Shown: piece after piece, positions 1-64,000 of the stretch
Layout of the letters: every line of letters starts with the position of its first letter
How positions within the stretch are numbered: position 1 is the first letter of the stretch
Assembly (NCBI RefSeq): GCF_001507335.1
Contig: NZ_LMAH01000008.1
Coordinates: forward strand, 1 to 64,000
Length of the DNA: 64,000 nucleotides
Direction of reading: 5' to 3'
From: Chryseobacterium sp. JAH
Lineage (GTDB): Bacteria; Bacteroidota; Bacteroidia; Flavobacteriales; Weeksellaceae
Program-made: the position numbers and the translations under genes
The notes under the pieces: model-generated
What the model was told of the DNA's origin: nothing
What the model saw: the letters and a program-made list of their open reading frames with translations, nothing else
The model's database searches: none

Positions 1-37
1 AAAGTCTCATACATTTATTTGTGTGAGACTTTTTTTT
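1..37 (+). terminator. Rho-independent terminator of a gene upstream of the window
   Basis: Bases 1-13 pair with 20-32 (one mismatch) around a six-base loop, followed directly by a run of T to base 37. It ends a transcript that enters from the left; the gene itself lies outside the window. Confidence 0.8.
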
Positions 38-453
38 GTGCTCAACTTTTGTATGAACATACAGAGTAGCGGGTAAACAAACTAGAAAGTAAAAGAACAA
101 AGAGCCAAGTGAATGCAGAAAATGGGTTTTGAGTCAATAGATTTTAGATCCGAGTAGCTATAGGAGATTAGCGATTTCCATCATCACGTTTAAAGAGATA
201 AGATTGCTAAAGTTTTGAATCAACTAAACCTATTAAACCATTTGGTAGGCATTGCTTAGTAAGGGCAGAATCTGTAAAAGATGTTATGCCTTAAACGGTA
301 TGTTACCCAAGAGCTCTATGTGTTTACCATCTAAAAATTGATTTACTGATAGGTTTTATACTTATAGGTTTCTCGTACGGAGCTCACATTGTTACAAATT
401 GTAATTAAAAAATCAATGATTACCTAGACAAATCGTGTAGAAGGTAATCTTCA
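38..453. other. Long non-coding stretch upstream of the RNA candidate
   Basis: No credible coding frame was found here. The only clear structure is an 8-bp perfect stem (418-425 with 442-449) just upstream of the structured RNA candidate at 454. It has no T run, so it is not an obvious terminator. The rest shows no repeat, tRNA or riboswitch pattern that I recognise. Confidence 0.4.
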
Positions 454-543
454 CTAGCCCGGATCGAAACGACATCCTTTTTTGTGTGCACAGCCAAAGC
501 AAAGGCGCAAAAAAGATACAGTGGAGAGCCGGAATGAGCTCCT
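454..543 (+). ncRNA. Structured RNA candidate, 6S-Flavo-like (copy A)
   Basis: A long hairpin with an internal bubble. The outer stem pairs CCGG after TAGC with CCGG near 530, and the inner stem pairs CTTTTTTGTG with GCGCAAAAAAG. A second copy lies at 22957-23061 on the other strand. The two share TAGCCC, GACATCC/GGCATCC, the T6/A6 stem, GATAyAGyGGA and a closing GCTCCT. At least two stem positions change on both sides (G-C versus C-G in the outer stem, C-G versus G-C after GAT), and one A-U to G-C change is likely, so RNA folding is under selection. The shape and motifs match what I remember of 6S-Flavo RNA, a presumed RNA polymerase-binding RNA of Flavobacteria. That family name is from memory. 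Confidence 0.6.
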
Positions 544-622
544 GGAAAAAACATCTTATTTCGATTTTTATAATAGTAAAGTAATTCGAGCTTATGTGAA
601 TATAAAAATAGAATATTTAAAC

Positions 623-653
623 AAAAAAATCAGGATAGAAAAATCTACCCTGA
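623..653 (-). terminator. Terminator of the ABC-F gene
   Basis: On the minus strand a 10-bp stem (644-653 with 630-639, one wobble pair) and a four-base loop is followed by seven T (623-629). It lies 25 bases beyond the stop codon of the ABC-F gene. Confidence 0.85.
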
Positions 654-677
654 CTCAATATTTTAATGTGATTCTAA

Positions 678-2327
<1,650 letters not shown>

Positions 2328-2381
2328 CGAAAAGAAATCGGGTAATTATAATATTGTAATACTCAAGTTTTTAATGTGTGG

Positions 2382-2389
2382 TATTTTTG
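2382..2389 (+). promoter_or_regulatory. Probable -7 promoter element for smpB
   Basis: TATTTTTG matches TAnnTTTG and lies 26 bases before the smpB ATG. That places transcription start near 2395 and argues against the longer reading frame that begins at 2314. Confidence 0.5.
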
Positions 2390-2415
2390 TATATTACAGT
2401 AATGAAATTTTAGAT

Positions 2416-2874
2416 ATGAAGATTGAAAAAACAGTTAATATATTTAACAGACGAGCAAGATTTGAATACGAAATCATGGAAGAATTTGAGGCTGGAATGG
2501 TGCTTACCGGAACAGAAATAAAATCTTTACGGTCTTCCAAAGCATCTATTACAGAAGCCTTCTGTCAGTTTATTGACGGAGAATTATATATCATCAATAT
2601 GATGATTGATGAGTATAAATTGGGAACATTTTATAATCATAAAACAAAAAGGGAACGAAAGTTGCTGTTGCACAAAAGAGAACTGTTAAAATTAGAAAAA
2701 AAACTCAAAGATGCAGGTAATACGATTATACCTTTGAAATTATATATCAACGACAGAGGAAAAGCGAAAGTTTTGGTAGCGTTGGGAAGAGGGAAAAAGC
2801 TTTTTGATAAAAGAGAAGCAATAAAAGACAGAGAAAGCAAACGAAGCCTCGATAGAATATTAAAGAAAAGTTAA
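2416..2874 (+). CDS. smpB: SsrA-binding protein SmpB (trans-translation)
   Basis: Small basic protein that binds tmRNA and brings it to stalled ribosomes. Visible are the family start (KTVNIFNRRARFEYE), the core VLTGTEIKSLRSSKASI, the IHNM-like IINMMIDEYKLG, and the basic tail KLFDKREAIKDRESKR that enters the mRNA channel. Length is 152 residues, usual for SmpB. The frame is open upstream to a TTG at 2314, but conservation begins at the ATG at 2416 and the likely promoter lies between the two. No tmRNA gene was recognised in the window. Confidence 0.96.
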   Translation: MKIEKTVNIFNRRARFEYEIMEEFEAGMVLTGTEIKSLRSSKASITEAFCQFIDGELYIINMMIDEYKLGTFYNHKTKRERKLLLHKRELLKLEKKLKDAGNTIIPLKLYINDRGKAKVLVALGRGKKLFDKREAIKDRESKRSLDRILKKS

Positions 2875-2951
2875 AAATCATCCTGAAAACTTTGTTTATA
2901 AAGAAAAATTATATTTATTTTGCAATATCAATTATTTAATCATTTAATTCT

Positions 2952-4430
2952 ATGAAAAATCTAAAATTAGGAATTTCAGCATTGGCGCTTACTGTTGCCT
3001 CTACTGTGTTCGCTCAGACTACCAACAATCCGTGGATGATCGGGGTTGGTGCTCACGCAGAGAACCATAAGGCACAGGCAGGTAACTTCAGTAATACGTT
3101 TTCTGCTACAAATTTGACGAAGACTATGTTCAATGTGGACAACTTCTCTATCACTCCACCATTATCTAAGCTAACTGTTGCAAGAAACATCGGTAAAGGT
3201 TTGGTAATTGACTGGCAAACTACAGTTGGTAACGTAGAAAACCAAAGATTCAACATGGGTAAAGAATTCATGTTAATGACAGGTTTAGGTTTCCAAGCTA
3301 AAGCAGCTGGTCTTATCTGGAATGAAGAGTCTTGGTTTGATCCATATTTAAGAGTAGGTGCTAACTACCTTAGACATGACTACACATCTCTTACTTTCCC
3401 AAGAACAGACTGGAGAGGTGAATCTGTTGGAAATGGTGAAAATGGTAACGAGCCAGGTAAAGCTAATCACTTTACAGTATCTACTGGTGCTGGTGTAAAC
3501 TTCTGGTTGACTAAAAACTTCGGTTTAGGTGTACAAGGAGATTACGTTTCAACTCCAGGTGACAAAGCAAACTATGCTAACTTTTGGCAAGCTTCTGCTT
3601 CTTTGAACTTTAGATTCGGAAACAGAGATAGAGATAAGGATGGTATCTTAGATAAAGACGATTTATGTCCAGATACTCCAGGTTTACCAGAATTCCAAGG
3701 ATGTCCTGATACTGACGGAGATGGAGTTCCAGATAAAGACGATCAGTGTCCAGATGTTGCTGGTCCAGTTGAAAACAACGGTTGTCCTTGGCCAGATACT
3801 GACGGTGACGGTGTAATCGATAAAGATGATGCTTGTCCTACAGTTGCAGGTCCTGCAGAAAACAATGGTTGTCCTTGGCCAGATACAGATAACGATGGTA
3901 TCTTAGACAAAGATGATGCTTGTCCTACTGTTCCAGGTCTTCCAGAATACAACGGATGTCCTAAACCTAAGAAGCAAACTGCTATTGAATTAGAGCAAAG
4001 CTTCGGAAGCGTATTCTTTGATTTCAACAAAGCTACAATCAAAGCTGATTCTAAAGGTGCTTTAGATGCTGCTGCTGATTTGATTAAGAAAGATGGAGGT
4101 AACTACTTATTAGAAGGTAGAACTGATGCTAAAGGTGCTGAAGCTTACAACTTGAAATTATCTAGAGAAAGAGCTGCTGCTGTAGTTGCTGCTTTAGATG
4201 CTAGAGGTGTAGATGCTAACGCTCTTAAATCAATCGGAGTAGGTGAAGCTAAAGCTACAGTTTCTGAAAAAGCTACTGACGCTGAAAGACAAGTAGACAG
4301 AAAAGTTGTTGTAACTGCTGTTGAAGATGCTGCTGAGTGGAACGCAATCAAGAAAAGAGATTACGAAGATGCTCCAGTGAAAAAAGCTCCAGCTAAGAAA
4401 AAAGCTCCAGCTAAGAAAAAGAAAAAATAA
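2952..4430 (+). CDS. Major outer-membrane OmpA-family protein with thrombospondin-3 repeats
   Basis: Anchors the outer membrane to peptidoglycan. It has a signal peptide (residues 1-21, cleavage after VFA), a probable N-terminal beta barrel (about 25-220), four Asp-rich calcium-type thrombospondin-3 repeats (about 222-335, with repeated DxDxDGxxDxxDxC), an OmpA C-terminal domain (about 350-460, SVFFDFNKATI and LSRERAAAVV) and a Lys/Ala/Pro tail (about 474-492). Codon choice looks strongly biased, for example GCT for Ala and AGA for Arg, which suggests very high expression. Monocistronic, with its own strong terminator. Confidence 0.95.
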   Translation: MKNLKLGISALALTVASTVFAQTTNNPWMIGVGAHAENHKAQAGNFSNTFSATNLTKTMFNVDNFSITPPLSKLTVARNIGKGLVIDWQTTVGNVENQRFNMGKEFMLMTGLGFQAKAAGLIWNEESWFDPYLRVGANYLRHDYTSLTFPRTDWRGESVGNGENGNEPGKANHFTVSTGAGVNFWLTKNFGLGVQGDYVSTPGDKANYANFWQASASLNFRFGNRDRDKDGILDKDDLCPDTPGLPEFQGCPDTDGDGVPDKDDQCPDVAGPVENNGCPWPDTDGDGVIDKDDACPTVAGPAENNGCPWPDTDNDGILDKDDACPTVPGLPEYNGCPKPKKQTAIELEQSFGSVFFDFNKATIKADSKGALDAAADLIKKDGGNYLLEGRTDAKGAEAYNLKLSRERAAAVVAALDARGVDANALKSIGVGEAKATVSEKATDAERQVDRKVVVTAVEDAAEWNAIKKRDYEDAPVKKAPAKKKAPAKKKKK

Positions 4431-4449
4431 TTAATTTTTCTAAATAATA

Positions 4450-4483
4450 AATACCTCCAGATTTTTCTGGGGGTATTTTTTTT
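4450..4483 (+). terminator. Strong terminator of the ompA-like gene
   Basis: A 12-bp stem (4450-4461 with 4466-4477) with a TTTT loop is followed by a T run to 4483, 20 bases after the stop codon. Confidence 0.92.
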
Positions 4484-4498
4484 GTTGTTGATTTTGAG

Positions 4499-4506
4499 TA
4501 ATTTTG
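4499..4506 (+). promoter_or_regulatory. Probable -7 promoter element for the YebC gene
   Basis: TAATTTTG matches TAnnTTTG, 19 bases before the ATG and directly after the preceding terminator. Confidence 0.45.
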
Positions 4507-4525
4507 TGAAAATTTAAAATATAAA

Positions 4526-5266
4526 ATGGGAAGAGCATTTGAATATAGAAAAGCTTCGAAAATGGCACGTTGGGATAAAATGGCCAAAACTTTTTCTAAA
4601 ATTGGTAAAGATATCGCATTGGCGGTGAAAGCTGGTGGTCCTGATGCCGAAGCCAATCCTGCACTAAGAAGATGTATCCAAAATGCAAAGGGTGCCAACA
4701 TGCCGAAAGATAACGTAGAAAGAGCCATCAAGAAGGCAAGTGGTGCTGATGCAGAAAACTATGAAGAAATAAACTATGAAGGATATGGGCAAGGTGGTGT
4801 TGCATTTTTTGTGGAATGTACTACCAATAATACAACAAGAACTGTTGCCAACGTAAGAGCGATTTTCAACAAGTTTGATGGTAACTTAGGAAAGAATGGT
4901 GAGTTGGCTTTTGTCTTCGATAGAAAAGGGATCTTCAGTATCGATTTGGCACAAATTAAAATGGATTGGGACGATTTTGAAATGGAAATGATTGATGGTG
5001 GAGCAGAAGATGTAGAAAAAGATGATGAAGAAGTAATGATCACAACGGCATTCGAAGATTTCGGATCATTGTCTCATAAATTAGATGAATTGAAAATTGA
5101 AGTGAAAAGTGCAGAACTTCAAAGAATTCCAAACAATATCAAAGAAGTGACGCCAGAACAGTTTAAAGCTAATATGAAGATGCTAGACCGTTTCGAGGAA
5201 GATGACGATGTACAAAACGTCTATCACAATATGGAAATTACTGATGAGTTGTTAGACTCATTGTAA
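4526..5266 (+). CDS. YebC/PmpR/TACO1 family protein
   Basis: Member of the YebC family, described as DNA-binding regulators and, in related proteins, as helpers of translation through difficult peptide stretches. The N-terminal family block is clear (KWxxI-like ARWDKMAKTFSKIGKDI, then AVKAGGPD, NPALRRCIQNAKGANMPKDN, IERAIKKASG-like), followed by YEGYGQGGVAFFVECTTNN and the C-terminal acidic domain. Length is 246 residues, typical. It stands alone between a terminator and a 300-base intergenic stretch. Confidence 0.95.
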   Translation: MGRAFEYRKASKMARWDKMAKTFSKIGKDIALAVKAGGPDAEANPALRRCIQNAKGANMPKDNVERAIKKASGADAENYEEINYEGYGQGGVAFFVECTTNNTTRTVANVRAIFNKFDGNLGKNGELAFVFDRKGIFSIDLAQIKMDWDDFEMEMIDGGAEDVEKDDEEVMITTAFEDFGSLSHKLDELKIEVKSAELQRIPNNIKEVTPEQFKANMKMLDRFEEDDDVQNVYHNMEITDELLDSL

Positions 5267-5303
5267 AAGAAAATCTGACTGTCCGTTTGCGATATATAAA
5301 TTC

Positions 5304-5389
5304 GCCACGCATACACGAAATATGAAATTTTTGAATCCATTGAATATTATTCAAAGGAATATTAAGAATTATATTCGTGCATTCGTGGC
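5304..5389. repeat. Imperfect inverted repeat (possible small mobile or REP-like element)
   Basis: Bases 5304-5319 (GCCACGCATACACGAA) are the near-perfect reverse complement of 5374-5389, with 14 of 16 pairs. A smaller TTGAAT/ATTCAA hairpin sits between the arms. There is no T run and no coding sequence. The rest of the 5267-5565 gap holds nothing else that I recognise. Confidence 0.6.
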
Positions 5390-5565
5390 TATTTTGTGTC
5401 TACAGGTAGTCGATAGGTATAAAAATAATATATCATTCACATACAATTCATTTTCAATTAGTTTCTTTGCATAAAATCAATTGTGAATTCGCCATCATTG
5501 GTAAATTAAAATACTGAAAGATATGGCGATCACATTTGATCATTTTGAAAGATAATTATCTGCAA

Positions 5566-6390
5566 ATGAAAAGAAACGTTGAATTGGTTGTCATTTCGGA
5601 TGTGCATTTAGGAACTTATGGATGCAAGGCTAAAGAATTACTGAGATACTTAAACTCTATCCAGCCGAAAACATTGGTTTTAAATGGTGATATTATTGAT
5701 ATCTGGCAGTTTAAAAAGTCTTACTTCCCTAAGAATCATTTAAAAGTAATTAAGAAGATTATTTCATTTGCAACAAAAACTACCGATGTTTACTACATCA
5801 CAGGCAATCACGATGAAATGTTCAGAAAGTTTACCGATTTTGAATTGGGTAAATTAAAAGTGATCAACAAACTTTGCTTAAATTTAAATGAAAAGAAAAC
5901 CTGGATTTTTCACGGTGATGTATTCGATGCTTCGGTACAGCATTCAAAATGGATCGCAAAGTTGGGAGGAAAAGGCTACGATTTGTTAATTGTCATTAAT
6001 AATGTTGTCAATTGGTTTTTAGATAAAATGGGTAAAGAGAAATATTCATTTTCGAAAAAGATTAAAAATAACGTCAAAAAGGCAGTGAAATATATCGGTG
6101 ATTTTGAATTAACCGCTTCAGAACTTGCCATCGACAATGGATACGACTATGTAATATGCGGTCATATTCACCAACCACAAATTCGTGAAGTAACTAATAA
6201 AAAAGGGTCCTGCACTTATCTAAATTCAGGAGATTGGATTGAGAATCTTTCTGCGTTAGAATACAATGGAGGTGAATGGAAAATCTTCCACTATGAAGAA
6301 CATCAGCATTTATTGAAAGACGACGAAACTGAAGAAATTTCGGAGATGAACAATTCTGATCTTTTGAAAATTGTCACCCAATTCACTTAA
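5566..6390 (+). CDS. Metallophosphoesterase, UDP-2,3-diacylglucosamine diphosphatase (LpxH)-like
   Basis: Calcineurin-type phosphoesterase with all metal motifs: SDVHLG (start), LNGDIIDIW, ITGNHDEMF, FHGDVFD and CGHIHQPQ. This pattern and length (274 residues) resemble LpxH-type enzymes that cut UDP-diacylglucosamine in lipid A synthesis. Lipid A work is an inference; another phosphoesterase role is possible. The ATG at 5566 is preferred over a TTG at 5536, since homology begins at KRNVELVVISD. It sits 39 bases before a glycosyltransferase, so the two may form an envelope-lipid operon. Confidence 0.85.
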   Translation: MKRNVELVVISDVHLGTYGCKAKELLRYLNSIQPKTLVLNGDIIDIWQFKKSYFPKNHLKVIKKIISFATKTTDVYYITGNHDEMFRKFTDFELGKLKVINKLCLNLNEKKTWIFHGDVFDASVQHSKWIAKLGGKGYDLLIVINNVVNWFLDKMGKEKYSFSKKIKNNVKKAVKYIGDFELTASELAIDNGYDYVICGHIHQPQIREVTNKKGSCTYLNSGDWIENLSALEYNGGEWKIFHYEEHQHLLKDDETEEISEMNNSDLLKIVTQFT

Positions 6391-6429
6391 TTTCAGGATT
6401 TCATTGCACTAAAATTGTAAACATTTAGG

Positions 6430-7401
6430 ATGAAAGTTTTATACGCCTTTCAAGGAACAGGAAACGGACACGTTGCGAGAGCTCAGGAGATTATTCCTAT
6501 TTTAAAAAAATATGCATCTGTCGATACATTGATCAGCGGACATCAATCTCAGTTGAAAACAGATTTTCCTATAGATTTTAAACATCGTGGAGTTTCTCTT
6601 CTTTACAATAAAACAGGTGGAATTTCTTATAAAAAGATTGTACTGGAAAATAATTTTTTTGAAGCGCTCAAGACTATTCGTCAAATTAAATTGAATCAGT
6701 ATGATTTAATTATCAACGATTATGAACCTTTAACAGCGTGGGCTTGTAAGCTTCGCAATTTGAAAATGCTTGAACTAAGCCATCAGGCTTCGATGAGTTT
6801 TAAAGAAACTCCAAAACCCGATCAAAAGGATTTTTTAGGCGAACTTATTCTGGAACATTACTGTCCGAGTAAAGATAAAATTGGCTTTCATTTTGACAAT
6901 TATCATTCACAGATCAAAAAACCTGTTATCAGAAGAAAGATCAGAAATTTAAATCCTGATAAAAAAGGCTTTTATGTAGTTTATCTACCCAGTTTTTCAG
7001 ACGAAAATATTACCAAAGTTTTGGCTCAGATCCCTGTAGAATGGAAAGTCTTTTCGAAATATACCAAAATTCATAATCAGATCAAAAACGTAGAGATTTT
7101 TCCAATTGATGAAACACATTTTCTAGAATGTTTTGAAAGTTGCGACGGTATTCTGTGCAATGCTGGTTTCGAAGGCCCCGCAGAGGCACTTTTCATGGAT
7201 AAGAAATTGTTTGTAATCCCAATTCACAATCAATACGAACAAGAATGTAACGCTTGTGCTTTAGACAAAATGGGAATTCCCAATTCTAAAATCTTGGATG
7301 TGACGGAGATTAGAAATTGGGTGCATTCTGATATTCATTTTAACGTAAATTATCCTGACGATATTGAGGATATTATTCTGAATGAAGTTTTAACGTTCTA
7401 A
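6430..7401 (+). CDS. Glycosyltransferase, MurG/MGT-like fold
   Basis: Begins with a nucleotide-sugar transferase N-terminus (YAFQGTGNGHVARAQEI), typical of GT-B enzymes related to MurG and MGDG synthases. The C-terminal half holds a donor-binding patch (LCNAGFEGPAEALFMDKK, then IPIHNQYEQECNA), the usual place for UDP-sugar contact. Length is 323 residues. It lies directly behind the LpxH-like gene, which suggests a role in envelope glycolipid formation. Acceptor and sugar cannot be told from sequence. Its last 12 bases overlap the end of the convergent GNAT gene. Confidence 0.8.
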   Translation: MKVLYAFQGTGNGHVARAQEIIPILKKYASVDTLISGHQSQLKTDFPIDFKHRGVSLLYNKTGGISYKKIVLENNFFEALKTIRQIKLNQYDLIINDYEPLTAWACKLRNLKMLELSHQASMSFKETPKPDQKDFLGELILEHYCPSKDKIGFHFDNYHSQIKKPVIRRKIRNLNPDKKGFYVVYLPSFSDENITKVLAQIPVEWKVFSKYTKIHNQIKNVEIFPIDETHFLECFESCDGILCNAGFEGPAEALFMDKKLFVIPIHNQYEQECNACALDKMGIPNSKILDVTEIRNWVHSDIHFNVNYPDDIEDIILNEVLTF

Positions 7402-7680
7402 AAGAATATCTTCCACATCATTCATTCTTTTCATCACAGCTCTGGCATAAGAACAGTGCGGATAAACGTTCCATTTATTTTCTCTGGAAAATTTAATAGC
7501 TTCTTCCACTAAGTATTTTCCCATTCCACGACCTTCAAATTCGGGATGAACGAGTACAAATGAAATGATCAGCTTGCTGTCTTCCGGAAATATCGTGTAG
7601 GTTAATCTTCCCACTTCCTTAACTTCGTTATTGAGAGTAATGACTCCGCCGTTTCCTGATTTATTATTCTCGAATTTCAT
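7390..7680 (-). CDS. Small GNAT acetyltransferase-like protein (YjdJ type)
   Basis: A 96-residue protein with the short GNAT pattern: beta strand LIISFVLVHPEFEGRGMGKYLVEEAI, whose RGMGK is the acetyl-CoA pyrophosphate loop, then HCSYARAVMKR. It belongs to the small YjdJ/NATD1-like branch, whose substrates are largely unknown. It converges on the glycosyltransferase gene with a 12-base overlap. Confidence 0.85.
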   Translation of the reverse strand: MKFENNKSGNGGVITLNNEVKEVGRLTYTIFPEDSKLIISFVLVHPEFEGRGMGKYLVEEAIKFSRENKWNVYPHCSYARAVMKRMNDVEDILLER

Positions 7681-7836
7681 ATCTATAGGTTTATTAGAAC
7701 ATATGTATCTCCAGCCGTTTCTATGTTTGTAAATTATGACCGGTGATGGCAGTTCATACGTTTGATGTAGTACTTTAGATACAAAATCTGCACCGAAAAA
7801 ACAATTGAGTTCTTAAAATTGAATAGTAAAAGTTCG

Positions 7837-7897
7837 GCTTCACTGTCAATTTTTGGATGTACAAATTAATCATTCAACATGTGAAGCAAAAATTGAC
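7837..7897 (-). other. Interlocked inverted repeats, possible pseudoknot or switch
   Basis: Two complementary pairs interlock: GCTTCAC 7837-7843 with GTGAAGC 7881-7887, and an 11-base block at 7845-7855 with its perfect complement at 7887-7897. The order is 1-2-1'-2', so either an H-type pseudoknot or two competing hairpins can form. It lies just past the stop codon of the RDD gene, so it would be in that transcript's 3' end. Confidence 0.5.
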
Positions 7898-7910
7898 TTC
7901 TCACTTTAAA

Positions 7911-8654
7911 TTATTCTTTCCCTGTGTAATAATTATAATCTTTGATGACAATACCTATAAACTGTCTTTCGGTCATTTTTGTGGGGTCAACTTCTAGTTT
8001 TAAAATCCCTTTGATCTTGTCTGAAAGTTTGGTTATGATCTGTCGGTCATCTATTTTTAAAGCTTTCAGATAATTATCTTTAATAATCCTCATATCATTA
8101 TCACTTAAGCCTATGACCTGCGGGAAAGTAGGGACGTAATCGGTATGCAGATTTTCTAATATTGTGTGCGAGATATTAATATTGTTTTTTAAAGAAATGA
8201 CAGCGGTTCCTGCAGCAATATCTCCAAAACGTTGATTGTTTCTTGTGACGATCATCGTGATGAGACCGACGATCAGAAATGAGACATCAATCACACGGAA
8301 TACCCAACGAATCAGGTAATCTCCGAAACTTGCCTGATAACCGTCAATTTTCACCACACGGATCTTCATTACTTTTTTTCCTAAAGTCTGGCCTTCCATT
8401 AAGCTTTCCAAAACAACAGGATAAACAACTGTCGGAAAAAGAAGAATGCTGTAAACTGCGCCTACTGACCATTGATCAAGACCATTTAAAACATATCCCA
8501 AATCAAAGACACTGAAAAAAAGATAAAAAATGAGAATGCCGTAAGCAATCTTAATCACATTATCGATAATGAAAGCGAGAAACCGTTCTCCAATACTTGA
8601 AATATTAAAGTTAATATTTACATTTTGTGAGGTATTAATCGCAATTTGAGACAT
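7911..8654 (-). CDS. RDD family membrane protein
   Basis: A 247-residue protein with the RDD pattern: GERFLAFIIDNVI in the first membrane helix, the loop EGQTLGKKVMKIRVV, and YLIRWVFRVIDV followed by RFGDIAAGTAVI. About four hydrophobic segments are seen, then a soluble C-terminal tail of about 80 residues. The ATG at 8654 is chosen because the family pattern starts shortly after; the longer frame to 8747 would run into the divergent neighbour. Divergent, by 27 bases, from a SpoIIM-like gene. RDD proteins commonly accompany MoxR/DUF58 clusters. Confidence 0.88.
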   Translation of the reverse strand: MSQIAINTSQNVNINFNISSIGERFLAFIIDNVIKIAYGILIFYLFFSVFDLGYVLNGLDQWSVGAVYSILLFPTVVYPVVLESLMEGQTLGKKVMKIRVVKIDGYQASFGDYLIRWVFRVIDVSFLIVGLITMIVTRNNQRFGDIAAGTAVISLKNNINISHTILENLHTDYVPTFPQVIGLSDNDMRIIKDNYLKALKIDDRQIITKLSDKIKGILKLEVDPTKMTERQFIGIVIKDYNYYTGKE

Positions 8655-8681
8655 AATTTTTATTATTTTAGCCTTACAATT

Positions 8682-9674
8682 ATGAGAGAAGTTTATTTTA
8701 TTAAACAAAATAAAGAAAAATGGTTGGGAATCGAACAGGTTATTCAAGGGAAAATCAAAAAAAATCCTGATGACCTGTCTTCACTGTATATTAATCTGAT
8801 TAATGACCTTTCTTTTGCCCAAACGTATTATCCCAAAAGTAATACGACGGTTTATCTTAACCATCTTTCTTCTCAGATATTTCAGAAAATTTATAAGACC
8901 AAAAGGGTAGAAGAAAACAGAATGCTGTATTTTTTCAAAACGGAAGTTCCGCTATTGGTGTATCAGTACAGAAGATACTTGCTGTATGCATTTGTATTTT
9001 TTATTCTCTTTACATCGATGGGTGTTCTTTCAGCGATTTATGATAAAGATTTTGCCAATATTATTTTGGGCGAAAGTTATGTAAATACCACCATCGAAAA
9101 TATCAAGGAAGGAAATGCTGTCGGAGTTTATCAAAGCGGATCAACTTGGGGAAGTACCATCGGAATTACATTAAACAATATCGGAGTGGGAGCCAAATTA
9201 TACATCTACGGTATTTTTGGCGGAATTGGCTCGTTATACGTTCTTCTTTCCAATTCTGTAATGTTAGGCTCATTTCAATACTTTTTCTACGATTACGGTG
9301 CTTTAAAAGACAGCGCAAGAGGAATCTGGCTGCACGGAGTATTTGAGATCTTTGCAATGGTTGTGGAAGCGATGTGCGGGTTAATTCTTGGAACATCCAT
9401 TCTTTTCCCTAAAACATTATCGAGATTTGAGTCATTAAAAATCGGATTGAAAGATTCGTTTAAAATATTTTTAAGTACTATTCCATTCACTATTTGTGCT
9501 GGAATTATCGAAGGTTACGTAACAAGACACGCCTTAAAAATGCCCGAGTTTTTAAATTTAATAATCATCTTCGGATGCTTGACCATTATAGGATTCTACT
9601 ATTTTGTTTATCCTTTCATTGTCAACAAAAAACTAAACAATCACCTTACAACCACAAAAGATGCAGTTTTATAA
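8682..9674 (+). CDS. Stage II sporulation protein M-like (DUF95) membrane protein
   Basis: A 330-residue integral membrane protein of the SpoIIM/DUF95 family. The N-terminal soluble part (about 1-95) carries many Arg/Lys. The membrane part has YAFVFFILFTSMGVLSAI, the family core GITLNNIGVGAKLYIYGIFGG, HGVFEIFAMVVEAMCGLILG, and further helices. In non-sporulating bacteria these occur next to MoxR and DUF58 genes; the function is not established. The ATG at 8682 is chosen over the upstream frame, which overlaps the RDD start. Confidence 0.88.
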   Translation: MREVYFIKQNKEKWLGIEQVIQGKIKKNPDDLSSLYINLINDLSFAQTYYPKSNTTVYLNHLSSQIFQKIYKTKRVEENRMLYFFKTEVPLLVYQYRRYLLYAFVFFILFTSMGVLSAIYDKDFANIILGESYVNTTIENIKEGNAVGVYQSGSTWGSTIGITLNNIGVGAKLYIYGIFGGIGSLYVLLSNSVMLGSFQYFFYDYGALKDSARGIWLHGVFEIFAMVVEAMCGLILGTSILFPKTLSRFESLKIGLKDSFKIFLSTIPFTICAGIIEGYVTRHALKMPEFLNLIIIFGCLTIIGFYYFVYPFIVNKKLNNHLTTTKDAVL

Positions 9675-10620
9675 AAAAAGAGATTTCGGAACTTTTATCA
9701 GTGACAGTTTCGCGTTTTTCAGATTTTACGGCAAAAATTATTTCAAAAACTATATTCTTCTGAATGGTCTTTTACTGATTCTGATGGTTGTAGTGTTCAT
9801 ATTCGGCTATCGTGAATTGTTTTCTCAGCTTTTTGGTTCAAATTTGAGCGGGAACAGCTCTTACATGGAGAACTATTTTGAAGATAATATTGGAATGTTT
9901 GCCGTTATAGGCATATTGACATTTTTACTTTTCGTTATTTTAATGATTGTAAATTATCTGTTTCCGGTTTTTTACCTAAAAAGATTGTCACAAGGCGAAA
10001 AAAAGATCGGAACGGATGATATCTTAAGCGACTTCAGAAAAAATGCGGGTAAAATAGGAATTTTGTGTCTGGGCATGATCTTTATCGTCACTCCGGTCGC
10101 AATTATTTTAGTCGGATTTTCTTACGCTTTGGTATTTATCATCATAGGATTGCCGATTCTTCTGTTTGTTTTTCCTACAGTTTTTAACGTAGTTAATTTT
10201 TTGATGTACGATCTGTTCAACAGTAAAAGAGGTTTTTTTGAAAGTTTAAGTTATTCGATACGCTCACAGTTTTCTTATGCTCATGGACGCAAAAAATCTC
10301 CGTATTGGAAATATTGGGGGGCAACATTGATTATTTCAATTATCTTATATGTGATTACCACAATTTTTACGATAATTCCGATGATGATATTTTACGTATC
10401 ACTCTTTACATCAAATCCGGATGGGAATTTTGAACAAAATCCTTTCTCGGGAACTATGGGAATTATGTTTTTTGTAGTCTATGGAATTTCAATGCTGGTA
10501 TCGTTTTTCCTTTCAAATTTACTGTACGTCAACTCAGGATTGATGTATTATGACAGCAGAACAGATCTTCATCAACAGGTAGAACTGGCCGAAATAGATA
10601 CCATTGGGATCAATGAATAA
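9661..10620 (+). CDS. Uncharacterised polytopic membrane protein of the MoxR cluster
   Basis: A 319-residue protein with about six long hydrophobic segments, starting with KNYILLNGLLLILMVVV after an amphipathic N-terminus (KKRDFGTFISDSFAFFRF). Two Gly-rich, strongly hydrophobic stretches lie mid-protein (about 115-185). I do not recognise a named family with confidence. It overlaps the SpoIIM-like gene by 14 bases and the DUF4129 gene by 8 bases, so it is almost certainly co-translated with both. Confidence 0.85.
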   Translation: MQFYKKRDFGTFISDSFAFFRFYGKNYFKNYILLNGLLLILMVVVFIFGYRELFSQLFGSNLSGNSSYMENYFEDNIGMFAVIGILTFLLFVILMIVNYLFPVFYLKRLSQGEKKIGTDDILSDFRKNAGKIGILCLGMIFIVTPVAIILVGFSYALVFIIIGLPILLFVFPTVFNVVNFLMYDLFNSKRGFFESLSYSIRSQFSYAHGRKKSPYWKYWGATLIISIILYVITTIFTIIPMMIFYVSLFTSNPDGNFEQNPFSGTMGIMFFVVYGISMLVSFFLSNLLYVNSGLMYYDSRTDLHQQVELAEIDTIGINE

Positions 10621-11422
10621 ATTCTTATTTTTCATACTATTTCTATTTTCTTTTGGGCATTCAAATGCTCAGGAAGTAGACAGCACGGCTGTTTATGACG
10701 ATTATTATGAAGAATCTTACGAAGACACACTGAGTACGGGACATTACAAAAACATGTATCCTGCAGATTCTGTTTTGGCTAAAAATCAGGTAACAGAAAA
10801 TAGTCTTTATCCGAAAAATTTTAAAGAAAACATCAAGTCAAGATACAAAGGTGAAGAGTTTGATTACTCGACTTCAAAACCCAGAGAATCTTTTTGGGAT
10901 AAGCTGATGAGAAAAGTTTTGAAACTGATTCAGACTATTTTTGGTGATACCAGTTTAGAAAGTTCAGCACAAATCGCCACGCTTGTCATTCGTGTGTTTG
11001 CGATTGCTTTGGTTGGTTTTCTACTATACTTCATCGTTAAATTTCTCATCGGGAAAAACGGGAATTTCATTTTCGGAAGAAGAAATAAAAAAGTCATTAT
11101 CAACGACGAAGAACTTCATGAGAATATTCACGAAATCAATTTCCCTGAAAGTATTGCCACTTTTGAGCGGACAAAAGACTACCGTTCGGCAGTTCGTTAT
11201 CAGTTTTTATTTGTGCTGAAAAAACTCAGTGACAAAAAACTCATCCTTTGGAATCCGGAGAAGACCAATAAAGATTACGTGGCAGAATTGAAAGTTCCAA
11301 ATTTACGAAGTGAATTTTCGGATCTTTCTTATATTTTCGATTATGTCTGGTACGGTGAGTTCAGTATCGATGAGCAGAGTTATACAAAATTTAAAGAACA
11401 GTATCAGTCTTTCAAATCTTAA
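10613..11422 (+). CDS. DUF4129 domain protein
   Basis: Signal peptide (MNKFLFFILFLFSFGHSNAQ), an acidic, Tyr-rich periplasmic stretch, one transmembrane helix (about residues 125-147, IRVFAIALVGFLLYFIVKFL), then a cytoplasmic helical domain with FERTKDYRSAVRYQFLFVLKKL and a C-terminal YVWYGEFSIDEQSY. The latter pattern is the DUF4129 domain. DUF4129 proteins accompany MoxR/DUF58 pairs; their role is unproven. The ATG at 10613 fits the signal peptide; the TTG at 10604 does not improve it. Confidence 0.87.
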   Translation: MNKFLFFILFLFSFGHSNAQEVDSTAVYDDYYEESYEDTLSTGHYKNMYPADSVLAKNQVTENSLYPKNFKENIKSRYKGEEFDYSTSKPRESFWDKLMRKVLKLIQTIFGDTSLESSAQIATLVIRVFAIALVGFLLYFIVKFLIGKNGNFIFGRRNKKVIINDEELHENIHEINFPESIATFERTKDYRSAVRYQFLFVLKKLSDKKLILWNPEKTNKDYVAELKVPNLRSEFSDLSYIFDYVWYGEFSIDEQSYTKFKEQYQSFKS

Positions 11423-11540
11423 TTAATTTTTTTACAATGAAATCGTCATGATTAGCAGATAAACCACATTAAAAATTTCACGATTCTACAGCATGTCCTA
11501 CCATTCGGGATGACTTTTAAAAAACAATAAAAATCTACGT

Positions 11541-12698
11541 ATGAATAAAACTTTCAAAATATATGCATTAATTTTCATCATTATCATGGTGATTTTGGCA
11601 TTGCTTGAAGTTAATAAAAAAGAGGTTGTAGATTGGCGTAAAAATTTTGATGTTAATGAGAAATCTCCTTTCGGACTGTTTGTTTTTAATCAGGAATCTA
11701 AAGCTTTGTTCAAAAATAAGTTAAAGAAAATAGATGTTACTGCTTATGACTATTACAATAAGAATAAAAAGAAACCACACAATATCGTCGTTATAGAAAG
11801 TGACATTGATGTGGAATCCTGGAATAAAATTCTAGATGAAGTCTCTAAAGGATCTGATGCAATGTTGATCATTAGCAAAATGCCGAAAGCAATTTCAGAC
11901 AGCATAGGTTTTTATGATTCTCAGATTTCCTTTGAATACAAAAATGTTTTGAAACTGACAGATAAAAAGTATCAGAACGATTTTATCAAACTGGATAAGT
12001 TTCCATCGGGACGTGGTTTTTCTTTCATCAAACCCAATGTTCAGGTTTTAGGAAAAACAGTTGAGGAAGAAAATAGTGATCAGGCAAATTTCATCAAAGC
12101 AAAATTTGGGAATGGTAATATCTATGTTCATTGTGAGCCACTTTTTTTGACTAATTATTATCTTTTACAGTCGGGAAATACAAAATACATAGAGGATGTT
12201 TTTTCTTATTTGGATGATAGGGAAACACTTTGGTTTGTGGAGGCAAATACTAAAGAATCACGGTTTTTTATGCGTTTCATTTTAGCAAATCCCGCCTTAA
12301 AATATGCGTGGTGGCTATTATTGGGAGGTTTGATTCTGTTTATCTTTTTTAATGCTAAAAGAAAGCAGCGTATCGTTCCAATTTTCGAACCCTTAAAAAA
12401 TACCTCGGTCGATTTTGTGAAGAGTATTGGGAATTTATATTTGCAGGAAGGCGATTTCCATGATATGATGGCAAAGAAAGCACAGTATTTTCTCAACAAA
12501 GTAAGACTTGATCTTTTAATTGATACCCAAAATTTAAACGAAGAATTTGCAAAAAAACTTCAGTTAAAAACAGGAAAAAATATTGAAATCATTAATGAAG
12601 CCGTTGTTTTGATTAAAAAAGCCCAGGATCCTTATGCAAGTGTAATGAAGGAAGATTTGGCAAGAATGAATAAGATTTTAGATGAAATTTTACGATAA
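11541..12698 (+). CDS. DUF4350 domain protein
   Basis: A 385-residue membrane protein: N-terminal helix (residues 7-24), an extracytoplasmic GATase-like region with SPFGLFVFNQES, HNIVVIESD and NGNIYVHCEPLFLTNYYL, a second helix near 255-273 (ALKYAWWLLLGGLILFIFF) and a cytoplasmic tail. This matches DUF4350 proteins found beside MoxR and DUF58. A gap of 118 bases from the previous gene leaves room for a promoter, but the functional grouping is clear. Confidence 0.85.
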   Translation: MNKTFKIYALIFIIIMVILALLEVNKKEVVDWRKNFDVNEKSPFGLFVFNQESKALFKNKLKKIDVTAYDYYNKNKKKPHNIVVIESDIDVESWNKILDEVSKGSDAMLIISKMPKAISDSIGFYDSQISFEYKNVLKLTDKKYQNDFIKLDKFPSGRGFSFIKPNVQVLGKTVEEENSDQANFIKAKFGNGNIYVHCEPLFLTNYYLLQSGNTKYIEDVFSYLDDRETLWFVEANTKESRFFMRFILANPALKYAWWLLLGGLILFIFFNAKRKQRIVPIFEPLKNTSVDFVKSIGNLYLQEGDFHDMMAKKAQYFLNKVRLDLLIDTQNLNEEFAKKLQLKTGKNIEIINEAVVLIKKAQDPYASVMKEDLARMNKILDEILR

Positions 12699-12706
12699 AA
12701 AAAAGA

Positions 12707-12753
12707 GTTGCAAAAGATGATTTAATGAAGAATAGGATGAAATCCTATTTAAT
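12707..12753 (+). repeat. Interspersed two-hairpin repeat, copy 1
   Basis: Contains a perfect 8-bp hairpin, AATAGGAT-GAA-ATCCTATT (12731-12749), preceded by GATGATTTAAT. Related blocks lie at 21704-21750 and 23130-23177, each directly upstream of a gene. Here it is in the moxR leader. Confidence 0.55.
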
Positions 12754-12774
12754 ATTACAAAGCATAAACAAAAT

Positions 12775-13806
12775 ATGGAAAACCAAGAGAACCAAAATAC
12801 AGAACCCCAGATTTCTATTGATTTAGACAAAAAAGAGAGCGGATTTGAATCAAGAATTGACATGATAGAACTTCGCAACAGTTTAGAAAAAGTAAAAGCT
12901 GAAATTGCAAAAGTGATTGTTGGTCAGCATGATATGATCGAGCATCTTTTGGCAGCTTTATTATCAAACGGTCACGTTTTGATTGAAGGTGTTCCGGGTG
13001 TTGCAAAAACGATTACGGCAAAACTTTTGGCAAAAACTATTGATGTCGACTTTAGCAGAATACAGTTTACTCCCGATTTGATGCCTTCAGATATTTTGGG
13101 TACTTCGATTTTCAGTGTGAAAAATTCCGAATTTGAATTTAAAAAAGGTCCGATTTTTTCAAACTTTATTCTAATTGATGAGATCAACCGTTCTCCGGCT
13201 AAAACACAATCTGCCTTGTTTGAGGTGATGGAAGAGAGACAGATTACGATGGACGGAACGCAGTACGAAATGGAAGCTCCGTTTTTAGTGGTGGCGACAC
13301 AAAATCCAATTGAGCATGAAGGAACCTATAGACTTCCGGAAGCACAGCTCGATAGATTTTTATTTAAAATAAATGTTGGATATCCGAATCTTGAACAGGA
13401 AATTGCCATCATCAAAAATCAGCACGAAAGCAGACAGGAAGATAAAACAAATGTTGTAAAGCATGTGATCAGTGCAGAGCAATTGAGTAATTACCAAAAA
13501 CTGGTAAAAGAAATCATAGTTGAATCTCAGCTGATGGAATACATTGCGAAGATCATCATCAACACTAGAGAAAATCAGTTTTTATATTTAGGCGCATCTC
13601 CACGTGCAAGTTTAGCATTACTGACGGCTTCAAAAGCCTTTGCAGCCTTGCGAGGAAGAGATTTTGTCACACCAGAAGATATTAAGGAAGCAAGTTATGC
13701 GGTTTTGAGACACCGAGTGATCGTATCGCCTGAAAGAGAAATGGAAGGATTGACTGCTGATGAAACAATCCGACAAATTTTAGAAGGAATTGAAATCCCG
13801 AGATAA
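12775..13806 (+). CDS. MoxR family AAA+ ATPase
   Basis: A 343-residue AAA+ ATPase of the MoxR type, thought to act as a chaperone-like remodeller of protein complexes. Visible are VIVGQHDMIEHLLAALLS (family N-terminus), Walker A GVPGVAKT (about residue 72), Walker B LIDEINRSPAKTQ, the MoxR loop ALFEVMEERQIT, sensor 1 VVATQNPIEHEGTYRLPEAQ with arginine finger QLDRF, and the lid ASPRASLAL. It precedes the DUF58 gene by 53 bases, the standard MoxR/DUF58 pairing. Confidence 0.96.
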   Translation: MENQENQNTEPQISIDLDKKESGFESRIDMIELRNSLEKVKAEIAKVIVGQHDMIEHLLAALLSNGHVLIEGVPGVAKTITAKLLAKTIDVDFSRIQFTPDLMPSDILGTSIFSVKNSEFEFKKGPIFSNFILIDEINRSPAKTQSALFEVMEERQITMDGTQYEMEAPFLVVATQNPIEHEGTYRLPEAQLDRFLFKINVGYPNLEQEIAIIKNQHESRQEDKTNVVKHVISAEQLSNYQKLVKEIIVESQLMEYIAKIIINTRENQFLYLGASPRASLALLTASKAFAALRGRDFVTPEDIKEASYAVLRHRVIVSPEREMEGLTADETIRQILEGIEIPR

Positions 13807-13859
13807 GAACAAAACCAATTTAGAATTTGATTATCTGAAAGCTATCAACAGAATTTAAA

Positions 13860-15182
13860 ATGAAAAACCTATACATCAACAATCGTTTTTTCTTCACACT
13901 GATCGGAGTGGGAATTCTGTATGTTTTTGCGTTTTTCTTTCCGGGTCTAATGATGGTAGGTCATATAACGTTGTTACTCGTTTTTCTGGCAGCAATGGTT
14001 GATTATTTGCTTCTGTTCAGAGAAAAAGATGGGGTCTTAGCACAACGAATTTTACCTGAAAAATTATCCAACGGTGATGAAAATCCTGTGAAAGTTGATA
14101 TTAAAAATAATTACAGTTTTAAAATTAACACTAAAGTTATTGATGAAATCCCATTTCAGTTTCAGAAGAGAGATTTTTTAATTGAAAAACAGATTGAGCC
14201 TGGCAAAAACGCTTTGTTTCAATATATTCTTGAACCGAAAGAAAGAGGAGAATACAATTTCGGTGCTTTAAATATTTTTGCTTCTTCACCTTTAGGTTTT
14301 ATGTCCAAAAGATTTACTTTTCAAAGAGATGCATTTTTGCCGGCTTATCCGTCATTTATTCATTTAAGAAAATATGAATTAATGGCATTGCAAAACGAGT
14401 TTTTACTTGGTGGAATCAAAAAAATAAGAAAGCTCGGACACACCATGGAGTTTGAGCAAATCAAAGAATATATTCCCGGAGATGACGTAAGAACCATCAA
14501 CTGGAAAGCGACTTCCAAAACCAATAGATTAATGGTCAATCAATTTCAGGATGAAAAAGCACAGCGTGTTTTTATGCTGATTGATAAAGGGAGAACCATG
14601 AAAATGCCATTCAAAGAATTGAGTCTTTTAGACTACTCTATCAACGCAACGATGGCTTTGTCGCATATTATTCTGAAAAAAGGTGATCGCGCCGGAATGA
14701 TGACTTTTTCTAAAAAAACTGAAAATAAAGTGGCTGCCGATAATAAATCGGGTCAGTTGAGGAAAATTTCAGAATCGCTGTATAATATTAAAACAGATTT
14801 TTTTGAAAGTGATTTCAACAGGTTGTATCAGGATGTAAAATATTCGTTGAACCAAAGAAGTCTGGTTTTGCTTTTTACCAATTTTGAAACCTTAGATGCG
14901 CTAAACCGTCAGATGAAATATCTTCGCGGGATTGCTAAAAACCATTTGCTGGTAGTGGTTTTCTTTAAAAATTCAGAGTTGCAGACTCTGCTTCACAAAA
15001 ATCCTGAAAGTATGCAGGAAATTTATGATGAAGTAATTGCCGAAAAATTTGAATTTGAGAAGAAACTGATCATTCAGGAGTTGAGAAAGTATGGGATTTA
15101 TTCTGTGTATACGCTTCCCGAAAATCTGAATGTGGAGGTGATTAATAAATATCTCGAGATAAAAGCGAGAGGGATTTTATAA
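13860..15182 (+). CDS. DUF58 domain protein (MoxR partner)
   Basis: Two N-terminal membrane helices (residues 10-55), a beta-rich extracytoplasmic or linker region, then the DUF58 core with YIPGDDVRTINWKATSKT, the family hallmark, followed by a von Willebrand A-like domain (VFMLIDKGRTMKMP stands where the MIDAS DxSxS would be; here DKGRT, so the first Ser is not kept). Length is 440 residues. Likely works with the upstream MoxR ATPase. Confidence 0.93.
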   Translation: MKNLYINNRFFFTLIGVGILYVFAFFFPGLMMVGHITLLLVFLAAMVDYLLLFREKDGVLAQRILPEKLSNGDENPVKVDIKNNYSFKINTKVIDEIPFQFQKRDFLIEKQIEPGKNALFQYILEPKERGEYNFGALNIFASSPLGFMSKRFTFQRDAFLPAYPSFIHLRKYELMALQNEFLLGGIKKIRKLGHTMEFEQIKEYIPGDDVRTINWKATSKTNRLMVNQFQDEKAQRVFMLIDKGRTMKMPFKELSLLDYSINATMALSHIILKKGDRAGMMTFSKKTENKVAADNKSGQLRKISESLYNIKTDFFESDFNRLYQDVKYSLNQRSLVLLFTNFETLDALNRQMKYLRGIAKNHLLVVVFFKNSELQTLLHKNPESMQEIYDEVIAEKFEFEKKLIIQELRKYGIYSVYTLPENLNVEVINKYLEIKARGIL

Positions 15183-15193
15183 AAATTAGAAGG

Positions 15194-15700
15194 ATGAAAA
15201 GAATATTATTTGTAACGGTATTATCTTTCACTACAGTATGTTGCCAGAATAAAAAAGAAAGAGGCCTAGTTCAGAGAGAGGGTGAGCCTGATGTTGTTTT
15301 TGTTGAAAGTATGGATAATGAAATGAATATGGCCATTGAAAAAGCGAGGGAAACTTTCAAAACTGATTTTTACCAAGCTCTTTTAAGTAAAAATCCAGAT
15401 TTTTCAAATTTCACTTTGAAGCAGAGATTTGATGTTCCAGAAGGCGATGGTGAACATATTTGGATCGGTGATATTGTCTTTCATGATGGAAAATACAGCG
15501 GGATTGTACAGAATGAACCAATTCAGACCCTTGATGTAAAGCTTGGAGACGAAGTGGTTGTAAATACTGATAACCTTTCAGATTGGATGTATTACGACAA
15601 GAATATTGTAAAGGGTGCTTACACTGTAAAAGTTTTACGAAAAACCATGACCGATGAAGAAAGAAAGCAAATGGATTCAGAAGGTTTGATATATGAATAA
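15194..15700 (+). CDS. DUF2314 lipoprotein
   Basis: A 168-residue protein with a lipoprotein-like signal (RILFVTVLSFTTVCCQ; Cys 16 or 17 as the lipidation site). The mature part has the DUF2314 pattern: MNMAIEKARETFKTDF, FTLKQRFDVPEGDGEHIW, GIVQNEP and DEVVVNTDNLSDWMYYD. The function of DUF2314 is unknown. It follows the DUF58 gene by 11 bases and could be a read-through member of that operon. Confidence 0.85.
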   Translation: MKRILFVTVLSFTTVCCQNKKERGLVQREGEPDVVFVESMDNEMNMAIEKARETFKTDFYQALLSKNPDFSNFTLKQRFDVPEGDGEHIWIGDIVFHDGKYSGIVQNEPIQTLDVKLGDEVVVNTDNLSDWMYYDKNIVKGAYTVKVLRKTMTDEERKQMDSEGLIYE

Positions 15701-15718
15701 CTTTAGATATAATAAAAA

Positions 15719-16144
15719 ATGAAAATAACACTCAACAGACTCAACGACGATTTTTTATTTGAATGCACCAATGCACAAGGTAATTCAATTCTATTAGATA
15801 ATACTTCTCAGCCCGGCGCAAAAGGAGTATCACCAATGGAAAGTGTGTTAATGGCAGTTGCAGGTTGCAGCGGAATCGATGTAGTTTCAATTCTGAAAAA
15901 ACAAAGACAGGAAATCACAGATTTTAAAGCTGAAGTAGAAGGAGAAAGAGTTCCTGTGGAAGATGCAAAACCTTTTAAAGCAATTAAGGTTAAATTCTTT
16001 TTAGAAGGAACAATAGATCCTAAAAAAGCCTTAAAAGCATCCGAATTATCATTCGAAAAATACTGCTCAGTTTCAAAAACTTTAGAACCCAATGTAGAAA
16101 TTGGTTATGAAGTTTATGTAAACGGACAGAAGGTAGAGGGATAG
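15719..16144 (+). CDS. OsmC/Ohr family protein
   Basis: A 141-residue OsmC-like protein, a family of thiol peroxidases that use two Cys. Cys is seen in MAVAGCSGIDVVSIL and in FEKYCSVSKTLEPN, the two expected positions. The N-terminus has GAKGVSPMESVLMA. It more resembles the YhfA/OsmC branch than Ohr. Probably cotranscribed with the DUF2314 lipoprotein, 18 bases upstream. Confidence 0.92.
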   Translation: MKITLNRLNDDFLFECTNAQGNSILLDNTSQPGAKGVSPMESVLMAVAGCSGIDVVSILKKQRQEITDFKAEVEGERVPVEDAKPFKAIKVKFFLEGTIDPKKALKASELSFEKYCSVSKTLEPNVEIGYEVYVNGQKVEG

Positions 16145-16150
16145 AGCAAT

Positions 16151-16211
16151 AGAGTGGGAGGATTTGAGATAGTAAAAAAAGATTCTCTGCAAGCCTCAAA
16201 TTCTCCCACGC
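16151..16211. repeat. Long inverted repeat between convergent genes
   Basis: An 18-base arm at 16151-16168 pairs with 16194-16211, two mismatches, around a 25-base loop that contains seven A. It sits between the OsmC and glucosidase stop codons. There is no strong T run, so it may be a factor-assisted terminator, an RNA-protecting hairpin or a repeat element. Confidence 0.6.
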
Positions 16212-16221
16212 TCCAGCTCAA

Positions 16222-18834
16222 TTATGCCAATCTTGGTTTCATCAGTTTGGCAACGGTTGCCGTCCAACCTGTTTGGTGTGATGCGCCAACTCCTCGACCA
16301 TTGTCTCCATGGAAATATTCAAAGAAGGTAATGTAATCCTTAAAGTTCGGATCGTAATTAAATTTATAATTTCCACCGTTGAAAGCTCTTTGTCCACTCT
16401 CATCTTTTAAGAATATAGAGCAAAGTCTGTTGCTGATATCAGAAGCCACTTCGTCAAGATTTTTCTGATTACCACTTCCTGTTGGGAATTCGACTTTCAG
16501 ACTGTTTCCGTAGTAAAAATGGAACCTTTGAAGACTTTCTACAATCAGAAAGTTTATGGGAAACCAAATCGGACCTCTCCAGTTGCTGTTTCCTCCAAAC
16601 ATTCGGCTGTCACTTTCTGCCGGAGTATAATAAACCACATTCTTGTTACCGTGAACCGTAAATACAAAAGGATTTTCTTCATATACTTTTGACATAGCCC
16701 GAATTCCGTAGGAGCTCAAAAATTCTTTTTCGTCAACCATTCTGGTCAGCACTTTTTTAAGCCTTGTTTTACGAAGAATACTCATCAAATGTTTTCTTCC
16801 GCTGCCCTCTTCATCCCAGTGAGACACAAGGTTGGCAAGTTCAGGTTTGTTTTTCAAAACCCAATCCATTCTTGCCTTGAAATTGGGCATTTTATCTAAA
16901 AGATGATGGTCTATAATTTCCACGGCAAATAAAGGAATCAATCCGACAATACTTCTCAGTCTTAATGTTACACTCTCTCCATTTCCTAGTTGCAGCACAT
17001 CATAAAAGAATCCGTCTTCCTCATTCCAAAGACCTTCTTTATCTTCTCCCATATTTTCCATCGCTTCTGCGATGTACAGATAATGTTCGAAGAATTTGAT
17101 GGCCATATCTTCATAAACCTGATAATACTGGGCCAATTCCATTGCAATTCGCATCATGTTGAGCGCATACATCGCCATCCAGCTCGTTCCGTCGGCTTGC
17201 TCAAGATGTTCACCATCTTTCAGTTCCATATTCCGGTCAAAAGCTCCGATGTTATCGAGTCCTAAGAATCCGCCACCGAAAATATTTTTACCATTTTTAT
17301 CCTTTCGGTTCACCCACCAGGTAAAGTTGAGGAGAAGCTTTTGGAAAACTTTTTCTAAAAATAAAAGATCTGGTTTGCCATTGGTCTTTTCATCAATTTT
17401 AAAAACCCTGAAGCAAGACCATGCGTGCACAGGCGGATTTACATCACTCAAATTCCACTCATAAGCAGGCATTTGTCCGTTAGGATGCATATACCATTCT
17501 TTGGTAAGCAAAAGAAGTTGATTTTTAGCAAAATCTCCGTCAATGATCGCATAAGGAACACAGTGGAATGCCAAATCCCAGGTTGCATACCAAGGGTATT
17601 CCCATTTATCCGGCATCGAGATGATATCTTTATTGTGAAGATGTTCCCATTCTGTATTTCTTACATAATTATTAAAGTCTCTTGGAGCTTCGTGATTTGG
17701 GTCACCTTTAAGCCATTTTCCTACATTATAATGATAAAATTGTTTGTTCCAAAGTAATCCTGCAAAAGCCTGTCTTTGAACGTTTCTTTCATCTTCGTTG
17801 GGAACGTCTTGCTGAATTTCTTCATAGAATTCATTTGCTTCAGAAATTCTTGAATTAAATATATTGTCAAAATCGTAAAACGCATCTTCCATTTCATTCG
17901 GAGCAAGTCTGAATTCGAAAATCTCACATTGTCCGGCTTTTATTTCTGCTTCAACGATGAATGAAGCCTTTGAACCTTTTTTTGCAGGGTTAATGGTGTT
18001 TTTCTGATGAACTACAAAATCGTTGATTCCATCTTTGTAGAATGCATTTTCAACTTCCGGACAGTCGTAAAGTTTTGGGTTGTTGGTTTCATTATCACAG
18101 AAAACCCTTTGCGCATTTTTATTTTTTGAATAGAATTTTTTTAAAGGGACGCTATCGTGGCTTATAGTAATACAGCCGTCATGAGAATCTTCCAATTGAC
18201 CTTTGTATTCATTATAGCCCCACTTCCAGTTATTTCTGTACCATGCTGTAGGCATTACAATGATGGGTGCGTCTTGATTGCTGCGGTTGCAAACAGTTAC
18301 TTTAACTAAAATGTCATCAATATTTCCTTTGCAGTATTCAATAAAAATATCGAAATACTCATCCTTGTCAAAAATTCCAGTATCAATGATCTCATATTCT
18401 GGCTCTTTCTTGCTGCGTCTGCCGTTTTCGGCCACAAGATCTTCGTAAGGAAATTTATTGATAGGATATTTATAGACAAGCTTCATATAGCTGTGAGTAG
18501 GAGTATTGTCTAAATAGTAGAATATTTCTTTGATATCTTCACCATGATTTCCCTGAGGATTACTCAGCCCGAAAAAGCGTTCTTTTATTCTTTCATCATT
18601 TTTATTCCAGAATGAGAGTGCAAAGCAAAAAAGCTGTTTAGTATCAGAAATTCCGGCGATGCCTTCTTCGCCCCAGCGATATGCGTAGCTCTCAGCATTG
18701 TTGTGATTGGCAAAGCGCCACGCATCTCCGTTTGGGCTGTAGTCTTCACGTACATTTCCCCACTGTCTGTTGCTGACGTAAGGCCCCCAGTTTAACCAGT
18801 TTTTGTCCTTTAGTCTTTGCTTTTCAACACTCAT
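16222..18834 (-). CDS. GH63-like glucosidase (MGH1-type)
   Basis: An 870-residue cytosolic enzyme without a signal peptide. The second half is an (alpha/alpha)6-type catalytic region: TEWEHLHNKDIISMPDKWEYPW followed by YATWDLAFHC, GQMPAYEWNLSDVNPPVHAW, FGGGFLGLDNIGAFDR, LEQADGTSWMAMYALNM and MFGGNSNWRGPIWFPINFL. These match bacterial GH63 or mannosyl-oligosaccharide glucosidase-like proteins. Substrate is probably an alpha-glucoside; this is inference. Monocistronic, with a 190-base leader region upstream. Confidence 0.88.
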   Translation of the reverse strand: MSVEKQRLKDKNWLNWGPYVSNRQWGNVREDYSPNGDAWRFANHNNAESYAYRWGEEGIAGISDTKQLFCFALSFWNKNDERIKERFFGLSNPQGNHGEDIKEIFYYLDNTPTHSYMKLVYKYPINKFPYEDLVAENGRRSKKEPEYEIIDTGIFDKDEYFDIFIEYCKGNIDDILVKVTVCNRSNQDAPIIVMPTAWYRNNWKWGYNEYKGQLEDSHDGCITISHDSVPLKKFYSKNKNAQRVFCDNETNNPKLYDCPEVENAFYKDGINDFVVHQKNTINPAKKGSKASFIVEAEIKAGQCEIFEFRLAPNEMEDAFYDFDNIFNSRISEANEFYEEIQQDVPNEDERNVQRQAFAGLLWNKQFYHYNVGKWLKGDPNHEAPRDFNNYVRNTEWEHLHNKDIISMPDKWEYPWYATWDLAFHCVPYAIIDGDFAKNQLLLLTKEWYMHPNGQMPAYEWNLSDVNPPVHAWSCFRVFKIDEKTNGKPDLLFLEKVFQKLLLNFTWWVNRKDKNGKNIFGGGFLGLDNIGAFDRNMELKDGEHLEQADGTSWMAMYALNMMRIAMELAQYYQVYEDMAIKFFEHYLYIAEAMENMGEDKEGLWNEEDGFFYDVLQLGNGESVTLRLRSIVGLIPLFAVEIIDHHLLDKMPNFKARMDWVLKNKPELANLVSHWDEEGSGRKHLMSILRKTRLKKVLTRMVDEKEFLSSYGIRAMSKVYEENPFVFTVHGNKNVVYYTPAESDSRMFGGNSNWRGPIWFPINFLIVESLQRFHFYYGNSLKVEFPTGSGNQKNLDEVASDISNRLCSIFLKDESGQRAFNGGNYKFNYDPNFKDYITFFEYFHGDNGRGVGASHQTGWTATVAKLMKPRLA

Positions 18835-18987
18835 ATAACATCATTTTTCAATGCTAAGGTAGATTTTTTGCCAAAAAAAACCAATTTTTTTAAGCTTAAT
18901 AATTCTTAACATGCTACGAAAATGCTTTCTGTTGAAAGGATTTTTAATGATAAAAAATTTTTATTTATATATTTCAGAGAAATGTAT

Positions 18988-18995
18988 TATCTTTG
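18988..18995 (+). promoter_or_regulatory. -7 promoter element of the methionine regulon
   Basis: TATCTTTG fits TAnnTTTG exactly and lies 30 bases ahead of the riboswitch P1 stem, so transcription would start near 19000 and include the riboswitch. Confidence 0.65.
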
Positions 18996-19024
18996 CACAA
19001 CTCGTTCATTTACATATTGAAAAT

Positions 19025-19131
19025 GTTATCAAGAAAGGTTGAGGGATAGACCCTGTGAAACCTTAGCAACCCTTTGTGCAAGCAAAGAAGGTGCTACGTT
19101 CTACCAAAATTTTTTATTTTGGACAGATAAC
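19025..19131 (+). promoter_or_regulatory. SAM-I (S-box) riboswitch
   Basis: The P1 stem GTTATC (19025-19030) pairs with GATAAC (19126-19131). Between them are the conserved S-box core AGAAAGGTTGAGGGA, ACCCTGTGAAACC, AGCAACC, and AAGGTGCTA, and the P4-type hairpin CCAAAAT..ATTTTGG leading to GACAGATAAC. It binds S-adenosylmethionine and lowers expression of the met genes that follow. No strong intrinsic terminator follows before metX, so control may act on translation: the start region of metX lies 60 bases beyond P1. Confidence 0.93.
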
Positions 19132-19193
19132 TTACTGAAGTTCTTTTCAGCCATTTCTCGTGGCATTTTCAAATTTATTTTAATAATATAAAA

Positions 19194-20132
19194 TTGAAAA
19201 CAGAACTGCAACATATTAATTTTTTGTACCAAACCGATTCCCAAAAGGAATATAATATCTCATTAAGCTATCAGCTTTTTGGGAAAGACTTGTTTTCAGC
19301 TCCGATAATTTTGGTCAATCATGCTTTAACCGGAAACTCAAATGTTTCAGGTGATAAAGGATGGTGGAAGCAGTTGATCGGTGAAGGTCAGGTGATTGAT
19401 ACCAATAAATATACAGTTCTATGTTTCAATATTCCAGGAAACGGTTTTGATGATTTTTTTATCGATCAATATTCAGATTTCACCCCTTCAGACATGGCGA
19501 ATGTCTTTCTGAAAGGTCTAGAAGCTTTACATATTAAAAAGTTATATGCTATTATTGGGGGTTCTCTAGGAGGCGGAATCGGATGGGAAATGCTGGCTAA
19601 AAATCCAGATTTTGCAGAGATTTTTATTCCGATCGCATGTGATTCTAAAACTCATGATTGGTTGCACGCTCAATGTCTCGTTCAGCAATTTTTGTTAAAC
19701 AGCGATGATGAACCACTACAAAAAGCACGAATTCACGCAATGCTGTGCTACAGAACACCTCAATCTTTAAATGACAGATTTCAAAATAAATTCAATCAGG
19801 AAAAACAGCAATTAGAATCTGAAGACTGGCTCAATTATCATGGAAAATCGCTAGCCGAAAGATTTAGTTTAAAATCTTATCAGCTGATGAACCATTTACT
19901 GATGAACATCAATGCAAACGGTAAAGATTTATGTAAAATAAAAGCACGAATGCACATGATCTCTGTAGATACCGATCTTTTTTTTCCGGCTTCTGAAATC
20001 CGAATGTGTTTTAACAGGCTGAAAGCTGAAAAAGAGGATGTTTTCTATCACGAGATCAAATCAATTCATGGGCACGATGCCTTTTTAATGGAATATCAAC
20101 AGTTAAATTATATCATAAAAAATATTTTGTAG
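19194..20132 (+). CDS. metX: Homoserine O-acetyltransferase-like (MetX)
   Basis: Alpha/beta hydrolase of the MetX type, which activates homoserine with an acyl-CoA. It has VNHALTGNSNVSGDKGWW (oxyanion/substrate loop), the nucleophile elbow GGSLGGGIGWEM, and the catalytic His in IHGHDAFLMEY; the acid is likely in ISVDTDLFFP. Length is 312 residues, shorter than the classical 350-380. The start is a TTG at 19194, as no ATG precedes the homologous MKTELQH. First gene after the SAM riboswitch and abutting the homoserine dehydrogenase gene, which supports methionine synthesis. Acetyl versus succinyl preference is not certain from sequence. Confidence 0.88.
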   Translation: MKTELQHINFLYQTDSQKEYNISLSYQLFGKDLFSAPIILVNHALTGNSNVSGDKGWWKQLIGEGQVIDTNKYTVLCFNIPGNGFDDFFIDQYSDFTPSDMANVFLKGLEALHIKKLYAIIGGSLGGGIGWEMLAKNPDFAEIFIPIACDSKTHDWLHAQCLVQQFLLNSDDEPLQKARIHAMLCYRTPQSLNDRFQNKFNQEKQQLESEDWLNYHGKSLAERFSLKSYQLMNHLLMNINANGKDLCKIKARMHMISVDTDLFFPASEIRMCFNRLKAEKEDVFYHEIKSIHGHDAFLMEYQQLNYIIKNIL

Positions 20133-21674
20133 ATGAAAGCTAATGCAAACGAAATAAAATTTTTAAAAAACAGATCAATTATTAAATTCGAAGGTGAAGA
20201 TTTCTTGGGTGAAATCGGAATTGATGGACGGGTTTTTAAGGCACTTACATTCGCAAGAATAAGCGTAGGAGTGATCTCTCAGCAAGCTGTGGAAAACGGA
20301 CTTTCAATTCTTGTTCACGAAGACGATTCTGAGAAAGCAGTCACTTGTCTGATCGAAGAATTTGAACCTGAAAGAAAATCAGGGAAAGTTTCACAAATTT
20401 ATAGTATTAACAATGTTTCTGTCATTGGTTTTGTGGCAGATGATCTCAATAAAATTCTTTCCGAACTGGCGAGGAACAATGTTTTTCCACTGCTTTTAAA
20501 CCAGAACTCTAGTGAAAAACAAATCAATATCGTCGTGACATCTTCTCAGGATGAGAAAACTAAAAACATCATTGAATCGGAAATTTTCAAGAAACCTAAA
20601 ACAGTTCATTTGGCAATAATCGGTCACGGAAATGTTGGTAAAACATTAATCGAGCAGGTTTTACATTCTTCCGAAGAAATTAAAAGAAGAAAAAATATCC
20701 ATCTGAAAGTTGTTGCTGTCGCTAATTCAAGAAAAATAGCCTTCAACAAAAAAGGATTTGATAATACATGGAGTGATGAGGTTTTTGCCGCCGAAAAATC
20801 TTCAAACGTTGACGAGCTAATCAATTTCTCAAAAGAAAACCAGCTTGAAAACCTTATTGTTGTAGATAATACCGCGAGCATTGATTTTGTTAAAAACTAT
20901 CAGGCGCTGGCAGAAAATGGTTTTGATTTGGTCTCATCAAACAAAATTTTCAACACTCTTCCGATTGAAGAATACCGTAAACTAAGATATACGTTGAACA
21001 AAAATAACAAACGTTATTTATACGAAACCAATGTAGGTGCTGGTTTGCCATTGATTGATACCATAAAACTCTTACATCTCTCCGGTGAGAATATTACCAG
21101 AATTAAAGGCGTTTTCTCTGGAACACTGAGCTACGTGTTCAATAATTTTTCTTTAAGAGACGATAAATTTTCAACAATCGTTAATGAAGCTTTAGAAAAA
21201 GGCTTTACAGAGCCAGATCCGAGAGAAGATTTGTCGGGGAATGATGTTGCAAGAAAATTATTGATTTTGGCAAGAGAATTAGATTTAATAAATGAATTCA
21301 CGGACATCAATATTCAGAATTTGGTTCCTGAAGCTTTGCTTTCTGTATCAAAACAAGAATTCCTTTCGAGATTAGAAGAATTGGATGATGAGTATAATCA
21401 AATCAAGAAAAATCAGGAGCCGAATCACGTTTTAAGATATGTTGGTGATTTGCATGGTGATTTACAGAAAGAAAAAGGTGAGCTGGATGTGAAACTAATT
21501 TCTGTTCCCGCAACTTCAGCTTTGGGTCAGTTAAAAGGTTCAGATTCAATTTTTGAAATCTACACCGAAAGTTATGGTGAAAACCCTATTGTTATTATGG
21601 GAGCCGGTGCGGGTGCAAAAGTAACTGCCCGTGGTGTTTTTGGAGATATTCTAAGACTGAGTGAAACAAAATAA
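20133..21674 (+). CDS. Homoserine dehydrogenase with N-terminal ACT region
   Basis: Makes homoserine from aspartate semialdehyde. Residues about 1-150 look like the tandem ACT part of a fused aspartokinase (FKALTFARISVGVISQQAVENG, then SVIGFVADDLNKILSELARNNV), but no kinase domain is present. From about 157 comes the NAD(P) fold (LAIIGHGNVGKTLIEQVL), then SSNKIFNTLPIEEYRKL, the catalytic GVFSGTLSYVFNNF, and EPDPREDLSGNDVARKLLILARE. Length is 513 residues. The ATG follows the metX stop directly. It resembles the second half of ThrA and is probably feedback controlled through ACT. Confidence 0.93.
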   Translation: MKANANEIKFLKNRSIIKFEGEDFLGEIGIDGRVFKALTFARISVGVISQQAVENGLSILVHEDDSEKAVTCLIEEFEPERKSGKVSQIYSINNVSVIGFVADDLNKILSELARNNVFPLLLNQNSSEKQINIVVTSSQDEKTKNIIESEIFKKPKTVHLAIIGHGNVGKTLIEQVLHSSEEIKRRKNIHLKVVAVANSRKIAFNKKGFDNTWSDEVFAAEKSSNVDELINFSKENQLENLIVVDNTASIDFVKNYQALAENGFDLVSSNKIFNTLPIEEYRKLRYTLNKNNKRYLYETNVGAGLPLIDTIKLLHLSGENITRIKGVFSGTLSYVFNNFSLRDDKFSTIVNEALEKGFTEPDPREDLSGNDVARKLLILARELDLINEFTDINIQNLVPEALLSVSKQEFLSRLEELDDEYNQIKKNQEPNHVLRYVGDLHGDLQKEKGELDVKLISVPATSALGQLKGSDSIFEIYTESYGENPIVIMGAGAGAKVTARGVFGDILRLSETK

Positions 21675-21703
21675 TTGGAGCAAAAAAAGTGTCAACGTAA
21701 AGA

Positions 21704-21750
21704 GTCCAAAAGTGACGATTTAATATAGATAGGATGAATCTTATCAATCA
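21704..21750 (+). repeat. Interspersed two-hairpin repeat, copy 2
   Basis: GTCCAAAAGTGACGATTTAATA, then GATAGGATGAATCTTATC, lies directly before metZ. It matches copies at 12707 and 23130 in order and spacing. The upper start codon of metZ (21734) falls inside this repeat. Confidence 0.5.
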
Positions 21751-21763
21751 AAATCATATAATA

Positions 21764-22930
21764 ATGGAAAACGAGAATTTTGAAACCCTTGCAATAAGAA
21801 CCCAAACCGAAAGAACTCAGTTTGACGAGCATTCTACGCCTTTGTATCTTACCTCAAGCTTTATTTTTGAAGATGCGGAAGATATGAGAGCGAGTTTTGC
21901 TGAAGAAAAATCAAAAAATCTGTACAGTCGGTTTTCTAATCCTAATGTCACAGAATTTACAGATAAAATCGTGAAAATGGAAGGTGCGGAAGCTGGTTAT
22001 GCTTTTGCAACAGGAATGGCTGCAATTTATTCAACTTTTGCAACTTTACTGAATGCGGGTGACCACATCGTGAGTTGCCAATCAGTTTTCGGTTCTACAC
22101 ATACCCTGTTCACAAAGTATTTCCCCAAATGGAATATCGAAACCACGTATTTTAAAGCTGAGGATTCTGAAAATGTAGAAAAATACATTCAACCCAATAC
22201 GAAGATTTTGTATTTGGAAACACCTACAAATCCGGCAATTGAGATTTTAGACTTAGAATATTTCGGTCAGATTGCCAAAAAACACAATCTTATCTTCATC
22301 GTAGACAACTGTTTTGCCACACCTTACCTTCAGCAGCCGATAAAATATGGTGCTGATCTGGTAGTACATTCGGCAACTAAACTGATGGACGGGCAGGGTC
22401 GCGTTTTAGGCGGAGTAGCAGTTGGTAAAGAAGATCTGATCAGAGAAATTTATCTTTTTGCCAGAAATACGGGTCCTGCAATGTCACCGTTCAACGCTTG
22501 GGTTTTATCGAAAAGCTTAGAGACTTTAGCAATCCGTGTAGAAAGACATTGCGAAAACGCTTTGAAGGTCGCAGAATTTTTAGAAAATCATCCGAATGTT
22601 GAATTAGTAAAATATCCGTTTTTAAAATCTCATCCGAGCTATGAGATTGCCAAAAAACAAATGAAGTTAGGTGGAAATGTAGTGGCTTTCGAGATCAAAG
22701 GTGGAATTGAAGGTGGTAGAAAATTTTTAGATAAAATAAAAATGTGCTCGTTGTCTGCCAATCTGGGTGATACCCGAAGCATTGTGACGCATCCTGCATC
22801 TACAACACACTCCAAGCTGTCTGACAAAGAAAGAAATGAAGTGGGAATCACCGCAGGTTTGGTACGCTGCTCGGTAGGTCTGGAAAATGTGGATGATATT
22901 ATTGCAGATTTGAAACAGGCTTTGGGATAA
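21764..22930 (+). CDS. metZ: O-acyl-homoserine sulfhydrylase / trans-sulfuration PLP enzyme (MetZ-like)
   Basis: PLP enzyme of the Cys/Met metabolism family that forms homocysteine from activated homoserine and sulfide. Seen are FETLAIRTQTERTQFDEHS, YSRFSNPNVTEF (cofactor phosphate), GMAAIYSTFATLL, the aspartate in FIVDNCFATPYLQ, the PLP lysine in VVHSATKLMDGQGR, and the C-terminal SLGD-like ANLGDTRSIVTHPASTTH. The ATG at 21764 (388 residues) is preferred over 21734, because the latter lies in an interspersed repeat. Lies in the SAM-riboswitch regulon. Confidence 0.93.
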   Translation: MENENFETLAIRTQTERTQFDEHSTPLYLTSSFIFEDAEDMRASFAEEKSKNLYSRFSNPNVTEFTDKIVKMEGAEAGYAFATGMAAIYSTFATLLNAGDHIVSCQSVFGSTHTLFTKYFPKWNIETTYFKAEDSENVEKYIQPNTKILYLETPTNPAIEILDLEYFGQIAKKHNLIFIVDNCFATPYLQQPIKYGADLVVHSATKLMDGQGRVLGGVAVGKEDLIREIYLFARNTGPAMSPFNAWVLSKSLETLAIRVERHCENALKVAEFLENHPNVELVKYPFLKSHPSYEIAKKQMKLGGNVVAFEIKGGIEGGRKFLDKIKMCSLSANLGDTRSIVTHPASTTHSKLSDKERNEVGITAGLVRCSVGLENVDDIIADLKQALG

Positions 22931-22956
22931 TGCCATTCTAACAGGAGATAAATATT

Positions 22957-23061
22957 TTAGGAGCAACAAAGGAAGGCTTCGAAACAAGATTCTCCCGCTG
23001 TCCGCTATATCTTTTTTGTTTTGAGAAAACAAAAAAGGATGCCACTTCCATCGGGGCTATG
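22957..23061 (-). ncRNA. Structured RNA candidate, 6S-Flavo-like (copy B)
   Basis: On the minus strand it reads TAGCCCCGATGGAAGTGGC, ATCCTTTTTTGTTTT, then AAAACAAAAAAGATATAGCG and GACAGCGGGAGAATC, ending in GCTCCTAAAA. It folds as a long hairpin with a bubble in the middle, as does copy A at 454-543, with compensating changes in the outer stem. It runs against the direction of the met genes between metZ and metH, with no obvious promoter identified. The 6S-Flavo name is from memory. Confidence 0.6.
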
Positions 23062-23129
23062 TTGAAGATCTATCCTTCGATTCACGGATGAAGATGATTT
23101 AGAAATCTTAAAATTATCTTTAGAGCAAG

Positions 23130-23177
23130 GTCCTAAAAGGACGATTAAATAATAAAAATTAGAATACAATCTTATTA
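23130..23177 (+). repeat. Interspersed two-hairpin repeat, copy 3
   Basis: GTCCTAAAAGGACGATTAAA forms a 5-bp hairpin (23130-23134 with 23138-23142), followed by an AT-rich weak second hairpin. It lies just upstream of the MetH N-terminal gene and aligns with the repeats at 12707 and 21704. Confidence 0.5.
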
Positions 23178-23199
23178 AAAACATGTGATATTCAATATA

Positions 23200-24210
23200 A
23201 TGAAAAATTCAGCACAACTATATAAAGCCCTTTCCGAGAGAATCTTAATTCTCGATGGTGCCATGGGGACTATGCTTCAGCGGTATAAATTTGAAGAAGA
23301 AGATTACCGTGGAGAACGTTTCAAAGATTGGGAGCATCCTGTAAAAGGAAACAACGACCTGCTTTCTTTGACGCAGCCTCATGCGATTGAAGAAGTTCAC
23401 AGAAAATACCTAGAAGCAGGAGCTGATATTCTGGAAACCAATACATTTTCCGGGACAACCATCGCAATGGCAGATTATCATATGGAAGAGTTGGTATACG
23501 AACTCAACTACGAATCCGCAAAGATTGCCAGAAAAGTTTGTGACGAGTTTATCGCTCAGAATCCCAACAAGCCGAGATTTGTTGCTGGCTCAATTGGACC
23601 GACTAACAGAACGGCAAGTTTAAGTCCAGATGTGAATGATCCTGGTTACCGTGCAATTACGTTTGAAGAATTGAGATTAGCGTACAAACAGCAGTCGGAA
23701 GCTTTGCTTGATGGAGGGTCAGATATTCTTTTGGTAGAAACAATTTTTGATACGCTGAATGCAAAAGCAGCTTTGTTTGCCATCGATGAAATTCAGGAAG
23801 AAAGAGGAATTCAAATCCCAATCATGGTTTCAGGAACGATTACAGATGCTTCAGGAAGAACATTGAGTGGTCAAACTGCTGAAGCTTTTTTAATCTCAGT
23901 TTCACACTTAAATTTATTAAGTGTAGGATTTAACTGTGCTTTGGGTGCCAATCAGCTGACTCCGTATTTAGAAACACTGGCTCACAATTCAGAATTTTGT
24001 GTTTCAGCATATCCGAATGCAGGTCTTCCGAATGCTTTCGGACAGTATGATGAATCTCCGGACCAAATGGCAGCGCAGATCAGAGAGTATGTGGAAAAAG
24101 GATTAATAAACATTATCGGCGGCTGCTGTGGTACAACGCCTGAACATATCAAGGCAATTGCCGAATTGGTTGATAAATATGAACCTAGAAAGGTGAAAAA
24201 TTTTGTATGA
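23200..24210 (+). CDS. Homocysteine methyltransferase module of a split MetH
   Basis: Carries the zinc- and homocysteine-binding barrel of cobalamin-dependent methionine synthase. Seen are [59 protein letters not shown], and the zinc ligands in [10 protein letters not shown] and [14 protein letters not shown]. It ends at residue 336 without folate, B12 or reactivation domains. Those lie in the gene at 25373, so the enzyme is split. The ATG at 23200 is chosen over a GTG at 23185. Confidence 0.94.
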
Positions 24211-24276
24211 TTTTTGATTGTTGAAAATTTAGAAACAAGTAAGAAAAACTTTTTTTAAATCTAAACCGACAATCTT

Positions 24277-25368
24277 ATGGAAAAGCCATTTTACCTCAAA
24301 GATCCCTACGATAACCAATTGTTTAATGAATTAAGAAAAAGAGTGAACCAGCGAGTAGAAGCACTTCCCAAAAACAGAGATGTTTACATTCAGATCAAAG
24401 CGATTATTTTGCCTTTGGTGTATTTTGGTTTGTATCTGTTTGCTCTTTTCAACGCAGATCGGCCGTGGGTTTACATTTCGAGTTTTGTTTTGATGGGGAT
24501 TTCTTTGGTTTTAATTTATTTAAACTTAATTCACGAAGCGGCTCACAACAATATCTTTAAGAATAAAAAACTCAACAGTCTAGTTTTGCAGATTTTTGAT
24601 TTAGTGGGAGCAAACTCTTACATCTGGAAAAAAAGACACATCGCAGCGCACCATGCTTACCCGAATGTTGACGGCTGGGATACAGACATTGAGCAGAGCG
24701 GGCTGTTGCTCATCGTTCCATGGATTAAAGCGAAAGGAATTCAAAAATATCAACACCTCTTTTTCTTTCTGGTGTATCCGCTGTATTTGTTCAACTGGAT
24801 GTTTATCAGAGATTTCAGAGATTTTTTTGATCAAGAACGAGTGATTTTGAAAACCCAAGGCAAAATTCCTGCTTCAGAAAAAATTAAAATGATCAGTTTT
24901 AAATTTTTTTACTTTTTCTATCAGATTGCTGTTCCTGTTTTATTTTTGAAAATTTCTTTAGGCTTGGCTTTGGGAGCATGGTTTTTACAAGTAATTGCTG
25001 CAAGCATATTTGCACTTTTTGTATTGTTGCCGCTGCATCCTCTTCCGGATAATGCTTTTCCGAAATTAGATGAAAAAAACGGGCTTCCGTTCAGCTGGAT
25101 TTGTCATCAGCTGGAAGTGACCAATGATTTACAAGAGAATAACTGGTTTGTGAGAAATGTTCTGGGAAATTTCAACTTTCATGTTGCGCATCACCTTTTT
25201 CCAAATTACAGTTACATGTATTATAGTGAAATCACAGAGGAAATCGAGCAGTTTGCCAAAGAAAATAATCTGGGCTACAAACGATTTCCGATTTTTACCG
25301 CTTTGGGCAAACATGTCGATTTGCTGAAGCAAAATGCGAATAACGCATATTTTATTTTAGAAGAATAA
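24277..25368 (+). CDS. Membrane fatty acid desaturase-like protein
   Basis: A 363-residue membrane enzyme with the three histidine boxes of di-iron desaturases: [25 protein letters not shown] and [18 protein letters not shown]. Hydrophobic segments lie near residues 47-90 and 210-262. It should introduce a double bond or hydroxyl into an acyl chain. It sits between the two halves of MetH, only 4 bases before the second; a link to methionine or cobalamin metabolism is not known to me. It may instead depend on the regulon for expression. Confidence 0.88.
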
Positions 25369-25372
25369 TTCA

Positions 25373-28039
25373 ATGAAATATTTACGATTATCAGGGCTAG
25401 AACCTCTGATTATTACTCCGGAATCCAATTTTATCAACGTGGGTGAAAGAACCAACGTTGCCGGATCTAAAAAGTTTTTAAGATTAATCAAAGAAGAGAA
25501 ATTCTCAGAAGCCTTAGATATCGCAAGAGATCAGGTGGATGGTGGAGCTCAGATTCTTGACGTAAATTTTGACGATGGTTTGATCGACGGAAAGGCTTCC
25601 ATGGTCAAATTCCTCAACCTTATTGGTTCTGAACCTGATATTTCCAAAATCCCAATCATGGTCGATTCCTCGAAATGGGAAATTTTGGAAGCTGGTCTTC
25701 AGGTCGTTCAGGGGAAATGTGTGGTGAATTCCATCAGTTTAAAAGAAGGAAAAGAAGAGTTTGTAAAACACGCCAAAGCGATTAAGAGATATGGTGCAGC
25801 CGTAATTGTAATGGCTTTCGATGAGGTTGGGCAAGCCGACAATTACGAAAGAAGACTGGAGATCACCCAACGATCTTACGACATTTTAGTTAATGAAGTT
25901 AAATTTCCGGCTGAAGATATTATTTTCGATTTAAATATATTTCCCGTTGCAACGGGAATGGAGGAACATCGTCGTAACGCAATCGATTTCATTGAGGCTA
26001 CACGCTGGGTAAGACAAAATCTTCCTTATGCTTCGGTAAGTGGAGGAGTTTCCAATGTGTCTTTTTCTTTCCGTGGAAACGATACGGTACGTGAAGCTAT
26101 GCACTCAGTTTTCTTGTATCACGCCATCCAGGCCGGAATGAATATCGGAATTGTAAATCCTGCTTTGCTGGAGGTTTATGATCAGATTAATAAAGAACTT
26201 CTTGCACTTGTAGAAGATGTAATTCTAGACAAACGAGAAGATGCTACAGAAAGACTTTTAGATTACTCTGAACGAAATAAATCGGTTAAAAAAGAAAAAG
26301 TTGAAGAACTCGAATGGCGTACGTATCCTTTACAGGAAAGAATCACGCATTCTTTGGTGAAAGGTATTGACCGTTTTATCGAAGAAGATGTGGAAGAAGC
26401 CAGGCTGCAGTCTGAAAGACCGCTTCACGTCATCGAAGTTAATCTGATGACGGGAATGGGCGTTGTCGGAGATTTATTTGGTGCAGGAAAAATGTTTCTT
26501 CCGCAGGTGGTAAAGTCTGCCCGAGTTATGAAAAGAGCGGTCGCTTATCTGCAACCATTTATAGAAGCAGAAAAAGATGTGGCTCAGAAACCCAACGGAA
26601 AAATTTTGATGGCTACTGTAAAGGGCGACGTTCACGATATCGGGAAAAATATTGTGAGTGTAGTGTTGGGATGTAATAATTATGATATTGTCGATTTGGG
26701 CGTAATGGTTCCTGCCGAGAAAATTATTCAGGCAGCCATTGATCACAACGTGGATGTTATTGGTTTGAGCGGATTGATCACGCCAAGTCTAGACGAAATG
26801 GTCTACATCGCTTCAGAACTTGAAAGACAGAATTTAAATTTTCCTTTATTAATCGGTGGTGCAACGACTTCGAAAGCGCACACTGCTGTAAAGATTGATT
26901 TAAAATATAAAAATGCTGTCGTTCACGTGAATGACGCTTCCCGAGCGGTAAACGTTGTAAGTTCGTTGCTTGGAGACCGAAATAAAGAGTATGTGGATGA
27001 TCTGAAAAGTGATTATTCAGATTTCAGAGAAAAATTCCTGAACAGACAGGTTGATAAAAACTATGTTTCCATTGAAGATGCCCGAAAAGATAAATTTAAA
27101 ATAGATTGGGAAAATGAAGAAATTTTCACACCAAATCATTTAGGAATTCAGGTTTTTGAAAATCAGGATCTTGAAGAATTAATTCCTTTTATTGACTGGT
27201 CACCGTTTTTCAGAAGCTGGGATCTCCATGGGAAATATCCAAACATTTTTGATGATGAGGTTGTAGGCGAGCAGGCGAAAGAATTATTTGCCGACGGACA
27301 GAAAATCCTGAAGAAAATTGTTGATGAAAAACTATTGGTCGCAAAGGCGATATTTGGAATTTTCAAAGCCAATTCAAACGAAACAGATGATATTTTAATT
27401 TATGATGAAAATGATCAGGAAAAGGTTAAGTTTTTAACGCTGAGACAACAGGTTCAGAAATCAAAAGGTAAAGATTATATCGCACTAAGTGATTTTATTG
27501 CACCTAAAAGTTCAGGAAAGACCGATTACATGGGCGCGTTTTGCGTATGCACAGGTTTCGGTACAGATGAACTGTCTGATCAGTATGAGAAAGACAACGA
27601 CGATTACAACGCCATCATGGTAAAAGCTATTGCCGACCGTTTCGCGGAAGCTTATGCAGAATTTTTACATAAAAAAGTACGTACAGAATATTGGGGATAT
27701 GCCAATCAGGAAAATTTAAGCAACGAAGATTTAATTGCCGAAAAATACAAAGGAATCCGTCCTGCTCCAGGTTATCCTGCTTGTCCTGATCATTTGGAAA
27801 AACACGCAATCTGGGATTTACTGAAAGTGGAAGAAAACATTGGTGTTTATCTTACTGAAAGTTTAGCAATGTTCCCTACAGCAGCCGTTTCCGGATATTA
27901 TTTTGGAAGTCCTCACGCCAAATATTTTGGTTTAGGAAAAATTTCAGAAGATCAACTGAAGGAATATTCACAAAGGAAAGGAATTTCTTTACAGGAAGCC
28001 AGAAAATGGCTGAACCCGAATTTAGCAGACGGAATTTAA
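25373..28039 (+). CDS. metH: Methionine synthase, folate/cobalamin/reactivation part (split MetH)
   Basis: An 888-residue remainder of cobalamin-dependent methionine synthase. Order: pterin-binding domain (about 15-290; [48 protein letters not shown]), B12 cap (about 315-400), B12-binding domain with [17 protein letters not shown], its DxHxxG being the lower ligand, then [12 protein letters not shown], and the SAM-binding reactivation domain ([15 protein letters not shown]). The homocysteine barrel is absent and is encoded at 23200. Cobalamin is therefore needed. The gene starts 4 bases after the desaturase stop. Confidence 0.96.
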
Positions 28040-28051
28040 AATAATAATTGC

Positions 28052-28519
28052 ATGAAGATTCTATCACTTTTCTTTATTTATATCTCGACAATTGCCTTTG
28101 GACAAATTAATTGTGATTATTCTCTGAAAATTAACAATGATAATTTAAAAAACACAGGATACTTTACATTGTCGGTTTCAAATACTGGAGCTCAATCTTT
28201 TAACATTCCAAGGAGAATAGATTTTTGTAATATTCGATTGGTTGAGTTTGCAATATTCAATAACAAAACCAACACTTATGAAAAGATGGATCTTGCCAAT
28301 AAAAATATAGATTGCTTTAAACCGGATAAAATGAAAGTTTTAAAGAGTCATCAAATTATTAAATATAAAGTGAACATCAAATCTGCTTTTGAAGTATTAG
28401 AAAGCGCAAATTTTTTCGAAAATTATAACAATTTCAGGTATCGATTTAAAATCAGTTTTCCGCTTAATAATTATAAAAATTGTGAAGCCTTAATTACAGA
28501 TTGGATATACAAAAACTAA
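28052..28519 (+). CDS. Exported hypothetical protein
   Basis: A 155-residue protein with a signal peptide (MKILSLFFIYISTIAFGQ) and a beta-rich mature part with four Cys (INCDYS, IDFCNIR, NIDCFKP, YKNCEAL). Resembles an Ig-like or surface domain; I do not recognise a family. It lies between metH and metF, tightly spaced (12 and 17 bases), so it is probably co-expressed. Confidence 0.75.
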   Translation: MKILSLFFIYISTIAFGQINCDYSLKINNDNLKNTGYFTLSVSNTGAQSFNIPRRIDFCNIRLVEFAIFNNKTNTYEKMDLANKNIDCFKPDKMKVLKSHQIIKYKVNIKSAFEVLESANFFENYNNFRYRFKISFPLNNYKNCEALITDWIYKN

Positions 28520-28536
28520 ACTACTATTAATAAATA

Positions 28537-29493
28537 ATGAAAATCACAGACCATATAAAAAATGCTGACGGTAAAACCTTATTTTCCTTAGAGGTTGTTC
28601 CACCTCAAAAGGGAATCGGGATTGAAGACTTGTATAAAAATATAGACCCTTTGATGGAATTTAAACCTCCATTCATCGACGTTACAACTTCAAGAGAAGA
28701 ATACATCTACATCGACAAAGGAAATGGTTTAATGGAACGTCGTATCACGAGAATGCGTCCCGGAACTTTAGGGATCTGTGCCGCAATTCAGCATAAATAC
28801 AATGTAGACACTGTTCCACACTTACTTTGCGGAGGATTTACCAAAGAAGAAACAGAATATCTATTGGTAGACTGTATGTATTTGGGAATCGACAATATTA
28901 TGGCACTTCGTGGCGATGCGATGAAGGGTCATCAATATTTTGAAGCAACTCCAGGCGGTCACGCAAGCGCAATGGAGTTGGTAAACCAGATCAATAATTT
29001 GGGAAGAGGAAAATATCTTCATGATGAGCAAATTTGTGATGATCACAACAAATTCTGCATTGGTGTGGCAGGCTATCCCGAAAAACACATGGAAGCCCCG
29101 TCAATGAACTATGATCTGAAATGGCTCAAACAAAAAGTAGACGCTGGTGCAGATTATATCGTAACGCAGATGTTTTTTGATAATAAAAAATATATCGAAT
29201 TTGTTACTAAAGCTCGTGAAATGGGAATTACTGTTCCAATTATTCCAGGAATTAAACCGATTGCGACAAAAAAACATTTGAAATTATTGCCTCAGGTTTT
29301 TAAAATAGATTTACCTGAAGATTTAATCAATGCCGTAGAAAGTGCAAAAAATAATGAAGCGGTAAAACAAATCGGTGTAGAATGGGCAATCAGCCAATGT
29401 AAAGAACTTCTTGATTTTGGCGTTCCGGTTCTGCATTTTTACTCGATGGGTAAAAGCGATAATATTAAAAAAGTGGCTGGAGAGCTGTTTTAA
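28537..29493 (+). CDS. metF: 5,10-Methylenetetrahydrofolate reductase (MetF)
   Basis: FAD enzyme that makes methyl-THF for MetH. Seen are the N-terminal FSLEVVPPQKG with its catalytic Glu, PPFIDVTTSREEYIYID, the nucleotide-contact segment IDNIMALRGDAMKGH, VAGYPEKHMEAPS, ADYIVTQMFFDNKKYIEFV and IIPGIKPIATKKHL. Length is 318 residues, typical. It closes the riboswitch-controlled block and is followed by a strong hairpin. Confidence 0.96.
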   Translation: MKITDHIKNADGKTLFSLEVVPPQKGIGIEDLYKNIDPLMEFKPPFIDVTTSREEYIYIDKGNGLMERRITRMRPGTLGICAAIQHKYNVDTVPHLLCGGFTKEETEYLLVDCMYLGIDNIMALRGDAMKGHQYFEATPGGHASAMELVNQINNLGRGKYLHDEQICDDHNKFCIGVAGYPEKHMEAPSMNYDLKWLKQKVDAGADYIVTQMFFDNKKYIEFVTKAREMGITVPIIPGIKPIATKKHLKLLPQVFKIDLPEDLINAVESAKNNEAVKQIGVEWAISQCKELLDFGVPVLHFYSMGKSDNIKKVAGELF

Positions 29494-29514
29494 ATAGTTA
29501 GTAAAAGTGAAGAG

Positions 29515-29546
29515 ATAAGGCTTTAGAAATTTTTCTAAAGCCTTAT
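29515..29546. terminator. Bidirectional terminator hairpin of the met regulon
   Basis: A perfect 15-bp stem (29515-29529 with 29532-29546) lies 22 bases after metF and overlaps the stop codon of the convergent gene at 29543. T runs are short, so efficiency is uncertain. Confidence 0.7.
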
Positions 29547-30034
29547 TGTTTATATTCAATTTGATATTGAATCAATTGATCAAAAACACTTTTAGTTGTC
29601 GGTTTCGAAGAATTGGTATTAAAAATGAACATTCCGCTGTCGATATTAAAAAAGTATTTTTTTGTATCGTCGCTTACCGAAAACCATTTCAACAGACCAT
29701 TTACAAGATTGATATCTTCCCATTTTATTGAAGATTCATCTAAATTGAATGTATAAGGATTTTGATTTAAAGTATCTCTGAAAATTATTTTTCTGTCTTC
29801 TACATAAATAATTCCGCTTCCCTGAAATGCTTTTAATTTAAAGAATTCATTTTGAGTGTTTCCCATATTATATCGAACAAAAGCATGATATTCGGGAGTA
29901 CCTATTTGCTCCAAAAGAACTTTCTGTTTTTTCTTTCTGCTTTGTGCGGCTAGATAAGCAATCAGAAAAATAATTGCGGGGATTGATAGCAGAAAAATAA
30001 AAAATAGGATAATGACAAAAATTAATGATTCCAT
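29543..30034 (-). CDS. Membrane-anchored hypothetical protein
   Basis: A 163-residue protein with one N-terminal membrane helix (residues 4-29, LIFVIILFFIFLLSIPAIIFLIA is its core), a Lys-rich stop-transfer (SRKKKQK), then a soluble beta-rich domain with GSGIIYVEDRKIIFRDTLN. No family recognised. Its start lies 18 bases downstream of the stop of the next gene on the same strand (30052-31206), so they may share a transcript. Confidence 0.75.
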   Translation of the reverse strand: MESLIFVIILFFIFLLSIPAIIFLIAYLAAQSRKKKQKVLLEQIGTPEYHAFVRYNMGNTQNEFFKLKAFQGSGIIYVEDRKIIFRDTLNQNPYTFNLDESSIKWEDINLVNGLLKWFSVSDDTKKYFFNIDSGMFIFNTNSSKPTTKSVFDQLIQYQIEYKQ

Positions 30035-30051
30035 GATTTGGTTTTTTAAAT

Positions 30052-31206
30052 TTAAATTGAAGGATGCTTCTCAAATTCTTTTGTGCGGTCAAATAAATAT
30101 CGGTAGGTTGCCAGTTTCCTTGTCACTTCTGTCTCCAAATGTTTTGCCAAGCCTAGCATTTTCGGGTTGAAATCGCCAATCCACTGCATTTCAAAATCCT
30201 CAAATTTTGTCGCCACACGGAAATGATTGGCAGCTTCCACGATGAGGTAGCCTTCTACGCCTTTATTTTGCCACTCCGGAAGAACTCCAAAAATTAAACC
30301 AACAAACTTAGAATTATGTTTAAAAGTTTTATAATATAGAAATTTCAGTTTGTCGACAAGTCCAAATTTCCCATTCAAATACTTAAACCATTGATTGAGA
30401 TCCGGGATATTGATCCACATCGCAATAGGATTTCCACTTTCGTAGGCAAACCATGCGATATGCTCGTTCATTACAGGTTTCATCGTGTTGAAAAGTCTTT
30501 TAACGTCATTCAGAGACATTTGTTTTCCGCCGCCGTGGCTCTCCCATGATTTATTGTAAATGGTATAAAAATCTTCGGCAAATTTATCCATATTGTTTTT
30601 TGTGACCCGTTTTGAAGAAAAATTTTCATTTTTAGAATGCTTAGCGTGCATGAGATTGAAAATTCTCGAAGTAGGAGCATGCGCTTTTCTGCTGAAACAT
30701 AATTGATTGTAGTAAATTTCAAATCCGTAATTCTCAAAAAGAGCCTGATAATATGGGAAGTTATAATTCATTCCGTACAAAGGTTCTGAAAAACCTTCAA
30801 TCAATACGCCCCAAAATTTATCGCGTTCTCCGAAATTTATTGAGCCGTCCATTGCTTCCATTCCTTTTTCCTGAAGCCAGGTTTTGCAGTGGTCAAAAAT
30901 GAAATTGGCCGTTTCCTGATCATTGATACAATCGAAGAAACCAATACCTCCCGTTGGCTGTTTTTCGATGTATTGTTCGTTAACAAAAACGGCAACTTTT
31001 CCTACAGTTTTGCCTTCTTTATTTTTAAACAAAAACCTTTTGCTTTCACCATTGGCAAAACATTTGTTTTTATTGTCATCAAAAACAGTTTCAATATCTT
31101 TGTCTAAAGGCCGAATATACGCTACGTCATCCTTGTAAAGTCTGGCAGGAAACTCCAGAAATTCTTTTTTTTGTGCACTACTCAGTACTTCTTCAACAAT
31201 GACCAT
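30052..31206 (-). CDS. Double-GNAT-like protein (YghO-like), divergent from folE
   Basis: A 384-residue soluble protein. The N-terminal half reads EFLEFPARLYKDDVAYIRPLD, GKTVGKVAVFVN and GIGFFDCINDQETANFIFDHC, a degenerate GNAT-like fold, and the C-terminal half has VGLIFGVLPEWQNKGVEGYL, where QNKGVEG stands for the acetyl-CoA loop. It resembles E. coli YghO-type proteins. Relatives are sometimes called GTP cyclohydrolase only because they lie beside folE, as here; nothing in the sequence supports that name. Function unknown. Confidence 0.75.
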   Translation of the reverse strand: MVIVEEVLSSAQKKEFLEFPARLYKDDVAYIRPLDKDIETVFDDNKNKCFANGESKRFLFKNKEGKTVGKVAVFVNEQYIEKQPTGGIGFFDCINDQETANFIFDHCKTWLQEKGMEAMDGSINFGERDKFWGVLIEGFSEPLYGMNYNFPYYQALFENYGFEIYYNQLCFSRKAHAPTSRIFNLMHAKHSKNENFSSKRVTKNNMDKFAEDFYTIYNKSWESHGGGKQMSLNDVKRLFNTMKPVMNEHIAWFAYESGNPIAMWINIPDLNQWFKYLNGKFGLVDKLKFLYYKTFKHNSKFVGLIFGVLPEWQNKGVEGYLIVEAANHFRVATKFEDFEMQWIGDFNPKMLGLAKHLETEVTRKLATYRYLFDRTKEFEKHPSI

Positions 31207-31281
31207 AACTTGTAAGACTATAAAGATGTGAAACGTAATTTAAATTTGAGCTAAATTAAAATATAGAATTAATTTTATCCG

Positions 31282-31289
31282 TATTTTTG
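31282..31289 (+). promoter_or_regulatory. Probable -7 promoter element for folE
   Basis: TATTTTTG matches TAnnTTTG, 17 bases before the folE ATG, so the leader would be very short. Confidence 0.5.
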
Positions 31290-31306
31290 TTGCAAAATAA
31301 ATAAAA

Positions 31307-31975
31307 ATGGTTGATTTTACCGATAACGATGATGATATTTTCACTGGAAAAGAGCATACGCCGATTCGTGAAGATGCTTTTGAGAAATCACCACAGGAAA
31401 AAATAGAAAAAATTACTCAGCTTTTTGGGGAAATCATGGAAACGTTAGGTCTTGATATGACTGATGATTCTTTGAAAGATTCACCAAAACGTGTTGCTAA
31501 AATGTATGTTAATGAAATTTTCGGAGGACTTCTTCCTGAAAATAAACCGGGAATTTCTACATTTTCAAATAAATACAAATACCGCCAGATGTTGGTGGAA
31601 AAAGATATAACGGTTTATTCTTTCTGTGAACACCACTTTCTACCAATCATCGGAAGAGCACATGTTGCCTATATTTCTAGCGGTGATGTAATCGGACTTT
31701 CTAAGATCAATAGAATTGTCGATTATTACGCAAAAAGACCGCAGGTTCAGGAAAGGTTGACGATGCAGATTGTAGATGCATTAAAAGATGCTTTAGGAAC
31801 TCAAAATGTTGCGTGTATCATTGATGCAAAACACCTTTGCGTAAACTGCAGAGGAATTAAAGACACTGCAAGTTCAACAATTACTGCCGAATTGAGTGGT
31901 ATTTTTAGAACCAATCCGATTACCAGACAGGAATTCCTTCATTATGTGGGAAGTCATGCAAAACTTGATTATTAA
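31307..31975 (+). CDS. folE: GTP cyclohydrolase I (FolE)
   Basis: First step of tetrahydrofolate synthesis from GTP. The active site motifs are clear: DSPKRVAKMYVNEIFGGL, YSFCEHHFLPIIGRAHVAYI with the zinc Cys and His, VIGLSKINRIVDYYAKRPQVQERLT, and AKHLCVNCRGIKDTAS with the second zinc Cys. Length is 222 residues, typical. It supplies the folate cofactor for the nearby MetH and MetF. Confidence 0.97.
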   Translation: MVDFTDNDDDIFTGKEHTPIREDAFEKSPQEKIEKITQLFGEIMETLGLDMTDDSLKDSPKRVAKMYVNEIFGGLLPENKPGISTFSNKYKYRQMLVEKDITVYSFCEHHFLPIIGRAHVAYISSGDVIGLSKINRIVDYYAKRPQVQERLTMQIVDALKDALGTQNVACIIDAKHLCVNCRGIKDTASSTITAELSGIFRTNPITRQEFLHYVGSHAKLDY

Positions 31976-32106
31976 AAATTTAGAAATGATAAAATTTAAA
32001 AAAGTCTCAGATCAGATATTCATCACAACCATTATTTGTTGTGACATAATTTGTTTTAGCTAATTTTTAAATATTATAATCATTCAATCTTTTAATTAAA
32101 AAATAA

Positions 32107-33573
32107 ATGCAACTAAAAATATATAATTCGCTAACGGCGGAAAAAGAAATATTTACTCCAATTTTAGAAGGAAACGTCGGGATGTACGTTTGTGGACCGA
32201 CGGTTTACAGCAATGTGCATTTGGGAAATGTGCGTACTTTCCTTTCTTTCGATTTTATCTACCGAAGCTTAATGCATTTAGGCTATAAAGTAAGATACGT
32301 AAGGAATATTACTGATGCAGGTCATCTTACTGACGATGGAGATGTCAACAACGACCGTTTTGTAAAGCAGACCCGTCTCGAAAAATTAGAACCGATGGAA
32401 ATCGTTCAAAAATACACGGTCGATTTTCATAAAGTTCTGGAAATGTTTAATCTGCTTCCTCCGAATATTGAGCCTACGGCAACCGGTCACATTGTTGAAC
32501 AGATCGAATTGACTCAAAAATTAATTGAAAAAGGTTTTGCTTACGAAAGCAACGGTTCAGTTTATTTTGATGTTTTAGAATACAATAAGAGAGGCCTGAA
32601 TTACGGTGAACTTTCAAAACGAAATATCGAAGAACTTTTTGCCAATACAAGAGATTTAGACGGTCAGGGTGAAAAGAAAAACCCACAGGATTTTGCGTTG
32701 TGGAAAAAAGCTTCGCCGGCACACATTATGCGTTGGAATTCTCCCTGGGGTGAAGGTTTCCCTGGATGGCATCTTGAATGTACTGCAATGAGCACGAAAT
32801 ATTTAGGAGATAAATTCGATATCCACGGAGGTGGAATGGATTTGAAATTTCCACACCATGAGTGTGAAATTGCACAAGGGAAAGCTTGCAATGATGTAGA
32901 GCCAGTGAACTACTGGATGCACGCCAATATGCTGACCATGAATTCTCAGCGTATGAGCAAATCGACTGGAAATTATATCTTACCTAAACAATTGGTTTCA
33001 GGTGAAAACGATTTCTTCGAAAAACCTTTTCATCCTACAATAGTGCGTTTTTGCTTTCTGCAGGCGCATTACAGAAGTGTTTTAGATATTTCTAATGATG
33101 CAATGTTGGCAAGTGAAAAAGGTTTCACAAGATTGATGGAAGCGGTAAAAGTTTTAAATTCAATCACACCAAATGACCAAAAAGAATCCGGTTTTAATCT
33201 TAAAGAATGGAAAACCAAAGCATATGATGCTTTGACGGATGATTTCAACTCCCCGGTTTTAATTGCTCATTTATTTGAAGCAGTGAAATTTATTTTTGCT
33301 TTAAAAGATGAAAAAGAAACGGTTTCAACAGAGGATTTAGCAGATTTAAAATCAACTTTAAATGCTTTAATATTCGATGTTTTGGGTCTTCAGGCCATTG
33401 AAGAAAATAATAATGAAAAACTGGATCAGACATTACAGGTTTTAATTGAGTTGAGAAATCAGGCTAGAAAATCTAAAAACTTTGAACTTTCAGACCAGAT
33501 CAGAGATAAACTTTTGGCTGAAGGCATTGAGCTTAAAGATGGTAGAGACGGAACTTCTTACGTTTTGAACTAA
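32107..33573 (+). CDS. cysS: Cysteinyl-tRNA synthetase (CysS)
   Basis: Class I synthetase that charges tRNA-Cys. It has the HIGH motif as VHLGNVRTF after VCGPTVYSN (zinc Cys), [14 protein letters not shown] (second zinc Cys), [18 protein letters not shown] (zinc His), and the KMSKS loop as [13 protein letters not shown]-type helical C-terminus follows. Length is 488 residues, usual. A 7-bp hairpin (32023-32044) lies in the gap behind folE. Confidence 0.97.
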
Positions 33574-33595
33574 GAAAGTTTTAAAAAAAATATCT

Positions 33596-33671
33596 CTCTC
33601 GGATTTTAAAGATTTCGCAGATTTTCAACTATAATCTCTGCTCGATCCTTAAAATTTGGGAGAGTTTTTTT
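33596..33671 (+). terminator. Terminator of cysS
   Basis: CTCTC at 33596-33600 and the following bases pair with 33645-33664 in a long imperfect stem ending in GGGAGAG, followed by seven T (33665-33671). Confidence 0.65.
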
Positions 33672-33776
33672 ATGCGTTAAATTGTAGGGAAATTTTTTAG
33701 GAATAATTTTTAAAAACAATTTGAAAAATGTTTAACTTAGTAAGACTAAAACATTTACAAACCAAAAATACTACAT

Positions 33777-34940
33777 ATGAAAAAACATTTATTCCCTATT
33801 CTGCTATTGTTACTTGGGAACACAATCAGTGCACAGCAGGATTTTTTTGCACTTGCAGGTAAAGATTCACCAAGAATTGAGTTCAATGATTTCCGTACGA
33901 TGAACGCTGACGGAACTTCCGGGCAAAGTATTTTCGGGGTTTCTTCCGAAGCAAAAGTAATTTCGCAGTCAAGAAAAACTCCTGTTACTGAAGATAAAAC
34001 TTCCTACAATCACGCACAGTCAATGACGTTAGCAGCTTTGGCTTATGATTCATCTGGTGATAATTTGGTGTATATGCCTATGTTTTCATCCAATATTTAT
34101 GTTTTGAATCAGAAAACAAAAGAAATTACCTTGGTTGAAAATACTGTTGCACGGGTAACGTCATGTGACATCAATTCACATATCACAAGAATGACGACAG
34201 CTTACGATGGTAATGTGTATGCCATCAACAATTCGGGTACCCAATTTATTCAAATCAGTAAAAAGAACAATCAATATGTTGTGAATGATCTTGGAATTGT
34301 CAAAGATGATACAGCAAATGGAAAGAATTCTTTCACGGCCATTGAGAGTGGTTTCGGCGGAGATATGATTGCCGATGGAGAGAATAATTTCTACGTTTTT
34401 GCAACATCAGGTAATGTTTTTAAAGTTACAACGAAAGAATTAAAAGCGAAATTTATTGGAAAAATATCGGGTCTTCCTGACAATTATTCTGTAAACGGAG
34501 CAGCGGTAAATTCAAAAGGAAACGTAGCGATTGCAAGTGCAAAAGGGGCCTCAATGTATGAAGTGAGTCTGGATAATCTTGAAGCGAAGCAACTTCCAGG
34601 AGAGAGCAATTTACATATTTACGATTTGGCAAGTAAGTATTTTGTCAATGACAGAGCAGCTTCTGTAAGTGTTTTTGTAAATCTTGATATATACCCTACA
34701 AAGGTTGACGAAGGTTTTATCTATGTGAAGGTTAATGATAAAAATTTAAAAAATAATCTGAAGCTGAATGTATTTGATCTTTCCGGAAAGACCACAATGA
34801 CGCAAAGATTGTCTGTAAAAGATGGCGTTTTGAACCAACAGATCTATCTGAAAAATCTGATAAGCGGCTCATACATTGTAAATATTACAGATGAATCGGG
34901 TAAAACCTTGCTAAGTAAAAAAATTCTTTTGACAGAATAA
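33777..34940 (+). CDS. T9SS-secreted protein with type A sorting domain
   Basis: A 387-residue exported protein: signal peptide (KKHLFPILLLLLGNTISAQ), a beta-propeller-like middle with repeated Asp-Gly and aromatic strand motifs (YMPMFSSNIYVLNQKTKEI, TAYDGNVYAINNSG, MIADGENNFYVFATSG), and a C-terminal domain of about 75 residues (LDIYPTKVDEGFIYVKV, LNVFDLSGKTTMTQRL, LISGSYIVNITDESGKTL). The last fits the type A sorting signal that directs proteins through the type IX secretion system. The role of the cargo is unknown. Confidence 0.85.
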   Translation: MKKHLFPILLLLLGNTISAQQDFFALAGKDSPRIEFNDFRTMNADGTSGQSIFGVSSEAKVISQSRKTPVTEDKTSYNHAQSMTLAALAYDSSGDNLVYMPMFSSNIYVLNQKTKEITLVENTVARVTSCDINSHITRMTTAYDGNVYAINNSGTQFIQISKKNNQYVVNDLGIVKDDTANGKNSFTAIESGFGGDMIADGENNFYVFATSGNVFKVTTKELKAKFIGKISGLPDNYSVNGAAVNSKGNVAIASAKGASMYEVSLDNLEAKQLPGESNLHIYDLASKYFVNDRAASVSVFVNLDIYPTKVDEGFIYVKVNDKNLKNNLKLNVFDLSGKTTMTQRLSVKDGVLNQQIYLKNLISGSYIVNITDESGKTLLSKKILLTE

Positions 34941-34967
34941 ATATGATTTTTTTTATGATTAGAACAG

Positions 34968-34997
34968 CCTTTTTTCAATTTTGAAGAAAGGTTTTTT
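34968..34997 (+). terminator. Terminator after the T9SS cargo gene
   Basis: An 11-bp stem (34968-34978 with 34981-34991, one wobble pair) and six T. It lies 27 bases after the stop codon. Confidence 0.85.
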
Positions 34998-35068
34998 AAT
35001 GATTATTTGACACTGTAACGGTTTGTTTTTCAATTTTAAAACCTTATTTTTATCAAAAAAATAGGTAG

Positions 35069-37720
35069 ATGAAATTATATTTTAACGTTGACTATCGTAC
35101 AAATGCTGGAGAAAACCTGCAGTTGGCAATTGATGAGGGTGGACATCCGTCTAAGATTCATTCCATGTTTTATACAGATGACGGTTCTTGGAAATGTGAG
35201 GTAGATTATTTTTCAAAAGCGATTTTATATCATTATCAGCTGGTTGACGAGCATAATAAAGTTTTAAGAAAGGAATTTGTTTCGCATCATCTTAATTTTC
35301 CACATAATTATAAAGAGTTTTTGGTTTTCGATCAGTGGAATAATAAGAATTTTCCCGAAAATTATCTCAACAATAAAATATTTCATAACAAACTTAATCA
35401 GTTTGCTCCCCAAAAATTATCTGTACTCAAAAAGCACAGCCATTTATTCAGAATTGAAGCGCCTTTGTATAATTCAAACTGGGAGATAGTTTTGCTCGGA
35501 AACGTTGAGTCTTTAGGAAACTGGGATTACGGAAAAGCTATACCTCTTACCCAAACTGACTTTGGGATTTGGGAAACCTCTGTGGAAATCTCTGAAAATA
35601 TTCTGATTCAGTATAAATATGCTATTTTTGATAAGGCTGCTGGTAAGTTAATTGATGTTGAAAGCGGAGAAAACAGGCACATTACTCCAAATCTTCAGAA
35701 AGATGTTTTGCAAATTTCTGCAGACCACTATTTTAAATTTAAGTCTTACCAAATGTACCACGATGCTGGAGTCGCAGTTCCTGTTTTCTCATTACGAAGC
35801 GAGGATGGTTTTGGTGTAGGTGAGTTTTCTGATTTAAAGAAACTCGCAGACTGGACGAATGAAGCATCATTAGGAATTATTCAGATTCTGCCGATAAATG
35901 ATACAACTGCCAATTATTCTTGGACGGATTCTTATCCGTACGCTGCAGTTTCAGTTTATGCCTTGCATCCTCAATATATTTCGATATTAAATTTAGATTA
36001 CGATTTACCGAAGGGTTTAGTTGATGAATTTGAAGATGAAAAAACAGAATTGAATTCGCTGGAGTTAATTGATTACGAAAAGATGATTTCTGCCAAATGG
36101 AAGTATCTGAAGGCAGTTTTTAATCTTGAAAAGGAAAAGATTTATAAAGACAGAAATTTTAAGAAATTCATTAAAGACAATGAAACGTGGCTATTACCTT
36201 ACTCTGCATTTTGTGTTTTAAGAGATAAATATAAAACGCCCAATTTTAATGAATGGAAAACCCATAAAAAATACATTGCCGGGAAGATTGCTCCTTTTTT
36301 CTCTGCTAAAAGTAAAGATTACGATAGTTCAATGCTTCATGCATGGGTGCAGTTTCAGCTAAGTAAACAGTTGAAAGATGCGGTCGACTATATTCATAGT
36401 TTAGGAGTTTCTTTGAAGGGAGATTTGCCAATAGGTATTTACAGACATTCTGTAGAAGCATGGACGGAACCTGAATTATTTGGGATGGATTTCCAGGCAG
36501 GTGCACCGCCGGATCAGTTTACGGATCTTGGGCAGAACTGGGAATTTCCAACTTACAATTGGGAAGCGATGAAGGCAGATGATTACCAGTGGTGGAAAAA
36601 CAGGTTCAAAGCTTTAGAGCAGTATTTTGACGCGATGAGAATCGATCATATCCTCGGATTTTTTAGAATCTGGAGAATGCCGATTTCTGCTACACAAGGA
36701 ATTTTGGGATATTTTTATCCTGCTGTTCCTATCGTTTTGGAGGAATTCAACGCTAGACATATTCCTTTTAATTTTGACAGGTATTGCAAGCCTTTTATAA
36801 CTGATTTGATTCTTTGGAGATATTTCGGTGAACAGAGTAATAAGGCATTAGATTTCTTAAATAATAATCACAACGGTACTTATTCTTTTAAGGAAGAATT
36901 TGATACACAAAGAAAACTTTCAGAATATTTTAAGAAAAGACCGGCCGGTTCTATTGAAGAACAACTGATTGCTCTTTGTGCAAATGTTTTGTTTTTAACA
37001 GAAGTGCGAGACGGGCAGACTGTTTATCATCCAAGATTTAATGCTTTCAAAACAGAATCGTATCAAAATTTATCAGATTGGGAAAAGAAAGCAATCTATG
37101 AACTGTATCACGATTATTTCTTTAAAAGGCAGGATTACCTCTGGAAAGAAAAAGCCATGGAAAAGCTTCCTGTCATTCTAAACGCTACAAAAATGCTGAT
37201 TTGCGGAGAAGATTTAGGAATGGTTCCCGATTGTGTGCCTGAAGTGATGGATGAGTTGGCAATCGTTGCCCTCAAGGTTCAGAGAATGCCGTCAGAACAA
37301 ATTCCTTTTTATAATCCCAAAAATGCAGCTTATCTGAATGTGGTAACAGCTTCTTCACACGACAGTTCAACACTGCGTCAATGGTGGAAGGAAGATTCAC
37401 AACTTACACAGCAGTACTTTAATCAGCAGCTTATGCAGTATGGAAGAGTTACAGAAAATTTGGAACCTCATTTGGCAGAAATTATTATGAAACAGCATTT
37501 GTACAACGATGCGATGCTCGCTGTTTTTCCTATTCAGGAATTTCTTGCTACGGATGCGGAGCTTACGAATGACAGTATAGATCATGAACGAATTAATAAT
37601 CCTGCAGTGTTTCCGCATTATTGGCGATACAGAATGCATTTAAATGTTGAAAAATTAACGGAAAACACAAGCTTTAATCAAAAAATTTCAGATTGGGTTA
37701 AAGACAGTGGAAGGATTTAG
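35069..37720 (+). CDS. malQ: 4-Alpha-glucanotransferase, DPE2-like (GH77 with CBM20 domains)
   Basis: An 883-residue amylomaltase that transfers glucan units. Two starch-binding CBM20-type domains come first (about 1-100 and 128-230; the second shows LLGNVESLGNWDYGKAIPL), followed by the GH77 barrel: VPVFSLRSEDGFGVGEFSDL, GAPPDQFTDLGQNWEFPTYN, MRIDHILGFFRIW with the nucleophile Asp, LICGEDLGMVPDCVP with the acid Glu, and ASSHDSSTLRQWW. This layout is the long, plant DPE2-like type rather than the short MalQ. Cytosolic, monocistronic between two terminators. Confidence 0.95.
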   Translation: MKLYFNVDYRTNAGENLQLAIDEGGHPSKIHSMFYTDDGSWKCEVDYFSKAILYHYQLVDEHNKVLRKEFVSHHLNFPHNYKEFLVFDQWNNKNFPENYLNNKIFHNKLNQFAPQKLSVLKKHSHLFRIEAPLYNSNWEIVLLGNVESLGNWDYGKAIPLTQTDFGIWETSVEISENILIQYKYAIFDKAAGKLIDVESGENRHITPNLQKDVLQISADHYFKFKSYQMYHDAGVAVPVFSLRSEDGFGVGEFSDLKKLADWTNEASLGIIQILPINDTTANYSWTDSYPYAAVSVYALHPQYISILNLDYDLPKGLVDEFEDEKTELNSLELIDYEKMISAKWKYLKAVFNLEKEKIYKDRNFKKFIKDNETWLLPYSAFCVLRDKYKTPNFNEWKTHKKYIAGKIAPFFSAKSKDYDSSMLHAWVQFQLSKQLKDAVDYIHSLGVSLKGDLPIGIYRHSVEAWTEPELFGMDFQAGAPPDQFTDLGQNWEFPTYNWEAMKADDYQWWKNRFKALEQYFDAMRIDHILGFFRIWRMPISATQGILGYFYPAVPIVLEEFNARHIPFNFDRYCKPFITDLILWRYFGEQSNKALDFLNNNHNGTYSFKEEFDTQRKLSEYFKKRPAGSIEEQLIALCANVLFLTEVRDGQTVYHPRFNAFKTESYQNLSDWEKKAIYELYHDYFFKRQDYLWKEKAMEKLPVILNATKMLICGEDLGMVPDCVPEVMDELAIVALKVQRMPSEQIPFYNPKNAAYLNVVTASSHDSSTLRQWWKEDSQLTQQYFNQQLMQYGRVTENLEPHLAEIIMKQHLYNDAMLAVFPIQEFLATDAELTNDSIDHERINNPAVFPHYWRYRMHLNVEKLTENTSFNQKISDWVKDSGRI

Positions 37721-37765
37721 TGAAAATAATATCATTGATTATCAATGGATTAAATTAATTTGTGG

Positions 37766-37802
37766 AAGAAGTTTTACCTTAGGGTTTAACTTCTTTTTTT
37801 TC
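37766..37802 (+). terminator. Terminator of the glucanotransferase gene
   Basis: AAGAAGTT (37766-37773) pairs with AACTTCTT (37788-37795), followed by a T run to 37801. Confidence 0.75.
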
Positions 37803-37862
37803 TTTACATCCAAAAGACAAGAATGAGAGTTCTGCTATATTAACCAATTAATGATTATAGAA

Positions 37863-38876
37863 ATGAAAAAAATACTTTTGGGATTTGCTTTGACTTTATC
37901 GACTTTGTCGTTTGCTCAGCAATATCCAAATGATGGATACGTTAATGACGGATATGGAGATAATGACGGATATTACTCTGATCAGGATGACGAAAATTAT
38001 TTTCCTGATGACTATTATTACAATTATCCTCAGGATTACTATCCTCAAGATTATTATCAAAGTTATTACAATGATTATAGAAATAGCATCGTTAACATCA
38101 ACTGGAATGTGTTTTTCCAGCAAAACAGATTAAACCGCTGGCAGATCGATCAGATATTATTTCTGAATAATCTTTACTCAAGTTTCTCTGCATGGAATAA
38201 CTTTTACAGATATAATCCAGACAGATGGTATTATGACAGGTTTTATGCAATGGAAAGAATTTTAGGACCAAGAGTGTTTGTTGTTTTCCAAAACAATTAT
38301 TACCGCAGACAAAGCCCGATTGTTTATTTCCAGAATTACAGAAGAACATATTATACGCCAAGATTCAGAGTAATGCCTCGTTACAGAAATGTAAATATCA
38401 ATATTTACAGAGTTGACAGAAGCAGCTTTAGAAGAAACGATAATCCGACTTTAAACGTGGTTAGAAATTCAGGTTTCAGAAATAACAACAATAATAATTC
38501 AGGAGGTTTCAGAAATCAGAACAATGCGGTGAGAGGAAATAATGGTAATCGTGGAGGATTTAGAAATTCAGACAATGGAGACCGAGCTAATAATGGTGGA
38601 GTACGAGGGAACAATGGGAGTAATGGAGTGAGAGGCAATGAAAATGGAGGAGGATTCAGAAATAATAATAACAGAAAATCTGAAGTCGTTACGCCAAGAG
38701 CTTCTACCCCAAGATCTGAAAATAATGGATCCAGAGGAAATGGAGGCTTCAGGTCTCAACAGAGAAGTGAAAGTGCAGGGCCTAGAATTCAAAACAGTTC
38801 GCCAAGACAGGATAACAAGAGAAATGAAGGAAGAGGTTCTGGTGGATTCAGAAACAGTTTAGTAAAAAATAGATAG
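37863..38876 (+). CDS. Exported Tyr-rich / Asn-Gly-Arg-rich low-complexity protein
   Basis: Signal peptide (MKKILLGFALTLSTLSFAQ), then an acidic Asp/Tyr stretch (about 20-75) full of YYPQDYY-type runs, a more ordered middle with NVFFQQNRLNRWQIDQILFLN and WYYDRFYAMERILGPRVFVVF, and a basic Asn/Gly/Arg tail (about 195-335) with repeated GGFRN units. Family not recognised. The tail looks like a disordered or matrix-binding segment. The ATG at 37863 fits the signal peptide better than the one at 37851. Confidence 0.8.
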   Translation: MKKILLGFALTLSTLSFAQQYPNDGYVNDGYGDNDGYYSDQDDENYFPDDYYYNYPQDYYPQDYYQSYYNDYRNSIVNINWNVFFQQNRLNRWQIDQILFLNNLYSSFSAWNNFYRYNPDRWYYDRFYAMERILGPRVFVVFQNNYYRRQSPIVYFQNYRRTYYTPRFRVMPRYRNVNINIYRVDRSSFRRNDNPTLNVVRNSGFRNNNNNNSGGFRNQNNAVRGNNGNRGGFRNSDNGDRANNGGVRGNNGSNGVRGNENGGGFRNNNNRKSEVVTPRASTPRSENNGSRGNGGFRSQQRSESAGPRIQNSSPRQDNKRNEGRGSGGFRNSLVKNR

Positions 38877-38906
38877 TTATTTCATATATTATATTTGAGT
38901 GGTGTG

Positions 38907-38942
38907 GAGATCAGGTTTATTGCCTGGTCTCTTTTTGTTTTT
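38907..38942 (+). terminator. Terminator of the low-complexity protein gene
   Basis: A 9-bp stem, GAGATCAGG (38907-38915) with CCTGGTCTC (38923-38931), one wobble pair, followed by a T-rich tail. Confidence 0.85.
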
Positions 38943-39058
38943 CTCAATTATTTTGTTTTTAACGTAAAAAATTAACAATAATTATAGATTTGGCATTTAA
39001 CTTTCGTTTTAAATGTGTATCAAACAGATATAACAAACCAATTAATTAATTTAAGCAA

Positions 39059-39520
39059 ATGAAAAAATTAGTATTAGCAATAGCGTTTATCGGACTAGGA
39101 AGTTTTGCAATGGCTCAAGATGTTCCACAATATAGAAAAATAAACAGAGAGGAAATGAAGCAGAAGATGCAGCAAAGGGAACAGGAGAGAATGGCCGAGA
39201 TGCAGAAAGAACTTAACCTAAACCAAAGCCAGATAGCCCAAATTAAAGATCTGCACGAGAAGAGAAGATCTGAAATGAAGCATAACTTTGAAAAAAGTAA
39301 AGAGCAGAGACAGGCAAAAATGGAGGCGATGAAAGCGAAAAGAAAGCAGATGGATAATGATATGAAAAAAATTCTTTCTCCGGAGCAGTATGATAAATGG
39401 CAGGCTGGAAGAAAGGCTAAAATGGAAGAAAGAAGAGCAATGTTGAAAGAAAAAGGTGTAAAAGGTGACAGAAAAATGAGACATGGTTTGAAGCCGGCGA
39501 CCCAATCCCAAATAAACTGA
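39059..39520 (+). CDS. Exported Spy/CpxP-like helical protein
   Basis: A 153-residue secreted protein with signal peptide (KKLVLAIAFIGLGSFAMAQ) and a long, highly charged helical body rich in Lys, Glu, Met and Gln. LNLNQSQIAQIKDLHEKRRSEM and ILSPEQYDKWQAGRKAKM fit the LTxxQ-type motif of Spy/CpxP periplasmic chaperones. The high Met content could fit metal binding. Monocistronic with its own terminator. Confidence 0.8.
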   Translation: MKKLVLAIAFIGLGSFAMAQDVPQYRKINREEMKQKMQQREQERMAEMQKELNLNQSQIAQIKDLHEKRRSEMKHNFEKSKEQRQAKMEAMKAKRKQMDNDMKKILSPEQYDKWQAGRKAKMEERRAMLKEKGVKGDRKMRHGLKPATQSQIN

Positions 39521-39551
39521 TAGTTTATAATTTTGATTTTTTAATGTTAGG

Positions 39552-39577
39552 AGGATGGAAGTAATTCCATCCTTTTT
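39552..39577 (+). terminator. Terminator of the Spy-like gene
   Basis: A perfect 9-bp stem, AGGATGGAA (39552-39560) with TTCCATCCT (39565-39573), a GTAA loop and five T. Confidence 0.93.
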
Positions 39578-39633
39578 GTATTCAATCTAAATCTAAATTT
39601 GGTGGAAAACTTTTCATTTCGCCTTTAAATACG

Positions 39634-39641
39634 TAATTTTG
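39634..39641 (+). promoter_or_regulatory. Probable -7 promoter element of the ferritin gene
   Basis: TAATTTTG fits TAnnTTTG, 16 bases upstream of the ATG. Confidence 0.5.
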
Positions 39642-39657
39642 AGTATAAATTTTTATT

Positions 39658-40167
39658 ATGGTAAGCGAAAAAATTGCACAGTTAATTAACGAACAAATAT
39701 CTCACGAGCAATATGCTGCTCAGTATTATCTTTCTATGTCTGCATGGTTTTCTGCGAAGGACCTGGACGGAATTGCCAATTACTTCAGAGTTCAAAGTAA
39801 GGAAGAATTGATGCATGCAGATAAAATGTTTGATTATCTGAACGACGTGGGAGGTGAGATTATCGTTGGCGAAATTGCAAAACCTCCACACGTATTTGAA
39901 AATGCAGTGGATATTTTTGAAAAAGCTCTTGAACACGAAAAGAAAGTAACGAAAAGTATTTTCAATATTGTTAAAAATGCTAATGACGAAGGAGATTTTG
40001 CAACTACATCATTCCTTCAGTGGTTCATTAACGAGCAGGTAGAAGAAGAGGCTAGTGCCTCTCAGTATGTAACCAAAATTAAGATGGTTTGTGATAATCC
40101 GTCGGCTCTTTATCTATTTGATCAGGAATTGGCAAAAAGAGTTTTCGTAGCGGATCCAACGGCTTAA
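39658..40167 (+). CDS. Ferritin (FtnA-like)
   Basis: Iron-storage protein of 169 residues forming a four-helix bundle. Ferroxidase residues lie in ISHEQYAAQYYLSM (Glu 17), VQSKEELMHADKMFDYL (Glu 50, His 53), and FLQWFINEQVEEEASASQY. No haem-binding Met typical of bacterioferritin is evident, so FtnA type. Followed by the GC-rich palindrome that marks the edge of the effector island. Confidence 0.95.
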   Translation: MVSEKIAQLINEQISHEQYAAQYYLSMSAWFSAKDLDGIANYFRVQSKEELMHADKMFDYLNDVGGEIIVGEIAKPPHVFENAVDIFEKALEHEKKVTKSIFNIVKNANDEGDFATTSFLQWFINEQVEEEASASQYVTKIKMVCDNPSALYLFDQELAKRVFVADPTA

Positions 40168-40188
40168 TTTTCTTTGGATTAAACGATG

Positions 40189-40215
40189 ATCGGCGGGGTC
40201 AAAGGCCCCGCCGAT
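40189..40215. terminator. GC-rich palindrome at the left island edge
   Basis: ATCGGCGGGG (40189-40198) pairs with CCCCGCCGAT (40206-40215); allowing one T-G pair the stem is 12 bp with loop AAA. It lies between convergent genes. A near-identical core recurs at 55874-55900 on the other side of the island. No good T run follows, so this copy is a weaker terminator. Confidence 0.7.
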
Positions 40216-40264
40216 ACCATTTTGGGATACCTGTATTTTTTGTTTGCACTCACAGAATCAAAAA

Positions 40265-40770
40265 TTATGGGTTTTTTATTCTTTTTTCGTGAAGAAGAGT
40301 GACGTACATCCTGCTTCCAAAATCATGAATCCTTTCCGACAGAGAAAATGGCAAATTTGCAAGAATATCTTTTTTTTCCGTTTTATCTGTTACCAACAAT
40401 AGATTACCATCCTCATTATACTTGAATAGTAAGTAGTCAGATGAGCTGTTTTCTATTTCCTCCTGTATGATCTGTTCTGTGTCAAAGTATACTGCGATTA
40501 TATTTTGGTTTAGGATTTCAATTTTCCGGGTGTTGTATACTATTGCAGATTCTGTTCCGCAACTTCCTACAAAACTTTGTAGCGAATTCGGAATTTTTTT
40601 TATTACTTGTATTGAAATTTCTTGAGGTTTTTCTTCTTTTATTTTGAGAGTGTCTTTCTTTTTGTAGCTGGTTTTTTGAGCTGAATTATTTAAGGTGGTT
40701 GCGATTCTCTTTTGCAACTCCAAATAGAAAAGACAGTAATAAAGAGTAAAAATTTTATATTGTTTTTCAT
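40265..40770 (-). pseudogene. Lipoprotein gene broken by a single-base frameshift
   Basis: A lipoprotein start (ATG at 40770, MKNNIKFLLFITVFSIWSCK) runs into a stop after 25 codons. The other frame continues as a 140-residue acidic protein (KEEKPQEISIQVIKKIPN, then YFDTEQIIQEEIENSS) to a stop at 40265. Adding one A to the AAAA run after the lipobox Cys (near 40709) joins the two frames. So this is either a decayed gene, a sequencing error in a homopolymer, or a frameshift that is bypassed. It is the last gene of the effector island's lipoprotein series, so a relic immunity gene is the best guess. Family not recognised. Confidence 0.75.
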
Positions 40771-40783
40771 TTTTAAAGATTTT

Positions 40784-41422
40784 TTATTTCAAATCTTCTT
40801 GCTTTGATGAAATCATTTCCCATTCGCCATTTTCCTTTAAGTTAAAAATAGTGGTTTCTATTTTACAACAACTAATAGGCAAGCTAATCGTCAAAGTATG
40901 GTTTGTATTGTTTATATTTTTTGGAAAAGGACCTTGATTTAAAGGAAATTTATCATTTAAATTAAATTTTCCCATCTTATCTTGAAAATAATAAGAATAA
41001 ACAGGACCTCCATTACCACCAGAATCATAAAGGATTGCAAAATCTTCTAGATTATCAAAATTAAAATCCGCAATGATTAGATTATGGTAATTTTCTATTC
41101 CTTCTTGTATTTTTAAACCATTTTTAAAATAATTTATTTGATTAATTTTAAAATTTTCTTCAGTAAATATCCAAAAATTTGGTTCGAAAATTATATTTTG
41201 CGAAGGCGTATTATTCTTAAAAACCTCAATTTTTAATTTTGAAGGTCTGCCGTCATTATCTGTATTTAATACAATAACAGAAAACTTAAATTTGTCCTGT
41301 TTTTTTATAAAATTTTCTCTTTTTTCAACCGAACTATTAAGTTCTTTAGTCTGAAGAGTGGGCGTTTTTTTGCAACCTAAAAAACACATCAGTAGGAGAT
41401 AGCCAGTAATTATTGTTTTCAT
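40784..41422 (-). CDS. XAC2610-like lipoprotein, candidate immunity protein (copy 1)
   Basis: A 212-residue lipoprotein (MKTIITGYLLLMCFLGCKK, lipobox FLGC). The core IIADFNFDNLEDFAIL, then DSGGNGGPVYSYYFQ, is the hallmark of XAC2610-related proteins, with an Asp-rich loop that could bind calcium. In Xanthomonas, XAC2610 protects against a secreted lysozyme effector (from memory). Here a GH24 muramidase effector lies 4 kb upstream in the same transcription direction, so protection against it is a fair inference. It is 90% identical to the copy at 42547; the two differ at about 21 residues. Confidence 0.83.
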   Translation of the reverse strand: MKTIITGYLLLMCFLGCKKTPTLQTKELNSSVEKRENFIKKQDKFKFSVIVLNTDNDGRPSKLKIEVFKNNTPSQNIIFEPNFWIFTEENFKINQINYFKNGLKIQEGIENYHNLIIADFNFDNLEDFAILYDSGGNGGPVYSYYFQDKMGKFNLNDKFPLNQGPFPKNINNTNHTLTISLPISCCKIETTIFNLKENGEWEMISSKQEDLK

Positions 41423-41461
41423 ATTTATACTAAAAGATTTACATATACTTTGTTTAGTACT

Positions 41462-41520
41462 TTATCCATATTCCATTTTATGCTGTCGTTTTCAGGTAAA
41501 CCTCCTTCATCCGTATTTGA
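41462..41520 (-). pseudogene. Decayed fragment of the large effector gene (fragment 1)
   Basis: Bases 41471-41500 match 48310-48340 of the effector gene at about 27 of 30 positions. Translated on the minus strand the fragment reads LPENDSIKWNMDKVL, against LPENGSIKWNLDKVL in the intact effector, then meets a stop. It has no start and lies between two lipoprotein genes. It is probably what remains of an older effector gene. Confidence 0.75.
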
Positions 41521-41522
41521 AC

Positions 41523-42392
41523 CTATTTAATCCTGTCATAAACTCTTTGAGGAACTTTACTTAAATCTTTCTTCTGTTTTTTCATTAAAAACAAATATAA
41601 ATTATAGTTTTTCTTAGCATCTTCTTTGTTAGCTAATGCCCAATCAACATCTGCTAAATTTAAAAATGCTACCGTTCTATCCGGATATTGTGAGATAATT
41701 TCTTTTAGTAATGATTTTGAAAAATTATTATCTTGTATTTTTTCTAAAGAAAATGCTTGATTATTAGCAGATTCTACATTAATGATTTTGAAATCTACAT
41801 TTCCAAGTTTTGGATAATCAACATATAAATCTTCAGGATAAGATTTATATGTCATCTTGGCAAAAAGAATATTCTTTGAATTATATACAAAACCAATGGG
41901 TTTTTTGTTGAATTCTTCCTTTAAAGAATTTCCTATTGCCTGTAAATCATCATAAGTTTTTTGAGACATATCATAATTATCAACAAACAATTTATTCAGA
42001 ATCAAGCCATCTTTTCCAAATTTTACGATTTCTTTAGAAATTAAAATTAATCCGTTTAAGGAATAAATGAAATCAAATTTTTCTTTACTTTTCGTTGCAG
42101 ACGCGTTTGATTCGTACAATAATGAAAACCCATCATCATTTTGTATAAGCTCGGTTGAAAGAGACATTTCATTGATAATTAAATATTTATAAATAGTTTC
42201 TTTCCCATTGCATATTAATACTAAATCTTGATTTTGGATTTGAACTTTGCATTTAGAAGGATTTTCTTTATTTAAACCTTGAACATGTGTTTTTTGTTTT
42301 GTGATAGGAGTTTTAGCTGTTTTTTCTTTTTTTAAATTTTCACAAGAGGCAGAAAAAAGAACAAAAAAACAAATTAATAATAGATATTTCAT
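41523..42392 (-). CDS. Lipoprotein of the effector island
   Basis: A 289-residue lipoprotein (MKYLLLICFFVLFSASCEN, lipobox SASC). The mature part is mixed; the C-terminal 70 residues (SQYPDRTVAFLNLADVDWAL, NKEDAKKNYNLYLFLMKK) look like a TPR-type helical pair. No family recognised. It lies between two XAC2610-like copies, next to effector gene debris, so it is likely an immunity protein or orphan immunity gene. Sequence is noticeably AT-rich, as is the whole 40-46 kb stretch. Confidence 0.78.
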   Translation of the reverse strand: MKYLLLICFFVLFSASCENLKKEKTAKTPITKQKTHVQGLNKENPSKCKVQIQNQDLVLICNGKETIYKYLIINEMSLSTELIQNDDGFSLLYESNASATKSKEKFDFIYSLNGLILISKEIVKFGKDGLILNKLFVDNYDMSQKTYDDLQAIGNSLKEEFNKKPIGFVYNSKNILFAKMTYKSYPEDLYVDYPKLGNVDFKIINVESANNQAFSLEKIQDNNFSKSLLKEIISQYPDRTVAFLNLADVDWALANKEDAKKNYNLYLFLMKKQKKDLSKVPQRVYDRIK

Positions 42393-42407
42393 TGGGCGCT
42401 TTATTTA

Positions 42408-42491
42408 TTATTCAGAAGTTACACAATCTGTCGTAGTTCCTTTAATTTTCTTCAATCGTTTGCAAATAGTCAATATTATTTGATGAAAGTT
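42408..42491 (-). pseudogene. Possible C-terminal gene remnant
   Basis: After a TAG stop, one minus-strand frame reads on for 27 codons with the compact ending KGTTTDCVTSE and a stop. A second frame reads DVELSSNNIDYLQTIEEN and then a stop. The two could be one protein tail joined by a frameshift. Small, and without a recognised parent. Confidence 0.3.
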
Positions 42492-42546
42492 CTACATCCT
42501 ACAAAGAAAAAGAGTAAAATATTGAATACTATTAAGTTTTTTGCTT

Positions 42547-43185
42547 TTATTTCAAATTTTCTTCCTTTGATGAAATCATTTCCCATTCACCATTTTCCTT
42601 TAAGTTAAAAATAGTGGTTTCTATTTTGCAACAACCAATAGGCAGGCTAATCGTCAAAGTACGGTTTGTATTGTTTATATTTTTTGGAAAGGGTCCTTGA
42701 TTTAAAGGAAATTTATTATTTAAATTAAATTTCCCCATTTTATCTTGAAAATAATAAGAATAAACAGGACCTCCATTACCACCAGAATCATCAAGAATTG
42801 CAAAATCTTCTAGATTATCAAAATTAAAATCCGCAATGATAAGGTCATGATAATTTTCTATTCCTTCTTGTATTTTTACACCATTATTAAAATAATTTAT
42901 TTGATTAATTTTAAAAGAATCTTCAGTAAATGTCCAAAAATTTGGTGCGAAAATTATATTTTGTTTAGGTTTATTATTCTTAAAAATTTCAATTTTTAAT
43001 TTTGAAGGTCTACCATCATTATCTGTATTTAATACAAAAACAGAAAACATAAATTTGTCCTGTTTTTTTATAAAATTCTCTTTTTTTTCAACCGAATTAT
43101 TTAGTTCTTTAGTCTGAAGAGTGGGCGTTTTTTTGCAACCTAAAAAACACATCAATAGGAGGCAGCCAGTAATTATTGTTTTCAT
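42547..43185 (-). CDS. XAC2610-like lipoprotein, candidate immunity protein (copy 2)
   Basis: A 212-residue lipoprotein (lipobox FLGC) with the same DFNFDNLEDFAIL and SGGNGGPVYSYYF core as the gene at 40784, 90% identical overall. Nucleotide similarity extends about 30 bases upstream of each ATG and then stops where the effector fragments begin. The unit was probably duplicated with its leader. The changes (for example Tyr131 to Asp) may have altered which effector is bound. Confidence 0.83.
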   Translation of the reverse strand: MKTIITGCLLLMCFLGCKKTPTLQTKELNNSVEKKENFIKKQDKFMFSVFVLNTDNDGRPSKLKIEIFKNNKPKQNIIFAPNFWTFTEDSFKINQINYFNNGVKIQEGIENYHDLIIADFNFDNLEDFAILDDSGGNGGPVYSYYFQDKMGKFNLNNKFPLNQGPFPKNINNTNRTLTISLPIGCCKIETTIFNLKENGEWEMISSKEENLK

Positions 43186-43271
43186 ATTTATACTAAAAGA
43201 TTTAAATATACTTTCAATTGCTTAGTAAAGGAGGGAGAACTAATATATTGCTATCGCTATATAAAATATTC

Positions 43272-43309
43272 CATTCAGGCGGATGAAATTTTTAGGTTTT
43301 CCCATTTTG
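43272..43309 (-). pseudogene. Decayed fragment of the large effector gene (fragment 2)
   Basis: Matches 47176-47213 of the intact effector gene at 37 of 38 bases. The peptide KMGKPKNFIRLN is kept in frame. It sits just upstream of the second XAC2610-like gene (minus strand) with no start or stop of its own. Its near identity points to a recent common source. Confidence 0.85.
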
Positions 43310-43357
43310 CAAAGAGTATTAAGAAAAGAAAGTTTTCTTTTTTATTGAAAGTCTTGC

Positions 43358-44584
43358 TTACAATCCAAATTTAGATTCTTTAAAATTTTCAAATTGAAAA
43401 TCTTTTATACTAATATTTCCGAAGTCCTTGCTAGTAAATGTTTTTTGGATTGTTTTATCTTGCCCGATGATAGATTTAGAAAAAGTAATATGATTTAGAT
43501 TTAATTGTGAGTTAAAATAATAATCACGATTCATAATTATATTATTGTCAATTTTTGAAATGCTTTTAAAATGTATTAATCCTTTTTCGTAGCTAAAATC
43601 TAAATACGCATCAGCATCCCCATAACTACAGATAGAAGGCAAAATATTGTCACCAAAATAATACACATGATATTTTCCAGGCTCTTTATTTTGTAAGATT
43701 AATAAGGGTTGCTTACCTTTTTCTTTACCGCAGTCAATATTATTGTCGATAGGTTCTAAAGCAATCAATATATCTTTTTTATTATCATTATCGAAATCGA
43801 GTACTAATTCTTGATTAATTTTAAATGGAGGTTTAATGTATTTGCTTTTGATAACTTCTATAGTCTCCAAGCCAATATTATTTTTGGATTGAGAATTTAT
43901 GTTTTTAGAAGTAATAAACTTGCCTTCTTTGTTAATTAGGGTTTTATGACCACCTTTATAGTATGTGTCAGTTTCATCTACATAAAAATCTTTTGTTATA
44001 ATATTCAAATATTTGTCAATAAAAAAATAGCGAGAGTTATAATCATACAAACCATGCACATTATAGAAAATAATGCTCGTGTCAATTAGTTTTTCATTTT
44101 TATCAAAACTTGCTAAGAGTAAATAATTTACGATTTTAATATTTTCGTCACCAGCCAGTGTAGCATACTTGTTTCCATCTTTGTATAGCTTTACAGTGAT
44201 ATTGCCTGTATTAAAGGATTTAATAAAATAAGCTGAATCAATTTTATAAGATTGATTATTATTTATTGTATCGTTAATTTTTGGGATAAATGATAATTTT
44301 TGTTTTCTTTTTGTAACTAAAGAATCATAATATTGTGTGGAATTTTTATGGATAAAATAAAAGATAGAATCATATCCTTTTTTTGAAATATTTCTGATAT
44401 TAAAACTGCGGTTTTGATCATCAATATTTTTCAAGTTCTTCCAGGCAAAAGGAAAGTTGTATTGAGTAAGCTCAATAACTCCCAAAGGAAGTTCACTTAC
44501 TTTTGACTGCGCTTTATTTTCTCCAGATTGCTTACATGAAGTAAGCATAATTATAAATAAACAATATGCTATTCTTTTAATCAT
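43358..44584 (-). CDS. Large lipoprotein of the effector island
   Basis: A 408-residue lipoprotein (MIKRIAYCLFIIMLTSCKQ, lipobox LTSC). The first half is unrecognised; the second contains LVLDFDNDNKKDILIALEP, an Asp-rich calcium-type loop reminiscent of FG-GAP and XAC2610-like folds, and CSYGDADAYLDFSYEKG. Position in the run of lipoproteins behind the lysozyme effector suggests immunity or an orphan thereof. AT-rich. Confidence 0.78.
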   Translation of the reverse strand: MIKRIAYCLFIIMLTSCKQSGENKAQSKVSELPLGVIELTQYNFPFAWKNLKNIDDQNRSFNIRNISKKGYDSIFYFIHKNSTQYYDSLVTKRKQKLSFIPKINDTINNNQSYKIDSAYFIKSFNTGNITVKLYKDGNKYATLAGDENIKIVNYLLLASFDKNEKLIDTSIIFYNVHGLYDYNSRYFFIDKYLNIITKDFYVDETDTYYKGGHKTLINKEGKFITSKNINSQSKNNIGLETIEVIKSKYIKPPFKINQELVLDFDNDNKKDILIALEPIDNNIDCGKEKGKQPLLILQNKEPGKYHVYYFGDNILPSICSYGDADAYLDFSYEKGLIHFKSISKIDNNIIMNRDYYFNSQLNLNHITFSKSIIGQDKTIQKTFTSKDFGNISIKDFQFENFKESKFGL

Positions 44585-44709
44585 TTTTCTTCTATTATTG
44601 AACTATTAAAATCATCAGAATGTAAGTTATTAATTTTTAGGTTTACCAGGATTAAATGACTTTAGAGAAATTTTATTTTTTCAAATTGACATTTGATTTT
44701 TGTTTACTT

Positions 44710-45651
44710 TTATTTAAATTTTACTATTTTATTGTCTTTCGGATTAACATAATATGTTTCTTCTTTTTCTATTTTTTTCAATTCTGTGTTCTTACCGGTA
44801 CTATATTCCAAATTAATTTTATAATCTTTATCGATTGTAAAATCGATATAATTATCAATTGTGCCTCTTTCTGTTTCTACGGTTTCACTTTTTCCTATTA
44901 ATAATTTGCTTACTATTTTTGAATCATTAATAGTTACTAAATACCATCTTTCAGTATCGCCGTCAAACCATGTTATATATACGTTTTCCGATAATTTATA
45001 TACGCTTGTTGCAGAAGAATCATCAATTATAATTTGTTTGTTTATTAATGGAAATTTAGAAGGTCTACTTAAAAGATCATCTTTTTTTATCGACTTGGAA
45101 GGGAATGAAATAGTTCCCCTTTTGTTAGTAGGTGCTTCTTCATCATTATTCTCAAAACAATAATAGCCCTTGTCATAAAAAAACAATTGATTATCTACTA
45201 TAAATAATTCATTGAAGGGAAATTGACAACCCTTTCCAGAAATATCTCCATAAGAATTCATTACTACTTCAATCTCATCAGAAACCGTTATTTTAAATTC
45301 TTCATTTAGTTGCTCTTTTATATTTTCAGCAGTATTGCTGCTTTTAAAATACTGAGAGAAAGTATTCCTTTTCTGCACTATTTCTCCTGAACAAATCATT
45401 TTTTCTGAATCGAAAATCATAATGGAATCAGAGCTTAAATAAATTTTTAAGTTTTGAAATTTTTTATTTGTATTTTTTGATGAGTTTTGCCACAGTTTAT
45501 AGGATGCATATTTATTTGGTATATTTCTATCTTCAATGTTAGTTTTGCGATTTATTTCAAAGTGCTTTGCTGTTTCTGTTTTTTTACAACTAATAAAAAT
45601 AATTATTAGAATAGGTAGGAGTTTTTTAATGTGTTGAATCATAATTTCCAT
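44710..45651 (-). CDS. Lipoprotein overlapping the lysozyme effector gene, candidate cognate immunity
   Basis: A 313-residue lipoprotein (IKKLLPILIIIFISCKK, lipobox FISC). The ATG at 45651, or an alternative at 45642, lies inside the 3' end of the effector gene, so translation is coupled. This is the closest downstream partner and so the leading candidate for cognate protection. Mature part has GDISGKGCQFPFNELFIVDN and TWFDGDTERWYLVTI, beta-rich. No family recognised. Confidence 0.82.
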   Translation of the reverse strand: MEIMIQHIKKLLPILIIIFISCKKTETAKHFEINRKTNIEDRNIPNKYASYKLWQNSSKNTNKKFQNLKIYLSSDSIMIFDSEKMICSGEIVQKRNTFSQYFKSSNTAENIKEQLNEEFKITVSDEIEVVMNSYGDISGKGCQFPFNELFIVDNQLFFYDKGYYCFENNDEEAPTNKRGTISFPSKSIKKDDLLSRPSKFPLINKQIIIDDSSATSVYKLSENVYITWFDGDTERWYLVTINDSKIVSKLLIGKSETVETERGTIDNYIDFTIDKDYKINLEYSTGKNTELKKIEKEETYYVNPKDNKIVKFK

Positions 45652-48600
45652 TTATAAACATTTCGTAATTCTGCTTTCTTCTCGTCGTATTTTCTATATC
45701 AAGAAACTCCTTTGCAGCTTCTTCATATTTTTCATCCAATAAATTTTTATAAAGCTTAGGCGCTTTATTAGTGCTTAAAAAGTACGCTCCACAGTTAAAC
45801 AATAAATCCACTAATGCATCAAATTCTTTCTGATACAGCTTAACTGTTACGTCACGTTGTACCGCCTTCTCAAATTCTTGCAAGTCTACTTTAAACAATT
45901 CTGTTGCTTGTTCTTTTGTAATTCCTGATTTGAATTCACTAGGTATTGTAATATTTTCACACTTGTCTCTCTTTATCAAATGACCATAGCCTATTGTACA
46001 AAAGTCTTTTTTATCATTGTAAGGCATCTTTTCAAATTTCTCCCAATCCTTAATAAATTCAATTAAACTATTACTTGATTTAAGTGTTTTCGGATCTACT
46101 CTTTCATTATTTTCAGATGTTTTAGAACCCGTGTTGGAAGAAAAGCCTCCCGAGCAGCTGCACATATCTTTAAAGCCTAGTTCATTTGCCAATTCAACAA
46201 TGCTTTTACCTATTACGTTTTCCTGATTTTTAGTAAAATATTTATTATCATGATATTCTAAATCAAAATCTCTACAATCTACATGAACATATGTCACTGC
46301 TCCATCAGATTCTTTCTCCAGTGTAAACAAGTTCGGGTTTCCCCACCATTTTGCATTTAGATATTTATTAAAAATATCCGTTCTTATTTTATTCGCATCG
46401 CTTGCTAATTTTGTTCTTTTTCCATTTTTATTGAAACGGATGTCTGCTGCTTTTCCGAAATGATTTGTCGATTTTCTATTGTGAAAATCATTATCTGCCC
46501 AACAACGATAGCCTCTATTTACATCAAACTTTGAATATATGGATTTTGTAAAGTCCAAATAGAATTTCATTGCACTTACTGCCCATAATGTAGAACGGTG
46601 CATTCCTGGATATTCGTATTTTCTGTATGCTTCAGATATATTAGATTTTAAATATTGTTCTGAAAACAGGCCTTTTCCCCAGCCATCTGGACATCTTTTA
46701 GCCTTTGGAGCTTTATCATTTTCTTCAGAATTATTTGGATTCTGACAAGGACATTTGTAATCATTTATTTGTTCAACATATTTATTACAATACTCATCAA
46801 TAGCTTTTAGAACATTTCCACAGACTTTCCCTGTTTCAGGAACTTTCATATAATCTCTCTGGAACTGTTTTACCATTTTTTCTGTATTATCTGTGAATTC
46901 ATCTGTTGGTACATTTCCTCCAAAACCAGCGAGACGAATGTTGATTTCTCTGATAAGTTCACTTTTTGGACTCCCTTGTTTTATACAGAATTTGCCTCCA
47001 CAATTTCCACCTCCATCAATTTCAGCTCTTCCCACTTTCACAGCACCCTTGTTTTCTACCATAGTAGGCAGTGTAGCACCAGGGAAAACGAGGGCAAGAT
47101 CAGTATGCTTTATGTAAAAACCTTTTTCTTCCAGCTTTTCTGTGGCTTCTTCATCCTTCAGGATTTTTACCATTGCATTCAGGCGGATGAAGTTTTTAGG
47201 TTTTCCCATTTTGGAGAGATCAACAGGTACCAGAATCTCTCCTTTTTTATCAAAAGTAGCAGTTTTAGTATCTCTTATCTTCTCATCTTTGAATTTGTCT
47301 TTTATATCTTCCCATTTCCCGATTTTTAATTCGTCATCCCAGGTCCAATAAGCATCTGATTCTGTAAGAAAATTAATTTCAACTTTCTTGTCGACCATAT
47401 TGATCGCGTAGATTTTAAAATACAAAGCACCATTCAGAGGACTGCTGAAAACCTGTTCTGTATCATTGGCATCACAGAAATACGCATTGATAATTTGAGG
47501 CTCTAAAGTAACTCTAAGGAATTCACCCAATTTTTTGTCTCCATTTTTAATGGGAGTTTCTGCACCGTTTCTTACTAAATTAAAATAAAGATCTCCACGA
47601 TCTGCAAACCCATGTTCTTTGATCTTATCAACGATTTGCTGCGTAATAGTGAGCGGAAAGTAAAATCCTGTTTTGTGTTTCTCGGTAGTTTTAAATGTAT
47701 AGGTAAAAACGATATTATTTCCTGTAGAATCATCATCATAGATATCCAAAGTTATATCTTCGTTATCAAGCCCATTTCCTGAAACAAACGCAGAGATTTC
47801 CTGATTAAGTCCTGCCTGTTTGATGATATTTCCGCTCCTACTGTCTTTATCAATCCATTTGCATTGGTCTACAGTAACCATGGGTTCGATAATTTTTATT
47901 TTAAGTGGCTCTTTGCAAGGTCTTCCTCCCAGATTACAGGAGATTGTATATTCTCCCGGAAGGTTAAATGATTTTGAAAATTTCGCTTCAGAACCTGTTC
48001 CTGTTTCCGGACCAGTTACTTTCCAGGAAATAGCCCCATCTTTGGCAGGGTCGTAGTTTTTAAAGGTTGTTTCCTCAATTTCAAATTCGCCAGCAGTACC
48101 CATTTTAGGACTTTTGACTATTTTTATTTTTTCTACAATATTGTCTTTTACTTCAAAGTGCCAGTCGTTATTTATTCCATCGTTATTCGTTCCTGTTGTT
48201 TTTCCAATTGCAGATGTTACGAAAGCTTCTATGTGGTATTTTTTCTTCTGCATAAGCCGGCTTCCGGGGATATTGATTGTTCTGCCCGTTCCTATTAAAA
48301 CCTTGTCGAGGTTCCATTTTATGCTTCCATTTTCAGGTAAATCACTGTCATTTTTAACTGAAAAATTAAACTGTGTTTTTGTAACGCTGAAACTCATTGG
48401 CGTTCCTGGTCTTACCACCTGTTCGCCATGGGTAATGTCTTTTACTGATAATGCTTTGGATGTTCCCGAAAAACTTTGCGTGGAAACCGCTCCAAATTCA
48501 TTAGTATATTCTGCGGTTACAATATATTTTGCATTCGAATTCTGAGGGGTAAATGTGAAAATACTTCCCGCTTGTGAACCTTCATGAAGCGTATTTCGAG

Positions 48601-49039
48601 ACCCGTCTGATAACGAAAATTTCAGCCTGCTCAATTCATCAGAACTTGCCGGATCAATGAGAAATTTAGCTTCAAATACACAAGGGAAATTTTTACGTAA
48701 TATATCTCCGCTCACAAAGTTTGCGGGATTTTTTGGAACTAGCTTGGTCCCATCCAATTGATTGTATTTCACTTCAACATCCACATGCTTAAGCTCTGCT
48801 GTTGACTGGTAATCTTCTTTGGTCTGAATCTCTTTGTGGTAAGCCGCCAGACGGAATTTTCCTTCCACAGAAAAGGAGTGATCTAATTCTAATCCTATTT
48901 TTGGATGTATTTCTAGAATATTTGAAGCATCAGAATTATGACCACTAAAGATAATCCACGACACAAGTTGTGTGTCACCGCGGGTTACGGTGGCTTTTGC
49001 TGTAAATCCCTGATTGGGACGTAAAGTCGTCGCTGACAT
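45626..49039 (-). CDS. Multi-domain peptidoglycan-degrading effector (M15-like peptidase plus GH24 muramidase)
   Basis: A 1137-residue protein with no signal peptide, as expected for contractile-system cargo. Residues 1-690 are Ig/PKD-like beta repeats. About 695-765 resemble a peptidoglycan-binding domain (REINIRLAGFGG, EKMVKQFQRDYM). About 775-960 form a zinc peptidase of M15 type with His860 and Asp866 (STNHFGKAADIRF) and His919 (YVHVDCRDF). About 985-1137 form a GH24 T4-lysozyme-like domain with Glu1000 (DWEKFEKMPYND) and TIGYGHLI. It should cut both the sugar chain and the peptide of a rival's wall. Spaced 6 bases from the PAAR-like spike gene. Confidence 0.88.
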   Translation of the reverse strand: MSATTLRPNQGFTAKATVTRGDTQLVSWIIFSGHNSDASNILEIHPKIGLELDHSFSVEGKFRLAAYHKEIQTKEDYQSTAELKHVDVEVKYNQLDGTKLVPKNPANFVSGDILRKNFPCVFEAKFLIDPASSDELSRLKFSLSDGSRNTLHEGSQAGSIFTFTPQNSNAKYIVTAEYTNEFGAVSTQSFSGTSKALSVKDITHGEQVVRPGTPMSFSVTKTQFNFSVKNDSDLPENGSIKWNLDKVLIGTGRTINIPGSRLMQKKKYHIEAFVTSAIGKTTGTNNDGINNDWHFEVKDNIVEKIKIVKSPKMGTAGEFEIEETTFKNYDPAKDGAISWKVTGPETGTGSEAKFSKSFNLPGEYTISCNLGGRPCKEPLKIKIIEPMVTVDQCKWIDKDSRSGNIIKQAGLNQEISAFVSGNGLDNEDITLDIYDDDSTGNNIVFTYTFKTTEKHKTGFYFPLTITQQIVDKIKEHGFADRGDLYFNLVRNGAETPIKNGDKKLGEFLRVTLEPQIINAYFCDANDTEQVFSSPLNGALYFKIYAINMVDKKVEINFLTESDAYWTWDDELKIGKWEDIKDKFKDEKIRDTKTATFDKKGEILVPVDLSKMGKPKNFIRLNAMVKILKDEEATEKLEEKGFYIKHTDLALVFPGATLPTMVENKGAVKVGRAEIDGGGNCGGKFCIKQGSPKSELIREINIRLAGFGGNVPTDEFTDNTEKMVKQFQRDYMKVPETGKVCGNVLKAIDEYCNKYVEQINDYKCPCQNPNNSEENDKAPKAKRCPDGWGKGLFSEQYLKSNISEAYRKYEYPGMHRSTLWAVSAMKFYLDFTKSIYSKFDVNRGYRCWADNDFHNRKSTNHFGKAADIRFNKNGKRTKLASDANKIRTDIFNKYLNAKWWGNPNLFTLEKESDGAVTYVHVDCRDFDLEYHDNKYFTKNQENVIGKSIVELANELGFKDMCSCSGGFSSNTGSKTSENNERVDPKTLKSSNSLIEFIKDWEKFEKMPYNDKKDFCTIGYGHLIKRDKCENITIPSEFKSGITKEQATELFKVDLQEFEKAVQRDVTVKLYQKEFDALVDLLFNCGAYFLSTNKAPKLYKNLLDEKYEEAAKEFLDIENTTRRKQNYEMFINGNYDSTH

Positions 49040-49045
49040 AATCTT

Positions 49046-49861
49046 TTACGTTATTTGTGTTACAATAATTTCTACACTTTCTATTTCAGGAGCCGCCTCT
49101 TTTTTCTTCGGCTGTTTTATTGCCGGATTTACAGCCGCAAGTTCCAGCGGATTGGTGTTGTCCGCGTGTGCATTGCTTACAGAGTCGGTTTGCCCATGCT
49201 TTTCGATGGTTATTTTTCCTCCAACCATGCATTGCAGCTCTGAAATTTCTGTCAGGGTATTTTTTTCCTGAACTTTTGTACTTTCATAGGTTTTGCTCCA
49301 TTTCGCCGCAGGTGCAAGAGCGCAGGGAAGATAGCCTCCTGATGAAGGTTTCAGTTTGCATTGTCCGAATGTTGCCGCTGGAGGAATGAATGTCTTATCA
49401 TCTTCCGTAGCAACAAATTTACCTGCATGATCGTTTAATACTATGATTTGATGTGAGGTAACCTGTAGATCTGCAGTTTGTTTGGGATTTACCGCTTTAT
49501 CACAAACACATTTGGCATTATGCACCACAAAATATTTTCCGTCGTGCTCGCTTTTGGAAGACTGTTCTTGCTTTTTTTCTTCATCTTCCTTCTTTTTTTC
49601 CTCTTCTTGCTTTTGCTCTGCAGATTTTTGTTCTTCCGCAGGGTCGGGTGGAGGAACTTCATCATTCATTGCATAAATATATTCCTTTGAAGGAGTCAAA
49701 AGCGTAAAGCCTGAGTAGGGAATATCTGAGGTTTGCTGACCGGCTCCTGCATTCTGATTGTGGTATTCTTTGAGCAGCATCCAGTCTTTGATACCCAATT
49801 TTTTGGCTATATCCTGTAGCGTTTCTCCGCTTTCAACTTTATATGGGATTGGTGCTGCCAT
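49046..49861 (-). CDS. LysM plus PAAR-like (DUF4280) spike protein
   Basis: A 271-residue protein. It begins with a LysM module (IPYKVESGETLQDIAKKLGI), then a Glu/Lys/Gln-rich linker (about 75-105) and a Cys-rich DUF4280 PAAR-like domain (about 110-235): CVCDKAVNPKQTADLQVTSH, AATFGQCKLKP and ISELQCMVGGKITI. PAAR-like proteins cap VgrG and carry effectors. It lies directly upstream of the lysozyme effector and is probably its carrier. Confidence 0.9.
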   Translation of the reverse strand: MAAPIPYKVESGETLQDIAKKLGIKDWMLLKEYHNQNAGAGQQTSDIPYSGFTLLTPSKEYIYAMNDEVPPPDPAEEQKSAEQKQEEEKKKEDEEKKQEQSSKSEHDGKYFVVHNAKCVCDKAVNPKQTADLQVTSHQIIVLNDHAGKFVATEDDKTFIPPAATFGQCKLKPSSGGYLPCALAPAAKWSKTYESTKVQEKNTLTEISELQCMVGGKITIEKHGQTDSVSNAHADNTNPLELAAVNPAIKQPKKKEAAPEIESVEIIVTQIT

Positions 49862-49862
49862 A

Positions 49863-50675
49863 TTATTTTGCTTGTAGAGTTAGATTTTGCTGGTAATAAA
49901 ATTTATTTTCAATATCTATGCATACTTCTGTTTCTGCATTTTCCATTCTTCCTGTTTTGCCTGTATAGCTGATTCTGTGTTTAAAATTTGCATACAAGGG
50001 TAAGTTTTCTTCATTAAAATCAACATCAACATCGTTGTGGTGAACATAGAGAATCACCTCATCCATCATGTCCTGAGCATTATCAATTTTTGGTTCGAAA
50101 ATCAACTGATTTTCTCTTTCTTTATATTGTATGCTTCCTTTCCATTCTGAAATGTTAATAGGAAGAATATTCCATTGTAAGAAATAATCATCTTTTTTTT
50201 CAAATTTCTGCATTCCAAGATTTAGAACTTTCATAAAATAAAGCTGCTTGATAAATTCTGATAATTTTTCATCATTTTCTGTAGCACCGAAAAATTGACT
50301 GCGAATATGATCTAAACCTTCGCCACTGTAAATATCACTCAACTTCTGATCTTCCTGTTTAATCTTTATTCTGATTTCGTTCAGATTAATTACCTTGAGA
50401 CGATGATTTACAATCTGGCATTTTAAAGGAAAAAGCGCTTCCATGTATTGGTTAGCAATTTCCAGGAATTTAGTTTCTATTTTTTGTTGGTCTACTTTAA
50501 GATTGGTTCTGTTGATCATCACATCGTAATCCTCATCTCTATCTTCATTTGTTTCTACATAAATATTGTAAGAAAGTGTGGTTTCATATTCTTCATCGCC
50601 TATCCTTACAGTACATTTATCCTGAATAAAATAGGTTGAGGTTGGAAAATACAGGGGAGATTGAGGATTTATCAT
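49863..50675 (-). CDS. Unknown protein between spike and effector genes, possible loading adaptor
   Basis: A 270-residue acidic soluble protein with no signal peptide or membrane segment, rich in Asp/Glu/Asn and beta strands (KCTVRIGDEEYETTLSYNIYV, DEVILYVHHNDVDVDFNEEN). I recognise no family. It starts with ATG at 50675 (an upstream TTG at 50720 is possible) and ends 1 base before the PAAR-like gene begins, so the two are coupled. By position it could be a chaperone or adaptor for loading the effector onto VgrG; this is inference. Confidence 0.75.
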   Translation of the reverse strand: MINPQSPLYFPTSTYFIQDKCTVRIGDEEYETTLSYNIYVETNEDRDEDYDVMINRTNLKVDQQKIETKFLEIANQYMEALFPLKCQIVNHRLKVINLNEIRIKIKQEDQKLSDIYSGEGLDHIRSQFFGATENDEKLSEFIKQLYFMKVLNLGMQKFEKKDDYFLQWNILPINISEWKGSIQYKERENQLIFEPKIDNAQDMMDEVILYVHHNDVDVDFNEENLPLYANFKHRISYTGKTGRMENAETEVCIDIENKFYYQQNLTLQAK

Positions 50676-50752
50676 CTTATGATATTGAAAAGTTTTAATT
50701 AAAAGTTGCTGATTAGACAATAAATAATTTTGCTGTTTTTAGTGAAAAAAAA

Positions 50753-51205
50753 TTAATAAATTGTGAGCGTCCCGTGCATTGCATCTCCTCTGTTTTCACC
50801 ATTTACGGTATATTCTGATAGAACACATCCAAGAAAATTCTTCCCACCATACGCAGGTCCGTTTTTAAAATTAGAAATTGTTATATTGGTTTTATTACTG
50901 ATAAAAATATTGAGCGTATCTTTTGTTACTAAATTTTCTATACTTTTAATGGTGATTTTTGAGTCCTTTTGTTTGGTTTTATAATTTAATAAAACAGTTT
51001 TGCCGTTGTGAATGTGAGTGATTTTAGCATCTTTTAGATTTATGTTTTCATACTTTTCAACAAACCAAAAACTAATTGAATCGTACTTGTACTTTATGAC
51101 TGGATCTTTGTAACATTGTTCCATTTCATTAGTCTTTTCTTTTTTATCATCTTTGCATCCAATAAAAAAGGATATGCATAAAAATAGCAGGATATAATTT
51201 TTCAT
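50753..51205 (-). CDS. Lipoprotein, candidate immunity to the papain-like effector
   Basis: A 150-residue lipoprotein (MKNYILLFLCISFFIGCKD, lipobox FIGC). Mature part is beta-rich with ITIKSIENLVTKDTLNIFI and GPAYGGKNFLGCV. It starts 6 bases after the stop of the papain-like gene. An effector followed by a small lipoprotein is the standard toxin-immunity layout for periplasm-acting toxins. No family recognised. Confidence 0.8.
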   Translation of the reverse strand: MKNYILLFLCISFFIGCKDDKKEKTNEMEQCYKDPVIKYKYDSISFWFVEKYENINLKDAKITHIHNGKTVLLNYKTKQKDSKITIKSIENLVTKDTLNIFISNKTNITISNFKNGPAYGGKNFLGCVLSEYTVNGENRGDAMHGTLTIY

Positions 51206-51211
51206 AGATAT

Positions 51212-52387
51212 TTATTTCACTTTGATATAGCCGTTGTAATTCATCATAAAATGTGTCCAAGTAATTGGTGCTGACAGGTATTCCGTATTACTTCCCCAAG
51301 TATATACTTTAAACGTGACTTCATCTTTTTTACTTGTAAAGAAACCAGGCTCATAGTCCCATCTAATAGGCGATTCCAGCACAATCCAATGCAAATCCAT
51401 AGATTTGATATCCCATACATTCTGTATTAAATCTGAATCAACCATTAAAATAAGCTTGTACCCGTCTGTTAACTGCTTATTGATATCTTCAATTTTTGAT
51501 TTCATTGCCATTATACTTGTAGCGAGAGGTTTAACGGGATTGTAGACACCTTTGGATTCTACATTTTTGTATCCTAATAATTTTTCGCACAATCCTACAA
51601 CGAGCGGCGGCCAGTTTATAGCTTGAAATTCTTCATCCCCACCTTTATATTTAGGATTATCTGCATTTCTTGTTCCTGCCATTGTTACAAAATCAACCAA
51701 AGGCATTTGGCCTGTATTCATTGGATATCCATTCGTATTGATCGCTTTGTCTAAGATTTCTGTTGCTGGTTTTACAGAATAGGTGTTATATTGCGCTTCA
51801 CCTGTTCTGAATAAATCTTTTGCAAATTTTGTGTAACCTGCTGGTTGTTCTTTTGCAAATAAATAAAATATACAAGCCATTCCGCAAAGTGAAGTTCCGC
51901 TTTGATTGATCTTCCACGGCATTTTACTATCTGTTCTTTCTTTTAGTTCTTCTTCAAATCTTTTTCTATCAAACCATCTGAATCTGTTATGACACCAAAT
52001 TTTTAAAAAACCTTCTGACATTTCATCATTAATATAGGCTACAACGTGCAGGGTCCTGCCACAGATATCTTTTTCATTTAAATAGATGCTATATTCTTCA
52101 CCCGTTTTCGTAGAATAACGCTCAATCCATCTGTTTTGTGAAAGGCTGTGATACTTATATTTCCATTTGATGACATTTTTATCTTTAGGGTCTCCGTTGG
52201 TATAGTTTTCTACTTTAAAAGTATATGTTTTTCCATATAGCATGCCTTTTTGCAAACCTTTTCCGGTTCCGTTATTTGCAGAACCATTATCTAAAGCAGT
52301 TATTAATTTTATTGTCTTAACCTGCGTAGGTTCTATTCCTTTTCTAGAAATAGGAGATTTTGTATCAAAAATTACACCTGCACCCAT
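51212..52387 (-). CDS. Papain-like cysteine peptidase/amidase effector
   Basis: A 391-residue protein with no signal peptide. Residues 1-130 form an Ig-like carrier region (TYTFKVENYTNGDPKDKNVI). From about 155 comes a papain-fold pattern: SGTSLCGMACIFYLFAKEQ with Cys168 as nucleophile, and SMDLHWIVLESPI with His333; the third member could be in YTWGSNTEYL. This order suits NlpC/P60 or C39-like amidases and peptidases that cut peptidoglycan stems, but other substrates are possible. Followed by a lipoprotein gene, in a VgrG cluster. Confidence 0.78.
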   Translation of the reverse strand: MGAGVIFDTKSPISRKGIEPTQVKTIKLITALDNGSANNGTGKGLQKGMLYGKTYTFKVENYTNGDPKDKNVIKWKYKYHSLSQNRWIERYSTKTGEEYSIYLNEKDICGRTLHVVAYINDEMSEGFLKIWCHNRFRWFDRKRFEEELKERTDSKMPWKINQSGTSLCGMACIFYLFAKEQPAGYTKFAKDLFRTGEAQYNTYSVKPATEILDKAINTNGYPMNTGQMPLVDFVTMAGTRNADNPKYKGGDEEFQAINWPPLVVGLCEKLLGYKNVESKGVYNPVKPLATSIMAMKSKIEDINKQLTDGYKLILMVDSDLIQNVWDIKSMDLHWIVLESPIRWDYEPGFFTSKKDEVTFKVYTWGSNTEYLSAPITWTHFMMNYNGYIKVK

Positions 52388-52406
52388 GGTTGTCTTATTT
52401 TATATG

Positions 52407-52859
52407 TTATTGGTCAAATTGAAAACTCTCTTCCTTGTCAGAAAGTTTATCGTACATTACATTTCCTTGGTCTATGATATAAAATATATCCATTTTTCCT
52501 TCGCTGTATCTTAAGTAGGCAAGAAGATCTTGATTATGACCATCTAAGCCCTCTCTTCCATTTTTATACTCTTTATTGATGACGCCGGTTTCTTTATAAA
52601 TGTAAACTGAATACAAATGATATTCTTTTACATTTACCTCTTTTATCTTTTCATCAATTTTATTTCTTAAATTTTCGTACCCCGAACTGTTGTAAGAAAA
52701 ATTTCCTTCTGAAAAAAAATAGTCGATTCTATTTTTATTTTCGCCAGCTTTAAACTCATAAGTTTTAGGAGATAAAGCAATTAACTGTAAGTCTTCAGAC
52801 TTGTTTTGGATACACGCCACAAATAATGTAAATAAAATAATTAGGTTTTTCATAATCAA
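52407..52859 (-). CDS. Lipoprotein-like, candidate immunity to the DUF3289 protein
   Basis: A 150-residue exported protein (MKNLIILFTLFVACIQNK, lipobox FVAC). The mature part has LQLIALSPKTYEFKAGENKN and MDIFYIIDQGNVMYD. It begins 2 bases after the DUF3289 stop, so it is coupled. By order it would protect the producer from that protein. An in-frame ATG at 52853 is an equal start. Confidence 0.8.
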   Translation of the reverse strand: MIMKNLIILFTLFVACIQNKSEDLQLIALSPKTYEFKAGENKNRIDYFFSEGNFSYNSSGYENLRNKIDEKIKEVNVKEYHLYSVYIYKETGVINKEYKNGREGLDGHNQDLLAYLRYSEGKMDIFYIIDQGNVMYDKLSDKEESFQFDQ

Positions 52860-52861
52860 AA

Positions 52862-53791
52862 TTAATCTCTATCGGAGTTTCCTCCTAAGTATACCGTTCT
52901 TTCCATTTCTGTAATAAATGGTTTTGCACTTCTATAATGCTGCAAAATATACCATGCTTTAAAAAAATCACCTGTATGATATTGAGGAATTCTGTCGCCG
53001 CCATGTTTTACCACATCATCCCAATCTAAACCGAAATGATCATAAAATGTATATTTCAGTTTTCCATTCCACATTTTTGTGCATTTATTATAGCTGTAAT
53101 CTGAGATTTCAGATTTTACGCTCCAGACCTGATGTACAGTGATCCCTAAACCAGAAACCTTATCCCAAAATGAAGAAAAATGTAACAGATCCATTGGCAT
53201 TTGACTAACAGAATTTAAATCGTAACTGTTTTTTTTTAGCTGATCTTTTATTTTGCTTAAAAAATCATTGTGATACTTTGTAAATGCAGGATTGTTTGCT
53301 ATTTCCTTATTAAGAGTTTCACTTTTATAAGTTCCGCCTGTACCATTTTTAAATCTTTCAGACATCTCTAAAGCTACGGTCTCCATATCTCCAATCGATA
53401 ATGATTCCATCAATTGGTCTAAATATTTTCCTAAAGTTGCATCACTTAATTTAAAAACAGGATCATTCTTGATCGATGCGGAAGCTGCAGGACTATCTGC
53501 AAAAAACATGTCTTCTGCTTTACTACCATCATATTTGAAACCGGGTTCTCTTTTTGCTTTTCCTATCAATTTGTAACTTACCTTGATTACTCCTTCTTTA
53601 CAGTCTTCATCACCTGCGCCGTCTTTCCCAAACCCCTGCATTAAAGTGCGCTTTTGGCTGGATAATTCGAGATTCTGTTTGGTTGCTTCAATAATTACTT
53701 CTTCAGATTCTTCATGAGAAACTTTAGAAAAACTAGTGTATTTGTTACTTACCTGTATATTGATATTGTTAGCTTTTTTTAAAATGGCCAT
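52862..53791 (-). CDS. DUF3289 family protein, candidate effector
   Basis: A 309-residue soluble protein. The C-terminal part carries the DUF3289 pattern: MPMDLLHFSSFWDKVSGLGITVHQVWSV is its middle and HTGDFFKAWYILQHYRSAKP its end, with YDHFGLDWDDVV between. DUF3289 proteins are commonly found behind vgrG genes and are thought to be toxins or carriers. The biochemical activity is unknown. It starts 10 bases after the vgrG stop and is followed by a small lipoprotein. Confidence 0.82.
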   Translation of the reverse strand: MAILKKANNINIQVSNKYTSFSKVSHEESEEVIIEATKQNLELSSQKRTLMQGFGKDGAGDEDCKEGVIKVSYKLIGKAKREPGFKYDGSKAEDMFFADSPAASASIKNDPVFKLSDATLGKYLDQLMESLSIGDMETVALEMSERFKNGTGGTYKSETLNKEIANNPAFTKYHNDFLSKIKDQLKKNSYDLNSVSQMPMDLLHFSSFWDKVSGLGITVHQVWSVKSEISDYSYNKCTKMWNGKLKYTFYDHFGLDWDDVVKHGGDRIPQYHTGDFFKAWYILQHYRSAKPFITEMERTVYLGGNSDRD

Positions 53792-53801
53792 GTCAATATT
53801 T

Positions 53802-55724
53802 TTAGTGTGAATTTCCTTGTTCTCCGCTTTGCGATTTTACGGTTTTTTCACTTTGTAAAATCATATTCTGCTTCGTACTCACAACGGTGACTTTCTCCGC
53901 ATACGAATCGCTTTTTTTAGATTGAATGTTTCTCTCGTTTTCAGCAATTTCAGATCTCATATCAGAAGATTCATGAATATTTCCTGTTGCAGTCTGCATT
54001 AGATCTCTTCCTGCGGTATCTATCATATTTACTCCCGCATTGGAAACAATATTGACGTTGGCTGTTGATAAAATATTGCTGCCTGCGATGGATGTAATAT
54101 CATTGCCTGCTGACATTCTGATGTTATTACCAGCAGTGAAAGTCATATCTTTTGGAGCATTGACGATAATATTCCCTTTTCCGTCCATATGATAGGTGTT
54201 TCCGCTCGGATCTTCAATAAAAATACTTCCTTCTGCGTCATTAAAAATGACTTTATTACCACTTCTGGTTTGTATAGATTTAATATGATTATTTACTCCG
54301 CCGCCTAAACCAACACCACCATGAAACATTCCTCCCATTGCAAAGGGGAAGTCTGGATGATGATATTCAAAACCTACCATGACCTGATCGCCAACTTCCG
54401 GAATTGCCACAAAACCTCTGTTCTGGGTAATCATATCAGTTCCTCCGGCATCAGGACTCATCATTCGTATAAAATGTGTGGTATCATTCAGTTGCCAGTC
54501 AAATCTTACCTGTATTCTCCCTTGGTTCAAAGGGTCTACATTGGAAATAACGGTGGCAATCTGCGGTTCCGCAGTGACCATTTGAAATTCAGGCTTTGGT
54601 ATAAAACCCGTACCTTCTGCAATAGCTTCAAATGAACCTTCATAAAATCCTTTTGTATTTACTTCATGGGAAACTTCTGTAATCATTAATTTTGTAAAAT
54701 AAGAGGTCTGATTGCTGTCCGGCTTTCTCATTTCGATATCTGCAATACAACCCGGATGTAGGAAAGGGACTGTTGTAGCTCCGGATACCGTAAAGACTTC
54801 TACTGCTGTACTTCCCGCAGCACTTTTTTGTGATTCGTCTATATCTAATGCCATATTTGCATTGATTGGAGATGGATTGAGCGATTTGGTTTTGTATATA
54901 TCAGCATTAATTTGATATGCCTTGTCAGCTAATTGTCCCAAATGTTTGATATTGGCTGTACTGCTTAGAAGTTTTGTATTATCGCTGCTGTTGTACCCTA
55001 AAAATTCAGGTTTTATGTGTAATGCCTTCAATTCTACACAGATATCGTTTACATTGCTTCCGTAGATGAGGCGTAATGGTTTTTCTGTAGAAGGCAGTTT
55101 TCCAAAATATAGTATTTCCCCGTCATAGTAAAATTGTTCACCATAAGCTTCAGCCAACCTTGCCAAATAATTGTAATGCGTTTCTCTATATTGCGCACTG
55201 TAATTGATATAGCTTTTGTTTTGGGTATTTATTTTATAGTCAAATTTTCCTGAGCTAATAGTCTCTTGGATGATTCTCTCGGCAATGATTGAGGTGTTGA
55301 CGGTCTGTTCTCCTCCAAAACTCTGCGTGTGAGGTGCTGAATCCATCAAAATAGTTGGGCTGTAGCCTTTCAGGATTACATTGCCCAGACTCATGTTTTC
55401 CTGACTGTAAGCAACTTTTGTAATAACCCCGACAAAAGTTCGCTCGGGACTTTCATTCTCCGCATCCTTGTATTTAAAAACTACGGTCAAACGTTTTCCT
55501 AAAAATTTTTGTGCATCCTGCAGGTTATGGTTTTGTAATCCATCTAAAGAATCATGAGCTAAAGTAAGCTCGAAGTTGTGATGTTTTCTTACACTTTGGA
55601 CAAGGCGAAAGTGTTTAAAATGTTTGATAATTTTACCCTCAATTACAATGTCTAGTTTTACAAGACGTTGCACACCTGCAATGTGATTTTCAGCTATCTT
55701 ATCTGCATTTGTTATATTTTTCAT
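53802..55724 (-). CDS. vgrG: VgrG (TssI) spike protein
   Basis: Trimeric spike of a type VI-like contractile system. Residues about 20-370 resemble phage gp27 (HHNFELTLAHDSLDG, VFKYKD, AEAYGEQFYYDGEILYFGKLP), about 385-470 form the gp5 OB fold (NQGRIQVRFDWQ, PEVGDQVMVGFEYHHPDFPF), and about 480-590 form the beta-helix needle with repeats such as GNNIRMSAGNDITSIAG. Length is 640 residues. A short polar tail follows. No sheath, tube or membrane complex gene lies in the window, so this is an orphan vgrG island. First gene of the island transcript. Confidence 0.96.
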   Translation of the reverse strand: MKNITNADKIAENHIAGVQRLVKLDIVIEGKIIKHFKHFRLVQSVRKHHNFELTLAHDSLDGLQNHNLQDAQKFLGKRLTVVFKYKDAENESPERTFVGVITKVAYSQENMSLGNVILKGYSPTILMDSAPHTQSFGGEQTVNTSIIAERIIQETISSGKFDYKINTQNKSYINYSAQYRETHYNYLARLAEAYGEQFYYDGEILYFGKLPSTEKPLRLIYGSNVNDICVELKALHIKPEFLGYNSSDNTKLLSSTANIKHLGQLADKAYQINADIYKTKSLNPSPINANMALDIDESQKSAAGSTAVEVFTVSGATTVPFLHPGCIADIEMRKPDSNQTSYFTKLMITEVSHEVNTKGFYEGSFEAIAEGTGFIPKPEFQMVTAEPQIATVISNVDPLNQGRIQVRFDWQLNDTTHFIRMMSPDAGGTDMITQNRGFVAIPEVGDQVMVGFEYHHPDFPFAMGGMFHGGVGLGGGVNNHIKSIQTRSGNKVIFNDAEGSIFIEDPSGNTYHMDGKGNIIVNAPKDMTFTAGNNIRMSAGNDITSIAGSNILSTANVNIVSNAGVNMIDTAGRDLMQTATGNIHESSDMRSEIAENERNIQSKKSDSYAEKVTVVSTKQNMILQSEKTVKSQSGEQGNSH

Positions 55725-55860
55725 TGATTTTGTGTTTTGGTAATTGATGTGGTATTAAAATTAATTTTATTTCCTGTAATTAAAAAATTATTTCAATAGA
55801 AATTGATAAAGTGTAGTAGAACTACGATTTTGAATAGTTTGATCATTCAAAAAAATCTTT

Positions 55861-55913
55861 ATAAAAAACTAATATCGGCGGGGCCAAAGGCCCCGCCGAT
55901 ATTAGTTTTTTAT
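55861..55913. terminator. Perfect 25-bp palindrome, bidirectional terminator at the right island edge
   Basis: A perfect 25-bp stem (55861-55885 with 55889-55913) with loop AAA, GC-rich near the loop and bounded by A6 and T6, so it can end transcripts in both directions. It ends the AddA-like gene 17 bases from its stop. Its core (ATCGGCGGGG..CCCCGCCGAT) recurs at 40189-40215. Confidence 0.92.
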
Positions 55914-55929
55914 ATGATGGTCACAAAAG

Positions 55930-58900
55930 TTAAAGATAAATCAGCTGCGTTTTCAAAACTGTCATACCCAAACTCTCTAGCACAGATTTATACGTTTCAA
56001 TTTGCTTTTCATTCTTTTCAGACTCTTGTCCTGTTTTAAAATCTACTATAATACAACCTTCTTCATTTTTCAAAATACGGTCAGGACGATAAATTCTGCT
56101 GATTCCCTTTTCGGAAATCATAATGTCTTTTTCATTGATAACCTCCCATTTTTCATCAAAAAATTCAGAATATTTTGTGATGATTTCTTTTAAAGCCAAG
56201 TGAATATCTTCTTTTTCCTCTAAAGTAATCTGACCTTCCAAAGTGTAAGATTCCAAGACTTTTTCGATGTCTTTTTCAATGTTTATTTTTGATAAAAGTT
56301 CGTGCACAAAAATTCCGGTGCGTACTTTTTTATTACGTTCCTGATAGGTTTTTGAGGGGGTTGCGATTTTTATCGATGTGATTTTTTCATGCTTGTTATT
56401 CAGATTGTCAATCTCTTTAGTTTTGTAAGACAAACTTTTGTGTATGCTGTGTTTTACAAGCATTTCGGGTTTCGTTTCATACAAATCAAACTCCTCCAGA
56501 TTTTCCGGATTTTTAGATTGAATAAATTCTAAAATCTCCAGATTATTTGATGTTTTATTGGCTTTTTGAAGATAAAAGAAAAGCTGTTCTACGGGTCTTG
56601 TGGTCGCAACATATTGCAGGCAAAGTCGGTCTACGAAATTTTTATAGGAATTAATTTTGTTAAACTTTTCAATCTCAGGATCGTAAGCTTCAAGATTTTT
56701 GTTAAACTGATTTATATTCACAGACTTCAATGCTTCATCACCATCGGTATCAAACCAATTACTAAATTGGCTGTCCGAATTTTTATTTTCTAAAGGAATA
56801 AAAACCACCGGAAATTCCAGACCTTTTGCTTTATGAATAGTCATAATCTGAATGGCATCAATGTTTTCAGAAGCTTGGATAGTGTGTTTTGATGCTTCTT
56901 CATCCCAATATTTTAAAAATTCTTTAGTACTTGCTCCTGCATTTTGAGTGAAATTAAAAAGCATCTCCAAAAAGTTGAGAAGGAAATCAGTTTCCTTGTT
57001 TTCGACTGCAAATTCGTTGATGTAATATTCAACAAAATTGTAGAGATTAAATTTCGGAAAATTATCCTGTTTCAATTTTAAAGCATATTTATTTTGAATA
57101 AATTCTAAAATTTCTTCGTGAGAATCGATCGCCAGAATTTCTCTTATGTCTAAACTAAAATCCGCCATCGTAATTCTGCCTAAACGGTTCAGATAAAACA
57201 TCAGCATAATCAGATGAGGTTTGTTTTTCGGATTGGTTTCCCATCGCAGAAACTGAATGACGGCCTGTAGAGTATTCGATAATTCTAAGGTCAGACCTTT
57301 GTCAGAAATCGTTTTGATATTCGTTTCTTCGCCACGATAACTAACTTTAAGATTTCCCAATTTTTGAGAATAACTGAAAATGTCAAAGTTTCCACGGCAC
57401 AAAATCGTTATGTCGGAAAACAAAAAACCGTTGTCAAGACATTCTTGGATGTCTTTCTGCATCTTTTCGGAAACGTCATGGTAGAAATCTTCTTTTGTAA
57501 GGTTTTCAATTAAATTAATTTTTACTCTGCCATCAATTTTAGATTTTGAATTTTGCTCAGCATCAACTCCGAAAATATTTTTATGTTCCTCTTCCAAATC
57601 TTTTGAATGAAATTGGTAAAGTTCATTATTAAACTGAACGATGTTTTTTGCACTTCGCCAGTTATCTTTTAGAACCAATAATTCGGCTTGTTTAGGTGAA
57701 ATTTCTTTTTTATTGATTATGTCAAGCATTAGTTTGCTCTCGCCACCACGGAAACGATAAATACTCTGTTTTGGGTCACCCACCAGCGTAAATGACGTAT
57801 TGTCTGTAGAAACACTGTGATCCCTCAACGGCATAAAATTCTGCCACTGCAATTCCGAGGTATCCTGAAACTCATCAAAGAAATAGTGTTGAAACTGAGA
57901 ACCTACTTTTTCATATATAAATGCTGACGGTTCATTTTTCAGATTTTCATTGATCAGAATATTAAATTTTGAAAGAAGAACCAAATCATTTTCATCTTCG
58001 ATTTTTTTCAGTTCATCCTGAATGTCTTTATTAACTTTTAATGGAAGTAGTGCGGATAGAATTTTTTCCTTTTTCTGGGTTTCAATAAATAGGCGGATCA
58101 GCTGCATTCTGCTTTCCAAAAGCTGCTCGAGAATTTCAAAAATCTCTGATTCTTTATGTTTTGATTTTGTCGCAGCGCCTTTCTGAATATTATTTAAAGC
58201 ACTTTCTTCATTCGCAGGAAAAGGAAATCCAGGTCTTCTTTTGTTGTAGAAATCTAAAATCTTCGTGAAGAATCCCCCAATTCCATTTTTGCCTTGAGAG
58301 AAATCTTCAATATCAATATTTCTTGATTTAAAAAGTTCAATCGACTGGGTTGCAATTTCTAGTGAGCGTTTTTTATTAGTGACAATTTCTTTTCGAAGCG
58401 TATTTTTAATGTCTTCGTATTTGCTGTCATCGAAGCTCTTGTTGTTTTTAAGGTGTTCGTAATGAATGTCTTTTACGAATTCTTTTGCAGAATCGTAAAG
58501 GTTTTTATTTAAATTAATTCGTTCATTGTTTTCAAGACTGTAATCTACATAATCCATGAAAGAATTTGAAATACTGTCGTTTTCTCCAATCTGGTCAAGC
58601 ATCTTGTCGACAGCTTCGATTAGGAAAGGTTCTGCATCAATCTCAAGATTAAAATTTTTAGCCAACCCCAGTTCATAAGAAAAGCTTCGAACCAAGCGTG
58701 AGTTAAAACGGTCAATCGTCCCGATATTTAAAGTGGAATAGTTATGAAGAACATAATCCAATAGTTTTTTTGATCTGAAATGAAGTTCATCAATAGTGAT
58801 TTTTAGACCTTCACTTTCAAAAGCGACCTGAATATTTTTTAAATCTGCGTTGTTTGCATAGCTGTCAGCGGTAAAATTTCCCAGCCAAGACAAAATTCTT

Positions 58901-59067
58901 TCTTTCATCTCATTGGCGGCTTTGTTGGTGAACGTTAATGCCAGAATGTTTCTGATAGAATGCTGCTGATTGGGATATCGCAGGCAAATCATCAGAAGTC
59001 GTTGCACGAGTGCATAGGTTTTCCCGGAACCCGCAGAAGCGTTGATGACCGTGTAAGAATTGTTCAT
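55930..59067 (-). CDS. UvrD/RecB-type helicase-nuclease, AddA-like
   Basis: A 1045-residue DNA repair protein. Walker A ASAGSGKT (residues 10-17), LALTFTNKAANEMKERI, Walker B FFDEFQDTSELQWQNF, LVGDPKQSIYRFRGGE, MTIHKAKGLEFPVVFI and VATTRPVEQLF make a UvrD superfamily 1 helicase. The C-terminus holds a RecB-type nuclease: IFVHELLSKI and CIIVDFKTGQ (PD-(D/E)xK type). It resembles AddA. The ATG at 59067 is chosen over a TTG at 59091. Its AddB partner is not in the window. Confidence 0.93.
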   Translation of the reverse strand: MNNSYTVINASAGSGKTYALVQRLLMICLRYPNQQHSIRNILALTFTNKAANEMKERILSWLGNFTADSYANNADLKNIQVAFESEGLKITIDELHFRSKKLLDYVLHNYSTLNIGTIDRFNSRLVRSFSYELGLAKNFNLEIDAEPFLIEAVDKMLDQIGENDSISNSFMDYVDYSLENNERINLNKNLYDSAKEFVKDIHYEHLKNNKSFDDSKYEDIKNTLRKEIVTNKKRSLEIATQSIELFKSRNIDIEDFSQGKNGIGGFFTKILDFYNKRRPGFPFPANEESALNNIQKGAATKSKHKESEIFEILEQLLESRMQLIRLFIETQKKEKILSALLPLKVNKDIQDELKKIEDENDLVLLSKFNILINENLKNEPSAFIYEKVGSQFQHYFFDEFQDTSELQWQNFMPLRDHSVSTDNTSFTLVGDPKQSIYRFRGGESKLMLDIINKKEISPKQAELLVLKDNWRSAKNIVQFNNELYQFHSKDLEEEHKNIFGVDAEQNSKSKIDGRVKINLIENLTKEDFYHDVSEKMQKDIQECLDNGFLFSDITILCRGNFDIFSYSQKLGNLKVSYRGEETNIKTISDKGLTLELSNTLQAVIQFLRWETNPKNKPHLIMLMFYLNRLGRITMADFSLDIREILAIDSHEEILEFIQNKYALKLKQDNFPKFNLYNFVEYYINEFAVENKETDFLLNFLEMLFNFTQNAGASTKEFLKYWDEEASKHTIQASENIDAIQIMTIHKAKGLEFPVVFIPLENKNSDSQFSNWFDTDGDEALKSVNINQFNKNLEAYDPEIEKFNKINSYKNFVDRLCLQYVATTRPVEQLFFYLQKANKTSNNLEILEFIQSKNPENLEEFDLYETKPEMLVKHSIHKSLSYKTKEIDNLNNKHEKITSIKIATPSKTYQERNKKVRTGIFVHELLSKINIEKDIEKVLESYTLEGQITLEEKEDIHLALKEIITKYSEFFDEKWEVINEKDIMISEKGISRIYRPDRILKNEEGCIIVDFKTGQESEKNEKQIETYKSVLESLGMTVLKTQLIYL

Positions 59068-59249
59068 GTCTTGAAGAGATTGAGACTGCAATTTAATTAA
59101 AATATAAATGAAATTTTAACAATTAAAGATTGGTTTTTAACAGTTTCAAAAAGAAAAATTCAAAAAATAATACTAAAAGCGTTAACGGTGGTTAAACTTC
59201 TGAAATTCAACAAAAATTACTTTAGTTTTGCTCTATAAAACAATAATCT

Positions 59250-59996
59250 GTGAAATTAAAATTACTCTTTATTTTATCCTTATTTTTCTTTGTCAGCATC
59301 AATGCCCAGGAATTTATTTTTGGGAAAGTGACTTCCGAAGAAAATATAGAAATGTCTGACGTTACTGTCATCAATATCAGAACAGATGAACGGGTGACAA
59401 CCAATCGTGACGGGCATTTTATGATTGCCGGAAGACAAGGTGATAATCTGCGTTTCATTAAAATTGGCTATGATAGAGTCAATGCAAGTGTTACCAAAGA
59501 AAATATAGCTTCACCTATTAATGTTAGGTTGATAAGGTTTGCGCAGCTTATTGATGAAGTTGAAATAAAAAAAGCACTGACGGGAGATCTTAAAATTGAT
59601 ACGAAAACTTTAAATCCGCCAAGGAAAGTCGAAAAACTAAAGAAAGATTTAGCGGTTTACATTAAGCAAAAGTCTGACCCGAGAATTCTTGCTGCAAAGC
59701 CTGGCGAGTTTGTGCAGCCTAAAGGACAAGGTTTTGCGATCGGAAAAGTGAAAAATAAATGGGATGATGTTGATATGATGAATTATTTGGTGACAGCTTT
59801 GGGTTATCAGTATTTTAATGATTTAAAAATAGAGAATTCACAGGTTCAGCACTTTATCTACTATGTTTTAGCAGGTGGTTTTGAGCGAAAAAGTATTTTA
59901 AAATACGGTTTTGTAAGCGATGCTGATTTGATGAGATTTCAGAGAGCGGTTTTAACGAGAATTTCCACATATAAAGCTCCTCCAACAAAAAAATAG
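59250..59996 (+). CDS. Exported carboxypeptidase-regulatory-like protein, paralog 1
   Basis: Signal peptide (KLKLLFILSLFFFVSINAQ), then a prealbumin-like CarboxypepD_reg domain (FGKVTSEENIEMSDVTVINI, TNRDGHFMIAG, LRFIKIGYDRV) and a C-terminal helical region of about 130 residues (KVEKLKKDLAVYIKQ, YLVTALGYQYFNDL, FIYYVLAGGFERKSIL). Similar to its two downstream neighbours. Role unknown; such domains often occur with TonB-dependent systems. The start is GTG (59250). Confidence 0.82.
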   Translation: MKLKLLFILSLFFFVSINAQEFIFGKVTSEENIEMSDVTVINIRTDERVTTNRDGHFMIAGRQGDNLRFIKIGYDRVNASVTKENIASPINVRLIRFAQLIDEVEIKKALTGDLKIDTKTLNPPRKVEKLKKDLAVYIKQKSDPRILAAKPGEFVQPKGQGFAIGKVKNKWDDVDMMNYLVTALGYQYFNDLKIENSQVQHFIYYVLAGGFERKSILKYGFVSDADLMRFQRAVLTRISTYKAPPTKK

Positions 59997-60002
59997 AAGG
60001 TC

Positions 60003-60809
60003 ATGAAATCATATTTTTCTAAAATATTTTTTTTGATTCTTACTTTTTTTTCCTTCAGCAGTTTGTTTTCCCAACAGAAAATTTCAGGCAAGACCATCAG
60101 TGAAAACAGTATGGTTATCACTCAGGTTTTGGTGGTCAATATTTCAAATGATAAAAAAACATTCAGCGATGCTGCTGGAAATTTTGAAATTGAAGCTTCT
60201 GTGCATGATGAAATCCGATTTTCAAAAATAGGATATGAAAGAGCTGAAAGAAGAGTTTCTGATTATCATTCATCTTTAAATGTTATGCTGATCAGAGTTC
60301 CTGAAGAAATTAAAGAAGTGGTAATCCTGGATCTTACAGGGGATATAAATAAAGATTCAAAAAGGCTTTCCAAAGAAGATAAGGTTGCAAAACTTCAGGA
60401 GAATTTAGGTCTTCCCAAACCTCCGGAAAAGCCCAGAGAAGCTCCGGCAGAACTGAAAAAGGTTCTCATAGCAGCAGCTTTCGGATCTGTAAATGTACAG
60501 GCAGTGTATGATTTAATCAGTGGAAAAGCGAGAAGGCAGAAACGACGGTACAGATATGAAGATGTGCAAGATAAGATCAGCTGGATTCGCAAGAGAATTG
60601 ACGACGAGTATTTTGTAGAATCTGAAATTCCGGCAGAAAGAATTTCAGAGTTTTTAGAATTTAGTTTTATTTTAAGACCAGACATCTCATCGGCGGTTAA
60701 GGAGAGAAATCTGTCTAAAGCAATGTTGGGTATCGAAACAGTGATCCCCATTTATGTTGACAGATTAAAGAACAGTACAACAGATCACATAAAATCTTCC
60801 AACAATTGA
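60003..60809 (+). CDS. Exported carboxypeptidase-regulatory-like protein, paralog 2
   Basis: Signal peptide (YFSKIFFLILTFFSFSSLFSQ), regulatory-like domain (QKISGKTISENSMVITQVLV, IRFSKIGYERAERRV), a Pro/Glu/Lys linker (LGLPKPPEKPREAPAELKK), then the same helical C-terminus (YFVESEIPAERISEFLEFSF). It begins 6 bases after paralog 1. The next gene's start overlaps its stop. Confidence 0.82.
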   Translation: MKSYFSKIFFLILTFFSFSSLFSQQKISGKTISENSMVITQVLVVNISNDKKTFSDAAGNFEIEASVHDEIRFSKIGYERAERRVSDYHSSLNVMLIRVPEEIKEVVILDLTGDINKDSKRLSKEDKVAKLQENLGLPKPPEKPREAPAELKKVLIAAAFGSVNVQAVYDLISGKARRQKRRYRYEDVQDKISWIRKRIDDEYFVESEIPAERISEFLEFSFILRPDISSAVKERNLSKAMLGIETVIPIYVDRLKNSTTDHIKSSNN

Positions 60810-61615
60810 AAAACCTTTTTATCAAAATTTTTATTGTCGCTTTATCTCTTATTGCTAGTCCAAATTTTGCACAGCAAAAGGTCTTCGGCAAAATTTCTGA
60901 TGATCAACAGCTTGGTTTACCTTCAGTTTTAGTTTTTAATTATACTAAAAATATCAGATCAACCAGTGATCTGTACGGAAACTTCAGTATTGAAGCGGAT
61001 GAAAACGACGAGTTACGTTTTGTGAAAGAAAGTTATTACCGTACAGATAAAATCATCAGGAAAGAGATTGATGAGAAACCAATGTATGTCGTTCTTCTGA
61101 GAGCTGAAACATTAATTCCGGAGGTTGAGATTGAATACAGGCCGACCGGAAATCTTGAGAGAGACAATAAGCATTACAATGATTCTAAAAAAGTTGCCAA
61201 ACTAAAGTCTTCGATGGAAGAATACATGAAAGCTCCGATGCCTGCACCGCTGCCTAAAAGTGAGATTCCCAAAACATTTCAAGGTCATGACTTCAACGCA
61301 GGATATGTTAATCCCATCAAAGTTATCGCAGAAGCCGTAAGGTTGGTGAAAAAGGCATCTGCTCCCCAAATTACAGCGCCAACATACAACGAAACTCAAG
61401 ACTTTTTAAAGAGAGTTAAAAATGAAGTTGATTTGAGTTTTCTTACAAAATACGGTATGAATGAAGAGGGAATTGACCACTTTCTTTACTACGCCGAGCG
61501 CGTGAATCGTCTTTCCAAAAGATTTAGAAAAACTTTTAAAGCGATGGAAATAGAATATGAGCTGAGAGGCGCTTTCAATGAATATTCTAAACTGAATAAA
61601 CTAAGCGGGGATTAA
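60806..61615 (+). CDS. Exported carboxypeptidase-regulatory-like protein, paralog 3
   Basis: Starts with TTG inside the stop codon of paralog 2 (TTGA overlap), so it is coupled. Signal peptide (KNLFIKIFIVALSLIASPNFAQ is its span), regulatory-like domain (FGKISDDQQLGLPSVLVFNY, TSDLYGNFSIEADENDELRF), a Pro-rich stretch (APMPAPLPKSEIP), then the helical C-terminus (VDLSFLTKYGMNEEGIDHF). Same architecture as its two neighbours. Confidence 0.82.
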   Translation: MKNLFIKIFIVALSLIASPNFAQQKVFGKISDDQQLGLPSVLVFNYTKNIRSTSDLYGNFSIEADENDELRFVKESYYRTDKIIRKEIDEKPMYVVLLRAETLIPEVEIEYRPTGNLERDNKHYNDSKKVAKLKSSMEEYMKAPMPAPLPKSEIPKTFQGHDFNAGYVNPIKVIAEAVRLVKKASAPQITAPTYNETQDFLKRVKNEVDLSFLTKYGMNEEGIDHFLYYAERVNRLSKRFRKTFKAMEIEYELRGAFNEYSKLNKLSGD

Positions 61616-61639
61616 AAAAAACAATCTCGCTACAAGTTG

Positions 61640-62152
61640 CTAATGATAAACTACATCGTAAATTTCATCTTTTACTTCATCAAGATTTTCAGGATGATAA
61701 TTAGATAAAAGCCACAGGGGAAGTCGCTTTTTACCGTCACCATAACTAGGCTGAATGTACAACTCATCAATCAGATGAAAGCCATTTCTTTGGTAAAACG
61801 AAAAACGTCGTTTAGAGTCTTCGTTCAAGTGTTCTGGTTCAATCTCCAGAATAATTCTCGGATGATTTTTAAACAAATAATCTGTAATGTGCGAACCTAA
61901 TTTTTGATTTCTAAACTTAGCGAAAACTTCAAAATGCTCCACAAAAACATGATTTTTCAGTTCCCAAAGTACGAGATAACCAATGTTTTCAGATTCATTC
62001 AAAACTGAAATCACTTTCACTTGCGGATATTCAAATAGACGCACGAACTTATACCAGTCTCGTCTTTCATCCTCAGGAAAACTGGAGGCATAAGAGTCAT
62101 AAATCTGCTGAACACGGTAGTCGTCAGGTGACGTTATCTGTAAAAATTCCAT
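61640..62152 (-). CDS. GNAT family acetyltransferase
   Basis: A 170-residue GNAT protein: SYASSFPEDERRDWYKFV, ENIGYLVLWELKNHVFVEHF and the acetyl-CoA loop FAKFRNQKLGSHITDYLF (R-x-x-x-L-G), then FYQRNGFHLIDELYIQPSY. Substrate unknown. It converges with the paralog cluster, 24 bases away. Confidence 0.85.
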   Translation of the reverse strand: MEFLQITSPDDYRVQQIYDSYASSFPEDERRDWYKFVRLFEYPQVKVISVLNESENIGYLVLWELKNHVFVEHFEVFAKFRNQKLGSHITDYLFKNHPRIILEIEPEHLNEDSKRRFSFYQRNGFHLIDELYIQPSYGDGKKRLPLWLLSNYHPENLDEVKDEIYDVVYH

Positions 62153-62242
62153 GAGTAGTTGTCTGATTTGATTGTTAACCTTTGATTTTAGATTGCTTAG
62201 CTTAAAGCTAACAGCAAAAAGCCGATTGCCAGCTGCTAAGTG

Positions 62243-62464
62243 TTATAAATCAAAAACACTGGGTCTTCTGGTGATGAAAATATCTTTGATCCAAAGCGTA
62301 AAAGCCAGCCCAAGGTATATTAAAAAGAAAAACCCTGCAGTCGCAAAAGTAGAGTAGATGAAGAAAACCCGCAACTTAGACACAGGGATTCCCAATTTTG
62401 CACCCATTCTTGTAAGTACACCAAACCATTCTCTTTCCATTTTATGGCGCAGATTATCAAACAT
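62243..62464 (-). CDS. PspC domain protein
   Basis: A 73-residue protein with one transmembrane helix (about 34-58, FFIYSTFATAGFFFLIYLGLAF is its core) and the PspC pattern GVLTRMGAKLGIPVSKLRVFF. PspC proteins take part in envelope stress sensing. It overlaps the end of the DUF2851 gene by 8 bases, so the two are co-translated. Confidence 0.83.
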   Translation of the reverse strand: MFDNLRHKMEREWFGVLTRMGAKLGIPVSKLRVFFIYSTFATAGFFFLIYLGLAFTLWIKDIFITRRPSVFDL

Positions 62465-63731
62465 GATTATTTTCTTTTAAAATTTTAAATCCTATACTGC
62501 AATTTAAGCAATTTTTTGGAGTGCAGTAATTTTTGTAATGATAAATTAGACTTTGGGTATGCAATGCACTTTTAATCTTTAAACCTAAATTTTTCCATCC
62601 GTCAACAATAGAGTTTTTCTCAGCAGAGAGTTCTTTGTAAAATGCCAGAATTTCATCTGTGATTTCTTCATGATGGTATTTGTGATAGGTATATTTTAAA
62701 GGTAAAATACTGTTGAGAATAAGTAATTCAATGAAGTCTTTCGTTAAAACTTTGGGTTGATTAATAGGTGAAATCTTTCCAAAATTGAAATGATTATCCC
62801 AATAATCTGAAGCTTTAACATTTATAAAGATTTGCATCAGTGCCTCGGCATTTTCAGCATTAATGATTTTTGAAAATAGATTTTGGTGCTGATGATAAAG
62901 GTCAGCCAATTGCGACAAACGAAGCGTGGGGAAATTAGGAGGCCGTAATCTTAAAAATTTCGGACGAATAAACAAGTCAGAAATATCAAATTTAGCTTTC
63001 AAAAAATCAAATTCTCTTTTCCAGATTTTCATTTGTTCGTCTTCGGGTTTTTCAAGCCAGCCTGAAATTCCGAAGAGCAAAGCTTCTAATTGGGTTTTGT
63101 TCTGACGGATTTTATTGAAGATGGTAAAATCAATACTTTCGGCAATTTGTTTAAATAAATATGCATTCACTTTCAAACCGAAAGCGTAGGCGAGGCTGTG
63201 AAATAAAACGGCTTCGTAATTATTTTTATGAATCTCTAGGTCTTTTTCAATTTCTGAAGATTTCTCTTCAAGCTTTTTCAATAAACTTTCTTCATGAAAA
63301 TGAACCGGAATTTTATTGGGATTAAAAATATCTTCACATGCAATAAACTGACTTTCTTTCAACAGCTTTTCATACTTCGCAAAGATATTTTCATCAATAT
63401 GATTTCTCAATTCCAAGGTTGGAATGTTTTTCGTGTTGAGTTCGTCGATGTCTGCATCATTCTGAAAAACGACATGCAGAATAATATTGTCGTAGTTGGG
63501 ATCTTTAGAATGCTGGTGGAAAATCCAGTCAGAAGATCTTACATGAAGTTCAATATTTCCAGCTAAAATGACGCTGTTGATCTTGATTTTCGCCATCAGA
63601 AAATCCGGCCCGGAATCTTTGTTCCATTTCCCGAAATCTAATATCTCAATAGGATTTCCATTAAGATCGTGAAAATTGAAATGGGTAAATACCTTGAAGT
63701 TCCAAAGATATTGTAATAATTTTTCGTTCAT
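62457..63731 (-). CDS. DUF2851 family protein
   Basis: A 424-residue soluble protein, probably cytosolic, with the DUF2851 pattern: YLWNFKVFTHFNFHDLNGNP, GKWNKDSGPDFLMAKIKI, GNIELHVRSSDWIFHQHSKD, and a Cys-rich end YKNYCTPKNCLNCSIGFKIL, a possible metal site. The N-terminal part resembles a restriction-type nuclease fold (GPDF..IELHVR). Function unknown. Confidence 0.87.
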   Translation of the reverse strand: MNEKLLQYLWNFKVFTHFNFHDLNGNPIEILDFGKWNKDSGPDFLMAKIKINSVILAGNIELHVRSSDWIFHQHSKDPNYDNIILHVVFQNDADIDELNTKNIPTLELRNHIDENIFAKYEKLLKESQFIACEDIFNPNKIPVHFHEESLLKKLEEKSSEIEKDLEIHKNNYEAVLFHSLAYAFGLKVNAYLFKQIAESIDFTIFNKIRQNKTQLEALLFGISGWLEKPEDEQMKIWKREFDFLKAKFDISDLFIRPKFLRLRPPNFPTLRLSQLADLYHQHQNLFSKIINAENAEALMQIFINVKASDYWDNHFNFGKISPINQPKVLTKDFIELLILNSILPLKYTYHKYHHEEITDEILAFYKELSAEKNSIVDGWKNLGLKIKSALHTQSLIYHYKNYCTPKNCLNCSIGFKILKENNHV

Positions 63732-63854
63732 CGGTGGTGTTTTGTGTTACCACTAATTTAAGAAAAATTTGAATTTGAAATTTTGCTTACAAAGAAATGC
63801 GTCAAGATATTTTGATTCCAGAAACTTTGGTGAGGATTTTAATAAAGTTTAAGC

Positions 63855-63887
63855 TAAAAAAAAATCAGAGCAAACACCCTGATTTTT
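63855..63887 (-). terminator. Terminator of the partial glycosyltransferase gene
   Basis: On the minus strand a 10-bp stem (63877-63886 with 63861-63870, one wobble pair) is followed by a T run (63856-63864 as A on the plus strand). Confidence 0.8.
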
Positions 63888-63907
63888 AGTTAAATTCTAA
63901 TGAAGTA

Positions 63908-64000
63908 TTATGCCTTCGCCGGCTCCTTCCTAAAATTCTCAATCGTCTTTTTGTACATATCTTCGTAGATGGGAAGAATATTTTTCAGGTCAAATCTAAT
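63908..64000 (-). CDS. C-terminal end of a glycosyltransferase, probably BshA (partial)
   Basis: The minus strand is open from the window edge to a TAA at 63908. The last 30 residues read RFDLKNILPIYEDMYKKTIE, then NFRKEPAKA. That segment fits the tail of GT4 N-acetyl-glucosaminyl malate synthase, the first bacillithiol enzyme, as I remember it. Only the end is visible, so the call is tentative. Confidence 0.5.
   Translation of the reverse strand: MRFDLKNILPIYEDMYKKTIENFRKEPAKA

Follow-up and report, generated by a model that had tools for sequence, protein, structure and literature searches.

The window, by which we mean the whole stretch of 64,000 nucleotides analysed from Chryseobacterium sp. 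JAH, contains two similar hairpin elements, here called copy A and copy B (Table 1). A cmscan search of the window gave three Rfam matches above the gathering score, namely a SAM riboswitch and two matches to Flavo-1 (RF01705). Copy A matches Flavo-1 at 452-539 on the plus strand (65.6 bits, E-value 4.2e-12) and copy B matches it at 22987-23062 on the minus strand (75.1 bits, E-value 1e-14), and both exceed the gathering score of 42 bits. The two look-alike elements noticed in the first-pass annotation are thus present, and both belong to Flavo-1, a high-copy family dispersed in flavobacterial genomes that Rfam types as “Gene; sRNA”.

Table 1. Features at the loci of copies A and B, with positions in the window.
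Feature	Position	Strand	Basis
Larger repeat ending with copy A	1..550	+	Window start is one half of a palindrome; related stretches on contigs C7 and C1
Flavo-1 copy A, short-form right end	455..549	+	TAGCCC ... GCTCCTGGAAAAA; cmscan match 452-539 and sequence compared with consensus ends
Left arm of copy A, TAGCCCGGATCGAAACGACATCCTTTTTTG	455..484	+	Sequence; pairing in alignment and folds
Right arm of copy A, GCGCAAAAAAGATACAGTGGAGAGCCGG	505..532	+	Sequence; pairing in alignment and folds
Intrinsic-terminator-like hairpin between the ABC-F gene and copy A	627..656	-	
ABC-F family ATPase gene flanking copy A	678..2300	-	ABC-F models; best PRK15064, 640.8 bits, under the cut-off of 762
O-succinylhomoserine sulfhydrylase gene (called metB)	21734..22930	+	NF006003, 530.4 bits, cut-off 522
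Flavo-1 copy B, long-form right end	22950..23059	-	From TAGCCCC at 23059 to GCTCCTAAAATATTT near 22950
Methionine synthase gene (metH), N-terminal part, downstream of copy B	23185..24210	+	PRK09490 and metH models, partial, below cut-off

The larger repeat that ends with copy A has relatives at G000:C7:177063-177586 (94%) and, for its last part only, at G000:C1:808053-808200 (98%). The start of the contig coincides with the centre of a near-perfect palindrome whose arms exceed 100 nt (window 1-138), and the palindrome belongs to a three-copy repeat that ends with Flavo-1 (window 1-138, L011 931-1150 and L012 1677-1859). At loci L009, L010, L017 and L018, Flavo-1 lies at most 300 nt from the ends of contigs C3, C8 and C5, inside a shared repeat that by eye resembles the promoter region of an rRNA operon. 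The homology among these contig-end repeats ends 11-13 nt beyond the Flavo-1 match, and likewise between L011 and L014. Hairpins similar to the terminator-like one beside copy A were seen by eye at the same position in relatives. Copy B is located about 20-30 nt past the stop codon of metB and is antisense to this gene. The SAM riboswitch (19023-19133, plus strand, 87.7 bits) lies a few kb upstream of the sulfhydrylase and metH genes.

The first-pass annotation compared the elements with 6S-Flavo RNA (RF01685), and remarked that two copies in 23 kb would be odd for a 6S RNA. 6S RNA has a large central bubble, and 6S-Flavo is to our knowledge encoded by a single gene per genome. Flavo-1 resembles 6S-Flavo in being a long bulged hairpin from the same phylum, and it is this shape, seen in the folds of copies A and B, that speaks for the 6S reading. 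However, Flavo-1 has two small 3x3 loops and is multi-copy, and the remark on copy number was well founded, as the genome contains at least 33 matches, these two included. Even at an E-value of 10, the Rfam search did not report 6S-Flavo at copy A or copy B, both loci being identified as Flavo-1. A genome search with the 6S-Flavo model gave one candidate only, on another contig (C2:234312-234416, corresponding to L001 1501-1605), with a sub-threshold score of 47.3 bits against a gathering score of 85; it may be the true 6S RNA of Chryseobacterium sp. JAH. Given the lack of model matches at both loci, the candidate elsewhere and the copy number, the reading of copies A and B as 6S-Flavo RNAs that bind RNA polymerase is contradicted, and we gave it up with near certainty.

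Copy number and anatomy of the Flavo-1 units

At least 33 Flavo-1 matches were obtained in the genome at an E-value of 0.01 or lower, 25 of which are over the cut-off; the count is a lower bound because just 150 of 1017 candidates were scored. The same limit applies to the relatives G008 (at least 106 matches, 150 of 1166 candidates scored), G110 (at least 47, 150 of 553) and G032 (at least 38, 150 of 757). With at most 29 candidates scored per genome, a match was found in 123 of the 148 genomes of the family, and the listed counts within the genus range from 0 (G082 and G145) to 27. Phylum-wide, 44 of 296 genomes have a match, and 29 of these 44 come from two families. A pattern scan identified at least 119 Flavo-1 stretches, mainly in Chryseobacterium, Flavobacterium, Epilithonimonas, Kaistella and Halpernia. 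The copies are akin to one another, so the counts overstate independence. In both the genome of strain JAH and its relatives the copies are many, dispersed, intergenic and palindromic, as are REP elements.

The canonical unit is about 90-150 nt long, with YTAGCC at its left end and GCTNC followed by A-rich DNA at its right end. Between these ends come an outer stem, a pair of 3x3 internal loops (GNA/GGA type in the outer loop), a T/A stem and an apical stem-loop that is exchangeable. The foot is NTAGCC, with mostly C or T as the first base (41% and 33%). No column exceeded 0.45 bit in the 80 nt leftward of 80 copies, which suggests that the unit starts at YTAGCC and has no left extension. The right arm was parsed in 68 of 80 elements, and in 63 of the 68 the right end is GCT[A/C/T]C plus an A-rich stretch, compared to 13 of 68 in a control placed 100 nt further on. 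This motif is located 4-8 nt past the outer stem in 48 of the 63 copies (short form) and at 29-32 nt in the other 15 (long form). The right end of copy A is of the short form, while that of copy B is of the long form, with 29 nt from the outer stem to GCTCC. One subtype has nearly identical sequence on both arms (GATTGCARYGGAAATC), which makes its stem, interrupted by the two 3x3 internal loops, quasi-palindromic. A bulged stem with a variable terminal structure was seen in a set of 92 parsed copies. By eye, the apical stem varies freely in sequence but is mostly still self-complementary, and at times it carries other repeats, such as GTCATTGCG...CGCAATGAC.

Two further hairpins are related to the canonical unit. 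The type 2 hairpin (GCAGCCCGACTTGAGCGGA...) occurs at loci L068, L071-L074, L078, L080 and L086. Seven type 2 spots were compared with Rfam (L073 left out); two of them score 39-40 bits as Flavo-1, below 42, and five were unreported at an E-value of 0.1. Weak, sub-threshold matches to Acido-Lenti-1 (29-34 of 37 bits) were recorded at L072, L074 and L068. The type 3 hairpin (L337 and L336) differs at its outer end, which reads GCGTAAGGGATAG...GGATAGCCCG. Its outer stem was seen by eye as GCGTA/TACGC, GCAAT/ATTGC and GCGAC/GTCGC, and seems to covary. Three type 3 units of G008 pass the Flavo-1 cut-off with 53.0-56.5 bits.

Covariation and the strand of the fold

With copy B read on the minus strand, the compensating changes described in the first-pass annotation are borne out. 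One outer-stem pair is G-C in copy A and C-G in copy B, and the pair after GAT is C-G in copy A and G-C in copy B. The inner change from A-U to G-C, which had been called likely, is seen as A-T in copy A and G-C in copy B, and the neighbouring pair is C-G in copy A and a T-G wobble in copy B according to the cmscan alignments.

The same pattern extends over the family. In a set of 198 unique copies, 196 have a Watson-Crick pair following GAT (T-A 88, A-T 56, G-C 44, C-G 8, others 2), whereas shuffles reach 66 on average and 88 at most. The next two variable pairs are Watson-Crick in 386 of 396 cases, against a shuffle mean of 229 and a maximum of 260. We also used a set of copies found by the exact left-arm pattern, with no structure model in the finding, which gave 120 matches, 10 of which had no parsed right arm, leaving 110. 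In this set, the predicted partners pair in 108, 108 and 107 copies, with expectations of 37, 55 and 91, respectively. The largest excesses at other column pairings were 42 versus 34 in the middle of the internal loop and 92 versus 85 at the third stem position. Slid columns stayed near expectation, and the variable stem positions clearly exceed it only with their predicted partners. The arms are thus conserved, paired and covarying, as is expected of Flavo-1.

The first-pass annotation took the two-sided changes to indicate a selected fold rather than a DNA repeat. The selected fold, with two-sided changes in the stem, stands; the opposition to a repeat does not, since the element is also a dispersed repeat. 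Similarly, of the objection that it had raised against itself, many more copies with no stem covariation, the first half came true, with at least 33 copies in the genome, whereas the covariation is strong.

Single-sequence folds exceed shuffled sequences only modestly, with z-scores of -1.08 (RNA) and -0.88 (DNA) for copy A and -1.95 (RNA) and -3.68 (DNA) for copy B, and the case for the fold therefore rests on the comparison of copies. Both strands fold in silico, and the Rfam strand is the more stable one in 141 (RNA) and 179 (DNA) of 190 copies, these being the ones folded out of 198.

The strands can be told apart by their near-pairs. Counted overall, G-T outnumbers A-C by 62 to 7, which includes copies found by the covariance model that are biased to G-T on the model strand. 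Because of this bias, the near-pairs were recounted in the 110 copies found by the left-arm pattern, where G-T still outnumbers A-C by 38 to 5. The excess in the pattern-found copies shows that the Rfam strand is the strand whose fold is selected. In the <F< contexts, where the adjacent genes would transcribe the reverse complement only, the count is 19 G-T to 1 A-C, and in the >F> contexts it is 5 to 1. The count in the <F< contexts is the main reason for preferring DNA over a transcript, although an antisense transcript whose promoter escaped recognition would account for it as well. The strand evidence thus points to a DNA fold more than to a transcript fold.

Placement and readings at the RNA level

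Gene context was usable for 94 of 110 copies with distinct flanks, the other 16 having none, with open reading frames called by a simple length rule rather than a gene finder. The same-direction contexts comprise 47 <F< and 18 >F> copies, and there are 16 convergent (>F<) and 13 divergent (<F>) ones. A larger, overlapping set contains 85 <F< and 37 >F> copies, and the 30 loci from the genome of strain JAH include 10 <F<, 8 <F>, 7 >F> and no >F<. The distance from the end of the right arm to the stop codon of the antisense gene has a median of 54 nt and quartiles of 18 and 92 nt (63 cases).

TAnnTTTG is the flavobacterial promoter box. There was no excess of this box before Flavo-1, with 31 upstream and 28 downstream on the Rfam strand; on the other strand, 40 are located in the left flank and 19 in the right flank. 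A terminator signal after the right arm was likewise lacking, with T5 within 30 nt in just 7 of 198 copies and A5 in 101; on the reverse-complement strand T5 within 30 nt occurs in 33 of 198 copies and A5 in 35. A promoter and a terminator shared by the copies, as in an independent sRNA gene, were thus not seen around them, which touches the type label given by Rfam and not the membership in the family.

Placement relative to replication was considered as a driver and rejected. In three complete genomes, the leading-skew strand holds 46 of 131 copies (22/65, 14/38 and 10/28), counting over-cut-off matches only and with origin arcs estimated from sampled GC skew. Co-orientation of genes with replication amounts to 132/201, 104/204 and 110/185 in these genomes, and the bias of Flavo-1 is no larger than gene orientation and antisense placement give. 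Furthermore, it runs opposite to a simple lagging-template model.

If Flavo-1 were a structured RNA that acts in cis from untranslated regions, with the Rfam strand as the transcript, this would account for the strong covariation and for the tolerance of G-T on one strand. It would also be in line with the several 5' transcribed regions that overlap Flavo-1 according to the accessible part of a transcriptome study (PMC9723704), and with the 18 of 65 same-direction contexts in which the Rfam strand would be transcribed. However, in the remaining 47 it is the opposite strand that the genes would transcribe, and the G-T excess is equally strong there. The mixture of convergent and divergent placements, and the position of copy A beyond a terminator-like hairpin, also argue against this reading, which we consider unlikely. 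Still less can be said for small RNA genes acting in trans, as the Rfam type “Gene; sRNA” implies. The fold is conserved, as this reading would have it, but a conserved promoter or terminator is not seen around the copies, the copies come by the dozens with variable apical parts, and the part of the published data that we consulted (PMC9723704) contains no consistent transcript; we regard it as very improbable. A passively spreading hairpin that serves as a terminator, insulator or end protector, in double-stranded DNA or at the 3' ends of mRNAs, would fit the frequent location near stop codons and the 33 copies with T5 on the reverse complement. Against this, T5 on that strand is no more frequent than A5 and is rare on the Rfam strand, the reverse-complement RNA is the less stable one in 141 of 190 copies, the tolerance of G-T is on the Rfam strand, and no terminator-like site was found in the region of copy B. 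We therefore think it rather improbable, if somewhat less so than small RNAs acting in trans.

Presence, absence and possible movement

For each of the two loci, orthologous stretches were collected from 30 of 60 genus genomes, including that of strain JAH. At the spot of copy A, a motif test showed no Flavo-1, type 2 or type 3 core pattern within 420 nt beyond the ABC-F gene in any of the 29 relatives. Between metB and metH, inspected by eye in 30 orthologues, Flavo-1 is present in 2, type 2 is present on the same strand in 8 and neither is present in 20, and 5 of the 20 spots lacking both measure 23-37 nt. This spot seems to collect repeats. At L069 and L070, which represent the same orthologous spot, there is an insert of about 850 nt with the start of a RAYT-like gene and AGCCCTGAAAGGGC repeats (by eye).

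Aligned empty sites were obtained for three type 3 units of G008. The unit at site 1 is present in 7 and absent from 2 of 9 aligned loci (one locus with 812 nt between the anchors was left out), that at site 4a is present in 3 and absent from 2 of 5, and that at site 4c is present in 6 and absent from 2 of 8. Filled and empty sites thus coexist in relatives, as for a miniature mobile element, and this presence and absence is compatible with gain or loss alike. These units have the type 3 outer end, though they are over the Rfam cut-off, and for the canonical units with TAGCCC ends the case for mobility draws on copy A, the varying content of the metB-metH spot and the copy number. By eye, the aligned empty sites, whose flanks have diverged, show no obvious target-site duplication. 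The unit at site 1 is retained in species with flanks only about 81-84% alike, and it could therefore have a function for the host. At site 3, a canonical Flavo-1 is located at one place in 8 genomes. The apical stem differs among them and the core is of either of two subtypes, a pattern suggestive of conversion or reinsertion at this site.

Several candidates for a mobilising function were examined and rejected. A RAYT-borne REP was rejected since the Flavo-1 core is absent from the Y1 loci examined. The Flavo-1 and type 2 core patterns were found at none of 30 RAYT/Y1 loci, up to 1.5 kb on each side; these loci represent 30 of the 54 Y1_Tnp matches in 16 Flavo-1-bearing genomes, 15 of which have Y1_Tnp, with no match in G055. 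Nor was the Flavo-1 core pattern found at the four Y1 loci of strain JAH, and by eye the RAYT genes there are associated with different repeats. A four-helix-bundle (IVS-type) protein was rejected as the mobiliser since three such genes in the genome have no Flavo-1 within 400 nt on either side, as seen by eye. Four-helix-bundle genes (23S rRNA IVP, PF05635) occur in intergenic spots at L094 (assigned by eye), L096 and L098, where complementary flanking arms with the potential to form a stem were seen by eye, and thus look like intervening-sequence elements outside rRNA. An autonomous unit with a gene in its loop was rejected since all 39 lone left arms lacked a right arm at a distance of 260-5000 nt in the fetched stretch; among the matches listed, most of them have a right arm close by that does not satisfy the strict pattern. 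A recurrent neighbour gene was rejected as well, the largest family being present in 7 of the 80 loci scanned (out of 119 pattern loci) and at varying distances. The left-arm pattern had no match in viral contigs, and one 111-nt copy of Flavo-1 had no match in plasmid and phage records.

The att sites of integrons offer another comparison. An integron attC site is a folded single strand with a bulged stem and a variable terminal structure, often placed after stop codons and with the folded strand antisense to the gene. Flavo-1 is similar in all these respects, and at one site its apical part and core have been exchanged, as might happen at a folded single-strand recombination site used by a tyrosine recombinase of the host. 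However, the Flavo-1 units appear solitary and not in arrays, their end sequences differ from those of attC, and they go with no known integrase; we consider an attC-like site hardly more than a faint prospect. The REP elements mobilised by RAYT (TnpA-REP) transposases are a further parallel. Like these, Flavo-1 is high-copy, intergenic and palindromic, forms its hairpin on one strand, has a conserved 5' foot (TAGC) and varies in copy number between relatives. It differs in being absent from beside RAYT genes at the 30 loci checked, in having no conserved GTAG or CGTC tag at its foot, and in its length of about 90-150 nt with an exchangeable apical stem. According to the accessible part of PMC6006769, the subclass 2.6 TnpA of Bacteroidetes is associated with “atypical secondary structures”.

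We lean towards the interpretation that Flavo-1 is a REP-like mobile hairpin of single-stranded DNA, recognised in its single-stranded form by a putative protein. The analysis shows the family identity, the copy number, the covariation, the strand asymmetry of the fold, the placement bias and the presence and absence of whole units between relatives; what we infer is a fold made of DNA, a protein bound to it and movement along a single-strand route. The Rfam strand would act as the hairpin recognised by the putative protein, and either this protein or recombination between copies would spread units to new intergenic sites, often in antisense orientation just past the stop codon of a gene. The same protein, or recombination between copies, would also homogenise the core arms. 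More tentatively, Flavo-1 and types 2 and 3 may form one large superfamily of strand-specific single-stranded DNA hairpins that are moved and rewritten in place by a putative recombinase or transposase not carried along with them, the core arms being under selection for this enzyme and the apical stem being exchanged for other palindromes. We see this wider proposal as possible, though it is the less probable of the two.

Flavo-1 became a candidate RNA in 2010 and has stayed unexplained. It was then entered as an RNA with “y” and as cis-regulatory with “n” (Weinberg et al. 2010, PMC2864571, in the part consulted), and a review, in its accessible part, names it in a section on the “most abundant small RNAs” (PMC9029176). 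In Flavobacterium psychrophilum, Flavo-1 overlaps several 5' transcribed regions, in sense and antisense alike, and many copies lie in none (PMC9723704, accessible part). The available portions of open-access papers matching Flavo-1 or RF01705 give no function for it, and a description of it as a DNA element was not found in the titles and abstract openings of open-access work on flavobacterial palindromic repeats or small RNAs.

Flavo-1 is thus ordinary in its identity, as a known Rfam family, and less ordinary in its nature. Both copies in the window agree with RF01705 in scoring above the gathering score and in coming from the same phylum, and they depart from its typing as an sRNA gene in that no gene-like promoter or terminator was found and in that strand and placement suggest a function at the DNA level. 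The count of G-T versus A-C near-pairs in antisense contexts provides a simple test of RNA or DNA folding for any family of “structured RNA”. If the superfamily exists, it would represent a third arrangement beside REP/RAYT and attC/integrase, and an “sRNA” family of Rfam would become a family of mobile DNA. If Flavo-1 is a DNA hairpin, its small-RNA label is misleading, and some flavobacterial genomes would hold about a hundred sites for a protein that binds or recombines DNA.
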